DNA from: a virus
Reading direction: 5' to 3' (one strand)
IMG/VR virus record: IMGVR_UViG_3300025687_000010
Location: 1-42,977 of that record
DNA length: 42,977 nt
Part shown: positions 1 to 42,977 of the stretch, one piece after another
Layout of the letters: each line of letters opens with the position of its first letter
Numbering within the stretch: position 1 is the first letter of the stretch
Position numbers and translations under genes: made by a program
Notes under the pieces: model-generated
Databases searched by the model: none
What the model was told of the DNA's origin: nothing
What the model saw: the letters and a program-made list of their open reading frames with translations, nothing else

Positions 1-127
1 AAGGTTCTCCTTTGCCCCACAGAAGGGGCACGGTTTCAGGTTAACCATTGTCGTCCTCCTTCTGCCCCGGCCAGCCGGGGCCCGAATCCCCGAAGAGCTC
101 CTCGACCACCTGAAGAAGGCTCTTAGC
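1..127. repeat. Terminal direct repeat, left copy (contig circularity)
   Basis: Bases 1-127 are identical to bases 42851-42977, the last 127 bases of the window. The copy carries the first 16 codons of the leftward Lar-like zinc-ribbon gene (48 down to 1) and the last part of the leftward gene ending at 41. Joining the two copies restores both genes, so the repeat marks a circular assembly. A length of exactly 127 is a common assembler k-mer size, so this is more likely an assembly overlap than a physical terminal repeat. Confidence 0.95.
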
Positions 128-511
128 CTTCGAGCCCTCCATGTCCTCAGCGATCTCGTACATCATCTCCAGCACCCTCGTAAGGACGGAAGCATAGGCG
201 ACCGCACAGGAGGTGACGACCTCAACTCTCGTGGACTCGCTGGAAGCGAGCTTCTGCTTGAGATCGCTGGTGATCTCATCGAAGGCGTCGCCCCAGGCAT
301 CAGCCTTCTCTTCCGGCACGTGCTCGCCACGCTCCATGGCGAGGTGCATGATGCGGGCTATCGGCTCCCCGATGTCCTCTACGAGGTCCTGCCTGACTCC
401 GGAATCGGCCTTGCTGTCGAAGGTGAGCTGTGCGAAGTCGAGCAACACGTTCCGTGCGGTCGTGATGCAACGCAGGGGTTGTTCCATGGTCATGAATGCG
501 GGGCTCTTCAT
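41..511 (-). CDS. Hypothetical protein, acidic, helical (156 aa)
   Basis: I do not recognise this protein. It is predicted mostly helical and acidic, with many Met and Glu residues (a MYEIAEDMEG segment near residues 118-127) and a Gly/Pro-rich C-terminus (GDSGPGWPG). There is no signal peptide or membrane segment. The ATG at 511 overlaps the stop of the upstream gene by one base (TAATG) and follows a GGGAGG ribosome-binding sequence. Its TAA at 43-41 lies inside the first codons of the next gene, the Lar-like protein, giving an 8-nt overlap (ATGGTTAA). It sits in the leftward operon with the AAA+ ATPase and shares its helical, Met-rich character with the 151-aa neighbour, so the two may be distant relatives or partners. 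Confidence 0.75.
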   Translation of the reverse strand: MKSPAFMTMEQPLRCITTARNVLLDFAQLTFDSKADSGVRQDLVEDIGEPIARIMHLAMERGEHVPEEKADAWGDAFDEITSDLKQKLASSESTRVEVVTSCAVAYASVLTRVLEMMYEIAEDMEGSKAKSLLQVVEELFGDSGPGWPGQKEDDNG

Positions 512-966
512 TACTTTTTCCTCCCAGTTTCGATGTCCTTAATGAGGTCCTCAAGGGAGATAACTCCCTTGCTGATCCGGTCGGTGCTCGGCTTTTCCTC
601 GTCCTCGTCCTTGTCCTCGTTCTTCGTGTTACGCTCGATCCACGTGTCCTCACGGGCGAGTTGCCCCAGTACCATGAGAGCCAGGGCCAGAGCGGCGTTG
701 CCTACGGCAGTCATTCGCTTGGCCTCGTCCTCCATGCCATCCACTGCGGAGCGCATATTCCCCAGAGCTTCGAGGACTTCTGAGTCCTCGCTCTGCGCTG
801 AGATTGCGAACAGCAGATTGTTGAGGGCGATCGTGAGGTTCGCAATGGTCTCACCATCGTTCTCATCGTGGTTCACGGTAACCCGTGAAATAGATGCGAG
901 AGTGGCCCCCAGTACCGTATGTGCCGAATTGCACATACGCATGATGTTCTTGATTTTCTTATCCAT
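511..966 (-). CDS. Hypothetical protein, charged C-terminal tail (151 aa)
   Basis: Unrecognised. The first ~100 residues look all-helical (two or three amphipathic helices around residues 5-90). They are followed by a very charged low-complexity stretch (NTKNEDKDEDEEKP, about residues 119-132) and a short terminal helix ending GRKK. I chose ATG at 966 because AAGGAG lies 8 bases upstream; the in-frame GTG at 975 would abut the ribosome-binding sequence. It lies 12 bases after the VWA-like gene and is coupled by TAATG to the 156-aa gene, so it belongs to the leftward AAA+ operon. Function unknown. Confidence 0.75.
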   Translation of the reverse strand: MDKKIKNIMRMCNSAHTVLGATLASISRVTVNHDENDGETIANLTIALNNLLFAISAQSEDSEVLEALGNMRSAVDGMEDEAKRMTAVGNAALALALMVLGQLAREDTWIERNTKNEDKDEDEEKPSTDRISKGVISLEDLIKDIETGRKK

Positions 967-978
967 GCTCGTCACTCC

Positions 979-1854
979 TTACCGGGATTTGATTCCCTTT
1001 TTCTCCTTGATTTTATCAAGGGTGCTTCTGATCCAGACGACGATTTCATCATCGCTGGCGCTGTCCCAATCCACTCCATCGGAGTGGATGTCTTTGATGT
1101 GGTGGTCCACACCCAAGTCTTTGAGGTACTTCTCAGGCATGCTGGTGGTACTCCCGTATCCACAACCGAAGGTTGAGTCGAAGTCCTTTCGGGCCTCTTT
1201 GATGCCGAAGCATCCCCTGCGGAACGTGGAAGGGTGTGCCATGCACATCGCCATTCGCTCGTCACTCGCCATCACCCCAGCCTTTTTGATGTTGGCAACG
1301 ATTGAGGTGACGTCTCCCTTGTTGTCGTAACTGGTCCAAAGACCAGTTACCTCGACTGAGATTCCACTGTTCTCAAGCACCTTCACGAGTGCCGCAATCG
1401 CCACGCCACGGGTCATGTAAGCAGTCGCTTGCATGTGTCCCAGTGTAGCACACTCGACACCCAGCCTGATCTTCGTACCGTCTGCGGTACGAATCCGGCG
1501 CTTCCTGGTCATGTGGCGCTTATCCCCAGCGATAAATCGCTGAGGATGAAGCACCGGACCGGCAACAGACACGCTCTTCGTGATACGCTCACCCGCAAGG
1601 ATGGCGTTCACTCTGCCCAGCCGTGCCGTGATCTGACGCAACTGGGTCGCTCCTTCGACCCAGCCCTTTGAGGTTCCCATTGCGAAAGCCTCCTCGAAAG
1701 AGGAGGTTTCAGTGAAAGTCTCCGAGCCGGTACGGCTCGAATTGCCGCTTCCGTCGCACTCCCTGTCACGTGAGGCTCTCCACATGTCCTCAACGCAGTT
1801 GAAGTAGGCCAGATGCAGTCTGGGTTTCGGCGTGTGCCACGGGTTGTTAAGCAT
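979..1854 (-). CDS. Probable partner of the AAA+ ATPase; possible degenerate VWA-like fold (291 aa)
   Basis: This protein directly follows the MoxR-type ATPase gene, with its ATG eight bases inside the end of that gene (ATGCTTAA). Residues 50-70 contain a SFEEA...GWVEG motif. Residues ~128-175 read like the first strand and helix of a von Willebrand A domain (IRLGVECATLGHM, then a long Ala-rich helix and ISVEVTGLW), but the metal-binding DxSxS is replaced by ECATLGH. From memory the GW motif plus this fold resembles a phage family of unknown function (DUF7192); I could not check this. MoxR ATPases usually act with VWA proteins encoded beside them, so a substrate-selecting partner is the best guess. 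An in-frame start at 1944 would overlap the ATPase gene by 98 bases and is less likely. Confidence 0.75.
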   Translation of the reverse strand: MLNNPWHTPKPRLHLAYFNCVEDMWRASRDRECDGSGNSSRTGSETFTETSSFEEAFAMGTSKGWVEGATQLRQITARLGRVNAILAGERITKSVSVAGPVLHPQRFIAGDKRHMTRKRRIRTADGTKIRLGVECATLGHMQATAYMTRGVAIAALVKVLENSGISVEVTGLWTSYDNKGDVTSIVANIKKAGVMASDERMAMCMAHPSTFRRGCFGIKEARKDFDSTFGCGYGSTTSMPEKYLKDLGVDHHIKDIHSDGVDWDSASDDEIVVWIRSTLDKIKEKKGIKSR

Positions 1855-3364
1855 GCTTGACTCCTTCCCTGACTCTGTCAGCATCGTTCTCGTCCATCCA
1901 GCCGTAGACGATGTCCTCGACAGCCTCTTCGAGTGACAGGCCACGTGCGACCGTCTGAGCCACCTTCATCGTCTGCCTCTGGCCGACGATGTAGTTCATG
2001 CCGAACTCGTCGGTGACCTTGCGAATCTTCTTGATCGCATTGTGCGACTCCTTCGCCTGACGCTCGTTACCACCCCACGCCAGCGAGGCACGAATCGCCA
2101 AGCACTCTTCGAGGTACTCGTCATACGGCCACGCAACCGGGATCAGCCGGTTCGCAAACGAACCGTCCTGCTTGTTCGCCGTGTTGTAGATGGAGTCAGC
2201 GCCACTGAGCTTCGTGTTGCCCGTGAGAACGATCTTGCAACCGTCCTTTTTCTCGACCTGTTCCCCGTTGGGGAACGTCAGCAGTCCCTGTTCCGTTGCG
2301 GCATTCAGGAACACCGTGACCTCACCGGGAGCCTTATCGACTTCGTCGATCAGGATGAAGTGACCTTCGCACCACGCGTGGTAGAAGGGGGTCGGGTTGT
2401 ACTTGCCGTGCCCATCGTTGTACCCAACGATGTCGTACACCGTCATGTCACCAGTACAGGAGATGATCGTCAGGTCCAGATCGTAGATCCTTGCCAACTG
2501 GCGGCTGGCTTCGGTCTTCCCGCTACCGGCGGGACCGTTGAGGTAGATCGAATCGCCACCGTCGAGGTAGAACTGTGCCTTCTTAAGGCACGTGTGAGCC
2601 AACTCCAGGGTCGGCTCTCCCGGGGCGGGATCGACACGCTTGACGACCGAGGGCATGGTGGACTTGTTGAGAACACCCATGATAAGGTCTTCGACCTTTT
2701 CTTGGGTGATGCCCATCTTGCTGAGTTCGTTCTTGACCTCATCACCGATGGATTCGGTGATGATGGCCTTGAGAATGCCATCGAGTCCGGTGGCGGCGGC
2801 AGGTGCGGGGGTGGGGGTCACGGGTTGCGTCACGGTAGGCTCCTTAACGGGTTCGGGGGTCGGTTCAGCCAAAGGCCATGGCGGCGGTTCCATTGTATGA
2901 GCAATGGACTCAGCGACAGCGGTCATGTTGTCCGTATTGAGACGGCCAATGTTGGCACTTTCAGTGTCGAAGTACCAGACGTCAGTCGGGTGGGCAACTG
3001 TCTGATCGCCACAGACGAAGGTTGGGCAAGCCTCAGTCACATCGAACATGAGTTTCAGAGCTTCGCTCATGAAACTATCGCTTCCCAGTTTTCCGGCGGT
3101 GGCGGCAATCTGGCGGGGTTTCACCCCGGTCCTCAGTCGTTTCACGATCCGCTCTACGAGCTGTTCCTTGCGTGCGTGGTTGTACCACGTGGCGGAAATG
3201 TCGAAGGCGGCGCAGAGCTTTTTAAGCTCTTTGGTGGTGTGGTTGCCCACCAGCGCCATGAGGCTGGATTCCGAAACGGGTGGCGCCACAAGAATGGTCT
3301 TGTGGCTATTGAATCGAGTGTTGTCGTACTCAGCGACAAACGCATCATGGAATGATTTACTCAT
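1847..3364 (-). CDS. MoxR-type AAA+ ATPase with SAP-like N-terminus (505 aa)
   Basis: The C-terminal half is a clear AAA+ domain of the MoxR/dynein-related type: Walker A GPAGSGKT at residues 277-284, Walker B FILIDEVD at 336-343 (D340, E341), sensor-1 Asn in TGNT near 383, and an arginine-finger candidate in FANRL near 406. Residues ~34-80 resemble a SAP or Rho-N nucleic-acid-binding helix-extension-helix motif. Residues ~160-192 are a Pro/Glu/Thr-rich linker. The start at 3364 follows GGAG; upstream in-frame Met codons lack a ribosome-binding sequence. It overlaps the preceding 61-aa gene by eight bases (ATGAGTAA) and is coupled to the VWA-like gene downstream. MoxR ATPases remodel or activate protein complexes by ATP hydrolysis. 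The target here is unknown, and an early host-takeover or replication role is inference. Confidence 0.88.
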   Translation of the reverse strand: MSKSFHDAFVAEYDNTRFNSHKTILVAPPVSESSLMALVGNHTTKELKKLCAAFDISATWYNHARKEQLVERIVKRLRTGVKPRQIAATAGKLGSDSFMSEALKLMFDVTEACPTFVCGDQTVAHPTDVWYFDTESANIGRLNTDNMTAVAESIAHTMEPPPWPLAEPTPEPVKEPTVTQPVTPTPAPAAATGLDGILKAIITESIGDEVKNELSKMGITQEKVEDLIMGVLNKSTMPSVVKRVDPAPGEPTLELAHTCLKKAQFYLDGGDSIYLNGPAGSGKTEASRQLARIYDLDLTIISCTGDMTVYDIVGYNDGHGKYNPTPFYHAWCEGHFILIDEVDKAPGEVTVFLNAATEQGLLTFPNGEQVEKKDGCKIVLTGNTKLSGADSIYNTANKQDGSFANRLIPVAWPYDEYLEECLAIRASLAWGGNERQAKESHNAIKKIRKVTDEFGMNYIVGQRQTMKVAQTVARGLSLEEAVEDIVYGWMDENDADRVREGVKHA

Positions 3365-3542
3365 GGTTTGCTCCATTCTGGTTGGGGTTATCGTGATTAT
3401 CATCACGAACCGGACGCTTTTCCAGCGCCTTGTTGACCAAGTCTCTCAGCTCCTTGGCTGAGAGATCGGTGAGATCGTCGTGGATTCCCAGGTCCTTGCA
3501 AAGCTGTATCATGCTTCGCATGTCCATCTTGAGGTTGTGCAT
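3357..3542 (-). CDS. Small hypothetical protein, operon leader gene (61 aa)
   Basis: Unrecognised. It has a helical N-terminal half with a helix-loop-helix pattern (LCKDLGIHDDLTDLSAKEL) and a hydrophilic Asn/Asp/His-rich tail (about residues 44-61). The pattern resembles a SAP/Rho-N-like motif, as in the N-terminus of the ATPase encoded next. ATG at 3542 follows AAAGGAGCA, the ribosome-binding sequence common to this phage's small leftward genes. A strong hairpin lies just upstream (3564-3599). It is the first gene of the long leftward operon. Confidence 0.7.
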   Translation of the reverse strand: MHNLKMDMRSMIQLCKDLGIHDDLTDLSAKELRDLVNKALEKRPVRDDNHDNPNQNGANHE

Positions 3543-3563
3543 TGCGTGCTCCTTTCTACTCTT

Positions 3564-3599
3564 GAAAAATCATCCCCCACTATCGTGGGGTGATTTTTC
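3564..3599 (-). promoter_or_regulatory. Leader hairpin upstream of the AAA+ operon
   Basis: An imperfect inverted repeat with arms of about 15 pairs (GAAAAATCA and CCCCAC blocks) closes on a 4-base loop at 3581-3584. It ends about 22 bases before the ATG at 3542. On either strand the stem is followed by T-rich bases, so it could terminate incoming transcription. Its position, repeated before other leftward genes, also fits a 5' mRNA stabiliser or control element. Confidence 0.6.
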
Positions 3600-3684
3600 T
3601 TTCTGAATGAATTGAGAGCGCGCACACGTGCGGGCGATTTGTTTAGTCATCACAGGAGCGACCGAACGACACCGGCGCCCGCTC

Positions 3685-3714
3685 AAAAAAAAAGGGGGAG
3701 CCCGAAGGCTCCCC
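3685..3714 (-). terminator. Rho-independent terminator (leftward)
   Basis: Read leftward, a GGGGAGCC / GGCTCCCC stem with a TTCG loop is followed by nine T residues (A-run at 3685-3693). It lies eight bases after the stop of the 55-aa membrane protein gene and ends the 4724-3722 unit. Confidence 0.9.
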
Positions 3715-3721
3715 GTGGCGC

Positions 3722-3889
3722 TCAGTCCCCGTCCCACTGTTCCTCGCACCACTTCTGGAAGCGGTGGTGGAGTTTGTAGAAAGAGATACTGAGCAGGTTG
3801 TGGAGATTGTAGAGGTGGTTAAGCCTGACGATGAGCCAGACTAACACCCCCGTAATCCCCAGCAAGTAAAGATCAATGAGGAACTGCAT
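3722..3889 (-). CDS. Small single-pass membrane protein (55 aa)
   Basis: Residues 3-21 (FLIDLYLLGITGVLVWLIV) form one hydrophobic segment. They are followed by a basic, His/Asn-rich amphipathic stretch and a C-terminal end with Trp, Cys and acidic residues. The ATG shares one base with the stop of the upstream 120-aa gene (TAATG), so translation is probably coupled. A strong terminator follows the TGA. The family is unknown to me. An early membrane-acting host-control, superinfection-exclusion or lysis-timing peptide are possibilities, with no evidence to choose. Confidence 0.6.
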   Translation of the reverse strand: MQFLIDLYLLGITGVLVWLIVRLNHLYNLHNLLSISFYKLHHRFQKWCEEQWDGD

Positions 3890-4251
3890 TAATACTTCAG
3901 CTCCTTCTTGATACAGTCGGCCATCATGGTGAGGGCCTTCAGCCCAGCTTTACGCAAGGGCTCCTTCTGCCGGAAGGTGTCGATCATGTGGTCGGCGATG
4001 GCCGTACCCAGGTTTTCGATGATCGCCCTCTCTTTAGGAGACTCCGGTTCCGGGGTCATCCTTTCGAGGATATCGAATACGGTCCAGAGGTCCCACTGAG
4101 CCGGTCCAGGCGAACGCCAGCCGTGGGCGTTGCCTTCCTTGACCATTTTGTAGAACTCTTCCAGTGAGTCCGCTACCGCTGTGTGCAGGGATTCACGCTT
4201 GGCGCGCAGGGCTTCACCCTTGGCGCCCCTTTTTTTGGATTTGGTTGGCAT
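3889..4251 (-). CDS. Hypothetical protein, basic N-terminus (120 aa)
   Basis: Unrecognised. The first ~20 residues are strongly basic (KSKKRGAKGEALRAKR), suggesting nucleic-acid contact. The rest is predicted helical, with a Trp-containing central loop (HGWRSPGPAQWDLW) and an acidic/basic helix pair to the end. ATG at 4251 follows GGGAG by seven bases. A G/C-rich imperfect hairpin (4268-4303) precedes it. It is coupled by TAATG to the 55-aa membrane gene. Confidence 0.72.
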   Translation of the reverse strand: MPTKSKKRGAKGEALRAKRESLHTAVADSLEEFYKMVKEGNAHGWRSPGPAQWDLWTVFDILERMTPEPESPKERAIIENLGTAIADHMIDTFRQKEPLRKAGLKALTMMADCIKKELKY

Positions 4252-4267
4252 TTTTGCTCCCTTTCAG

Positions 4268-4303
4268 GTTATGGGGAGGGCCAAATGACCCCCCCCGGTT
4301 AAC
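4268..4303 (-). promoter_or_regulatory. Possible leader hairpin (imperfect, G/C run)
   Basis: Read leftward, GTTA (4303-4300) can pair with TAAC (4271-4268), and a run of eight G residues can pair with a C-rich stretch, leaving bulges. The element occupies the same position as the clean hairpins before other leftward genes, but its pairing is weaker. Confidence 0.35.
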
Positions 4304-4325
4304 GGCCAGCGGGTGCCAGCCGAAC

Positions 4326-4724
4326 TTAGTCGAACATCCTCCTCAAGGCGGCGCTGAACTCGATCGCCTCCTTTTCGGAGAGGATGGCACGGTGCTCCGG
4401 ACGGATGTCCAGGCACCCCGCCGCCATGTCATCAAACATCAGCTCGAACATCTCCCAGATCTCCTCGTCGGAGACCTGGCCATTGACGAACGCGTGCGCG
4501 TACGCCAAGCGGGTGGTGGCATTCGCCAGGAGGTAGCCCGTCTCCGGGTCGTCCTCGAAGCTGGCCTCCACGAACTGTTCCATCGAGAGACAGAACTGGT
4601 CCATGGACTCGACGATCTGCACCACGTCGCCCGGATTGGGGTCCAGCCCGGCCTCAATGGCTTCCCGGTGGGCGGGAACCAGCTCGCAGAGGGTTTCGGC
4701 GTAGATTGAAATTTGATCGTACAT
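4326..4724 (-). CDS. Hypothetical acidic protein (132 aa)
   Basis: Unrecognised. Strongly acidic and helical throughout, with repeated EE/ED/DD pairs and Met/Phe-rich patches (EMFELMFDDMAAG). There is no membrane segment. Small acidic early phage proteins often bind host nucleic-acid-binding enzymes or mimic DNA; that is only a general expectation here. ATG at 4724 follows AAAGGAGCA. A perfect 12-bp hairpin stands 37 bases upstream, so this gene has the shared leftward start architecture. It is the first gene downstream of the divergent region at 4725-4931. Confidence 0.75.
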   Translation of the reverse strand: MYDQISIYAETLCELVPAHREAIEAGLDPNPGDVVQIVESMDQFCLSMEQFVEASFEDDPETGYLLANATTRLAYAHAFVNGQVSDEEIWEMFELMFDDMAAGCLDIRPEHRAILSEKEAIEFSAALRRMFD

Positions 4725-4761
4725 GGCGTTGCTCCTTTAATAAGGTGTTAAACATAAGCGA

Positions 4762-4797
4762 GGCTAATTCCCCGCTCGGTTTATTGGGGAATTAGCC
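4762..4797. promoter_or_regulatory. Perfect 12-bp inverted repeat in the divergent region
   Basis: GGCTAATTCCCC (4762-4773) and GGGGAATTAGCC (4786-4797) pair perfectly around a 12-base loop. A shorter TTAGCC...GGCTAA repeat follows at 4805-4822. There is no T-run on either side, so a terminator is unlikely. It could be the leader hairpin of the gene starting at 4724, or an operator between the leftward gene and the rightward promoter. Confidence 0.65.
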
Positions 4798-4839
4798 GTG
4801 GTGGTTAGCCTCAAAGGGCTAAGGTCGAAAAGAATTTTC

Positions 4840-4869
4840 TTGACAACGATAATTTCGGGGACACATAAT
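4840..4869 (+). promoter_or_regulatory. Sigma70-like promoter for the rightward late region
   Basis: A perfect -35 TTGACA (4840-4845), an 18-base spacer and -10 CATAAT (4864-4869, 5 of 6 consensus) lie in an AT-rich stretch. The GTG start of the first rightward gene follows about 60 bases downstream. No gene occupies 4725-4931 apart from this promoter and the hairpins. Confidence 0.75.
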
Positions 4870-4931
4870 ATAGGTTATGAGGGGTCCGGAATGGTTTTAC
4901 TGCTTACTTAGCTAGTCCAACAGGAGATAGG

Positions 4932-5318
4932 GTGAATAATATAATAAGCCAGCCTGAGGATGATTATCCTATCGAGGCTGAGAATGAGGATAGTGGACTA
5001 CCCTCGCCCTCGGCCAACAGTGAGGATAAAACAACTGAGGCACTTGGTTCCATTGTGCTAGATATGGCTATAAAGCTACAAAGAAACCGAAAGACGCCCC
5101 TCTCAGAGAAAGCCAACATCCTATCGAAGTTGGTCAAAGCCCATTCGGACCTAGTCAAGAGTCGACGCACGATAAATCCTGAAAGCGTCAGGATAAATGC
5201 AGGCGTGATCTTGATCCCCGGTAAGAGCGAGGACTGGGAGAACGCGGCCAAGCGTGAACTCGACCGCGCCCAGAACCTCATCAACCCGCCTAGCCCATCT
5301 CCTTCTGAAGAGCCTTGA
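4932..5318 (+). CDS. Possible terminase small subunit (128 aa)
   Basis: GTG start with AGGAG six bases upstream, first gene behind the rightward promoter. The N-terminus is acidic and Pro/Ser-rich (residues 5-35). Residues ~40-80 form helices with a TPLSEKANILSKLVKAHSDLVKSRR pattern split across two helices. A short beta-like segment (INAGVILIPGK) is followed by a helix with a Trp. The position at the left end of the packaging genes and the helix-rich centre fit a small terminase (DNA-recognition) subunit, but I see no definite HTH and the large subunit is 1.3 kb away. The 3' end overlaps the convergent leftward gene by 29 bases. Confidence 0.6.
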   Translation: MNNIISQPEDDYPIEAENEDSGLPSPSANSEDKTTEALGSIVLDMAIKLQRNRKTPLSEKANILSKLVKAHSDLVKSRRTINPESVRINAGVILIPGKSEDWENAAKRELDRAQNLINPPSPSPSEEP

Positions 5319-5553
5319 ACATGTAGATGCGGGCCTTCCGGCTGGGGCAGTGCCCGTCCTCGAACTTGCAGTCCAGCATCTGCCTCGTGAAGGCGTGGGC
5401 GAGGGACTGATGAACACCCTGGAGAACGAGCGCCTCGTAGACGTCCTCAGCCAGATTCGCGACCTTTAGGGCGTCCTTCGACCGGCTCTTTGAGAGCCTG
5501 CCGATTCGGCGCTCGGTCTCGACCTTCTGCTGGGCTTTGTTCGCGGTAGTCAT
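5290..5553 (-). CDS. Hypothetical basic protein (87 aa)
   Basis: Unrecognised. Rich in Lys/Arg (RRIGRLSKSRSKDALK near the N-terminus) and helical, with a CKFEDGHCPS segment (two Cys separated by six residues) near residues 62-71. A clean AAAGGAGCA ribosome-binding sequence precedes the ATG at 5553, and a strong hairpin precedes that, as for its leftward neighbours. It converges with and overlaps the last 29 bases of the possible small-terminase gene. It lies antisense to late transcription. Function unknown. Confidence 0.65.
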   Translation of the reverse strand: MTTANKAQQKVETERRIGRLSKSRSKDALKVANLAEDVYEALVLQGVHQSLAHAFTRQMLDCKFEDGHCPSRKARIYMFKALQKEMG

Positions 5554-5582
5554 GATTTGCTCCTTTTGTTGAGTGTGAATGA

Positions 5583-5618
5583 GGGGCGAGTCCCCTCGCT
5601 TTGGAGGGCGCTCGCCCC
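5583..5618 (-). promoter_or_regulatory. Leader hairpin upstream of the 87-aa gene
   Basis: The outer arms GGGGCGAG (5583-5590) and CTCGCCCC (5611-5618) pair perfectly. The inner arms CCCTC (5593-5597) and GAGGG (5604-5608) pair after a small internal loop. The hairpin ends about 30 bases before the ATG at 5553. There is no T-run, so it is not a terminator. Confidence 0.65.
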
Positions 5619-5697
5619 GGTGGTTGTGAGAGCGTGAGAGGGCGTAGAGCGTAGCCGGTGGAGTGAGGGAGCGACTTAGGCCGGTGTGGTAAGAAGC

Positions 5698-5732
5698 AAA
5701 AAAAAAGGTAAAGAGGGCCCGAAGGCCCCCTT
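5698..5732 (-). terminator. Rho-independent terminator (leftward)
   Basis: Read leftward, a GGGCC / GGCCC stem with a TTCG loop, extended by outer pairs, is followed by TTTACC and nine T residues. It lies 14 bases after the stop of the 106-aa gene ending at 5746 and isolates it from the 87-aa gene. Confidence 0.85.
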
Positions 5733-5745
5733 CACCCTATTCGGC

Positions 5746-6066
5746 CTAGTAGCCAACAACCCCCGCAGACTCCAGGATGCCCTTCAGCTCCCAGAGCAAC
5801 TGCTCCTTGGCCATGTCGTAACGCTCGTCGACCCCGACGGGCTCCTCAGTCAGGAAGTCCCGGTACCAGAGCAGGGAGGCAAGGGCCGAGACCCTGGTGG
5901 CCTCGTTGAGGTTGCGCAGGCCAACCCCAGCGCAGTTACGCTGGAGCACCCAGATGTGGTACCGAGCCTTATTGTAGACGGACTCGCACTCGTAGTCGTC
6001 GTCGTGGCACTCGTGGTATTCGTACTTGGAGGTCTTACGCAGTTCGGTTGCTGTGATGACGTTCAT
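5746..6066 (-). CDS. Hypothetical protein (106 aa)
   Basis: Unrecognised. Residues ~14-28 are rich in Tyr, His, Glu and Asp (YEYHECHDDDYECES), which could bind metal. The remainder is helical with a Trp/Tyr-rich centre. ATG at 6066 follows AAAGGAGCA with seven-base spacing. An in-frame upstream GTG would read through the leader hairpin and lacks a ribosome-binding sequence. A near-perfect hairpin (6087-6122) precedes it and a terminator follows, so it is a single-gene unit lying antisense within the late region. Confidence 0.7.
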   Translation of the reverse strand: MNVITATELRKTSKYEYHECHDDDYECESVYNKARYHIWVLQRNCAGVGLRNLNEATRVSALASLLWYRDFLTEEPVGVDERYDMAKEQLLWELKGILESAGVVGY

Positions 6067-6086
6067 TGTTTGCTCCTTTGCTTTGA

Positions 6087-6122
6087 GTGTGGTCTTCCCC
6101 CGCTTTAGCGGGGAGACCACAC
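6087..6122 (-). promoter_or_regulatory. Leader hairpin upstream of the 106-aa gene
   Basis: The arms GTGTGGTCT-T-CCCC (from 6087) and GGGGAGACCACAC (6110-6122) pair over 13 positions with one bulged T and a 9-base loop. The sequence between hairpin and start (CTCAAAGCAAAGGAGCAAAC, read leftward) closely matches the same stretch before the 87-aa gene, so the two leaders share a common origin. Confidence 0.7.
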
Positions 6123-6126
6123 GGAC

Positions 6127-6155
6127 TTGCGCTGATGCTCGTGATGTGCTATAGG
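6127..6155 (+). promoter_or_regulatory. Possible sigma70-like promoter upstream of the packaging genes
   Basis: TTGCGC (6127-6132), a 17-base spacer and TATAGG (6150-6155) preceded by TGC form a moderate promoter match. It would restart rightward transcription between the embedded leftward genes and the packaging genes. The -10 region CTATAG is palindromic. Confidence 0.4.
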
Positions 6156-6221
6156 GTACTAGGGCGCTTTGTGTGAGAGATGCTTCTTATTGATGTCTCC
6201 CCGCACAAATAGGGGTAAAAA

Positions 6222-6416
6222 ATGAAGCTATTAGGACCGAATGTCTCTGGAATCGTGAGTAGTCGCAAGGCGATGAAGATGCCGATGTTCAATAATCGTG
6301 CATTTAGCGTATTGCCGCGTGTGAGGGGCAATTTGCTGGCGTCTGGTGCGTTCAGGGGGAGCAGGATATTGGCGAAGTATCATGGTTTGAAGACCGGAAA
6401 GGTTGGTAGTCGATGA
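6222..6416 (+). CDS. Small basic hypothetical protein (64 aa)
   Basis: Unrecognised. Rich in Lys and Arg, with no acidic residues that I can find and a Gly-rich C-terminal half. It therefore probably binds nucleic acid. AGGGG lies seven bases before the ATG. The stop overlaps the next start (ATGA at 6413). It lies directly before the acidic 79-aa gene and TerL, so a DNA-packaging accessory role is possible but unproved. Confidence 0.65.
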   Translation: MKLLGPNVSGIVSSRKAMKMPMFNNRAFSVLPRVRGNLLASGAFRGSRILAKYHGLKTGKVGSR

Positions 6417-6652
6417 AATTCCGCATAAATCCTGGAGATGAGCTGGTTTTGGAGTATCGGGGGTCGAGAGAAGTGGTGAGTTTCGTTGAGATCGAGGCGA
6501 TGATTGCTTCCCGCAGGCTTGCAGGCTTGCTGGGTCGTGATGTTGTCGTGGATTCCGACGAGGCTGTGGCATCTTCGCACGATCCTGTGAGTGATCTTGA
6601 TGGTGCTCCGGAGGATACTCACGGTCCTGAGGTCGAGGAAGGGCCCTTTTGA
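6413..6652 (+). CDS. Small acidic protein upstream of TerL (79 aa)
   Basis: Residues 1-48 look beta/helix mixed (KFRINPGDELVLEYRG...), and residues ~50-79 are very acidic (DSDEAV, EDTHGPEVEEGPF). It starts inside the stop of the basic 64-aa gene and its own stop overlaps the TTG start of TerL, so all three are co-translated. The strongly opposite charges of the two proteins suggest they might bind each other. No family recognised. Confidence 0.65.
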   Translation: MKFRINPGDELVLEYRGSREVVSFVEIEAMIASRRLAGLLGRDVVVDSDEAVASSHDPVSDLDGAPEDTHGPEVEEGPF

Positions 6653-8061
6653 GCTCACCTGACGGCAAGGTGATCTGGACGCCTCAGCCTGGGCCCCAGA
6701 CGGCGTTTTTGATGTGTCCGTACAAGGAGGTTTTGTACGGTGGTGCGGCTGGTGGCGGTAAGAGTGACGCGTTGATCGGTGATTTTTCGGCTGGGGTCGA
6801 GCAGTTTGGTGGTGCGTGGCATGGTGTGTTGGCGCGCCGGAGTTATCCTCAGTTGGCTGAGATCGAGAAGCGCTGTCTGGAGATATTTGGCCCTCATTAC
6901 GGGAGTGACAGCTACCGTCGGAGCACGAAAACGTGGTGGTTTCGGACTGAGAAGGGCCTCAGTAGCCTCAAATTGGCGAGTATTGACGATGATATCAAGG
7001 TTTTAGACCATCAGGGTCAGCAGTACTCGTGGATCGGGATGGACGAGGCGACTCAGTGGCCGGATGACGGCGTTCTTGAGTATCTGCGCACGAGAACGCG
7101 TTCTCCCAAGGGTAGCCCTACGTATATCCGGCTGACTGCGAACCCTGGCGGCGTGGGGCATGACTGGGTCAAGCGGAGGTTCCGCATCGGTGAGGTCGAG
7201 CCCATGCAGGGGTTCGAGTTCAGGGACAGCAAGGGTAATGCGTTCAGGAGGGTGTTTATCCCCGCTAAGCTGAGCGATAACATTATCCTCATGAAGAACG
7301 ATCCGGCGTATGAGGGCATGCTCGATGGGATTGCCGACCCCGTCTTGAGGCGCGCTCTTCGTGATGGGGACTGGGATATCGCCGCTGGGGCCGCCTTTTC
7401 GGACTTCAACAAGGATGTCCATGTCCAGGAGTTTGAGGTTCCGCCTGGGGTCAGGCTCTGGAGGTCCTGCGACTGGGGCTACGACCGGCCTTACGGGTGC
7501 ATCTGGTTCTTTGAGAACTTCGATGGGGTCGTTCATATCCCGAACGAGCTCTACGGAATGGGCGCAAAGCCCAATGTTGGGGTCAGGCACGCCCCCGATC
7601 TGGTGGCTGATAAGATCGCTGAGATCGAACTGCGCAACCAGTGGGAGGTCTACGAGGCGTATCTCGACCCCCAGTGCTGGGCCCAGGAGGGCGGCGAGAC
7701 GATTTTTCAGATGCTGGGCGGCCACAAGATGCGCTGGCGCCCCTGGCCGAAGGGGCCCGGGAGCAGGTACATCCAGAAACAGTTGGTACATAAGTACTTG
7801 CAGATCACCAACGGTGAGCCCCGAATCAAGATACACCCCCGATGCAAGCACCTGATCCGCACCATGATCTCACTGCCACTGGACCGCAGGAACCCAGAGG
7901 ACGTTGATACCCACGCCGAGGACCATCTTTACGATGCACTCAGGGGCGGCCTGTCCGGGCACCGTCCTCAGCCCAGGCGCAACGCTAATCGGAATATCCT
8001 CATGGATTACGACGACGACGCGAGGATGGGCGAGCCCAGGATGAGCTATGGCTCATGGTAG
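6649..8061 (+). CDS. terL: Terminase large subunit (470 aa)
   Basis: This is the ATPase and nuclease that drives DNA into the prohead and cuts the concatemer. Walker A GGAAGGGKS is at residues 31-39 and Walker B IGMDEATQW has D132 and E133. The C-terminal RNase-H-like nuclease shows acidic residues D275 (CDWGYD), D340 (YLDPQ) and D425/D429 (AEDHLYDAL). Length and motif order are normal for the family. The TTG start overlaps the preceding stop and follows GAGGAAGGG. The stop overlaps the ATG of the next gene. Confidence 0.95.
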   Translation: MSSPDGKVIWTPQPGPQTAFLMCPYKEVLYGGAAGGGKSDALIGDFSAGVEQFGGAWHGVLARRSYPQLAEIEKRCLEIFGPHYGSDSYRRSTKTWWFRTEKGLSSLKLASIDDDIKVLDHQGQQYSWIGMDEATQWPDDGVLEYLRTRTRSPKGSPTYIRLTANPGGVGHDWVKRRFRIGEVEPMQGFEFRDSKGNAFRRVFIPAKLSDNIILMKNDPAYEGMLDGIADPVLRRALRDGDWDIAAGAAFSDFNKDVHVQEFEVPPGVRLWRSCDWGYDRPYGCIWFFENFDGVVHIPNELYGMGAKPNVGVRHAPDLVADKIAEIELRNQWEVYEAYLDPQCWAQEGGETIFQMLGGHKMRWRPWPKGPGSRYIQKQLVHKYLQITNGEPRIKIHPRCKHLIRTMISLPLDRRNPEDVDTHAEDHLYDALRGGLSGHRPQPRRNANRNILMDYDDDARMGEPRMSYGSW

Positions 8062-8558
8062 GCGGCAACTGCGGCGGGACTTGGCGTGTGGAGAAGGACA
8101 AAAAGACCGGCGGCTACAGGGTTTGCACCATGCATTCCAGCAAAGACCGGGCTCACCGCTGGAAGCTCTCTCACGCTAATGAGGTCGCCGATTACAAAAA
8201 CATGGGCTGGAAGCCCCCTCAGGAGCGAAAGCAGTGCATCCGGGACCTCCACGCGGCCAAGCTGATTAACACCGGATCGGGCAAAAGACCTTGGCAGGTA
8301 GTCACTTGCAAGCACGGGGTCGTTCTCAGGAAGTTCAAGATCAAGTTCAAGGCCGTCTGGTGGCTCCAGAAGTACCAGAAGTGGCGCGAGCTCAAGCTCT
8401 CCAGGCACAGTGAGTGGCGCGATGCCGTCCGGCTGTATCCACTTGAGAGAGAGAGCCTTGACAGATTGGTAAATGTGTGGTTGATTTCCGACCGAGAGAT
8501 GGATCGTGAAGCTCGTGTGGCGGAGATAGCAAAGAGGCTCAGGGAGGGCAGACCGTGA
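8055..8558 (+). CDS. Hypothetical protein between terminase and portal (167 aa)
   Basis: Unrecognised, very basic and Trp-rich. The N-terminal half has scattered Cys and His (GNCGGTW, RVCTMH, KQCIRDLH, VTCKHG) that could form a metal site. The C-terminal half is an amphipathic helix region (REMDREARVAEIAKRLREG). It overlaps terL by seven bases and the portal gene by four (GTGA), so it is translated with the packaging genes. It might assist packaging or bind DNA. Confidence 0.75.
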   Translation: MVGGNCGGTWRVEKDKKTGGYRVCTMHSSKDRAHRWKLSHANEVADYKNMGWKPPQERKQCIRDLHAAKLINTGSGKRPWQVVTCKHGVVLRKFKIKFKAVWWLQKYQKWRELKLSRHSEWRDAVRLYPLERESLDRLVNVWLISDREMDREARVAEIAKRLREGRP

Positions 8559-10474
8559 TTATTTCCTCCGCAAACGAACAGAGGGTCGTCGATTACGTCG
8601 TCTCTCGGTATCGAGAGCTCAAGGACGCAAGGAAGGTGAAAGAGGAAGTCTGGATGGAGTGCGTTCGCGCGTACTTATCGGACTTCTCTACCGTCTGGGA
8701 CACCCGAGCCAAAAAAGAAGGACGATCAGCAAGATACATCCCCCTGAGCTTCGACGCAGTTGAGACCCTCCACTCTCAGATCACCGCAATCACCATGCCC
8801 GGGAACCACTGGATAGGCATGTCGGCGTCAACACCCGGCAAGCTCAAGTATGACGACGAGGCCGCCGACGAGCTTAAAGCGTTGCTATATCAACAGATAG
8901 GGCGAATGGGCTTTGCTCGCCAGTACGACATCCTCGTTAAACAGTTGGCTATCGTGGGCAACGCTCCCTACACGGTCGGCTGGCGCAAAGAACGCGTCAT
9001 CGACTACCCGGCCTTTGAGGCCGGTATGGCCCAGTGGGAAATCCTCCACAAGAAATCTTGGGAGGAATACTCTGTGGCCATGGAGGAGTGGCAGAGAATC
9101 GCCAGAATTGCGGAGGCTTCGGGTCAGCAGGCACCTCCTCCCCCCAGCCTCGTTGCCCCGGAGCCTCCGCCCGCAGACGCCAAGAAGATTGCCTACAGTG
9201 GACCCTCCATTGAGGTAGGGGACATCTTTAATTTCGTGGTGGACCCGTTTCCCACCGACAATTCACACCGGTTGTGCATCAAGCGGTCGTGGATGTCAAA
9301 GGCCGCGATGTTGAGGATGGCCGAGAAGAACGCCTTTGGATACTCGGTCTATGACAACGTCGACAACGTCACGCCAAGGGAGCGCAGGACCGCGCGGGAT
9401 GAGTCCCACCTCAACGAGTCCTACCTCGCATTCGGGTTACAAGTGCCTGAGGCGCAACAGGTTGATGTTCTTGAGGCGTGGGGAACAATGGAAATCCCGG
9501 GCGGGTCACTGGACGGGCGCTCTACGTTCGTCGGGTTCTGCGCATGCGTTGCAAACGAATCCACCCTCGTAAGGTTCGAGCCAACCTTCCTGTGGTCCGG
9601 CGAAACACCGGTACGCCTTGCTACCTACCGTGACGTACCTGGACAGGTCTATGGCATCGGCGCCCTCGAACCAGCTCTCGGGCTGGCCGATCTCGCCAAT
9701 GTCAGGGCCAACCAGAACGTCGACGTTGTCTCTTTTGCTCTGAGTCCCGAATACAAGGCCGTCGATGACGGCATTATCGCCAAGACTCTCAAGAGCGCCC
9801 CCGCGAAAGTTCACATGGTCGGGGACATAAACAATCTTGTGCCCATTGAGAAGAACCTCACTGGGTTGCAGTTGTCCATGCAGGACTTGGTCTTACTCAA
9901 GAACGAGTTCAAGATGGTCACTAAGAGTGGCTCTCCGCTCTCAGGCGACAGCCGTGAGAGCGCCACCAAGACCAAGACCGACAGCATGGTTCTCGGCACC
10001 GACATCGGGAAGGTCGCCGAGCACATCGAAACCACCGTGCTTCGTGAGATCGTAGACCTCTTCGTGCAGTTGAACTGCCAGTACATCACGAAGCCAGAGG
10101 CCGCTCGCTCGCTCCAGAAGGGGCAGGCGAGCTTTGTATTGGTGAGTCCGGAGTCAATTCGGCGTGGATGGGTTATCTCGGTCAACGGGACCAGATACGC
10201 CACTGACAAACAGGAGAGAGCTCAGAATCTCCTGATGTTCCAGCAACTTGTCACCGGAAACCCAATGATTTTGCCCGTCGTCAACCTGCTGAACCTCATC
10301 AAGAAGGTCTACGAAGAGCTGGGCTTCAGCGATTCGGATGAGATTTTCAACGACGAGGCCAGAGCCGACCAGATTCTTTCTGAGATGATCCGGTTCGGTA
10401 TGCTTGGTAGCGGCGGAGCGCAGGGACAGACACCGGAGGTATCGGATGCTTCAATGGCGGCAATCGGGGGTTAG
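8555..10474 (+). CDS. Portal (head-tail connector) protein (639 aa)
   Basis: The portal is the dodecameric ring at the capsid vertex through which DNA passes. Identification rests on length, position after TerL, and typical podovirus portal features: an N-terminal helical region with RSARYIPLSFDAVETLHSQ near residues 50-68, a central region, and a long C-terminal helical part (SGSPLSGDSRESATKTKTDS, then a helix). A Pro-rich insert (QQAPPPPSLVAPEPPP, ~residues 192-207) is unusual. It starts with GTG overlapping the previous TGA. Confidence 0.88.
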   Translation: MIISSANEQRVVDYVVSRYRELKDARKVKEEVWMECVRAYLSDFSTVWDTRAKKEGRSARYIPLSFDAVETLHSQITAITMPGNHWIGMSASTPGKLKYDDEAADELKALLYQQIGRMGFARQYDILVKQLAIVGNAPYTVGWRKERVIDYPAFEAGMAQWEILHKKSWEEYSVAMEEWQRIARIAEASGQQAPPPPSLVAPEPPPADAKKIAYSGPSIEVGDIFNFVVDPFPTDNSHRLCIKRSWMSKAAMLRMAEKNAFGYSVYDNVDNVTPRERRTARDESHLNESYLAFGLQVPEAQQVDVLEAWGTMEIPGGSLDGRSTFVGFCACVANESTLVRFEPTFLWSGETPVRLATYRDVPGQVYGIGALEPALGLADLANVRANQNVDVVSFALSPEYKAVDDGIIAKTLKSAPAKVHMVGDINNLVPIEKNLTGLQLSMQDLVLLKNEFKMVTKSGSPLSGDSRESATKTKTDSMVLGTDIGKVAEHIETTVLREIVDLFVQLNCQYITKPEAARSLQKGQASFVLVSPESIRRGWVISVNGTRYATDKQERAQNLLMFQQLVTGNPMILPVVNLLNLIKKVYEELGFSDSDEIFNDEARADQILSEMIRFGMLGSGGAQGQTPEVSDASMAAIGG

Positions 10475-10718
10475 GTATGATTTCGACTTCGAGGTGGAGT
10501 CGATTCAGGCCCTGAGATCAACTGATGGTCTCAAAGTGATCCTCGCAGAGCTTATGCGGCGCGCCACTGCTGATACCCTCGTGGACGTTTCGGAGCCCTC
10601 ATGGGCTATCGTACGCGCCCACAAGGACGGCCAAGTCCATGGACTGCGCTCATTCCACTCATGGCTCGTGGGGCGGTTGTCTCATGAGCTAGAAGAAAGC
10701 CCGCCTACCGAGGCGTAA
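10446..10718 (+). CDS. Small hypothetical protein (90 aa)
   Basis: Unrecognised, mixed alpha/beta, with an acidic start (DFDFEVESIQ) and an acidic end. I chose ATG at 10446 because GGAGGT lies five bases before it; it overlaps the end of the portal gene by 29 bases. A longer reading from 10404 has no ribosome-binding sequence. It sits between portal and scaffold, so a capsid-assembly role is possible. Confidence 0.65.
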   Translation: MLQWRQSGVRYDFDFEVESIQALRSTDGLKVILAELMRRATADTLVDVSEPSWAIVRAHKDGQVHGLRSFHSWLVGRLSHELEESPPTEA

Positions 10719-10734
10719 ACACGGAGGCTAGAGC

Positions 10735-11448
10735 ATGACTCAGCGTGATGAGTTCAGCCAGTTCGACGAGACACTGGGTGGACCTGACGAAGGACAAGAG
10801 GCGAACCCACCTCGGGAAGAACAGGAAGAGCAGAAGGCAGAATCAGGCGTCGACAAGCGGATTTCCGACCTCACGCGAGAGCGTAACGAGGCCGTCAAGA
10901 TGCGGGACGAGGCCATTCGCAAGATGCTCGAAGGGGCGCCCACGCGCGCACCCGAACCTGATCCCGCTCCGAAGGAAAGTGACGACTTCGTGGCAGATAG
11001 CCTGCCGGAAGACACTGACCCGGAGGTCGCCGATGTCTTGAGACCAGTTCTTGCGGCCCACGAGGCCAGGATCAGGCGTGAGTTCGAAGCCCGCTACGGC
11101 CCGGCGATCACCCGGGTTGAGCGTGACCAGAACATCGAGCTCATTGAGACCAGGGTCGAGGGGTTCCGCAAGGAGCTCATGGAAGACGTTGAGGAGATGT
11201 TCAAGGCCATGTCCCCGGAGGAGCAGGCCGAATACGACAATCGTCTTGGGATCGAGGCCCTCGCCCTCAGAGCCAAGATAAATCGCATTAATAGTGGCCG
11301 GGACTTCACCGACATGGCACATTCCGCCCCGAGCGGCAACACTCCACCGGATCGGCCGCGAGGCCCCAGTGAGCAGTCCGTTTGGGATATGCCAGACGAA
11401 GAGTTTGACGCCTGGATGGCCAAGATCAGGACCACCCCACGGCGTTAA
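10735..11448 (+). CDS. Scaffolding protein (237 aa)
   Basis: Acidic, highly charged and helical, placed directly before the major capsid gene, as scaffolds usually are. Residues ~35-65 and ~120-195 have heptad-like coiled-coil patterns (RISDLTRERNEAVKMRDE; ELMEDVEEMFKAMSPEEQ). The centre and C-terminal region are Pro-rich. It would direct prohead assembly and then leave or be degraded. No protease motif is visible. Confidence 0.8.
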   Translation: MTQRDEFSQFDETLGGPDEGQEANPPREEQEEQKAESGVDKRISDLTRERNEAVKMRDEAIRKMLEGAPTRAPEPDPAPKESDDFVADSLPEDTDPEVADVLRPVLAAHEARIRREFEARYGPAITRVERDQNIELIETRVEGFRKELMEDVEEMFKAMSPEEQAEYDNRLGIEALALRAKINRINSGRDFTDMAHSAPSGNTPPDRPRGPSEQSVWDMPDEEFDAWMAKIRTTPRR

Positions 11449-11463
11449 CAGGAGGATACAAAC

Positions 11464-12492
11464 ATGGCGGCAACCGTTCAGACCATCGACTATTTTGCCA
11501 CTGGTGATGGCAATCACGCTTCGAGCGACACTCTCCCAAGTGTAACTCGTGGCGTATACAATCGCTCGCTCCTGAAGCGAGCCCAGCCCGAGCTCGTTCA
11601 CCAGCAGTTCGGGATGCAACACCCCTTGGGCATGCGCAAGGGCCAGAGCATGGTCTTCCGGCGCTACGAGAAGCTGGATCAGGCAACCATCCCCCTGAGC
11701 GAAGGCGTGACCCCCGACGGGACCTCGCTGGTCAAGCGCGACTACGTGGCTACCATCAAGCAGTATGGTAACTACGTGATCGTCTCCGACTTCGTGGACA
11801 TGACCCATGTCGACCCCATCATTCAGCAGAGCGTGGAGCTCATGGGTGAGAACATGGGTGAGACCATGGACTCCGTCTACCGCGAGTACCTCGTCACTGG
11901 TACCAGCGTGGCCTACGCTGGCACCGGGAACTCGGCCGTCGGCGACATCGCCACCGGTGATGTGCTGACCTCGACGCTGTTCGACACCGTCATCAGCGCC
12001 CTCAAGGGTGCCGACGCCAAGGTGTTCCAGCCTCAGATCAGCGGTTCGACCCGTGTCAATACCTACCCGGTCGCCAAGAGTTTCTGGGCGATCATCCACA
12101 CCGACCTGGAGGGCTCGTTCTACAACACGACCAACTTCCCGGTCAGCGGCATGAACAAGTTCGTGCCCGTGGAGCAGTACGCCAACGCTGACGGCGTGAT
12201 GGAGAACGAGATCGGCAAGTACCGCCAGATCCGCTTCATCACCTCGACCAACGCCAAGGTGTACTCCGGGCAGGGCACCGGTGCCATTGATGTGTACGGC
12301 GTGCTCGTGTTCGCCCGTGACGCCTACGGCGTCGTGCCCCTCCAGCGCGGCAGTGCTCGCACCATCATTCAGCGCGCCGGTGGCAACACCGATCCGCTGG
12401 AACAGCGCAATACCGTCGGCTGGAAGTCGGCCGGGTGCGCGATCATTCTCAACGACGACTGGATGTATCGCGTCGTGGCCGCCGCCGCTTGA
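11464..12492 (+). CDS. Major capsid protein, N4-gp56 family (342 aa)
   Basis: The shell protein. The sequence matches the N4-gp56-type HK97-fold capsid family: VYNRSLLKRAQPELVHQQFG near residues 31-50, RKGQSMVFRRYEKL, TIPLSEGVTPDG, KQYGNYVIVSDFVD, and a C-terminal WKSAGCAIILNDDWMYRV. Length is normal. AGGAGG precedes the ATG. It is followed by a strong hairpin and two related small genes. Confidence 0.93.
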   Translation: MAATVQTIDYFATGDGNHASSDTLPSVTRGVYNRSLLKRAQPELVHQQFGMQHPLGMRKGQSMVFRRYEKLDQATIPLSEGVTPDGTSLVKRDYVATIKQYGNYVIVSDFVDMTHVDPIIQQSVELMGENMGETMDSVYREYLVTGTSVAYAGTGNSAVGDIATGDVLTSTLFDTVISALKGADAKVFQPQISGSTRVNTYPVAKSFWAIIHTDLEGSFYNTTNFPVSGMNKFVPVEQYANADGVMENEIGKYRQIRFITSTNAKVYSGQGTGAIDVYGVLVFARDAYGVVPLQRGSARTIIQRAGGNTDPLEQRNTVGWKSAGCAIILNDDWMYRVVAAAA

Positions 12493-12499
12493 CCCTAAC

Positions 12500-12519
12500 G
12501 GGGCCCCGCATGGGGCCCC
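12500..12519 (+). promoter_or_regulatory. Hairpin after the capsid gene
   Basis: GGGGCCCC-gcat-GGGGCCCC forms a perfect 8-bp stem just after the capsid stop. There is no T-run and TGGAGG follows, so it is more likely an RNA-stabilising or processing element than a terminator. Confidence 0.6.
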
Positions 12520-12537
12520 ATACATGGAGGAACTGAA

Positions 12538-12891
12538 ATGGCTCTCGTGACCCCCGTTTTCCTCAACCCGGCCCCCGGCAATGCCGTGGTCCTGGTTACC
12601 TTCACCGCCGACGGCAACGACGCCACGGTGCCGCTGGGCTTCAAGCCCACGTACTGCAAGATCATCAACAAGACGACCACGAACATGTGGGAAATCTGCT
12701 CCAACTGGACCAGCGGAGAGGGTGCCTACACTACCGGCTCGACCGGAGTGCGCACCGACGCGTCCAGTGCCCCGACGTACTACGACGGCGCCGCGGAGAC
12801 TGGTAGCGGGGACGGCTACGCCCCCGGCATCACCATCCCCACCGCCTTCCTGAACGCCTCCGATGAGGTTCTCATCGTGGCCTACAAGTAG
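12538..12891 (+). CDS. Probable capsid decoration protein 1 (117 aa)
   Basis: Small, beta-rich and Thr/Gly-rich, with no membrane segment. It carries TFTADGNDATVPLGFKPTYCKI at residues ~19-41 (split motif: an xGxD turn, then GFKP) and ends with a strand pattern DEVLIVAYK. The protein encoded next has the same layout (GFEPSAVEV; NNYVAILYR), so the two look like paralogues. Position right after the capsid gene fits a head surface or vertex protein. A strong hairpin on each side may set its expression level. Confidence 0.7.
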   Translation: MALVTPVFLNPAPGNAVVLVTFTADGNDATVPLGFKPTYCKIINKTTTNMWEICSNWTSGEGAYTTGSTGVRTDASSAPTYYDGAAETGSGDGYAPGITIPTAFLNASDEVLIVAYK

Positions 12892-12896
12892 GAGAA

Positions 12897-12916
12897 CGGC
12901 CCCCTTCGGGGGGCCG
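12897..12916 (+). promoter_or_regulatory. Hairpin between the two decoration-like genes
   Basis: CGGCCCCC-TTCG-GGGGGCCG is a perfect 8-bp stem with a stable TTCG loop. No T-run follows and a ribosome-binding sequence (GAGGAG) comes next. It probably protects or separates messages. Confidence 0.65.
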
Positions 12917-12934
12917 ACTCCATGAGGAGTTGAG

Positions 12935-13267
12935 ATGGCAGAAGCAACCCTGGTCAAGGACGGCAGAGGTCCGCGCAGTTCGATCTCTGTCTACACATGG
13001 TCCGGCGACACGAAGGGCGTGACCATCAACCCCGGGTTTGAGCCCTCTGCGGTCGAGGTCATTCGCCAGGACCCTGGGGGCACGGCGAGCATGCGTGTTC
13101 TCATGGCCGGTGGCATTGAGAGCGTTCTCGTTGGCACCACCGGCGCTCACACCGTCGGTGTGGCCGTTAACGTCACGGTCTCGGCAACCGCAGAACCGAC
13201 CGTCACCATGCTTGCCGCAACGCTCTCAGCGACCGGCAACAACTACGTCGCCATCCTCTACCGATGA
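12935..13267 (+). CDS. Probable capsid decoration protein 2 (110 aa)
   Basis: A beta-rich, Val/Thr/Ala-rich protein, with a Gly-rich centre (MAGGIESVLVGTTGAHTVG). It shares with the upstream 117-aa protein the order of an N-terminal strand plus SGDTKGV turn, a GFEP motif, and a C-terminal ATGNNYVAILYR strand. A duplicated head-decoration protein is the likeliest reading. GAGGAG precedes the ATG. Confidence 0.68.
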   Translation: MAEATLVKDGRGPRSSISVYTWSGDTKGVTINPGFEPSAVEVIRQDPGGTASMRVLMAGGIESVLVGTTGAHTVGVAVNVTVSATAEPTVTMLAATLSATGNNYVAILYR

Positions 13268-13308
13268 GCCGACACAGCGCCGGAGGGCGTAAACCTCGGG
13301 AGAAGAAC

Positions 13309-13773
13309 ATGGAGAAACTGAACGAGAAAGACCTTGTTGCCAAGGCAAAAGAGACGATGGCAGTCGACGAGGAGATTCGACGAGGACAGCTTGAGCCAGG
13401 GAAGCCCCTGCCGAGCAACGTCGTCAACCCCCTACCCGGCAGTGCCGGGCACTACTGCCTCGACCCCAACGGCAACTATCAGCCGAAGTGGATGAGCCTC
13501 CGCATCAACCGCACCAGCGAGGACATGCCGTCTCGCCAGCCGTTCAACCTCATTCGAGGCGACAAGGACGGCAAGCCGGTGCATCAGCGGTGGAACGTGA
13601 AGCTCGGCATCTGGGTCGACGTACCTCCTGAGATCATCCAGATCCTCGGGACGACAGAGGTCGAAGAGGTCAGCTTTGACATCAGGAACGCGAATCCGAT
13701 CACGGACGACGGGGCCCAGGTGGTCACCAAGCGCATTCCTCGTTTCAGCTACTCGGTGATGCCCTCTGCGTAA
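13309..13773 (+). CDS. Hypothetical structural-region protein (154 aa)
   Basis: Unrecognised. A helical, charged N-terminus is followed by a beta-rich part with a zinc-free layout (GHYCLDPNGNYQPKWMSLRIN; KLGIWVDVPPEI). ATG at 13309 is preserved by GGGAG six bases upstream. The alternative ATG at 13264 overlaps the preceding stop (ATGA) and would add 15 basic residues. It is the last gene before the head/tail terminator, so it probably serves the capsid. Confidence 0.7.
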   Translation: MEKLNEKDLVAKAKETMAVDEEIRRGQLEPGKPLPSNVVNPLPGSAGHYCLDPNGNYQPKWMSLRINRTSEDMPSRQPFNLIRGDKDGKPVHQRWNVKLGIWVDVPPEIIQILGTTEVEEVSFDIRNANPITDDGAQVVTKRIPRFSYSVMPSA

Positions 13774-13790
13774 CCGTGGACAAGTGTCTT

Positions 13791-13826
13791 AGGGGCTCGT
13801 TCAGCTAGGCTGTTGGGCCCCTTTTT
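13791..13826 (+). terminator. Terminator between head and tail genes
   Basis: AGGGGC (13791-13796) pairs with GCCCCT (13817-13822). An inner CAGC-TAG-GCTG hairpin sits in the loop, and TTTTT overlaps and follows the stem. It lies 17 bases after the stop at 13773. Read-through would let downstream tail genes be made in lower amounts than head genes. Confidence 0.7.
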
Positions 13827-13839
13827 GTTTGGAGGCATC

Positions 13840-14658
13840 ATGGGATTCTTGCTCAGCAATCCGCTCAGCGACATCGCCATCAGGCAACCATCGACCAAGA
13901 CGTTCGTCGAGGCGGTAGACAACCTGCTCATCTCCTGCGGGCACTCGGCTGTGGGCTCATTGCTTGCACCAAGCAAGCATACGCTTGCGGCCATGGGGGC
14001 GGTCAACAACGCGTGTGAGCGCATCTGGACGGCAAACCAGTGGGAGTGGCGCCACAACTGGGTCAACTTCTCCATGGAGAGCTCCGTCATGTTCTACGAG
14101 CTCCCGGCCGACTACGAGGAGTACTCAAGCGGCCCGGTGTCCGTCGGGAACAGGATCGGCCTGACCATGACCTCGTACGAGCATCTCGTCTCGGCCGTTC
14201 CGGACATGTACGACATGCCCGGGTACGAGAAGCTGGGGCTGGATGCGACCAGCGGCCTCGCGGCGCAAAAGGCCGCTGAGATCATGAGCGTCATGGTGGA
14301 CCGGAATTACCACGGCAAACCCACCCACTGGGGCATCAAGGGGCGGTTCATGTTCCTGTGGCGTGTCCCCGACGAGTCGTTGTACGACGACTTCGAGCTG
14401 GAAGGGCGGATGCTGTTCGGCTACTACCGGGCCTACAAGACCCTCACGCTCTCAGAGGATGAGATTCCCCTGCCCCCCGCGCTCCACAACGCCATGCACT
14501 TCCTGGCCCTCGGGTACTACAAGCAGGTGTTTGAGTACGCCGACTTCTCGGTCGACGAACAGCGTGGAGAGGGCCTGCTGATGCAGGCGCGTGCGAGGTC
14601 TCGCAGGATTGGGCCAGAGGACACGTATCCAGGATTCGACTACAGCGGGGAGCTCTGA
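13840..14658 (+). CDS. Tail adaptor (head-completion) protein (272 aa)
   Basis: Position after the capsid genes and before the nozzle, size and sequence fit the adaptor family (P22 gp4 / T7 gp11 type), which docks beneath the portal. Typical features include TANQWEWRHNWVNF near residues 64-77, a YELPADYEEYSSG motif, and a C-terminal helical domain with LPPALHNAMHFLALG. ATG at 13840 follows GGAGG; a TTG upstream lies inside the terminator. The last base of its stop is the first base of the next ATG (TGATG). Confidence 0.78.
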   Translation: MGFLLSNPLSDIAIRQPSTKTFVEAVDNLLISCGHSAVGSLLAPSKHTLAAMGAVNNACERIWTANQWEWRHNWVNFSMESSVMFYELPADYEEYSSGPVSVGNRIGLTMTSYEHLVSAVPDMYDMPGYEKLGLDATSGLAAQKAAEIMSVMVDRNYHGKPTHWGIKGRFMFLWRVPDESLYDDFELEGRMLFGYYRAYKTLTLSEDEIPLPPALHNAMHFLALGYYKQVFEYADFSVDEQRGEGLLMQARARSRRIGPEDTYPGFDYSGEL

Positions 14659-16964
14659 TGGCCCTTCAAAGTGAGAATCAGTACCCTGCATTCAGGATTC
14701 CGTTCGCCGGGCTGAACACCCACATAAGTGAACTCTTTATACAGAGCCACGACAGCCCGGAGATGCTGAACGTAGACCTGGACCCGGTCGGGTCCATGCG
14801 CAAGAGGGATGGCCTCCAGAGGCTCCAGAATGCCCCGTACGGGTCAACGTCCATCGACATGGTGTCTGTCCTGTATCGCCCGTCTGAGAGCTTAGGCTTC
14901 CTGTACGTGGCCTCTCAGGGCCACATGAGCGCCCTGGACATCGGGTCCATCGGCGGGTCGTGGTCGCTCATTCACGCACCGGCAGAAAACCTGTCTCAGC
15001 CGTGCTCCACCACGGCGGCCTTTGCCGTTGAATCCGGCCCGTACACGGGCGGCGAGCCGACATCGGTCGAAAACAAGGGCGAATGCCTCTACGTTTGCGA
15101 CGGAAGCAGTGAACCGTTCATTCTTGGCGGGGGCATGTCGGCCAGTTCCGTGTCCCAGACGAACGAGCAGATTGAGGTCAGTTCGGGCGCCGTTCTCGTG
15201 ACAATCACCGGGCATGGCTACGCCAACTACGACATCGTCACGCTCTCGGGGATCAGCTCAACGAGCGACTGGTATTCGTTTGAGAACAGGTCGTTCTTTG
15301 TCGAGGAGGTCACAGCCAACACGTTCTACCTGCTCGACGGTGACTTCACTAGGGTGGCTGGATCGGCTCAGGCCACTGAGACCACTGGTATCGGGTCATC
15401 CCTCCTGCTGGGCAATGACGACCATGTCCGCCGGTGGCCGCTCGGGGTGTACGACGCCACCAACCCCAGGCGCGGGTATCCCAGGCGCTGGGCCGACCCG
15501 GACGAGACATGGACCACTGAGGATTTCCCCCCAGGCCCCACTGATTGGCCCAGCGCTACGACTTACGTTGGCACCGGGCTTGGGGCCAGGATGTTCGCCT
15601 ACGGGTTCTCAAGGGACCCCAGCCGCGTCGACTACTCGGAGCTCGGGGTTCCGTACAACTTCCTGCACAGCAACACGCAGTTTGCCGATGAGGCGGCCGC
15701 ATCGCTTGAGGCTTCTCCTGCCATTGACGGTGGATACTTCTACTGCATGGCTGGTGACGGAGACCGCGTCGTAGCGGTCCGCGACCTCATGGGATATGTC
15801 GTCGTGTTTAAGACCAAGCGCACCGTGCTCTATCAGGGCGAGCTCGGGGAGTACTTCCGGGTTGCTCAGGAGTACCCGGTCGGCGCCCTGTCGAACGATA
15901 GCGTGGTCAAGGTCGGCAACGACATCTACTTCTGGAGCTACGACGGGCCCAGAAAGCTGTCGACCACGGCGGCCGGGGCTGACCTCATTGATGTCTCGGT
16001 GTCTGCTGATGTCATTGAGGTCTCGCGCGGACTGACCACCGGGCAGGGCGGAAAGGTCATCGCCAGACACGAGCGCCTCAACCAGCGCATCATCTGGCAC
16101 TTCCCCGACGAGAGCACCAGAAACGATGCCTGCCTCGTCTACTACTACCCCTCAAGGCTGGATCAGGACGGGCGCTGGTCAAACTGGGGTGGCAAATACG
16201 CTGAGATGTCTCAAGCTGTAGCGTTCGAGAACCCTGAGAGCGGCAGTTCTTACACGTTCGGCGGCTCAAACAGCGAGCGCCTCGTTTACATCATGAACAC
16301 CGGGTCGTACGACGACTACGACGAAGTGTCTCAGGCCACTGAGCAGATTGAGGTCAGCGATAGCGCAATGCTCATCACGGTCTCAGGGCACGGCCTCAGC
16401 ACCGGAGACTCGTTCACGATGAACGGGATAGACTCAGGTAGCGACTGGTTCTCACACGACGGCAACACGTATTACGCTGAGGTCGTCGACGATGACACGT
16501 TCTACGCCAGGGACGCTCTCAGCGTGAGGGTGGCCGCATCCACTGAGGCCACTGAGACCACCGGGATAGGCACCATCGACACCGAGGAGCCTACTGTCAT
16601 CGAGATGCTGTACCGCACTCGCTGGTACGACGCTGGTGAGGTCCACAACTACAAGCGTGGTCTCGACCTCATGGTGATCTACAGCGAAGAGGGAAGCGCC
16701 GAGGTTGAGATCGAGATCACTTACGATTACGATTCCACCGGCGAGGGCGTGTCGTATGTGCTGGTGCCGATGTCTGGAACCAGCGGTCGCTGGAACTTCG
16801 GGTTCTGGAATGACGGCACGTGGAACATGTCAGGTCGGTCGATGGTCACCTACGAGGCGGGCGGCCTTGGAAAGATTTTCAGCCTCACGATAACCGACTC
16901 CTCGCGTTACCACTGCGGTATCGCCGGAATGGTCCTTGGCCTGAGCAGAAAAGGTACGAGATGA
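14658..16964 (+). CDS. Tail nozzle/stabilisation protein with two inserted beta domains (768 aa)
   Basis: Position and size fit the tail nozzle (T7 gp12 / P22 gp10 type): an N-terminal GLNTHISELFIQSHDSPEM segment is typical of proteins that contact the adaptor, followed by beta-propeller-like repeats. Two copies of an ~80-residue domain are visible at residues ~166-248 and ~558-640. They share EQIEVS..A.L.T..GHG, SDW, F and TETTGIG elements. These resemble FCCH-type beta domains found in phage tail proteins. The two copies are separated by ~310 residues and similar in both DNA and protein. Confidence 0.8.
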   Translation: MALQSENQYPAFRIPFAGLNTHISELFIQSHDSPEMLNVDLDPVGSMRKRDGLQRLQNAPYGSTSIDMVSVLYRPSESLGFLYVASQGHMSALDIGSIGGSWSLIHAPAENLSQPCSTTAAFAVESGPYTGGEPTSVENKGECLYVCDGSSEPFILGGGMSASSVSQTNEQIEVSSGAVLVTITGHGYANYDIVTLSGISSTSDWYSFENRSFFVEEVTANTFYLLDGDFTRVAGSAQATETTGIGSSLLLGNDDHVRRWPLGVYDATNPRRGYPRRWADPDETWTTEDFPPGPTDWPSATTYVGTGLGARMFAYGFSRDPSRVDYSELGVPYNFLHSNTQFADEAAASLEASPAIDGGYFYCMAGDGDRVVAVRDLMGYVVVFKTKRTVLYQGELGEYFRVAQEYPVGALSNDSVVKVGNDIYFWSYDGPRKLSTTAAGADLIDVSVSADVIEVSRGLTTGQGGKVIARHERLNQRIIWHFPDESTRNDACLVYYYPSRLDQDGRWSNWGGKYAEMSQAVAFENPESGSSYTFGGSNSERLVYIMNTGSYDDYDEVSQATEQIEVSDSAMLITVSGHGLSTGDSFTMNGIDSGSDWFSHDGNTYYAEVVDDDTFYARDALSVRVAASTEATETTGIGTIDTEEPTVIEMLYRTRWYDAGEVHNYKRGLDLMVIYSEEGSAEVEIEITYDYDSTGEGVSYVLVPMSGTSGRWNFGFWNDGTWNMSGRSMVTYEAGGLGKIFSLTITDSSRYHCGIAGMVLGLSRKGTR

Positions 16965-17464
16965 CTTGGATCGCTACAGAGAACACGAACCTGACGGCGG
17001 AGCAAATCTACGAGGTGTTAAAGCACCACAGGCTTCTGCCCGAGTCGATAGATACCGTGGTCTGTATATGCAATGGCATGGCGTACCAGGGGAGGCACTT
17101 TGTCGTGACGGAGGGAGATGGTCAGGAGGTGGCGAATATCTTTGTCAGCGATGTCCAAGAGGGCGAGACTGCGAGCTTAGATTTTATTCCGGTACCGAAG
17201 TACTTCCGGAGTGGCTTCGACGAAGACCTTCGCGGTGCGGTGATGCCCGTCTTGACTGGCATTTTTCGTGGATCAGGAGTGAGGAGATTGAACTCTTTGG
17301 TCCCCAGTTCGAGGTCGAAGACAAAGAGGGCGCTCTGCTCGTTGGGATTCGTCGTTGAGGGCCGGATGCGTGATGCCGTTCGCTTCCACGGGAAAGAGCC
17401 TGAGGACATACGCGTTCTTGGCATGTTGAGCGATGACCTTGATCGCTCTATCAGGGAAGGTTAG
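16961..17464 (+). CDS. GNAT-like protein in the ejection cluster (167 aa)
   Basis: The ATG overlaps the nozzle stop (ATGA). The C-terminal part (residues ~120-165) has the GNAT acetyltransferase ending: a helix, then ALCSLGFVVEGRMRDAVRF and a final RVLGML strand. The classical acetyl-CoA loop (Q/RxxGxG/A) is weak (RGSGVRRLN), so activity is uncertain. In T7-like gene order this site holds the first internal-virion protein gene, and GNAT-fold proteins occur there in many podoviruses. Virion assembly or modification of an ejected protein are both possible. Confidence 0.7.
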   Translation: MTWIATENTNLTAEQIYEVLKHHRLLPESIDTVVCICNGMAYQGRHFVVTEGDGQEVANIFVSDVQEGETASLDFIPVPKYFRSGFDEDLRGAVMPVLTGIFRGSGVRRLNSLVPSSRSKTKRALCSLGFVVEGRMRDAVRFHGKEPEDIRVLGMLSDDLDRSIREG

Positions 17465-17466
17465 AG

Positions 17467-18126
17467 ATGGGATTCTTCGATTCTATTTTAGGCGGAGCCG
17501 CAGGGTTCGCCTCTGGCGGCCAGCTCGGTGCGGCCGTCGGGATCGCTGGCGGGCTGTTTGGCGGAGACCGTGAGACCGTGGCGAGGTTCGAGTCGCTCTC
17601 ACCAGCACAGCGCCAGATCATCGAGCAGATCGGCAGACAGATGCCCGGCCTGCTGGAGCAGATGACTCCGGACGCCTTTGAGAGTCTGGTCGGACAGCTC
17701 GGCGACAAGTTCACTGAGCTCGGCAGGCAGGATGTCAAGACGGCTTTCGCCAAGCAGAAGGGCTCAGCGATGTCCGCCCTGTCGCGCACCGGCACCGGGG
17801 TCAGCTCCGTCCGCACCTCTCAGTTGGGCCAGCTCGGGGCCATGGAGGGTCAGGAGCTGAGCAGGGCCACGATCATGGGCCAGCAGGCGGCAGAGAGCAT
17901 TGCTGGCGCCCGCATGGGCGCCTACTCCCAGATGGCGGGACAGATGAGCGGCATCATGTCAAACATCTACGGTAGCCGCAGGCAGGTCGGACAGTCCACC
18001 CCTGGCCAGTTCAGGGACAGCCTCTTCGGTGAGATCGGCGGTGCCCTCGTTGACCAGCAGTCGTGGATCAACCAGAACGACCGTCTCAAGGGTGTCAACG
18101 ACTGGCTTACCGGCTTGGTTACATGA
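17467..18126 (+). CDS. Internal virion (ejection) protein, gp14-like (219 aa)
   Basis: Starts with a Gly/Ala-rich hydrophobic segment (FFDSILGGAAGFASGGQLG, residues 3-21), then GIAGGLFGG, typical of ejection proteins that enter the membrane. The rest is helical and Gln/Met/Ser-rich (QMAGQMSGIMS). It is the first of three consecutive genes matching T7 gp14-gp15-gp16 in order and increasing size. The start is two bases after the previous stop. Confidence 0.72.
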   Translation: MGFFDSILGGAAGFASGGQLGAAVGIAGGLFGGDRETVARFESLSPAQRQIIEQIGRQMPGLLEQMTPDAFESLVGQLGDKFTELGRQDVKTAFAKQKGSAMSALSRTGTGVSSVRTSQLGQLGAMEGQELSRATIMGQQAAESIAGARMGAYSQMAGQMSGIMSNIYGSRRQVGQSTPGQFRDSLFGEIGGALVDQQSWINQNDRLKGVNDWLTGLVT

Positions 18127-18138
18127 TAGGAGAGAACG

Positions 18139-19731
18139 ATGGGCATCTTTGGTGGCGGCATGGCCGAGGCTCGGGCGAGAAACGCCAAGTACGCCGAGCT
18201 CGCCAGACTAGCGCAGAAGGAAACGGTGCGCAGGGAAGAGTGGGAGTTCGGCGTCCGCGAGAAGGCGTATGCCGAAACCCAGAAGATCGAGAAAGACCTA
18301 GCCTCTGGCGCCATTACCACGGAGGACGCGGCGAAGGCCCACGAGACCCTTATAGGGACCTACGGCAAGTATGCCCCGCAGACCGTGCTCGACCAGCCGT
18401 ACGGTAACTACATCACGAAGCCCGAGGCTGTCGAGCTGGCCGAGCGGACCACTGTTGGCGTGACGGCGCGGGGGCCCAGCTTCCTAAACCCGCAGATGGC
18501 GTTCCAGGGAATGGCGGAACAGCAGGTCGCACAACAGGCCGCAGAGGAAGAGCGGACCGGTGCCGTTCTCAAGAAGGCCAGAGAGCTGTTCGGCACGGTG
18601 CAAAAGGGCGGAGCCACTGAGGCTGGAATGCAGGGCTATCGCGGCAACGACGCAATGAACCTCGACCGGTGGTACATGCAGATGGAGGGAAACATCGGCA
18701 CCATCATGCGTGAGGCCGCAGTGTCAGTGTACGGACAAGATGAGGCGAGAAGCGCCGCCATCGGCGACCTGCTTGGTGACGATGCCGTCGTCCAGAGAGC
18801 GAAAGAGCTTGCCGTAAACCAGAGCGAAAACTCTTTCGTCAAAGCCAAGCACATCAAGGAGTTGCAGGACGCCATCGACGCTCGCTCCGCGTCGTACAAG
18901 GCTGGCGTGAAGGAAGACATCGAGCGCATTGACGATCTTGTTACGGCGGGCAACAGGACCATGGCCGCGATCCTGGGCGTTGACGTCAGCCAGATGGGCG
19001 GGTTCATCGCCCAGCTAGACAAGAGCGAGAGAGCGTCTGTGGCTAACGTGATGGACTACACCGCCCAGTTGGCACAGAGGCCGGGCATGGACACCGCCAA
19101 GATGCAGTATCTGGTCTCGGGGCGCATGTCGTGGATGCTCGGTGAGGACGGGGTCATCGACTCCGACAAGTTCCTCACGCTAGTCGACAAGTACGGCGCC
19201 GCCGGACTGCCGGACCAGAAGGGTCTGCCCAAGACCGTGCTGGACTTCATGACGGACCCGGCCCTGCCAGCGGGCACCTGGGACCCCGTTGACAACCTCT
19301 TCACCATGTATACCGGAAGAGACTCCGATCCTGTGATACTCACCATCGAGGGCCTCAAGGAGATCATGGACGCACAGGCGCTCGAAGACGCAAAGGCGTC
19401 GATCTCAACCGAGACCGTTCCGTTCATGAACGGCCTGAAGGCGATACAGAAAGAGGTCGATGACGGCTACGCCCGTGAGATTTTCCCAGAAGGCGAGCCA
19501 GATTCCGGAGTCACCCCAGGCAAGCCAGATGCCGGAGTCACCATCAAGAAGGGCAAGACCAAGAACAAGTACTACCGGACCCCCGAGGGCGTTCTCGTCT
19601 ACACGCTCACGGCAGACGGGTGGAAGCAGACCAAGAGGTTCACCCGGAAAGAGTGGCTACGTACGCGCCTCAGAAAAGAGAAAGAGACCGAACCGCTGTC
19701 GTGGTTTGGTGTCGTACAGGGACTGCGTTAG
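18139..19731 (+). CDS. Internal virion (ejection) protein, gp15-like (530 aa)
   Basis: Largely helical, charged, with an N-terminal coiled coil (AEARARNAKYAELARLAQKE) and no enzyme motif that I recognise. The C-terminal ~60 residues are Lys/Arg-rich with a short repeat (PDSGVTPGKPDAGVTIKKGK). By order between the gp14-like and gp16-like genes it is a candidate tube-forming ejection protein. Preceded by AGGAG; followed after 12 bases by the 2572-aa gene. Confidence 0.72.
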   Translation: MGIFGGGMAEARARNAKYAELARLAQKETVRREEWEFGVREKAYAETQKIEKDLASGAITTEDAAKAHETLIGTYGKYAPQTVLDQPYGNYITKPEAVELAERTTVGVTARGPSFLNPQMAFQGMAEQQVAQQAAEEERTGAVLKKARELFGTVQKGGATEAGMQGYRGNDAMNLDRWYMQMEGNIGTIMREAAVSVYGQDEARSAAIGDLLGDDAVVQRAKELAVNQSENSFVKAKHIKELQDAIDARSASYKAGVKEDIERIDDLVTAGNRTMAAILGVDVSQMGGFIAQLDKSERASVANVMDYTAQLAQRPGMDTAKMQYLVSGRMSWMLGEDGVIDSDKFLTLVDKYGAAGLPDQKGLPKTVLDFMTDPALPAGTWDPVDNLFTMYTGRDSDPVILTIEGLKEIMDAQALEDAKASISTETVPFMNGLKAIQKEVDDGYAREIFPEGEPDSGVTPGKPDAGVTIKKGKTKNKYYRTPEGVLVYTLTADGWKQTKRFTRKEWLRTRLRKEKETEPLSWFGVVQGLR

Positions 19732-19743
19732 ACAGGAGACATC

Positions 19744-22700
19744 GTGCCGTTCGATATCACAGACTACGCAAAAAAAGACGATGTGTACCCCACCGGCAAA
19801 GGCGGGTACGGGTCTGAGCCGCCGCCGGTAAAGGTGCGCGACTACACCGGAATGACCGTTCCCGACAAATACGCCAAGGTATGGGAGCGGAGTGGCGATT
19901 ACATCACCAGAGCCGCAAACAAGGCTCAGGTCGACCCGGCGATTATTCTCAGCTTGGTTGTTCCGGAGTCAGGCGGTGACCCGACGGCCGTGTCCATGCA
20001 GGAGACTAAGTTCGGCAACGCCTACGGCGGCATGCAGGTCATGTGGCCAGCGGCAAAGGACATGGGCTACGATGTCAACAGCGACGCAGAGTGGCGCAAG
20101 ATGGTCATGGACAACCCTCAGGTCGGGTTCGACGCCGGGGCCAAGTACATTAAGTTGTTGCTGAACAGGTACAAGGGCAACCTGAGGTATGCGGTGGCCG
20201 CGTACCACGACGGCATGGGCACCATCGACGCCCAGATCAAGGCTGGTAACGGGATCACTCGCGGCAAGAACGGCGCGTGGCACGAGAAAAAGTTCTTTGA
20301 GACCTACTCAAACCTTCGTGGCACCCCGCACGATCTTGAATCTTTCTCTTTCCCGGTCTCGGATGGACTTGTACGGAGCTCGTCTGGCGTTCCGTACGTC
20401 GGAACACCCGGGGCAGACTTCAGGTGGCAGGCCGGGCAAAGCAGGGTACTACAGAAGCCTTCCGAAAAGGCTTTCGTTGAATGGAAGCTCGGCAGGTCAC
20501 TCAGACAGAAGGCAGAGCAAAAGCAGTACGGGCCCGGGTGGTACAAGAAGCTCGAAGATGAGTCGGGAATGCTGGGAGTCAGCGACACCGACTTCATCAA
20601 CAGGGCCGGTGAGAACGCAGAGCGTCTCAACGGAATTGGTGAATCCGGGTTCTCAGACTTCCTCGACGCTGTCGCACAGGGGGCCGTCAAGTCCTTTGTG
20701 CTTGGAGGGGTCTACCTCGGCGCCATTGGAAACAGGATGGGCCTTGGCCGTGGCCTGCTTGATGCTTCTCTCGGTGTTACGTCGTGGGCTGACGACTACT
20801 TCAAGGTCAATCAGGAGGGGTTCTGGACTGGCTTGGGCGGGGCCATCGGCTCTTCCCTGCCGCTGTTCCTCGGCGGAGCCCTCGGGGCCAACGCGGCTTC
20901 AATGATCGCCACCCGGTACGGAGCGCGCCTAGCGTCCGTGTTCGGGATGAGCTTGGCTGAGGGCGGAGCTGTCATCCCTGCGGCACAGCGTCTTGCAATC
21001 ATCGCTGGCAAGGCCGCAGACACCTCAAAGAAGTTCGGGCTGTCAACCAAGGGTATCGGCTTCGCCGCCGGTCAGGCTGTCCCCGAGGCTATCATTGAGG
21101 CCGGTTCCACATACGCCGAGGCCAAGAACAGGGGCTGGACTGACGAGGACGCCCTCGTCGCGGCCCACAAGACCCTCGGCGGGAACGTGCCCGCCGTTGC
21201 CATCATGGACTTCCCGTACGCCCTCTACGGCGGCAACTGGTTCGCAAGACTGCTCGGTGCGTCAATAACCGAAGGTCTGCAAGAGATCATCCAGGGGAAC
21301 ATCTCTGAGGCCGCACTTGAGGACAAGGACTGGAGCGGGGTGTTCGACCCGCGCGGCAAGGAGATGGAGTTCATCTACGGTGCCATCGTCGGCGGCATGC
21401 TCCACTCAATGAACCCGGCCGCGTACGAGCGCGAGCTCACTAAAGAAGAGCAGGAGCAGGTCGACACGTTCGTTGCCAAGCTCGACTCTCAGATGGATGA
21501 GGTGTCGAACCCGGTAAAGAAGGCTGAGGTCGGCGGGATTGATGTCAGGTCCGACATGGGCGTCGAGGCCGCAGAGCGGCGAGTGACCCTGGAGGAGTAT
21601 GCCGCAGGTGCCTCGGACGAGAAGCTGGAGAAGGATATCCAGGGCCGGGTTGACGAGATCGAGAACATGACCCGACAGATGGAGGGCCTCGATCCAGAGA
21701 CGCAAGGCAACGCCATCGAGTGGCTCAAGGGCCAGATACTCAAACAGCGTGATGCGCTCTCAACGCTCACCCACGAGCAACTGGTTCGTGAGGTCCAGCG
21801 GGGTGTCTTCGGCCGTAAGGGCGTCAGCAAGGCCCAGTCCGCAGAGGACCTACGCAACCTGATCCTCGACACTGCTAACCACGCCAGCAAGAAGGGCAGT
21901 ATCACAAAGAACGAGGCCCTGCACCTGATCCTGGCCACCGGTGCGCTACTCAGGGAGGATGCCGCCAGTTCAGATTTCCTGAACGAGCTGGAGTCCGTGT
22001 TCCCTGGCGTCAAGAAGCTCAGGGAGGCGTACGACGCGAAGAAAGCCCTTGAGGCCGCCCGATTGGCCGAGGAGGGCAAGACCTCGACCCCGGGCTCCGA
22101 GACTGATGTCGACGACCGCACCGACCCCAGGACCGGCAGAGAAGAGGACAGAGAGACCACGATACAAAGGTTGAAGCTGGACCTTGAGAACAATCGCCAC
22201 ATCGTTAGTAACCCTGATGACTACTCTGATGTTGCCGTTGAGGCCGCACAGCTTGACATTGAGCGCGACGAGGCGGCACTCGTGCGGCTTGGTGTCGACC
22301 CTAATGTCGCACCTGAGGAGACACCGGGGCCTGCCGCCGGAGCAGAGCCAGCCACCGGAGCGGGGCCAGCCACCGGAGCGGGGCCAGCCACCGGGAGTGC
22401 GCCGGTTCCCAAGGTCTTGCCTTCCACGCCGCTGTTGACTGGGGGGGCGCCCGCGCCGCTGTTGCCTGCGCCCGCCAAGAAGGAACCCGTAAAGAAAACG
22501 CTCTCAGCCAAGAAGAAGCCCGTAAAGAAAAAGCTCCCCGCCAAGAAGACGCTCGCAAAGAAAAAGACTGCGCCCGCCAAGAAGACGCTCGTAAAGAAAA
22601 AGCGCCCAAAGCGTCTGGGCTCTGTCGTCAACTGGCTCAATGGCGAGTGGGCGCGCATTGATGAGAGCCAGAAACATTCTCCCGCCGAGAAAAATAGGTT

Positions 22701-25700
22701 GAAGCAGGAGGCCATCAACGAGGTCCTGACTTCCGAGAATCCAGACGTACGCCACACGGTGGAGGAGTGGCTGAGGGACCATGTCGGCGTCGGAGTGTTT
22801 GATACCACCGGGCCTGCGGCCGAGGATGTTCAGGCGGCAAAGAAGTCCCTCAAAGCCAAGGCCAAGGCCAAGAAAAAAGAGAACGAGTACCAAACCGAGG
22901 GGAGACGCAGGAAGGCCCGTGCGCAGGAAAAGAAGACAGCGGAAGAACAGAAGAAGAGAGAGGCCGAGATCAGGGCCGAGAAGAAGGCCATCGAGGAAGA
23001 GAAGAGCAAGAAGAAGGCGCGCTTTGGCAAGGTCAAGGAGCCACGGGAGCCCGGTGAGTTCACCGAGCCGGTTGACCTTGGCGAGCCGCTTACCGATAAG
23101 GCTGGGCTGGAGCGGGCCCGGGCGGCCGAGGACGAGCTCAGCAAGTTACTGGAAGAAGAGAAGGAAAAGTTCTACGCTGGTGAGCGCGGAGAGCGCACCA
23201 AGCCGGGAATCAGGAGAAAGAGGAATGGATCGCTTGACTATAAGCTGGACCAGGGCGTCCGGCGCGGCCGCAAAAGCGCACTCACCCTCACCGACGAAAC
23301 GAGGTACCTGCCCGAGGGGTACGAGGAAATGCCGACATGGTCGCTTCGATGGACCGACCCTCAGGGCAACAAGCACGAGGAGCTGTTCAACTCAAAAAGC
23401 CGTGCCCTTGCGTTCCTCGAAGAGCTAGAGGGCGGCCTGTTGCCGACAAAGGCCCAGGCCCGAGCGAGGATATTCGCCATCGAGGACGCACTTGAGGATG
23501 TCAGAGGGCGCATCAGGTCGTACCTCAATAGGGCCAAACCTGTCGGCACGGTGTCAAGCAAAGAGGAAGCCCGCATCATCGGCATGGAGGAGGCCAGTGC
23601 GGCGGCCAGAGCCGAAGAAGGTGTGGAAGAGGGGGCTGTAGTCGAACAGGGGGCCCCAGTCGACCTGTATACCGGAGAGCAGATTGGCCAGCACGATGTC
23701 ACGGCCAGAAAGACCAGCGGCGTCAAGCTTGCCGACAATGAAGTGCTGATGTACGACCTGTCGACCGGCGGATACACCGTGGTTTCGCTGAGCTCCCTCG
23801 CCAAGTTCACCGAAGAAGAAGCCGATCTCATGAGCCCGGAAGAGGCGATTGAGATGATTACGCTCATGGGCTTGCAGGACGAAGAGGCCGGGCTGGTCCC
23901 TGGTCTGTCGAGGGCCGACATCGAGAGCGGGGCGTTCCCACCCAAGCGCATCAACAAGGACGGCACTCGCCAGTACAGCCTCGACATGATACTCCATGCC
24001 ATGGGCCGTGACTCGATACTCGGCCAGGAACTTACGGCGAGGCAGACCACTGAGCTCGTTGAGGCCAACCTCGACGAAGCCATCAGGCGGACGGAACTCG
24101 CCTACCAGAGACAGGTCGCCCTCTATCGCCAGAAGAAGCGCCGTATCGACTCCGATCTGCGCAACTCTGACCCGGCCATCAGGGACAGGGCGATGCGCGA
24201 CCTCAAGGAGATTGAGGCCAGGGGCAGGGAGATCGCTGAGTTCCGCAAGCAGTTGCAGAAGATCAAGGACCAGAAGCAAACCTCCCGCCAGTACCTGATG
24301 GGCAGGCTCAAGAGGCAGAAGGTCCTCATCGAGCGACACTCCAAGCTCATGAAGGAGCTCGATAAACTGCCCTCTGTTCCGGGTAGCGTCGAGCGTGCCG
24401 ACGCGATCTCAGCAGAGATCAACGCCATCAGGGACGAGCTCGCTCGCCTGACCAGCATCATTGAGGCGCTTAACGTGCCCAACGGCAAGCTCTACGACAT
24501 AAGCAGTATCTTCGGCATGTTGTTCGACATGAGGGCCCTCAAGCGAGCCTTCGGCGGGGTGTATTCCAAGAAGTGGAGAAAGAGCCTTGAGTACAGCCCG
24601 ATCCGGAACGCACCGTCGTCTCAGGCCATGTCTGACGAGCACAACGCCAAGGTCCAGGCTGGTCGGGGCAAATCGGCTGGCAGGTACCTGAACGAGGTCT
24701 ACACCGACTGGGTCGACGCAGACCACATGGCCAAGTACGTCATCGAGGAGCACGCAGGTGGTTCAGAGATCAGCCGAGCCCTGCTTGAGCGCGGACTGTC
24801 TCCGTACCACATCCTCAGGGGTTCGGTAAAGGGGTGGGCGGCGGCCTACAACTACTTCCTGCGCAACGGCGTGCGTGACCCCAAGACCGGCGAGCGTATC
24901 GACGGCAACATGGGCATCGAGGAGATTCTCAAGCACCACAAGATTTCTGGGAACCTCAGCAAGTTCTCACAGCTCAACCAGTACATGAAGGCCCGCAGGC
25001 TGTTGGGGCTTTATGACATGGACCCGAAGAGGTTCACGGGCTGGACCGCTGATGAGATGCAGGACCAGTTGAGGATGTGGCGTGGGGCTGTCGCCGAGGC
25101 CGACGCAGACATTATTGGGGCGGCAGACAAGATCAGCCAGTTCATGAACGCCACCATCAAGTTCTCCAACAAGAACGGAATCCACTCCGACGAGGAGGTC
25201 CTGAGGATCACCGAGAACCCCGGCGGGTTGGCCAGCCAGGGCGATGCGTTCTACGCCCCGCTGTACGAGGCGATGGACAAGGAGGTCACCATGGGTGGCG
25301 ACATCTCCAGGAACGCGATCTCAGGCACCAAGCCCCTCGGCACCATTGACCGCAACACTGCCATCATGGACCCGGTCGATGCGGCTATTAGGGTGTCCGC
25401 TCAGCGCATCAACGCGGCGTACATGAATAACGCCAAGCTCAGGATAGCTCAGGCACTGGACCTGCTTGGCATTGACGAGCTCGGCCACGAGATCGACCCG
25501 AGGAGCAGTGAGGGCAGGACCATCATAACCAACAGGGTCAAGGGTGCGCTCATCAAGTTCGGCATGTCCGAGACCGACGCCTCGCAGAAGATCGACGCCA
25601 TTCTCAGCAACTCGGCAACCGCCGACGACATCGGCGTTAAGATTTGGATCGACAGCGTTGACCTCGCTGACGACATGATCGCCTTCTTCGACGACGGCAA

Positions 25701-27462
25701 GATCAGAGTCTATCAGGCCCATCCGGACCTTCTTGCCTCGTTCTCTCACGAGACACAGGGCAAGGATCATCCGATCTGGTCACTCATCACCAAGGCCAAC
25801 GAGGCTCTCAAGTTCGGCGCCACAAGAACCCCGGACTTCGCCGTGCGCAACGTGATCCGTGACCTCGGTAGCGCCTTTGTTGGCGCATCGAGCATGATCT
25901 CAAACCCGGCCGACGCGGCCCTGTTCCTGCAAAACTGGTCGGTCATGCTCTTCAAGACGCTGACCGGCAAGAATTTCTACGATGAGCACTACAGGAACTG
26001 GGTCATGTCCGGTGGCGGCATGTCTGAGTTCGTCTCAATCGGGCGCTCCGGTGCCCACCAGACGGCGCGTGCCATAGCCGCCAGGGGCAAGCCACTCCAG
26101 ACCGCAAGGTCCGGTAGCCTGTCCGACATCAGGCTGGGCATGGCATCGTTCATGGATGCCCTCACCGAACTGTCGACCCGCGCCGAAACCATGACGCGAC
26201 TCGCCGTATACCGCACGAGGGTCAAGCAACTTGAGGCCCAGCACCCCGGCAAGGCGAGTGCCATCATCAGAGAGATCGCCGCTCTTGACTCTCGTGATGC
26301 CACGATTGACTTTGCCCGGGTTGGCAAGAAGGCGGCCGCAATCAACCGCATCTCGGCGTTCTTCACCGCTGGTATCGGCGGCAGTGACAAGATGGTGCGG
26401 AGCATGTTCAGCCCTCAGTCGAACACCAATAGCACGATGATGCGCGGGTTTATCGGCCTGACCATCCCGTCCCTGGTCTTGCACTACCTCAACAACGACG
26501 AGGAGTGGTACCAGAACAGGGCTACGTGGGAGAAGAACCTGTTCTGGATGGTTAAGGTTGGCGACCGCATCATTAAGTGGCCCAAGCCGTTCGAGTACGG
26601 ATTGATCTTCGCCTCGTTGCCTGAGCGGATGTACGACTGGATCGCACACAACGACCCCCGCGAGGCCAAGGCACTTGGCGAGATGTTCGCACAGCAGGTG
26701 TTCGGTGGCACGCTGGACCCGGGAAGTGCCGTCTTGGGCGCTGGCGGGTTCTTCGGCGCCATGGTGCAGACCTGGGTGAACAAAGACGCCTTCAGGGGCG
26801 AGAAGATCATCAAGGGCAGTATCGAAAACCTCAAGGCACCGTACCAGTACACGGCCTCGACCTCAAACTTCGCAAGGTACCTGTCCAAGGTCCTCTACTC
26901 GAAGAACATTGAGTTCTCACCGGCGAAGATCGACTTCCTGGTGAGGGGCTCGTTCGCTGGGGTCGGGCAATACGGACTCGACCTGCTTAGCCTGCCCGGC
27001 TACGCGAAGACGGTTGAGCCAGATGTCCAGCCGCTCTCAAGGAAGATTCCACTGGTTAAGTCCTTCACCTCTGACGCTGAGGCGGCGTACGGCAGGTACT
27101 CAGAGGAGTTCTACGAGCTGTATAGCAAGACCAAGGAGGCGGCGTACACGTGGAACGAACTTGCCGACAGGCGGGCCACCAATGAAGAAAGGGCCACCGA
27201 GCTTGACCGCTCCGGCCACTACATGATAATGCACAAGTTCATGTATAATGCCGTGGCCAAATCGAGAGCGCTTTCGGCCACTATCGAGGCCATCACGTAT
27301 GACCCCGACATGTCTGACGACGTCAAGCGTGAGAAGATCAGGCAGATCAGACAGCAGAGGGAGCTGTTTTACCGTAGCATGGTGACGCAGTTCCATGAGA
27401 GCGTAAGCAAGGCGAGGGCGGCGTCCGTTCAGGGCGCAAAGAAACTCAGGAGGCAGGGATAA
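19744..27462 (+). CDS. Giant ejected transglycosylase / polyvalent internal protein (2572 aa)
   Basis: This is the largest gene, about 18% of the genome. Residues ~45-165 are a lytic transglycosylase (SLT) domain: catalytic Glu75 in VPESGG, GGMQVMW at 95-101, AAYHDGMG at 152-159. It would cut a peptidoglycan path during DNA entry. Hydrophobic Gly/Ala-rich segments follow (GGAIGSSLPLFLGGALGANA). Residues ~866-885 have an 18-bp tandem repeat (PATGAG). Residues ~910-958 are a histone-H1-like Lys/Ala/Pro tract, followed by a coiled coil (~1033-1100). Residues ~2140-2230 resemble the phage LPD38 domain (TRAETMTRLAVYR; ATIDFARVGKKAAAINRISAFF). GTG start after AGGAG. A T7 gp16-like role is inferred from position and domain; T7 gp16 is only about half as long. 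Confidence 0.85.
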   Translation: MPFDITDYAKKDDVYPTGKGGYGSEPPPVKVRDYTGMTVPDKYAKVWERSGDYITRAANKAQVDPAIILSLVVPESGGDPTAVSMQETKFGNAYGGMQVMWPAAKDMGYDVNSDAEWRKMVMDNPQVGFDAGAKYIKLLLNRYKGNLRYAVAAYHDGMGTIDAQIKAGNGITRGKNGAWHEKKFFETYSNLRGTPHDLESFSFPVSDGLVRSSSGVPYVGTPGADFRWQAGQSRVLQKPSEKAFVEWKLGRSLRQKAEQKQYGPGWYKKLEDESGMLGVSDTDFINRAGENAERLNGIGESGFSDFLDAVAQGAVKSFVLGGVYLGAIGNRMGLGRGLLDASLGVTSWADDYFKVNQEGFWTGLGGAIGSSLPLFLGGALGANAASMIATRYGARLASVFGMSLAEGGAVIPAAQRLAIIAGKAADTSKKFGLSTKGIGFAAGQAVPEAIIEAGSTYAEAKNRGWTDEDALVAAHKTLGGNVPAVAIMDFPYALYGGNWFARLLGASITEGLQEIIQGNISEAALEDKDWSGVFDPRGKEMEFIYGAIVGGMLHSMNPAAYERELTKEEQEQVDTFVAKLDSQMDEVSNPVKKAEVGGIDVRSDMGVEAAERRVTLEEYAAGASDEKLEKDIQGRVDEIENMTRQMEGLDPETQGNAIEWLKGQILKQRDALSTLTHEQLVREVQRGVFGRKGVSKAQSAEDLRNLILDTANHASKKGSITKNEALHLILATGALLREDAASSDFLNELESVFPGVKKLREAYDAKKALEAARLAEEGKTSTPGSETDVDDRTDPRTGREEDRETTIQRLKLDLENNRHIVSNPDDYSDVAVEAAQLDIERDEAALVRLGVDPNVAPEETPGPAAGAEPATGAGPATGAGPATGSAPVPKVLPSTPLLTGGAPAPLLPAPAKKEPVKKTLSAKKKPVKKKLPAKKTLAKKKTAPAKKTLVKKKRPKRLGSVVNWLNGEWARIDESQKHSPAEKNRLKQEAINEVLTSENPDVRHTVEEWLRDHVGVGVFDTTGPAAEDVQAAKKSLKAKAKAKKKENEYQTEGRRRKARAQEKKTAEEQKKREAEIRAEKKAIEEEKSKKKARFGKVKEPREPGEFTEPVDLGEPLTDKAGLERARAAEDELSKLLEEEKEKFYAGERGERTKPGIRRKRNGSLDYKLDQGVRRGRKSALTLTDETRYLPEGYEEMPTWSLRWTDPQGNKHEELFNSKSRALAFLEELEGGLLPTKAQARARIFAIEDALEDVRGRIRSYLNRAKPVGTVSSKEEARIIGMEEASAAARAEEGVEEGAVVEQGAPVDLYTGEQIGQHDVTARKTSGVKLADNEVLMYDLSTGGYTVVSLSSLAKFTEEEADLMSPEEAIEMITLMGLQDEEAGLVPGLSRADIESGAFPPKRINKDGTRQYSLDMILHAMGRDSILGQELTARQTTELVEANLDEAIRRTELAYQRQVALYRQKKRRIDSDLRNSDPAIRDRAMRDLKEIEARGREIAEFRKQLQKIKDQKQTSRQYLMGRLKRQKVLIERHSKLMKELDKLPSVPGSVERADAISAEINAIRDELARLTSIIEALNVPNGKLYDISSIFGMLFDMRALKRAFGGVYSKKWRKSLEYSPIRNAPSSQAMSDEHNAKVQAGRGKSAGRYLNEVYTDWVDADHMAKYVIEEHAGGSEISRALLERGLSPYHILRGSVKGWAAAYNYFLRNGVRDPKTGERIDGNMGIEEILKHHKISGNLSKFSQLNQYMKARRLLGLYDMDPKRFTGWTADEMQDQLRMWRGAVAEADADIIGAADKISQFMNATIKFSNKNGIHSDEEVLRITENPGGLASQGDAFYAPLYEAMDKEVTMGGDISRNAISGTKPLGTIDRNTAIMDPVDAAIRVSAQRINAAYMNNAKLRIAQALDLLGIDELGHEIDPRSSEGRTIITNRVKGALIKFGMSETDASQKIDAILSNSATADDIGVKIWIDSVDLADDMIAFFDDGKIRVYQAHPDLLASFSHETQGKDHPIWSLITKANEALKFGATRTPDFAVRNVIRDLGSAFVGASSMISNPADAALFLQNWSVMLFKTLTGKNFYDEHYRNWVMSGGGMSEFVSIGRSGAHQTARAIAARGKPLQTARSGSLSDIRLGMASFMDALTELSTRAETMTRLAVYRTRVKQLEAQHPGKASAIIREIAALDSRDATIDFARVGKKAAAINRISAFFTAGIGGSDKMVRSMFSPQSNTNSTMMRGFIGLTIPSLVLHYLNNDEEWYQNRATWEKNLFWMVKVGDRIIKWPKPFEYGLIFASLPERMYDWIAHNDPREAKALGEMFAQQVFGGTLDPGSAVLGAGGFFGAMVQTWVNKDAFRGEKIIKGSIENLKAPYQYTASTSNFARYLSKVLYSKNIEFSPAKIDFLVRGSFAGVGQYGLDLLSLPGYAKTVEPDVQPLSRKIPLVKSFTSDAEAAYGRYSEEFYELYSKTKEAAYTWNELADRRATNEERATELDRSGHYMIMHKFMYNAVAKSRALSATIEAITYDPDMSDDVKREKIRQIRQQRELFYRSMVTQFHESVSKARAASVQGAKKLRRQG
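22348..22401 (+). repeat. Tandem 18-bp coding repeat (three copies)
   Basis: Three copies with period 18 start at 22348, 22366 and 22384 and encode PATGAG-type units within the giant ejected protein. The last copy diverges. It sits just before the Lys-rich tract and probably forms a flexible linker. Confidence 0.7.
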
Positions 27463-28418
27463 TGTCGCTGATTGCCAGGGTCCACACTTCCGGGCTCTCC
27501 CCCGGAGATTCCAATGACATCGTCAAGGTCACGGATGAGCTCAACAACATCATCGGCCTCGGCGTCAATAACATCTACGACCGCCAGGGGTCGGCGTCGG
27601 CCTATGCTGGGGCGAGGGACATCAGCCTCGTTGAGAACGCCACCCAGATCGACACCAACACCACTGCCATCTCCAACAACACTGCCGATATCGCAACCAA
27701 CACTGGCAATATCGCAACCAACGCATCGGACATTGCCAACCTCCAGCAGAACGTCCTGACCCGGTCGGACTCGTCTAGTACGTGGCAACCCACGTTCGCT
27801 GACCTCGATGGCTACTACGCCGTCTACGAGATCAATGGGTTCACTGGCCCGGCCACCATCCAGTTGCCTGATCCTGGCCCAACCGACCCTCAGAGGGAGA
27901 TAGTGATCCTGTCGTCACGAGGAGACCCGTACCCCATCACGATCGACGCATCGAACACATCACTAGAGCACGACACTATCATCCGCAATCGGTGGGGGGG
28001 CCTGGGGTTCATCAGGCTGATGTCCATCCCGAGTGGCGTGTGGAAGGTCATAGATGGCAACTTCAACGACATTGCGCTGGTTGACCATGGCGCCATGACT
28101 GGTGCGGTCTCTCTCGGTTGGGACGACATCAGCGCCAACGATGTCATCAACCTGACCGGCCAGAGCACTTCCGTACAGATCACCTTGCCGACCCCGACCT
28201 CAGTCGATGAGGGCGCTCAGATTGCATTCGTCAGCGACGAAAGAAGCGCCGGTGCTCACGTATCAATCACGCCAGTGGCGTCCAGCCTCAGCGACCAGAC
28301 GGTTGGAGCGGAAGCCCTTTTCTCGACAACGCTTGCCGGGTACGTCAAGTACATGGTCCTCTACAACCAATCAAACTACTACTGGTACCCCGTCCAGGAC
28401 AACAGATTCACACCATAA
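27462..28418 (+). CDS. Tail fibre/attachment protein 1 (318 aa)
   Basis: Residues ~60-105 contain Asn/Thr-rich heptads (IDTNTTAISNNTADIATNTG), the usual trimeric coiled coil of fibre shafts. The C-terminal part is beta-rich with aromatic tail residues (YYWYPVQDNRF). The N-terminus is a short globular part that likely attaches to the tail. TAATG joins it to the giant protein gene. It may be the stem that carries the longer fibres downstream. Confidence 0.78.
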   Translation: MSLIARVHTSGLSPGDSNDIVKVTDELNNIIGLGVNNIYDRQGSASAYAGARDISLVENATQIDTNTTAISNNTADIATNTGNIATNASDIANLQQNVLTRSDSSSTWQPTFADLDGYYAVYEINGFTGPATIQLPDPGPTDPQREIVILSSRGDPYPITIDASNTSLEHDTIIRNRWGGLGFIRLMSIPSGVWKVIDGNFNDIALVDHGAMTGAVSLGWDDISANDVINLTGQSTSVQITLPTPTSVDEGAQIAFVSDERSAGAHVSITPVASSLSDQTVGAEALFSTTLAGYVKYMVLYNQSNYYWYPVQDNRFTP

Positions 28419-28428
28419 GGAGACCCCG

Positions 28429-28743
28429 ATGTCTGACGGCCGGATGGAAACAATCGAGAGAGACATAAGGGAGATTAAGAGGGCTGTCTCGGAGATCGGA
28501 GCTTCACTGGCAAGACTGGAGGGCTCTGAAGACGCTTTTCATGAGAACGTGTGCAAGAGGCACGTGTCACAGCTCACGGAGCACGACAACAGGTTGAAGG
28601 TGGTCGAGAGGAAGGTTGAGAACAAGTGGCCGTCGCTGATATTCGCCTTCCTTGGGTCGATGGCGCCGCCGCTTGTGATCCTTGCCTTCTTCCAGAAGCA
28701 GATCGTTACAATCTACCGACTAGCGGAGATGAGTAGTGGCTGA
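28429..28743 (+). CDS. Coiled-coil membrane protein between fibre genes (104 aa)
   Basis: Residues 5-65 form a heptad coiled coil (METIERDIREIKRAVSEIG; LTEHDNRLKVVERKVENK). Residues ~70-95 are a hydrophobic membrane segment (PSLIFAFLGSMAPPLVILAFF), followed by a short amphipathic tail. AAGGAG precedes the ATG. The layout (coiled coil, one C-terminal membrane helix) resembles XhlA-type membrane-associated lysis proteins, but the gene sits among fibres, far from the lysis cassette. It could be a lysis component or a membrane-targeted fibre accessory. Confidence 0.65.
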   Translation: MSDGRMETIERDIREIKRAVSEIGASLARLEGSEDAFHENVCKRHVSQLTEHDNRLKVVERKVENKWPSLIFAFLGSMAPPLVILAFFQKQIVTIYRLAEMSSG

Positions 28744-31700
28744 TCTAAGAAGAACCCGCGAAGAGATCAGGCACTGGGCCGCAGACGAGTGCCTGTCCAA
28801 GACGAACATCGAGGTGTACTCACCATCCGGTGATTACAATCCGGCCACGAAGAAGTATGTGGACGACAGGACGACGGGGGCTGGCCTCGGCGACGTATCC
28901 GGCCCGGGCATTCCCGTGGTCGATGGAAACCTCGCGTCATGGGACGGCACAACCGGAACCAGCATAGAGGACTCTGGTATCGCGGCCGCAGACGTTCTCA
29001 CGTGGGCCTCTCAGATTCACACTCACTCCAACTACGCCATACTTGAGGCCGTCGAGGTGGCCTACACCACCGCCCTCAACAACAAGCTCGCCGGTATCGA
29101 GTCCGGCGCCGAGGTCAACAACCTGTCTGACTTGGAGGCCGACGAGCTTACAGACGGTAGCGTCACGACACTGCACACCCACAACCACGACGACCTTGCA
29201 AGCATAGACCCCAACGAGCACATCGACTGGACGGCAACCACTGAGGACCTGGAGACCACCGGCACGGTGGAAACGTCACGCTTGTTCATAAACGGCTCCT
29301 CACTGACCATGGCCAACGCCAGACTCAACACACAGATAGACGGCGTCAGCGTCATGGCCCTCCAGTCCTACTACGACCAGGACCTGCACCGGTTCTCAAT
29401 CAAGGACAGGACGGACTCAAGCTGGCACGCCATGCTCGACTTCGTCATAACTGACCCAGAAGTGACCCACCCGTCTGGCCCTGCCGTTATCGTACAGCAG
29501 AACCTCGCCGTCTCCGGAGATTTCACGGTGGACGGTGCGATGTACGTTTTCGGCGGCCAAGAGGTGGTCGGTGACCTCCAGGTCGACGGCAACATCCGCC
29601 AGTGGGGTAGCTACATCGTCCTCAACGACCAGACCGGGCACTCCGGGTACGGCGACGGGACCGTCTACTTCAACGACCCCAATGACGTTGTGGGCACGGA
29701 TCAGGCGTACCTGAGGGTGCAGTTGGACACGACCACTGGCATACCGGACAGCGCGTCAGGGCAACCGGCAGGCTCTTTCTTTCTGAGTCACGGCCTGAGG
29801 GCGCAGGGCGACATTAGCGTCGGGTCAATGTTGCCGTCCGGCACTGCACGCAGGGTCTACTTCTACGATCTCAGCGGGTTCGAAGAGTATCTCGAATACG
29901 ATGACACCACGAACATGTTCACGTTCTCAGACAACCTCACTGTTGATGGTGGCGTCAACGTGGGCGGCCTACTCTCGGTAGAGAACAGCTCGCTGTCGTC
30001 TCAGTCGACCAGCATCGTCCTGATGATGGACACCCTCACCGACCTGAACGGCATGCCAGCCTACTCGATAGGCGCTGGGCCCACCAGCTCCGAGGGGTTC
30101 ATTGAATATCGCTCAGGCACGGCGCTGACAGGGCTTCACGGGCACAGGTTCACTGTCAACGGGATCGAGGTCCTCACTATCAGGGGCGATGGGCGCGTTG
30201 GCATCAACAACTCGTCACCGGCCTACTCCCTGGACGCCACAGGCAACGCCAACTTCACTGGATCTGGCTCCTTTGGGGGCTCCCTGTCTTCCGGTGGCAC
30301 GTTCTCTGCCGTGACCTCAGTCCAGGTTGGGTCGACCACCATCTTCTCGACGGCCACCAGTGAGATCGGAACGGACCTGTATGTCGACGGGTCGCTTTAT
30401 GTCGACACGATCGACGAGAGAACCTCTGGCGCTGGCGTCACCATCGAGGGCGTCCTGATAAGGGATGGCGGGCTCTCTGCGTCTGGCATTGACATAACCT
30501 CAGCCCCGGAGCTGACGCTACCGATCTCGCTCTACGACCAGATATTGGTTGAGCACGGCGGCAGTACGATGAGGGCTGACGTTGGTCTTTTGCCCAGCAA
30601 CACCGGTGTGTTCCCATTCTTGACCCTCACCGACACGACGCAAGATCAGATAAGGTTCCCGTCTAACGGCGGCATCGGCATCGGCGCCACCAGCCTGCCT
30701 AGCGGCAACGGTCCGTCCGTTATCTGTCTTGAGGACTACGGCTCAACGATCTCGATACCTGACATCTCGGACAGCATCCTCAACACCACCATCGGGGTGG
30801 GTGAGGCGGGCGCCGGTCTTGGCTTCTCCGGCGATGTGCAGACCGAGGGCAAGTTCATCGTCGGCCGCAGTGACCATGTCGCCGGGACCAGCCAGCGGAT
30901 TTCGTTTTTGAATCTCGGAGGGGACGGGACGCTGTCCTACAACTCCGTCGATGGGTTCTCGTTCTCACCGGCCCTGCCGCAGACCGAGACGCTCCCTGAT
31001 CAAACAGGGTACGGGGGGCGCTACCTCAAGACTGACGGGAGCACTGCCACGTGGGAGGTTGTGGCGGCCTCTGGTGGCGGCTCTAGTGAGTCCATTGAGT
31101 TCGAGGTCTATAATGACAGCGGGGCCACGATCTCGTACGGAGACCCCATCAGGCTCACCGGTACGTCGTCTGGCGGCGTGCCTGTGGTTGAAGCCATCAA
31201 CGCTGGGGCTGGATACCCGTGTCACGGCCTGATGAAGGAGCCCACCCTCACTGGCAACTCTGGCGTAATGGTCGTCGAGGGCATCATGGACACGTTAAAC
31301 ACCACCCCTTACGCCATCGGCACCAAGTTATACATGAGCGACGTTGCCGGTCTCACCGACTCGCGCCCGACCGGGTACGTCCAAGAGGTGTGCACGACCA
31401 TAAACCGAACCAACCCCGGCAAGGTGTATGTCAGGTGTGGGTGGGTGCAAGAGCAGGAGCACCTCGCGGAGGGGTATATCGTCATAGGCGACTCCAACGA
31501 TGAGGCGTCGGAGGCCACGCTCTCATCAGCCATTGACGCTCTCAGCGAGATAGGGGGGATGGAGCCCCCCAGCTCCGGTTCTCTGGGCCAGATTCTCACC
31601 AACGACGGGGACGGCACAGCCTCATGGCAGACGTTCAGTGCCGGTGCCGTGTCTCCGGGCGACATCATTGATGACGGGCACGCTCTCTACATTCCGTCGT

Positions 31701-32395
31701 CGTACGTCAACACCGGCCCTATGGTCTCGTCTGGCACGCACATCGTCGTAGCCACAACCAACAGTCCGTTCATTAACGGCGTGGCCAGCACCGGCGATGA
31801 CTCTGAGATCAGGTTCGCAACCGACTCCAGCAACGGCACCATCGGTCTCAACCTGTCCGACAACAAGTTCCACTTCTCTCGTGGAATCTACATCGACGGT
31901 GCGGCTGGTTCACTTGAGATGGACAAGGGGTTGACGCTCGGGGCACTGAGCGAAGAGACGACTGCGTCTGAGGTCGAGCTGTACTTCGGGGCCCAGCACC
32001 TCACCTGGAGCATCCCCTCGTTGAAGTTCGACTCGGACAGCGAGGGTGCGTCCGGCGGCGCCTTCATTCTCAACCGCCCCCTTTACGTTGACGCGATCAA
32101 CTCGTACACTGGCGATCTGGTGATGAACTCCGTCGGTCTTGACGGCGGCAACCTCACGCTGAACAAGGACGGCAATGCCGTAAGTAGCTTGTTCCTCTCT
32201 GAGACCGACGGCAAGATCGAGTACGACACGGCAACGCAAGTCGTTACAGTAGACAAAGATACGACGATTGACGGTGACTTGGTGGTCACCGGCTCGATAA
32301 GCGCCATCGGCGGGATCGGCGTCAAGACGGTTGAGATCGACTGCGGTACGATCACAGCCCCGACGGCAAACATTGACTGCGGGAGTATTGTATAA
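28736..32395 (+). CDS. Long tail fibre protein (1219 aa)
   Basis: A Gly/Ser/Thr-rich beta protein with classic fibre signs: an N-terminal YNPATKKYVDDRTTG segment, THSNYA and THNHDDL collar-like motifs, and repeated short motifs (LPDQTGYGGRYLKTDGST; SGSLGQILTNDGDG). Residues ~784-905 are a domain that reappears in the next fibre (GDPIRL...GGVPVV...LYMS). GTG start overlaps the previous stop and follows GGAG. The C-terminus ends CGSIV. The receptor is unknown. Confidence 0.8.
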   Translation: MADLRRTREEIRHWAADECLSKTNIEVYSPSGDYNPATKKYVDDRTTGAGLGDVSGPGIPVVDGNLASWDGTTGTSIEDSGIAAADVLTWASQIHTHSNYAILEAVEVAYTTALNNKLAGIESGAEVNNLSDLEADELTDGSVTTLHTHNHDDLASIDPNEHIDWTATTEDLETTGTVETSRLFINGSSLTMANARLNTQIDGVSVMALQSYYDQDLHRFSIKDRTDSSWHAMLDFVITDPEVTHPSGPAVIVQQNLAVSGDFTVDGAMYVFGGQEVVGDLQVDGNIRQWGSYIVLNDQTGHSGYGDGTVYFNDPNDVVGTDQAYLRVQLDTTTGIPDSASGQPAGSFFLSHGLRAQGDISVGSMLPSGTARRVYFYDLSGFEEYLEYDDTTNMFTFSDNLTVDGGVNVGGLLSVENSSLSSQSTSIVLMMDTLTDLNGMPAYSIGAGPTSSEGFIEYRSGTALTGLHGHRFTVNGIEVLTIRGDGRVGINNSSPAYSLDATGNANFTGSGSFGGSLSSGGTFSAVTSVQVGSTTIFSTATSEIGTDLYVDGSLYVDTIDERTSGAGVTIEGVLIRDGGLSASGIDITSAPELTLPISLYDQILVEHGGSTMRADVGLLPSNTGVFPFLTLTDTTQDQIRFPSNGGIGIGATSLPSGNGPSVICLEDYGSTISIPDISDSILNTTIGVGEAGAGLGFSGDVQTEGKFIVGRSDHVAGTSQRISFLNLGGDGTLSYNSVDGFSFSPALPQTETLPDQTGYGGRYLKTDGSTATWEVVAASGGGSSESIEFEVYNDSGATISYGDPIRLTGTSSGGVPVVEAINAGAGYPCHGLMKEPTLTGNSGVMVVEGIMDTLNTTPYAIGTKLYMSDVAGLTDSRPTGYVQEVCTTINRTNPGKVYVRCGWVQEQEHLAEGYIVIGDSNDEASEATLSSAIDALSEIGGMEPPSSGSLGQILTNDGDGTASWQTFSAGAVSPGDIIDDGHALYIPSSYVNTGPMVSSGTHIVVATTNSPFINGVASTGDDSEIRFATDSSNGTIGLNLSDNKFHFSRGIYIDGAAGSLEMDKGLTLGALSEETTASEVELYFGAQHLTWSIPSLKFDSDSEGASGGAFILNRPLYVDAINSYTGDLVMNSVGLDGGNLTLNKDGNAVSSLFLSETDGKIEYDTATQVVTVDKDTTIDGDLVVTGSISAIGGIGVKTVEIDCGTITAPTANIDCGSIV

Positions 32396-34650
32396 TGTCG
32401 TTTAAGATCAGAAGAGGAACCGAGGCTGAGCGTGCCGCCATGTCAGCCGGTGACCCCGCACAGGGCGAACCGCTCTGGATAACTGACACCAGCAAGCTCT
32501 GGATTGGCGACGGCGTTACGGCTGGAGGCGTTCTGGCCACTGGCGATATCAATGCGGTCGACTCCGTGTTTGGCCGCACCGGGGCCGTCACGGCACAGGC
32601 TGGCGACTACACGACCACACTGGTGACCGAGGGCACGAACCTCTACTTCACTGACGCACGGGTCGAGGCCAACGCCAACGTGTCTGCCGCGTACAGCCAC
32701 ATCAACCTCACGACCAACCCCCATGCGGTGACTAAGGCTCAGGTCGGCCTCGGCAACGTCGCCAACGTCGAGCAGGTCAAGATACAGGTCAACTCGTTCA
32801 CTGGTGACTTCACTCAGGCTCTCACGCCAACCGGCGACGACATGGTCCTGTTGCAGATTTTTGGCTCCGGTGCGATGAGATTCGCAACCGCAGAGGACCT
32901 CGTGGCTGGAACCGGCCTTACGCTACCGGACCAGACGGGGCATTCCGGCGAGTTCCTGACGACCAACGGAACGACTCCTTCCTGGTCTGAGATCGGCTCG
33001 CTCGGGACCATTGACCACATCCAGTTCTCACTGTCTCCTACGGTGACCATGGCTGAGGGCGTCTTGGCCTGGGATAGCGATGAGGGCACGCTGCAGATCG
33101 GAATGCCCGGGGGCAATGTGAACTTGCAGGTCGGCCAGGAGCAGTTGATCCGGGTTCGCAACACGACCGGGGCCACGATTTATAACGGCACGATCGTCTA
33201 CATCAATGGATCATCCGGCAATCGGCCCACCTGCGCCATCTCAGACGCCAGTGGTACCTTTGAACAGCGGTGTGCGTGCGCCATACTGACGGAAGATATT
33301 GCAAACAACGGCAACGGATACGCCACCACGTACGGGATCGTTCACGATCTCAATACGTCGGCGTACCCCGAGGGCACCGTCCTTTATCTGGCCGATGACG
33401 GGACCGGGGGCTTCACCAGCACCCCGCCCTCGGCCCCTGATGCGATCGTGGTGATCGGCCGTGTCATAAACTCACACGCAGTTGATGGCGAGATTCTGTT
33501 CAATCCGCAGGCGTCCTCAACTCTTTCTCGCCTCAGTGATGTGAACGGGACGACGCCCGACGCAACCAACAAACACCTCATCTGGGACAACGCCAACCAG
33601 TATTGGGACGCTGGCCAGATAGCTCACGGCGACCTCAGTGGCATCGGCACATACACGCACCCCAGTATCGACTCTCACATCGACGACACCAGTGACCCTC
33701 ACGGCACGATACCAAGCCAGTCCACTCACGCCGGTGAGTTCCTCACCACGAACGGGTCAACCCTGTCTTGGTCGGCAGTCGACGTAAGCGGGTTCTCAGG
33801 CGGCACGTTCGGCACCGGGACATACACGTTCCCGGATGATGTCAGGTTCAACGACGACATCTACATCAACTACGACAATGGCTCGACCGACTCGAATATC
33901 TGGTTCCATGACGGAAAGGGCCCCGCTGGTTCGAGGATCTATCTCGATCAGGCGAATGCCCAGTTCGTCTTTACCGACGCCCTTCAGATTGGCGGCGACT
34001 ATATTGCCGTTGACGGTCCCGAGATCGCCGTCAACGCTTCTGCCTCGAACGTGGACTCATTCATTCAGTTCGGTCACAGCGGGGCCCACGATGCTGACTC
34101 GCTGATGTTCGATTACTCCGCCGATGAGTTCGTTCTCAGCAACGACCTCAACGTGACCGGACAGCTCAGCGCCGACTTCTGCGCCACAACGGCCTACATC
34201 CACGTGGCAAAGACCAGCGGCGCCGTTGTTCAGAACATCGGCGGCTCCACGGGCACCACCACGACTATTACATGGGACAGTCAGATTTATTACAACTCGA
34301 CGTACTTCACACACTCAACGGTGTCGGCAACCGACCGTGTTCTCTGCAAGCAGGTCGGGCGATACCAAGTGATCGCCAGGGTTGGCGCACGCAACTCGGG
34401 CAGTAACCGCTGGGTTGGGGCGATCTATATCACATCTAACGGGACTGAGGTCCCTCGCACCACCGCCCGCTATTACTCCAGAGGTGTGTCCTACGGTGAC
34501 GAGGTCTCACTGCACACGGTGACCGAGATAGACGTCACCACTGCCAACACGATCTTGAGAGTTCAGACACGGATAGACAAGACCGACCAGAGCAGTGCAG
34601 TGAATGTCGAGTGGGATGAGTGCGAGTTTATTGTAAGGAGGATTGGGTAA
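32395..34650 (+). CDS. Tail fibre with C1q-like tip (751 aa)
   Basis: Begins FKIRRGTEAERAAM...WITDTSKLWIGDG, the usual N-terminal module of phage fibres and tropism determinants. It continues with TNLYFTDARVEANAN and LGNVANVEQVK shaft motifs. Residues ~251-360 match the domain shared with the 1219-aa fibre (RNTTGATIYNGTIVYI). The C-terminal ~150 residues (from ~598) resemble a C1q/TNF-like jelly-roll (CKQVGRYQVIARVGA; ECEFIVRRIG), a likely receptor-binding tip. TAATG couples it to both neighbours. Confidence 0.8.
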   Translation: MSFKIRRGTEAERAAMSAGDPAQGEPLWITDTSKLWIGDGVTAGGVLATGDINAVDSVFGRTGAVTAQAGDYTTTLVTEGTNLYFTDARVEANANVSAAYSHINLTTNPHAVTKAQVGLGNVANVEQVKIQVNSFTGDFTQALTPTGDDMVLLQIFGSGAMRFATAEDLVAGTGLTLPDQTGHSGEFLTTNGTTPSWSEIGSLGTIDHIQFSLSPTVTMAEGVLAWDSDEGTLQIGMPGGNVNLQVGQEQLIRVRNTTGATIYNGTIVYINGSSGNRPTCAISDASGTFEQRCACAILTEDIANNGNGYATTYGIVHDLNTSAYPEGTVLYLADDGTGGFTSTPPSAPDAIVVIGRVINSHAVDGEILFNPQASSTLSRLSDVNGTTPDATNKHLIWDNANQYWDAGQIAHGDLSGIGTYTHPSIDSHIDDTSDPHGTIPSQSTHAGEFLTTNGSTLSWSAVDVSGFSGGTFGTGTYTFPDDVRFNDDIYINYDNGSTDSNIWFHDGKGPAGSRIYLDQANAQFVFTDALQIGGDYIAVDGPEIAVNASASNVDSFIQFGHSGAHDADSLMFDYSADEFVLSNDLNVTGQLSADFCATTAYIHVAKTSGAVVQNIGGSTGTTTTITWDSQIYYNSTYFTHSTVSATDRVLCKQVGRYQVIARVGARNSGSNRWVGAIYITSNGTEVPRTTARYYSRGVSYGDEVSLHTVTEIDVTTANTILRVQTRIDKTDQSSAVNVEWDECEFIVRRIG

Positions 34651-35036
34651 TGAAGCAGACACCTACTGGCGTCCTTGCGGCTGTCGCCGTTCTTGCGGCG
34701 GCAGGTATCACGAGCTGGGGATTGGCCGAGCCCACGGTCACTGCGAGGTGGTCGCCGCCCACCTATGGGACCCCGGTCGAGCACTACGTTCTCGAACTTG
34801 AGACATGGGCGTCCTCAGGAGGGGACACCCTCATAACCAACCACGCTACCGCTGGTCCGGACACGGCAATGGCGTTTGAGTACGGCTACGGCTACTCAAT
34901 GCGCTGTCGGGTGGCCGGGGTCGACGCTCAGGGGCGACAGGGGCCGTTCTCACTGTGGTCTAATACGTGGACAGACAACGGGCCTCCCGGAGAGCCGACA
35001 AATCCATTCCTGTTTCTGCGCATGGAAGAGCAATGA
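34650..35036 (+). CDS. Secreted fibronectin type III-like protein (128 aa)
   Basis: Residues ~7-26 form a signal peptide or membrane anchor (GVLAAVAVLAAAGITSWGLA). The rest is one fibronectin III-like domain: ARWSPP, HYVLELETW, YSMRCRVAGVDAQGRQGPFSLWS. ATG at 34650 overlaps the fibre stop (TAATG) and GGAGG lies eight bases upstream. Being exported and placed between fibre and endolysin genes, it could be a lysis-cassette component, a periplasmic adhesin, or a virion part. I do not know a characterised homologue. Confidence 0.7.
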   Translation: MKQTPTGVLAAVAVLAAAGITSWGLAEPTVTARWSPPTYGTPVEHYVLELETWASSGGDTLITNHATAGPDTAMAFEYGYGYSMRCRVAGVDAQGRQGPFSLWSNTWTDNGPPGEPTNPFLFLRMEEQ

Positions 35037-35353
35037 AGATAAAGGAAGGCGCCACGATCTCAGGTATCAACCTGAAGATGAGACCAGCTCTCGTTGCGGC
35101 CGACAGGGTGTGGAAGCGCCACGGCCAGGAGCTGGTTATTACCGGCGGGCTGGACGGAGAGCACTCCGCAGGAAGCCTGCATTACTACGGGTACGCCGTC
35201 GACCTGAGAACAAGGTACTTCGGCCAAGACCAACAGCTCGTAGTTTACAAGGAGCTGAAAGAGGAGCTAAATGAGATCGACCAAAGGTTCGATGTCGTTT
35301 ACCACGCCTCTCACATCCACGTTGAGTATGATATCTTCAAGGAGGTTCTGTAA
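35033..35353 (+). CDS. Endolysin, M15-family peptidase (106 aa)
   Basis: A zinc D,D-peptidase or L-alanyl-D-glutamate peptidase fold: GEHSAGSLHYYGYAVDLR at residues 42-59 supplies H50 and D57, and SHIHVEY at 93-99 supplies H96 as the third ligand. It would cut peptide cross-bridges of peptidoglycan. The length is short but adequate for the catalytic domain, with no separate wall-binding domain, as in Gram-negative phages. No signal peptide, so export depends on the holin encoded next. It overlaps the upstream gene (ATGA). Confidence 0.88.
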   Translation: MKIKEGATISGINLKMRPALVAADRVWKRHGQELVITGGLDGEHSAGSLHYYGYAVDLRTRYFGQDQQLVVYKELKEELNEIDQRFDVVYHASHIHVEYDIFKEVL

Positions 35354-35556
35354 TGTTTGCTGGCTGGAGAAAACTTGCGGCATGGGCGCTGGTCTACGGG
35401 CTCGTGGTCCTCTCAACCTGGAAGCAGTTCGACGTACAGCCCAACGCAAAGGATTTGCTGATCTGGGTGTCGAGTGCGTTCTTCGTTACCAACGCCGCAA
35501 AACCTGCGGCCAACGGAGTCTTCGAGAAGTATCGGAAAGATGGTGGTGCGAAGTGA
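35353..35556 (+). CDS. Holin (67 aa, two membrane segments)
   Basis: Two hydrophobic segments (residues ~7-22 and ~34-48) are separated by a short polar loop, with a basic C-terminal tail (FEKYRKDGGAK). This is the class II holin layout, which makes the membrane lesion that releases endolysin. The ATG overlaps the endolysin stop (TAATG). The following GTG overlaps its own stop. Confidence 0.78.
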   Translation: MFAGWRKLAAWALVYGLVVLSTWKQFDVQPNAKDLLIWVSSAFFVTNAAKPAANGVFEKYRKDGGAK

Positions 35557-35810
35557 GTGAGATCGTCTGGCCGTTCGCTATCGTCGGCCTGTTTAGCGTG
35601 TTCGCGTGGCTAGTGAAGTCCAGCAGGAAGGGCGACCATGTTTCTGGAAGTCGAGGGCGGGAAGAGATGCGTAACGCTGAGATGCGTGACGCTGATCGTG
35701 AGCGTGATTCTGCTGTTACTCACATCGAGGTCGATCGGGCAATCGACAAGCGAAGGAACCTCAGGGACAAACTCAGACTCGTCCTCAGTGATAACCATAA
35801 GGACGACTGA
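35553..35810 (+). CDS. Probable i-spanin (Rz-like, 85 aa)
   Basis: GTG start inside the holin stop (GTGA). Residues ~4-21 form an N-terminal membrane anchor (IVWPFAIVGLFSVFAWLV), followed by a highly charged coiled coil (EEMRNAEMRDADRERDS; IDKRRNLRDKLRLVL). This is the typical layout of the inner-membrane spanin that bridges to an outer-membrane partner. A second gene begins inside it in another frame, as in many Rz/Rz1 pairs. Confidence 0.68.
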   Translation: MSEIVWPFAIVGLFSVFAWLVKSSRKGDHVSGSRGREEMRNAEMRDADRERDSAVTHIEVDRAIDKRRNLRDKLRLVLSDNHKDD

Positions 35811-36027
35811 GCTGGACTCACTCCTTAATCGTGCCATCGACCTCAAGGCTGACTTCGCCATCTACCGCCTCAATGCGTCCTACTCGATAGACTCGCTGTC
35901 GTCGTTGAACGCTCTCAATGAGTGGAAGGTGGAGAGGTTGATGAAAGAACGCGGGGGCCTTTTGTCTGACCCCCGCTTGTGGTTTATATTTGGAGCCACC
36001 GTTGGCCTTCTTGCCGATGGCAACTAG
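35638..36027 (+). CDS. Membrane/secreted protein overlapping the spanin; possible spanin partner (129 aa)
   Basis: It starts at an ATG inside the i-spanin gene, preceded by GAAGGGC, and shares 173 bases with it in a different frame. Residues ~16-30 are hydrophobic (VTLIVSVILLLLTS). A Ser/Thr-rich linker and a helical middle (TELDSLLNRAIDLKADF) follow. Residues ~112-127 are a second hydrophobic stretch (LWFIFGATVGLLADG). Position suggests an outer-membrane spanin, but no lipobox cysteine follows the hydrophobic segment, so it is not an ordinary Rz1 lipoprotein. Its TAG shares bases with the convergent SSB stop (CTAG). Confidence 0.6.
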   Translation: MFLEVEGGKRCVTLRCVTLIVSVILLLLTSRSIGQSTSEGTSGTNSDSSSVITIRTTELDSLLNRAIDLKADFAIYRLNASYSIDSLSSLNALNEWKVERLMKERGGLLSDPRLWFIFGATVGLLADGN

Positions 36028-36440
36028 AACGGAAGGTCACCACCGCTGTCGGGCTGAGGCAGTCCGGACGGGGCGTCCTCAGGGCGATGATCGTCGCTCC
36101 TTCTTTCATCGCTCTGGCTCGCCCCGTCCTTACTCCCGTCCAAGGGCAAGGTGAAGTTGGTGACCGTCACGCCCGTGGTCGTGACCTCCTTGCCGGACTT
36201 GCCGACATACTTCGAGTTGTTCAGGTGGCCCATGACGGCCACCGCACGCTTCGGCTCGAAGAACCTCGCAACGATCTCGGCGGTCTTGCCGAACGAAACG
36301 CAGTTGAAGAACTCGACCTCCTTCTTGTAGAAGTTGTATACCCCGACAGTGAACTTGATATAGGACGCTTTGCCGTCGCCGGAACCAACATTCGTCCTCG
36401 GCTCACCGTAGAGCCTACCCATCAGACACACTGAGTTCAT
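36024..36440 (-). CDS. ssb: Single-stranded DNA-binding protein (138 aa)
   Basis: The N-terminus MNSVCLMGRLYGEPRTN begins the OB fold exactly as SSB proteins do. FFNCVSFGKTAEIVARFFEPKRAVAVMGHL matches the conserved central part across two segments. The C-terminus is acidic and disordered, ending DSGGDLPF, close to the SSB tail that binds partner proteins. ATG at 36440 follows GGAG; GTG at 36452 is a less likely start. It overlaps the annealase gene end, last in the leftward recombination operon, and would protect ssDNA for replication and annealing. Confidence 0.9.
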   Translation of the reverse strand: MNSVCLMGRLYGEPRTNVGSGDGKASYIKFTVGVYNFYKKEVEFFNCVSFGKTAEIVARFFEPKRAVAVMGHLNNSKYVGKSGKEVTTTGVTVTNFTLPLDGSKDGASQSDERRSDDHRPEDAPSGLPQPDSGGDLPF

Positions 36441-37455
36441 CCTCTTCTCCACTTTCCAGTTGCGCCAGCAGTTCGCTGGACCTGTTCTCTACCGCTCTCT
36501 GGGGTTCGGTGACATCAGTGAACTCGGCACGGTGGAACTGCTCCCCGTCAGCCTCGTCGTACAGGGCGATGCCAAGGCCCTCTCGCACCGCAAGGCAATA
36601 CGCCTTAGTGCGGAGCCTGTGAGTGGGGAACATCTCCCAGTTACTGGCGATGTAGGTGCCCTTGTGGTTGGTCGACCCTGGCACGAACCACTCGTCAAAG
36701 AATGCGTACACCACGGTGGGCACACTGCCCTCAACATGGCACACGGCCTTGACCCACGGCCAGCACTTCTTGGTGGTGCCGGGAACGTCGATCATTTCCG
36801 CTTCGTTCGGGAACTCGTACTCGACTCCACGGAACAGCGGCGACCTTCGTGAGATGGCCACCCACCCATCGTACCCCACCTGAACGTGCAGTTTGCCCTT
36901 GTGACGGAACGCATGCACTTGCTTCATGAATGGGTCGAGGTCGTACTTGTCCATGACGCTCATGACATGCAGGACTTCCTCGTTCGAGGGCGCCGGTTGC
37001 TGGTAGCCTACTGAGATCACGTGCTTGGAGACGACCTGCCAGAGCTGGTCGGGGCTCACCCTCAGCCTGTCAGCCAGGACGGTGGTCAACGTCTTTCGCT
37101 GGTAGCTGGTGACCGCAACAGGTTCGGTCGGGGCCCGCTTGGCGATCGCATTGCCAGAGGCTTCGCTGGGGGTTTCGGCCGGTGCTGAGGATTCATCCTC
37201 GGGCGCCTCGTCACGGGCCACCCCCTCCACCGTGGACCTGATTGCGCCATAGGCATCCACACCCTGCTTCGTGATGTATACCTTGCGGGTGCCAGCCAGC
37301 AAGCCCTTGTCACGAAGCGATGCGACCGCCTCCCGGAACTTGACCGCTGGCATGGAGATGTCCGATGCCATGGACGGAATCCTGCGGTATTCCTCCGACA
37401 GGTAATCGTCGTGGTATGCGCTAAGGACGCTGAACTCCTGCTTTGAGATTTTCAT
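36415..37455 (-). CDS. RecT/Bet-type single-strand annealing protein with winged-helix-like N-terminus (346 aa)
   Basis: Residues ~115-310 are the annealase: NEEVLHVMSVMDKYDLDPFMKQVHAF, split by FRHKGKLHVQVGYDGWVAI, and a C-terminal MFPTHRLRTKAYCLAVREGLG helix, all typical of RecT/Bet. It pairs with the YqaJ exonuclease encoded just upstream (ATGA overlap) and SSB downstream. Residues ~1-72 form a winged-helix-like region (AVKFREAVASLRDKGLLAG, then a wing and YITKQGVDAY), joined by a Pro/Glu/Ser-rich linker (~78-112). Such an N-terminal extension is unusual for the family. Confidence 0.85.
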   Translation of the reverse strand: MKISKQEFSVLSAYHDDYLSEEYRRIPSMASDISMPAVKFREAVASLRDKGLLAGTRKVYITKQGVDAYGAIRSTVEGVARDEAPEDESSAPAETPSEASGNAIAKRAPTEPVAVTSYQRKTLTTVLADRLRVSPDQLWQVVSKHVISVGYQQPAPSNEEVLHVMSVMDKYDLDPFMKQVHAFRHKGKLHVQVGYDGWVAISRRSPLFRGVEYEFPNEAEMIDVPGTTKKCWPWVKAVCHVEGSVPTVVYAFFDEWFVPGSTNHKGTYIASNWEMFPTHRLRTKAYCLAVREGLGIALYDEADGEQFHRAEFTDVTEPQRAVENRSSELLAQLESGEEDELSVSDG

Positions 37456-38462
37456 GATTCTCCATCCTTTATGGTGATGCGGAGCGGGCGGGAGCTTGCC
37501 CCGGTTTTGACAAACAGCCCCTCTTCGGTGAGTATGCGTTGCGCCATCTTCTTGGCCTTACCGAGATCGTCGGCGTCGACAGCCTCTGCGAGGTCGACTG
37601 CCCAGCGCCACAGAGCCTTGCCATCGAACGTCTCACGGGGCTTCGTCTCCTTCCAGGAGACCTTCGCCCTCATTCCGTCGTGTCCAGCCACAACAGCAGA
37701 CGAGGCGTCGGCTTTAGTGAGTGCCCCCCGGAACTGATCCTTGAGGCCCTCAATGCGAACTTTGAGGCCCTCAGCCTCGCTGATGGCATCAGCGTACGAA
37801 GAGACAACACCCTCGTAGCCTTCTATGTCGACCTCACGATCGCTGAGAACGAAGGTGGACAGCTCTTCGGGCGTGGCCTCTGGGGGGTGAACGTCCTGTT
37901 TGACGAACTCCCAGAAAAGCCTCGCACGCTTGAGAATCCCCTCGATCAGGGCATCGTCTCGCCTGACATAGACGGCCGTGACCTCGTACCTGTCGTAATC
38001 GAGCATGAAGAACACGCCCCAGCTCAGGTCGGAGTTGTAGAGGTTCACCTGCATCTGGACCACGTACTCGTTGGACATCCCGCCCTCAAGCAGTCGCCGT
38101 AGCATGGTTGAGCCGGGCGCCTTGAACTCGACCACGCCGGGCCCGTCCATCTCGACATCCGTGTCACAAATAGGATCATGGGGGTCCACCATCCCGTCCA
38201 CGTGAGACCTCAGCCACTCCTCCTTGGCGAACTCCTTCTCACGCATCCTCACCTCGATACCGTGGCGCTCCTTGAGCAACCGCTCCAGGATATCCTCGAT
38301 ATCGTGGCCACGGTCGAAGATGGGCAGGTGCTCCTTGCGCCCCCGCCGCAGGGTTTTCTCCTGCCAGACATCGGTCACGGTTTCATACGTGCCCAACCCG
38401 ATCGCCGCCGCCGTCTCAGAGGCCCCCAGGTACTCGTGACGGTCCTTAAAGTCAACCTTCAT
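37452..38462 (-). CDS. YqaJ-like viral recombinase exonuclease (336 aa)
   Basis: A PD-(D/E)xK nuclease of the YqaJ/lambda-exonuclease type: LGASETAAAIGLG near residues 12-24, RGHDIEDIL at 51-59, catalytic HVDGM (D89), VEFK (E112, K114) and QMQVNLY (136-142). It would resect double-strand ends to give the 3' strands used by the annealase. The C-terminal half (~190-336) is a helical extension. The ATG overlaps the stop of the small membrane gene and its own stop overlaps the annealase start. Confidence 0.88.
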   Translation of the reverse strand: MKVDFKDRHEYLGASETAAAIGLGTYETVTDVWQEKTLRRGRKEHLPIFDRGHDIEDILERLLKERHGIEVRMREKEFAKEEWLRSHVDGMVDPHDPICDTDVEMDGPGVVEFKAPGSTMLRRLLEGGMSNEYVVQMQVNLYNSDLSWGVFFMLDYDRYEVTAVYVRRDDALIEGILKRARLFWEFVKQDVHPPEATPEELSTFVLSDREVDIEGYEGVVSSYADAISEAEGLKVRIEGLKDQFRGALTKADASSAVVAGHDGMRAKVSWKETKPRETFDGKALWRWAVDLAEAVDADDLGKAKKMAQRILTEEGLFVKTGASSRPLRITIKDGES

Positions 38463-38596
38463 TCCTGTCCACCTTTCCTCTTGTTCGGACGCTCTGTGCG
38501 CCGCTCAGAGGCTTCACCGACAATGACAGCAGATACAGCAATGACAGTAACCACGCCAAAGATGAAGCCAGATACAAATACCAATACGTCATGCAC
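38459..38596 (-). CDS. Tiny membrane protein (45 aa)
   Basis: GTG start with GAGG six bases upstream. Residues ~4-27 are hydrophobic (VLVFVSGFIFGVVTVIAVSA), followed by a basic tail (ERRTERPNKRKGG). It overlaps the regulator gene by eight bases (GTGCATGA) and its stop overlaps the exonuclease start (ATGA), so it fits exactly into the operon. An alternative ATG frame at 38592 also encodes a hydrophobic peptide but fits the junctions less well. Function unknown. Confidence 0.55.
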   Translation of the reverse strand: MHDVLVFVSGFIFGVVTVIAVSAVIVGEASERRTERPNKRKGGQE

Positions 38597-38891
38597 GTTT
38601 GTCCTCTCTGAAATAGTTCCGTTCCGTCAGGTAAGCCATACTCACGCCCAACGCGGCCGCAATCTTATAAAGTGAAATGATCGACGGTCGGGGCGATTGA
38701 AGGGCCTTTTGCATACTTGCGGGATAAATCCCATTCTCGGCGGCGAAGCGGCTCATGGTGCGGTATCCCTGCACCTTGAACGCCGCCTCCACCCGTGCTA
38801 ATCTCTCGTCGGGCGAGATAAATCGCTCTTCGATTTTGCGGTAGAGAATTGCCCGGGCGGCTTCATCAACTTGAGGTTCTTTTTTCTTCAC
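38589..38891 (-). CDS. XRE/Cro-like DNA-binding regulator (100 aa)
   Basis: Residues ~45-90 form a helix-turn-helix of the XRE type (MSRFAAENGIYPASMQKAL; SIISLYKIAAALGVSMAYL). The N-terminal ~40 residues are a charged helix. GTG at 38891 follows AAAGGAG by six bases; a longer TTG reading at 38924 would use the promoter region. There is no C-terminal dimerisation/cleavage domain, so it resembles Cro or a small autorepressor rather than a CI protein. It heads the recombination operon, immediately behind a consensus promoter that it probably regulates. Confidence 0.82.
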   Translation of the reverse strand: MKKKEPQVDEAARAILYRKIEERFISPDERLARVEAAFKVQGYRTMSRFAAENGIYPASMQKALQSPRPSIISLYKIAAALGVSMAYLTERNYFREDKRA

Positions 38892-38913
38892 GGCCACTCC
38901 TTTCGTTGCCGCA

Positions 38914-38941
38914 ATTATAGCCAATTAGATAACACTGTCAA
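38914..38941 (-). promoter_or_regulatory. Consensus sigma70 promoter for the recombination operon
   Basis: Read leftward, TTGACA (38941-38936), 16 bases, then TATAAT (38919-38914): both hexamers are perfect. Near-repeats CAATTATAG and CAATTAG around the -10 and spacer could be operator half-sites for the XRE protein. The rightward RecU-like gene starts ten bases from the -35, so the region is divergent. Confidence 0.85.
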
Positions 38942-38950
38942 GGGGTTAAA

Positions 38951-39448
38951 ATGGTAAAAGGTGCAGGATTTGAATCCATTCTGGCTTATATGATTGCAAG
39001 ATCGTCGCTTAGCCTCATCAGAAAGACTGACCCTCCGGTGAAAATCCTGCGGTTCGACAAGAGCAAGGGCCACTTCACCGGATACTTCGTCAGTAGTGGG
39101 GTTCTGGATTTCGCTGGACCGTACCGTGGGATGCATGTTGAGTTCGACGCAAAGGACACGAAGCGGGAGCGATTCTACTTCGTGATGATCAAAGATCATC
39201 AGTGGGACCGACTTAGGGACTTGGCCGACGACGGCTCTATATGCGGTGTGATCGTACGCATGCGTAAGAATAATGCCGACGACGACCGCATCTTCGGCAT
39301 ACCGGGAAGGCTTTTGCTTGAGTTCAAGGAGCTCGGAAAGAAGAGCCTCACCGTAGGTGAGATGGAAGAGTTCGAGGAGATAGTTGAGATCGAGTACGGC
39401 AAGGCTCGTGGATTGATTAATTTTGTCGAATCGCAAAAAATGCCTTGA
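38951..39448 (+). CDS. RecU-like Holliday junction resolvase (165 aa)
   Basis: Core motifs of the RecU family are present: VLDFAGPYRGMHVEFDAKDTK at residues 51-71 (split: D53, then D66 and K68), HQWDRLRDLADDG at 83-95, and a basic/acidic C-terminal helix. The N-terminal GAGFESIL resembles the RecU opening. It would cut four-way junctions formed by recombination and make packaging substrates linear. AAGGGG precedes the ATG. It starts divergently from the XRE operon. Confidence 0.78.
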   Translation: MVKGAGFESILAYMIARSSLSLIRKTDPPVKILRFDKSKGHFTGYFVSSGVLDFAGPYRGMHVEFDAKDTKRERFYFVMIKDHQWDRLRDLADDGSICGVIVRMRKNNADDDRIFGIPGRLLLEFKELGKKSLTVGEMEEFEEIVEIEYGKARGLINFVESQKMP

Positions 39449-39473
39449 CCACACACCGTTACGCTTATATCCT
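39445..39473 (+). promoter_or_regulatory. Probable promoter for the replication genes
   Basis: TTGACC (39445-39450), 17 bases, then TATCCT (39468-39473); TATATC at 39466 with 15 bases is an alternative. It begins at the stop of the RecU-like gene and lies about 30 bases before the next start, which has GGGAGGAAACA ahead of it. Confidence 0.55.
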
Positions 39474-39501
39474 ACCGGCAAACCTAACCCGGGAGGAAAC
39501 A

Positions 39502-39729
39502 ATGTCGTACATCGAATCGAAAGTTAAGGAAGCGAGAGAGGCCCTGGACCTGATCGACAATGGGCGCATGAATCTCCACCAGATATCCAGGGCTGGCATC
39601 ATGCGCAAGGAGTATTGGATGCTACTGGCTGGGGCCGTCTACCCACGTGGCACCTACGCCCAGCGTGCTGACCGTGCTGAGCGAAACTCCACGGCCAAGG
39701 CGCTCGGTTGGGGTGATCCCCATGAGTGA
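39502..39729 (+). CDS. Small hypothetical protein, helical (75 aa)
   Basis: Residues ~1-50 read as a small helix-turn-helix-like bundle (VKEAREALDLIDNGRMNLHQIS). The remainder is basic and loop-rich. It is the first gene after a probable promoter, with GGGAGG before the ATG, and its end overlaps the next gene by eight bases (ATGAGTGA). It may be a regulator or DNA-binding accessory for replication; no definite family. Confidence 0.7.
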   Translation: MSYIESKVKEAREALDLIDNGRMNLHQISRAGIMRKEYWMLLAGAVYPRGTYAQRADRAERNSTAKALGWGDPHE

Positions 39730-40405
39730 GATGCTTGCGGTGGCGAACTGGGAAAAGTACCAGCATTACAAAGACCGCAACCCGCCTTGGATCAAACTGC
39801 ACTTCTCGCTTCTCACTTCACGTGACTGGGTCATGATGAGCGACGCCAGCAGGGTGCTAGCGATTGCGTGCATGCTTATCGCAAGCAGGAATGACGGTAA
39901 GGTCCCCAACGATCCTGAGTATATCAAGCGTGTCGCATACCTGTCCTCACTGCCAAAACTTAAGCCGTTGATTGACAGCGGTTTCCTGATTCGTGATAGC
40001 GCCTATCTAGCAGATGATAGCACGATGCAAGCGGAGTTTAGACCAGAGTCAGAGACAGAGACAGAGACAGAGAAGAGACAGAGACAGAGAAAGAGTGCGC
40101 GCGCGCGCGAGGAGTCATTGCTCGTCCTTGAATACCTGAACAAGACGGTCGGAAGGAACTTCAAGAATGCCTCGAATATCGAGAAGTGCATTCGTCGAGA
40201 GAAGGCATCCATCGAGGACTGCAAGGCAGTCATTGACTACAAGTGGAGGGAGTGGGGAGGCGGCGACATGGCTGGGCGTGTCGATAACGTGACGCTGTGG
40301 CGCCCTGAGCACTTCGCTGTGTACCTCGACCATGCTCAGGCAGGGTCACCTATGGGTGGAAAAGAAAACGCCGCAGAAGAGCGCATGAAGCGCCTGAGAG
40401 ATTAG
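39722..40405 (+). CDS. Replication protein with phage C-terminal domain (227 aa)
   Basis: Residues ~10-100 are a winged-helix-like N-terminus of DnaD/replisome-organiser type (PPWIKLHFSLLTSRDWVMMS; VPNDPEYIKRVAYLSSL). Residues ~140-215 match the conserved phage C-terminal domain Phg_2220_C (LVLEYLNKTVGRNF; CKAVIDYKWREWGG; LWRPEHFAVYLDH). Such proteins bind the origin and recruit helicase-loading factors. The linker (~110-137) is encoded by a simple sequence repeat and reads ESETETETEKRQRQRKSARAREE, split acidic then basic. It overlaps the previous gene by eight bases. Confidence 0.78.
   Translation: MSEMLAVANWEKYQHYKDRNPPWIKLHFSLLTSRDWVMMSDASRVLAIACMLIASRNDGKVPNDPEYIKRVAYLSSLPKLKPLIDSGFLIRDSAYLADDSTMQAEFRPESETETETEKRQRQRKSARAREESLLVLEYLNKTVGRNFKNASNIEKCIRREKASIEDCKAVIDYKWREWGGGDMAGRVDNVTLWRPEHFAVYLDHAQAGSPMGGKENAAEERMKRLRD
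40045..40109 (+). repeat. Simple sequence repeat inside the replication gene
   Basis: A CAGAGA-type hexamer repeat (with a few interruptions) runs from about 40045 to 40095, followed by an alternating GC run of 13 bases (40097-40109). It encodes a charged linker. Length changes in the dinucleotide run would shift the frame; changes in the hexamer run would only alter linker length. Confidence 0.8.
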
Positions 40406-40415
40406 GAGCAATTTA

Positions 40416-41015
40416 GTGGACAAAAGAACATTTGATATTGGGTACACGAGGCTTGAGACATTCTTCGGTTCAAAGGAGAATCTGACCCGCTACGAGGTGT
40501 TTTGGGAGCGAGTTAAGACCCTCCCGGAGCACGCATGGAAGGCGGCAGTCGATCAGTGGATCGACGGAGAGCTCAGGTTTCCCACCATCACGCAGATAAA
40601 GGCCCGTGTTTACGCAAACCTGACACACGAAGAGCGGATGGGGCAAAACAGCGAGCCCCCAATCCCGGAGAGCCACGTTGAACTCGGCCGTAAACTAGCC
40701 CCGCTTTTCGGAGAGTACCTCATGGGCCGCAGGCCGCTGTCTGAATGGGTCATGCAGATGCGCTACTTCGCCAAGCAGGCTGGCCTCGAACACGAGGTTG
40801 AGAGCGCCATCAGGGAGCAAAGATTGGAGGAGTTGATTGAATCTCAACGAAATAGCCTGGAGGATGGACGGAGTCGTCCTGAGGTCGGCGTTTGTGAAGA
40901 TCACGGAGCTGGAAGCGACCGTGATCTCACAGGAGAAGGAGATCAGACGCCTACGGGAGGAGCTGAGGAGGAAGAGGATTCAGTGCACTACTATCTTGAA
41001 GAGGAGGAATCATAA
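40416..41015 (+). CDS. Possible helicase loader (199 aa)
   Basis: Residues 1-70 are helical with RYEVFWERVKTLPEHAWKAAVDQW and a FPTITQIKARV end, reminiscent of phage helicase-loader/inhibitor proteins (G39P-like). The gene directly follows the replication initiator gene, as loaders do. The last ~50 residues (from ~150) are low-complexity and acidic, with an overlapping frame that looks better coded. The GTG start follows AGGAG by about five bases. TAATG joins the next gene. Confidence 0.65.
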   Translation: MDKRTFDIGYTRLETFFGSKENLTRYEVFWERVKTLPEHAWKAAVDQWIDGELRFPTITQIKARVYANLTHEERMGQNSEPPIPESHVELGRKLAPLFGEYLMGRRPLSEWVMQMRYFAKQAGLEHEVESAIREQRLEELIESQRNSLEDGRSRPEVGVCEDHGAGSDRDLTGEGDQTPTGGAEEEEDSVHYYLEEEES

Positions 41016-41025
41016 TGAAGTGTAG
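40837..41025 (+). CDS. Overlapping small coiled-coil protein (62 aa)
   Basis: Read in a different frame over the tail of the possible loader gene. TTG at 40837 follows GGAGGAG by four bases; ATG at 40864 would give 53 residues but abuts GGAGG. The product is a basic heptad coiled coil (ITELEATVISQEKEIRRLRE, then EELRRKR). Third codon positions in this frame are mostly G or C, as in well-coded genes here, whereas the long frame over the same bases uses many A/T-ending codons. It may be a real second gene, or a frameshift may join it to the loader. Confidence 0.45.
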   Translation: MNLNEIAWRMDGVVLRSAFVKITELEATVISQEKEIRRLREELRRKRIQCTTILKRRNHNEV

Positions 41026-41401
41026 CCATTGCGGGTGCAGGCGGTTCATCGTCGCCACGGGTGACGATGGTGCTGTCGAGATCGACATGCTGGAATGCTG
41101 TAATTGCGGGGCTGGCAATCCCATTGGCGAGCGGCGCCTCGAAGAGACCAGTAAGTTCCTCAAGAGCATGACCCTCAACATGGCCGACATCATCGAGGAG
41201 TCCAGCAAGCGAGAGGTCGAGCTCAAGCGCAGGCTGGAAGCCTGTGCTCTGCGCTCCCATCGCAGGAAGGTCGCCATCGGTCAGCTCAACCGCGCCATCG
41301 ACAAGCTCAAGCTTGAGCTTAAGAGGGCCAATGGCCACACCGTCATCTGGAGTCGGCCTACGTGCGTCTTTCCGTGGCACGAAGAAGGAGGTAAGTCGTG
41401 A
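41015..41401 (+). CDS. Zinc-ribbon/coiled-coil protein (128 aa)
   Basis: Residues 3-6 (CSHC) and 29-32 (CCNC) supply the paired cysteines of a zinc ribbon. Residues ~40-105 are a helical, partly coiled-coil region (EETSKFLKSMTLNMADIIEE; RAIDKLKLELKRA). The C-terminus has Trp, Cys and His. It lies among replication genes, coupled at both ends (TAATG; GTGA). Probably binds DNA or a protein partner; family not identified. Confidence 0.7.
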   Translation: MKCSHCGCRRFIVATGDDGAVEIDMLECCNCGAGNPIGERRLEETSKFLKSMTLNMADIIEESSKREVELKRRLEACALRSHRRKVAIGQLNRAIDKLKLELKRANGHTVIWSRPTCVFPWHEEGGKS

Positions 41402-41637
41402 GTGTCGAGTCCCAGAACCTCAAGGTTCTCAACCACTTGCGGAATAAAGGGCCGCTCACGCCACTGGCGGCGATGAACAGCTACGGGATTACCCGTCTCG
41501 CCGCCCGCATCAACGACCTGCGAAAGGAGGGCCACGAGATCCAAACCAAGATGATAACCGTCCAGAACAGAGACTTTGACAAAGTTCGCATTGCGGAGTA
41601 CCGTATGCTTCCGCCCGAACAACCAACCCTTTTCTAG
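41398..41637 (+). CDS. Helix-turn-helix protein (79 aa)
   Basis: The sequence SQNLKVLNHLRNKGPLTPLAA, then GITRLAARINDLRKEGHEI, matches the small phage winged-helix family in which a turn and second helix lead into an RLAARI...LRKEG motif. It would bind DNA, perhaps at the replication origin or a promoter. It starts at GTG within the stop of the zinc-ribbon gene. Confidence 0.8.
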   Translation: MSVESQNLKVLNHLRNKGPLTPLAAMNSYGITRLAARINDLRKEGHEIQTKMITVQNRDFDKVRIAEYRMLPPEQPTLF

Positions 41638-41645
41638 GAGCAACC

Positions 41646-41921
41646 ATGGAACTGAAATTTGACTTCGTCGCTACCGTCACGCAGGACGGGAAGGTTGTGT
41701 CCAAGCAGGATATGGCCCTGACCCTACCCAACGAGGTCCTCGAAGATGGCAGTATCGAGGCTATCATCAACGGTCTCGCTGAGAACCAGGAGTCGGCTGG
41801 CAAGATCGCCGACCAGTGCGCCAAGGCCGCCATGTGGATCGCCGCCCGGCGGTACCACCACCAGGAGCGGATGCGGCGTGAGGCTATCGAGAACGCCAAG
41901 CCTCCGGTGGCGCCTGAATAG
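41646..41921 (+). CDS. Hypothetical protein (91 aa)
   Basis: Unrecognised. An N-terminal beta hairpin-like part (LKFDFVATVTQDGKVVSKQD) is followed by helices with Ala/Arg-rich faces (KAAMWIAARRYHHQERMRRE) and a Pro-rich end. AGGAGC lies before the ATG. Last rightward gene before the converging leftward cluster; a shared terminator follows. Confidence 0.7.
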   Translation: MELKFDFVATVTQDGKVVSKQDMALTLPNEVLEDGSIEAIINGLAENQESAGKIADQCAKAAMWIAARRYHHQERMRREAIENAKPPVAPE

Positions 41922-41922
41922 C

Positions 41923-41953
41923 TAAAAAAAAAGGGGGGCCCAGAGGGCCCCCC
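41923..41953 (-). terminator. Terminator between converging operons
   Basis: Nine base pairs, GGGGGGCCC (41933-41941) with GGGCCCCCC (41945-41953), close an AGA loop. On the leftward strand it is followed by a long T-run (A-run at 41923-41932), which ends the AAA+/zinc-ribbon operon. On the rightward strand a weaker TTCTC...TTTATTT follows, so it may work both ways. Confidence 0.88.
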
Positions 41954-41976
41954 TTCTCACTTTATTTCGCTCTTGT

Positions 41977-42267
41977 CTATTCCTTTTTCGTCGCCCTGGT
42001 CGCCTCCCACACCGTGTCGGTGTTGGCGATCATCTCCTTGAACGACTTGAAGTTGTCGACGACCTCACCCACGTTCTCAGAGGTCACGTTGCCGTTGGCA
42101 ACCTCACCAATGAGCTCGTCGTGCATGGCCAGCAGGCGTGACAGCCTCATTTTGTAGAGGATGATCGTCCTGCGCTCCTCACTGAGCTCGTGCATGCACT
42201 TGTCGCACACCGACATCGACCTTGGGTAGGTGCTGGCCGAATGCTTTGCGCAAACGTCACACAACAT
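41977..42267 (-). CDS. Zinc-ribbon protein (96 aa)
   Basis: Residues 3-6 (CDVC) and 20-23 (CDKC) form a four-cysteine zinc site. The rest is helical (ELSEERRTIILYKMRLSRLL; a second helix with EVVDNFKSFKEMI). ATG at 42267 shares TGATG with the upstream stop and follows GGAGG. It is the last gene of the long leftward operon. Function unknown. Confidence 0.75.
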   Translation of the reverse strand: MLCDVCAKHSASTYPRSMSVCDKCMHELSEERRTIILYKMRLSRLLAMHDELIGEVANGNVTSENVGEVVDNFKSFKEMIANTDTVWEATRATKKE

Positions 42268-42503
42268 CACTCCACCTCCTTCGGCAAGGCCTTGAGGTTC
42301 TTCATGGCACACTCAGCGCACATCGCACGCGCTACATCATGGGTGTACGTATAGGTCTCTCCACGGATGTTCTTGTATGTCTTCAGCTCCTTGCGATAGA
42401 CCTCGACCCAGACCTCATGCGTTTCCAAGTCGCACTCACACGCAGAGCAGGTGGCTTCAGGTTCGTCATATTCGGGTGGATATTGTGGCCCACGTTCAAG
42501 CAT
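42267..42503 (-). CDS. Small zinc-ribbon protein (78 aa)
   Basis: CSAC and CAEC pairs (near residues 19-22 and 62-65) flank an aromatic, beta-like middle (WVEVYRKELKTYKNI). It starts at the ATG that overlaps the upstream stop (TGATG) and ends by overlapping its successor. One of three consecutive cysteine-pair proteins at the operon end. Confidence 0.72.
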   Translation of the reverse strand: MLERGPQYPPEYDEPEATCSACECDLETHEVWVEVYRKELKTYKNIRGETYTYTHDVARAMCAECAMKNLKALPKEVE

Positions 42504-42898
42504 CACTCCGCCTCCTTCGTCATGACAATGACGGTGACAGGGCCTTTGTCGGAGAGGATGGCCTTCATCTGCGGGTAGAAGTTACACATCGTCTGGCTTC
42601 TGCGGCTTGGCGGAAAGTTCATGGCCCTCTCCAACAGTTCATCAGCCTGCGCCAGCTTTGCCATCACATCGGCGTATCGGTCACGCCAGCGGGTAACCTC
42701 AGCCTCAAGCTTTTCGATGCGGTCATCTACGGCCCGCCGGTTCCAAAGCTTGGCGGCATGATCTGGATCATGCCAAGCCGAAAGAGGGCCACGAGCGCCA
42801 CATGTGGTGCACACAAAAAAGCGGTTAAACCTACTGTGGTCTAGGTCCAAAAGGTTCTCCTTTGCCCCACAGAAGGGGCACGGTTTCAGGTTAACCAT
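42503..42898 (-). CDS. Lar-like restriction-alleviation-type zinc-ribbon protein (131 aa)
   Basis: Residues 5-12 (LKPCPFCG) and 29-36 (VCTTCGAR), followed by HAAKLWNRR, match the Lar_restr_allev family, whose founding member weakens host type I restriction; most members are uncharacterised. The C-terminal half is a coiled coil (RIEKLEAEVTRWRDRY) plus helical tail. AGGAGG precedes the ATG, whose first bases overlap the previous stop (8-nt overlap). The start lies in the terminal repeat. Confidence 0.8.
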   Translation of the reverse strand: MVNLKPCPFCGAKENLLDLDHSRFNRFFVCTTCGARGPLSAWHDPDHAAKLWNRRAVDDRIEKLEAEVTRWRDRYADVMAKLAQADELLERAMNFPPSRRSQTMCNFYPQMKAILSDKGPVTVIVMTKEAE

Positions 42899-42977
42899 TG
42901 TCGTCCTCCTTCTGCCCCGGCCAGCCGGGGCCCGAATCCCCGAAGAGCTCCTCGACCACCTGAAGAAGGCTCTTAGC
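42851..42977. repeat. Terminal direct repeat, right copy
   Basis: Exact second copy of bases 1-127. It carries the start of the Lar-like gene (ATG at 42898-42896) and, at 42891-42977, the last 28 codons plus stop of the 156-residue gene whose full copy is at 41-511. With one copy removed the genome is 42,850 bp. Confidence 0.95.

Follow-up and report, generated by a model that had tools for sequence, protein, structure and literature searches.

The window analysed here, a 42,977-nt stretch of viral DNA, encodes an AAA+ ATPase followed by a 291-aa protein of the Pfam family DUF7192, and we consider it probable that the two form a phage remodelling machine of the MoxR type, with a metal-free VWA adaptor whose finger would sit in the pore of the ATPase ring and a client that would be strained by ATP hydrolysis. 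The ATPase belongs to the MoxR helix-2-insert clade (NorQ/CbbQ/CobS), and DUF7192 seems to be a reduced, metal-free VWA relative, in which the metal site is lost and the finger seems to have been kept. On this identification, the widespread phrog_249 pair belongs to the known MoxR-VWA kind. A gene pair found in hundreds of isolate genomes, where annotations read hypothetical protein or give the misleading label porphyrin biosynthesis, would gain a testable mechanism.

An earlier sequence-only reading of this DNA had proposed that a MoxR ATPase is paired with a degenerate VWA-like protein, and the VWA-like core that it implied is predicted both by the structural model and by the fold matches described below. 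It had also called the pair an undescribed system, which goes too far for the genes and for the type of pair, as both genes fall into named families and viral MoxR-VWA pairs are already published (PMC7824862, PMC7911831, PMC8651126), but no earlier description appears to identify DUF7192 as the VWA partner. In the paper library searched, no publication names DUF7192, and the Pfam and PHROG families carry no assigned function.

Operon layout and the ATPase

The window and the contig L002 represent the same genome, with L002 reading through the end-to-start junction, and the window carries an identical 127-bp direct terminal repeat at positions 1-127 and 42851-42977. Because the terminal bases are identical and L002 spans the junction, the phage genome, with a length of about 42.85 kb, is probably complete and either circular or circularly permuted. 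Its rightward genes include the large terminase, a portal or head-tail adaptor and the major head protein; RecE- and Bet-like recombination proteins are among those encoded leftward, and close to the right end of the window lies a replication initiator.

The operon of the pair is a separate leftward unit, starting after two terminator-like hairpins (3575..3590, minus strand, and 3695-3714), each of them a consensus match only, near shuffled expectation. Five genes follow on the minus strand, with a clear ribosome-binding site before each: a 61-aa ORF (3357..3542; a good Shine-Dalgarno sequence, AAAGGAG; 8-nt overlap with the ATPase start), the 505-aa ATPase of the phrog_249 type (1847..3364; GGAG before its ATG), the 291-aa DUF7192 (phrog_1909) protein, that is, the VWA-like, finger-bearing partner (979..1854; Shine-Dalgarno GGAAGGAG), and two proteins of 151 aa (511..966; Shine-Dalgarno and ATG at 966) and 156 aa (41..511; Shine-Dalgarno and ATG). 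The gene positions of the sequence-only reading were all right, and the overlap of 8 nt that it noted between ATPase and partner is exact. Pfam and PHROG searches returned no family match for the 61-aa ORF or for the 151-aa and 156-aa genes. The motif which the 61-aa protein had been said to share with the ATPase is no more than a brief KELxxL run that no family match supports, and no result supports its relevance to the pair; with no relative of this protein beside other ATPase-DUF7192 pairs, we dropped it as a candidate part of the machine.

The ATPase carries an intact Walker A (GPAGSGKT, residues 277-284, 2513..2536, minus strand), Walker B (FILIDEVD, 336-343, 2336..2359, minus strand) and sensor-1 (GNT, 382-384), just as read from the sequence earlier, and its Arg-finger candidate R406 (2147..2149, minus strand, invariant in A5 and A7) and R463 are also intact. 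Pfam places it in AAA_5 (E 5e-14). The AAA part is modelled with confidence, and the model contains the helix-2 insert hairpin (about residues 309-323, VYDIVGYNDGHGKYN, 2396..2440, minus strand), in which G314 is present in 58/58 relatives and G320 in 56/58. Among PDB folds, the ATPase model matches those of NorQ and CbbQ best (E 1e-14 to 1e-11, TMt about 0.8), and a profile of 58 ATPase relatives matches CobS over the whole AAA module (E 4.5e-20), followed by CbbQ (1.6e-12) and NorQ (5e-11), and also Midasin.

In PHROG, the ATPase falls into phrog_249 (E 1e-36), which is labelled "porphyrin biosynthesis". This label, the CobS match across the whole AAA module, the CobT-like VWA relatives in other phages and a suggestion made for viral CobST (PMC8651126) would all fit a chelatase helper resembling CobS-CobT, boosting cobalamin synthesis together with the CobN of the host. 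We hold such a role to be highly improbable: the window ATPase has no match to the NCBIfam CobS equivalog TIGR01650 and the ATPase of phage K reaches 25.4 bits against a cut-off of 558.55, CobN is encoded in none of 12 phage records, the partner lacks a MIDAS, and the phages examined for CobT_C have no match to it at the pair. The pair is, moreover, common in phages of Staphylococcus, hosts that are not known to make cobalamin. Membership in a cobaltochelatase was accordingly rejected on the CobN count and the unmatched equivalog cut-off, and the same two results are the reason why the porphyrin label should not be taken as the function of the ATPase.

The N-terminal third of the ATPase differs among phages. 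In the window, residues 32-92 (3089..3271, minus strand) are modelled as a small helical domain (pLDDT about 60-85), in agreement with the SAP/Rho-N-like segment noticed earlier, but the family matches all stay below threshold: SAP with E 0.05 (13.7 of 23.9 bits), Rho_N with E 0.21 (12 of 24.9 bits) and SAP_new25 with E 0.046, and for the same segment of the nearest relative (L027) Rho_N with E 0.008 (16.6 of 24.9 bits). A SAP-like domain at this N-terminus is weakly supported.

Three further observations concern ATPases of this group. Among those gathered, the window ATPase is closest to that of Gordonia phage GMA7, which is paired with a CobT-like VWA protein, and may therefore have branched off early, between the two types of pair. 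Two contigs (L034 and L035, 4740-6793) share an ATPase gene split in the same way: the piece with Walker A stops at 5165, close to the helix-2 insert, and the piece with Walker B begins at 6290. Neither an ORF of 90 aa nor an Rfam family lies in the gap of about 1.1 kb, and an intron, searched for in Rfam in L034, was not found. Lastly, in Staphylococcus phage K (AY176327, L011, 3902-4786) the annotated ORF15 (4202-4786) is missing the first part of the AAA module; both the reading frame and the similarity at protein level continue upstream, and the ORF of a related record (L036) has 387 aa.

The VWA-like partner

The partner is a member of DUF7192 (PF23822; E 1e-19, 71.3 bits against a cut-off of 27), its sole match in the Pfam scan, and of phrog_1909 (E 5e-21). 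Single window proteins retrieved near-identical viral contigs only, and relatives were found by searching the viral contigs with a 5-row alignment; 58 partner relatives were taken from them, and column counts refer to 59 DUF7192 proteins.

Supplied with the 58 relatives, AlphaFold2 gave a model of the partner with pLDDT 86.7 and pTM 0.82, comprising a strand at 128-134, a helix at 143-162 and strands at 166-176 and 182-190. The first three of these nearly coincide with the VWA strand and helix that the sequence-only reading had placed at 128-175, and together the four make up the predicted VWA-like core (residues 128-190, 1285..1473, minus strand), in which model, fold matches and profile agree; a further strand and helix come later. 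Directly before VWA strand 1 lies the predicted pore finger (residues 94-127, 1474..1575, minus strand), supported by the model, by conservation and by the alignment with the CobT-VWA profile. It is modelled as strand-helix-strand (94-96, 104-108 and 115-117), with G99 in 58/59 and G110 in 56/59 DUF7192 proteins; position 112 is a proline in 57/59 and a lysine in the window.

A Foldseek search of the PDB returned, as the four best matches of the partner, the VWA domain of NorD from NorQ-NorD complexes (best E 6e-4, prob 1.0), with several other VWA folds matching more weakly (C2a, TRAP, collagen VI, Ku, TFIIH). In the viral fold library, DUF7192 models rank first and the next named matches are phage CobT/VWFA proteins. 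As a sequence test independent of the partner model, we compared the 59 DUF7192 proteins with eight phage CobT VWA domains using hhalign, which gave scores of 40-46 (prob 70-88) over an alignment that starts before strand 1 and spans finger, strand 1, helix 1 and strand 2. The controls stayed lower: none of 100 column-permuted decoys scored above 24.9, the reversed profiles reached 18.8 and 21.2, and the profile of the ATPase gave 22.4.

The link to VWA is reached solely by fold and profile-profile comparison. With a low TM-score of 0.25 between partner and NorD (rmsd about 8 A over 153 columns), the two have no more than part of the VWA fold in common. A DUF7192 profile found no useful match among PDB sequences, at E 0.1 Pfam VWA (PF00092) was found in none of 11 genomes that bear the pair, the window among them, and CobT_C (PF11775) had no match at the pair in seven pair-bearing phages, with the GMA7 control above cut-off; a single weak CobT_C match (E 0.014) lies elsewhere in the L015 genome, away from the pair. 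DUF7192 could be some other alpha/beta protein, no VWA relative, that merely travels with the ATPase, a reading which the low TM-scores, the short alignment to NorD and the missing Pfam VWA match would suit. We nevertheless judge it improbable, because the PDB fold search, the viral fold search and the decoy-controlled profile comparison agree on the VWA partners of same-clade ATPases.

The metal site expected in a VWA domain is dismantled. In the alignment, the DxSxS of CobT faces ECATL in the window partner (residues 134-138, 1441..1455, minus strand), which upholds the earlier remark that DxSxS is absent; the Asp is retained in 11/59 relatives and D-x-[ST]-x-[ST] in 1/59. Judging from these columns, the MIDAS is lost in nearly all of the 59 relatives. 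The strongest motif of DUF7192 is instead the near-invariant and family-specific HPSxLRRxxF (207-216), whose signature HPSxLRR reads HPSTFRR in the window (207-213, 1216..1236, minus strand), with R212 in 59/59.

Two variants of the family were also seen. DUF7192 proteins of Rhizobium phages (L006 and L008) have an extra DUF5710-like segment in their N-terminal 100 residues (E 0.0012 in L006), present in 4/59 relatives, and in L022 the family appears as two successive ORFs (2326-2928 and 2983-3519), perhaps a split or frameshifted gene.

Conservation of the pair and its neighbours

The pair occurs in numerous phages unrelated to one another, among them the Staphylococcus phage K group, which is applied in phage therapy. 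Because sampling by the ATPase biases the choice, loci were counted through DUF7192 alone, which gathered 87 of them, some near-duplicates. A same-strand ATPase lies close by in 85/87, the other two being cut by the contig end beside the gene; the pairing is thus conserved, in line with the sequence-only reading. Gene order is reversed in roughly a third of the loci, and any other neighbour family reaches at most 14/65 loci. A three-gene arrangement, with a separate intact VWA protein at the reversed-order loci, was rejected, as no consistent third gene was seen and the isolate genomes tested have no Pfam VWA.

When isolate phages were sampled via the ATPase, DUF7192 was nearby in 10/10, downstream in nine and upstream in Enterococcus phage vB_CECAV_04 (L014), where a 387-aa protein with no Pfam or PHROG match (4786-5949) directly follows the ATPase. 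By tblastn, the phage K partner was found in 236 Staphylococcus phage records and the phage K ATPase in 236. A first genome scan for DUF7192 found nothing; a second yielded seven bacterial MAG contigs, for which a prophage or a mis-binned virus is possible, with the ATPase adjacent in 5/7 and the other two cut at the end. A DNA-level search of the phage collection and a protein search of plasmids returned nothing. For 49 pairs, the distance matrices of ATPase and partner correlate with r 0.86, where shuffling reaches at most 0.20; shared phage ancestry could suffice for this correlation.

DUF7192 is absent from eight phages with a CobT-like VWA partner. Since pair-bearing genomes lack a Pfam VWA and the CobT-like phages lack DUF7192, the two families look like alternatives for one slot. 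In two loci, a pair of DUF7192 copies adjoins one ATPase (L052, 2974-3822 and 3884-4732; L059, 3803-4681 and 7170-8084), so one motor may use two adaptors there.

Genes around the pair include RecA and PD-(D/E)XK nucleases in some groups, and head genes in the Rhizobium phage group. The last of these arrangements would suit a virion-assembly chaperone that helps to fold or process structural proteins, for which viral MoxR-VWA pairs offer a precedent: MoxR-vWA pairs of jumbo phages have been proposed to act in assembly, and such a role is reported for the tail of ATV (PMC7824862). We regard this role as possible though unlikely, considering that the leftward operon of the window runs opposite to the structural genes and that the neighbours in other groups are the recombination or nuclease genes just named.

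A machine for counter-defence or host takeover, dismantling a defence or transcription complex of the host, is conceivable but in our view doubtful. The accessory operon of small genes with no assigned function, the spread across unrelated phages and the variable N-terminal modules, which could set host-specific clients, are all consistent with it. Nonetheless, no PADLOC defence family matched (the ATPase has a 15-bit P-loop match only), and the pair stays nearly constant across phages of very different hosts, which speaks for a client that is general and not host-specific. Counter-defence and an action on host nucleic-acid enzymes had both been suggested from the sequence; for counter-defence no PADLOC family fits, and neither suggestion drew support from any result.

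Proposed mechanism and comparison with known systems

For the MoxR-type remodelling machine that we favour, the mechanistic precedent comes from PMC13036017 and PMC9976466. Going by its clade, the ATPase would assemble into an AAA+ ring. The strand-helix-strand finger of DUF7192 (94-127) would enter the ring pore and be held there by the helix-2 inserts, as NorD is by NorQ, and ATP hydrolysis would then turn or pull the VWA domain, straining a client held by the partner. In NorD, the finger (residues 403-448) is inserted in the NorQ pore (PMC13036017) and linked through one strand to the MIDAS, and MIDAS mutations abolish client activation while NorQ binding is kept (PMC9976466). A partner that keeps the finger and has no MIDAS should therefore still engage the motor and hold its client otherwise.

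As the partner has no metal-ion adhesion site, unlike NorD or CobT, client binding must on this mechanism be metal-independent, and the conserved HPSxLRR face is perhaps the obvious candidate for the grip. The pair would be a natural case in which to test whether MoxR machines require the metal site to hold their clients. The N-terminal modules, variable between phages on both proteins, probably select the client. Because of the SAP-like and DUF5710-like modules and the RecA and PD-(D/E)XK neighbours, we lean weakly to a nucleoprotein, from phage DNA metabolism or from the host, as the likeliest single guess, a tentative one. A more far-reaching proposal, which we find rather unlikely, is that DUF7192 defines a mainly phage, metal-independent class of MoxR-VWA machine, in which an HPSxLRR clamp replaces the MIDAS and which, during infection, unlocks a host nucleoprotein or defence complex.

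Several known systems share parts of this scheme. In the CbbQ-CbbO rubisco activase, CbbQ has the clade and fold of the window ATPase. CbbO, on the other hand, carries an intact VWA domain, and the window has no rubisco context. McrB-McrC couples an AAA+ ring to its partner through a finger in the pore, as proposed here, but McrC lacks a VWA domain (PMC13036017) and is a nuclease; the window pair showed no match to McrC. The jumbo-phage system (PMC7824862) likewise joins a phage MoxR ATPase to a VWA co-chaperone; it comes with a metallopeptidase, whereas no peptidase domain and no intact VWA were found for the window pair.

The CobS-CobT-like pairs of Gordonia phage GMA7 and of haloviruses (PMC8651126, PMC7911831) are two-gene virus modules as well, and GMA7_72 matches phrog_249, the ATPase family of the window pair. 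Finger and VWA start of the phage CobT-like proteins can be aligned with DUF7192, but these partners are about 600-860 aa long and have DxSxS and TDG intact, and genomes of the Gordonia type contain no DUF7192. The NorQ-NorD system of Paracoccus, whose client is cNOR (PMC13036017, PMC9976466), resembles the window pair in its adjacent genes, in the AAA+ clade with a helix-2 insert and, going by the partner model, in a VWA-like core with an insertion directly before VWA strand 1. NorD has a long N-terminal domain and requires its MIDAS for client activation, whereas DUF7192, at 291 aa, has no MIDAS; the two halves of NorQ-NorD are the best fold matches of the two halves of the window pair.
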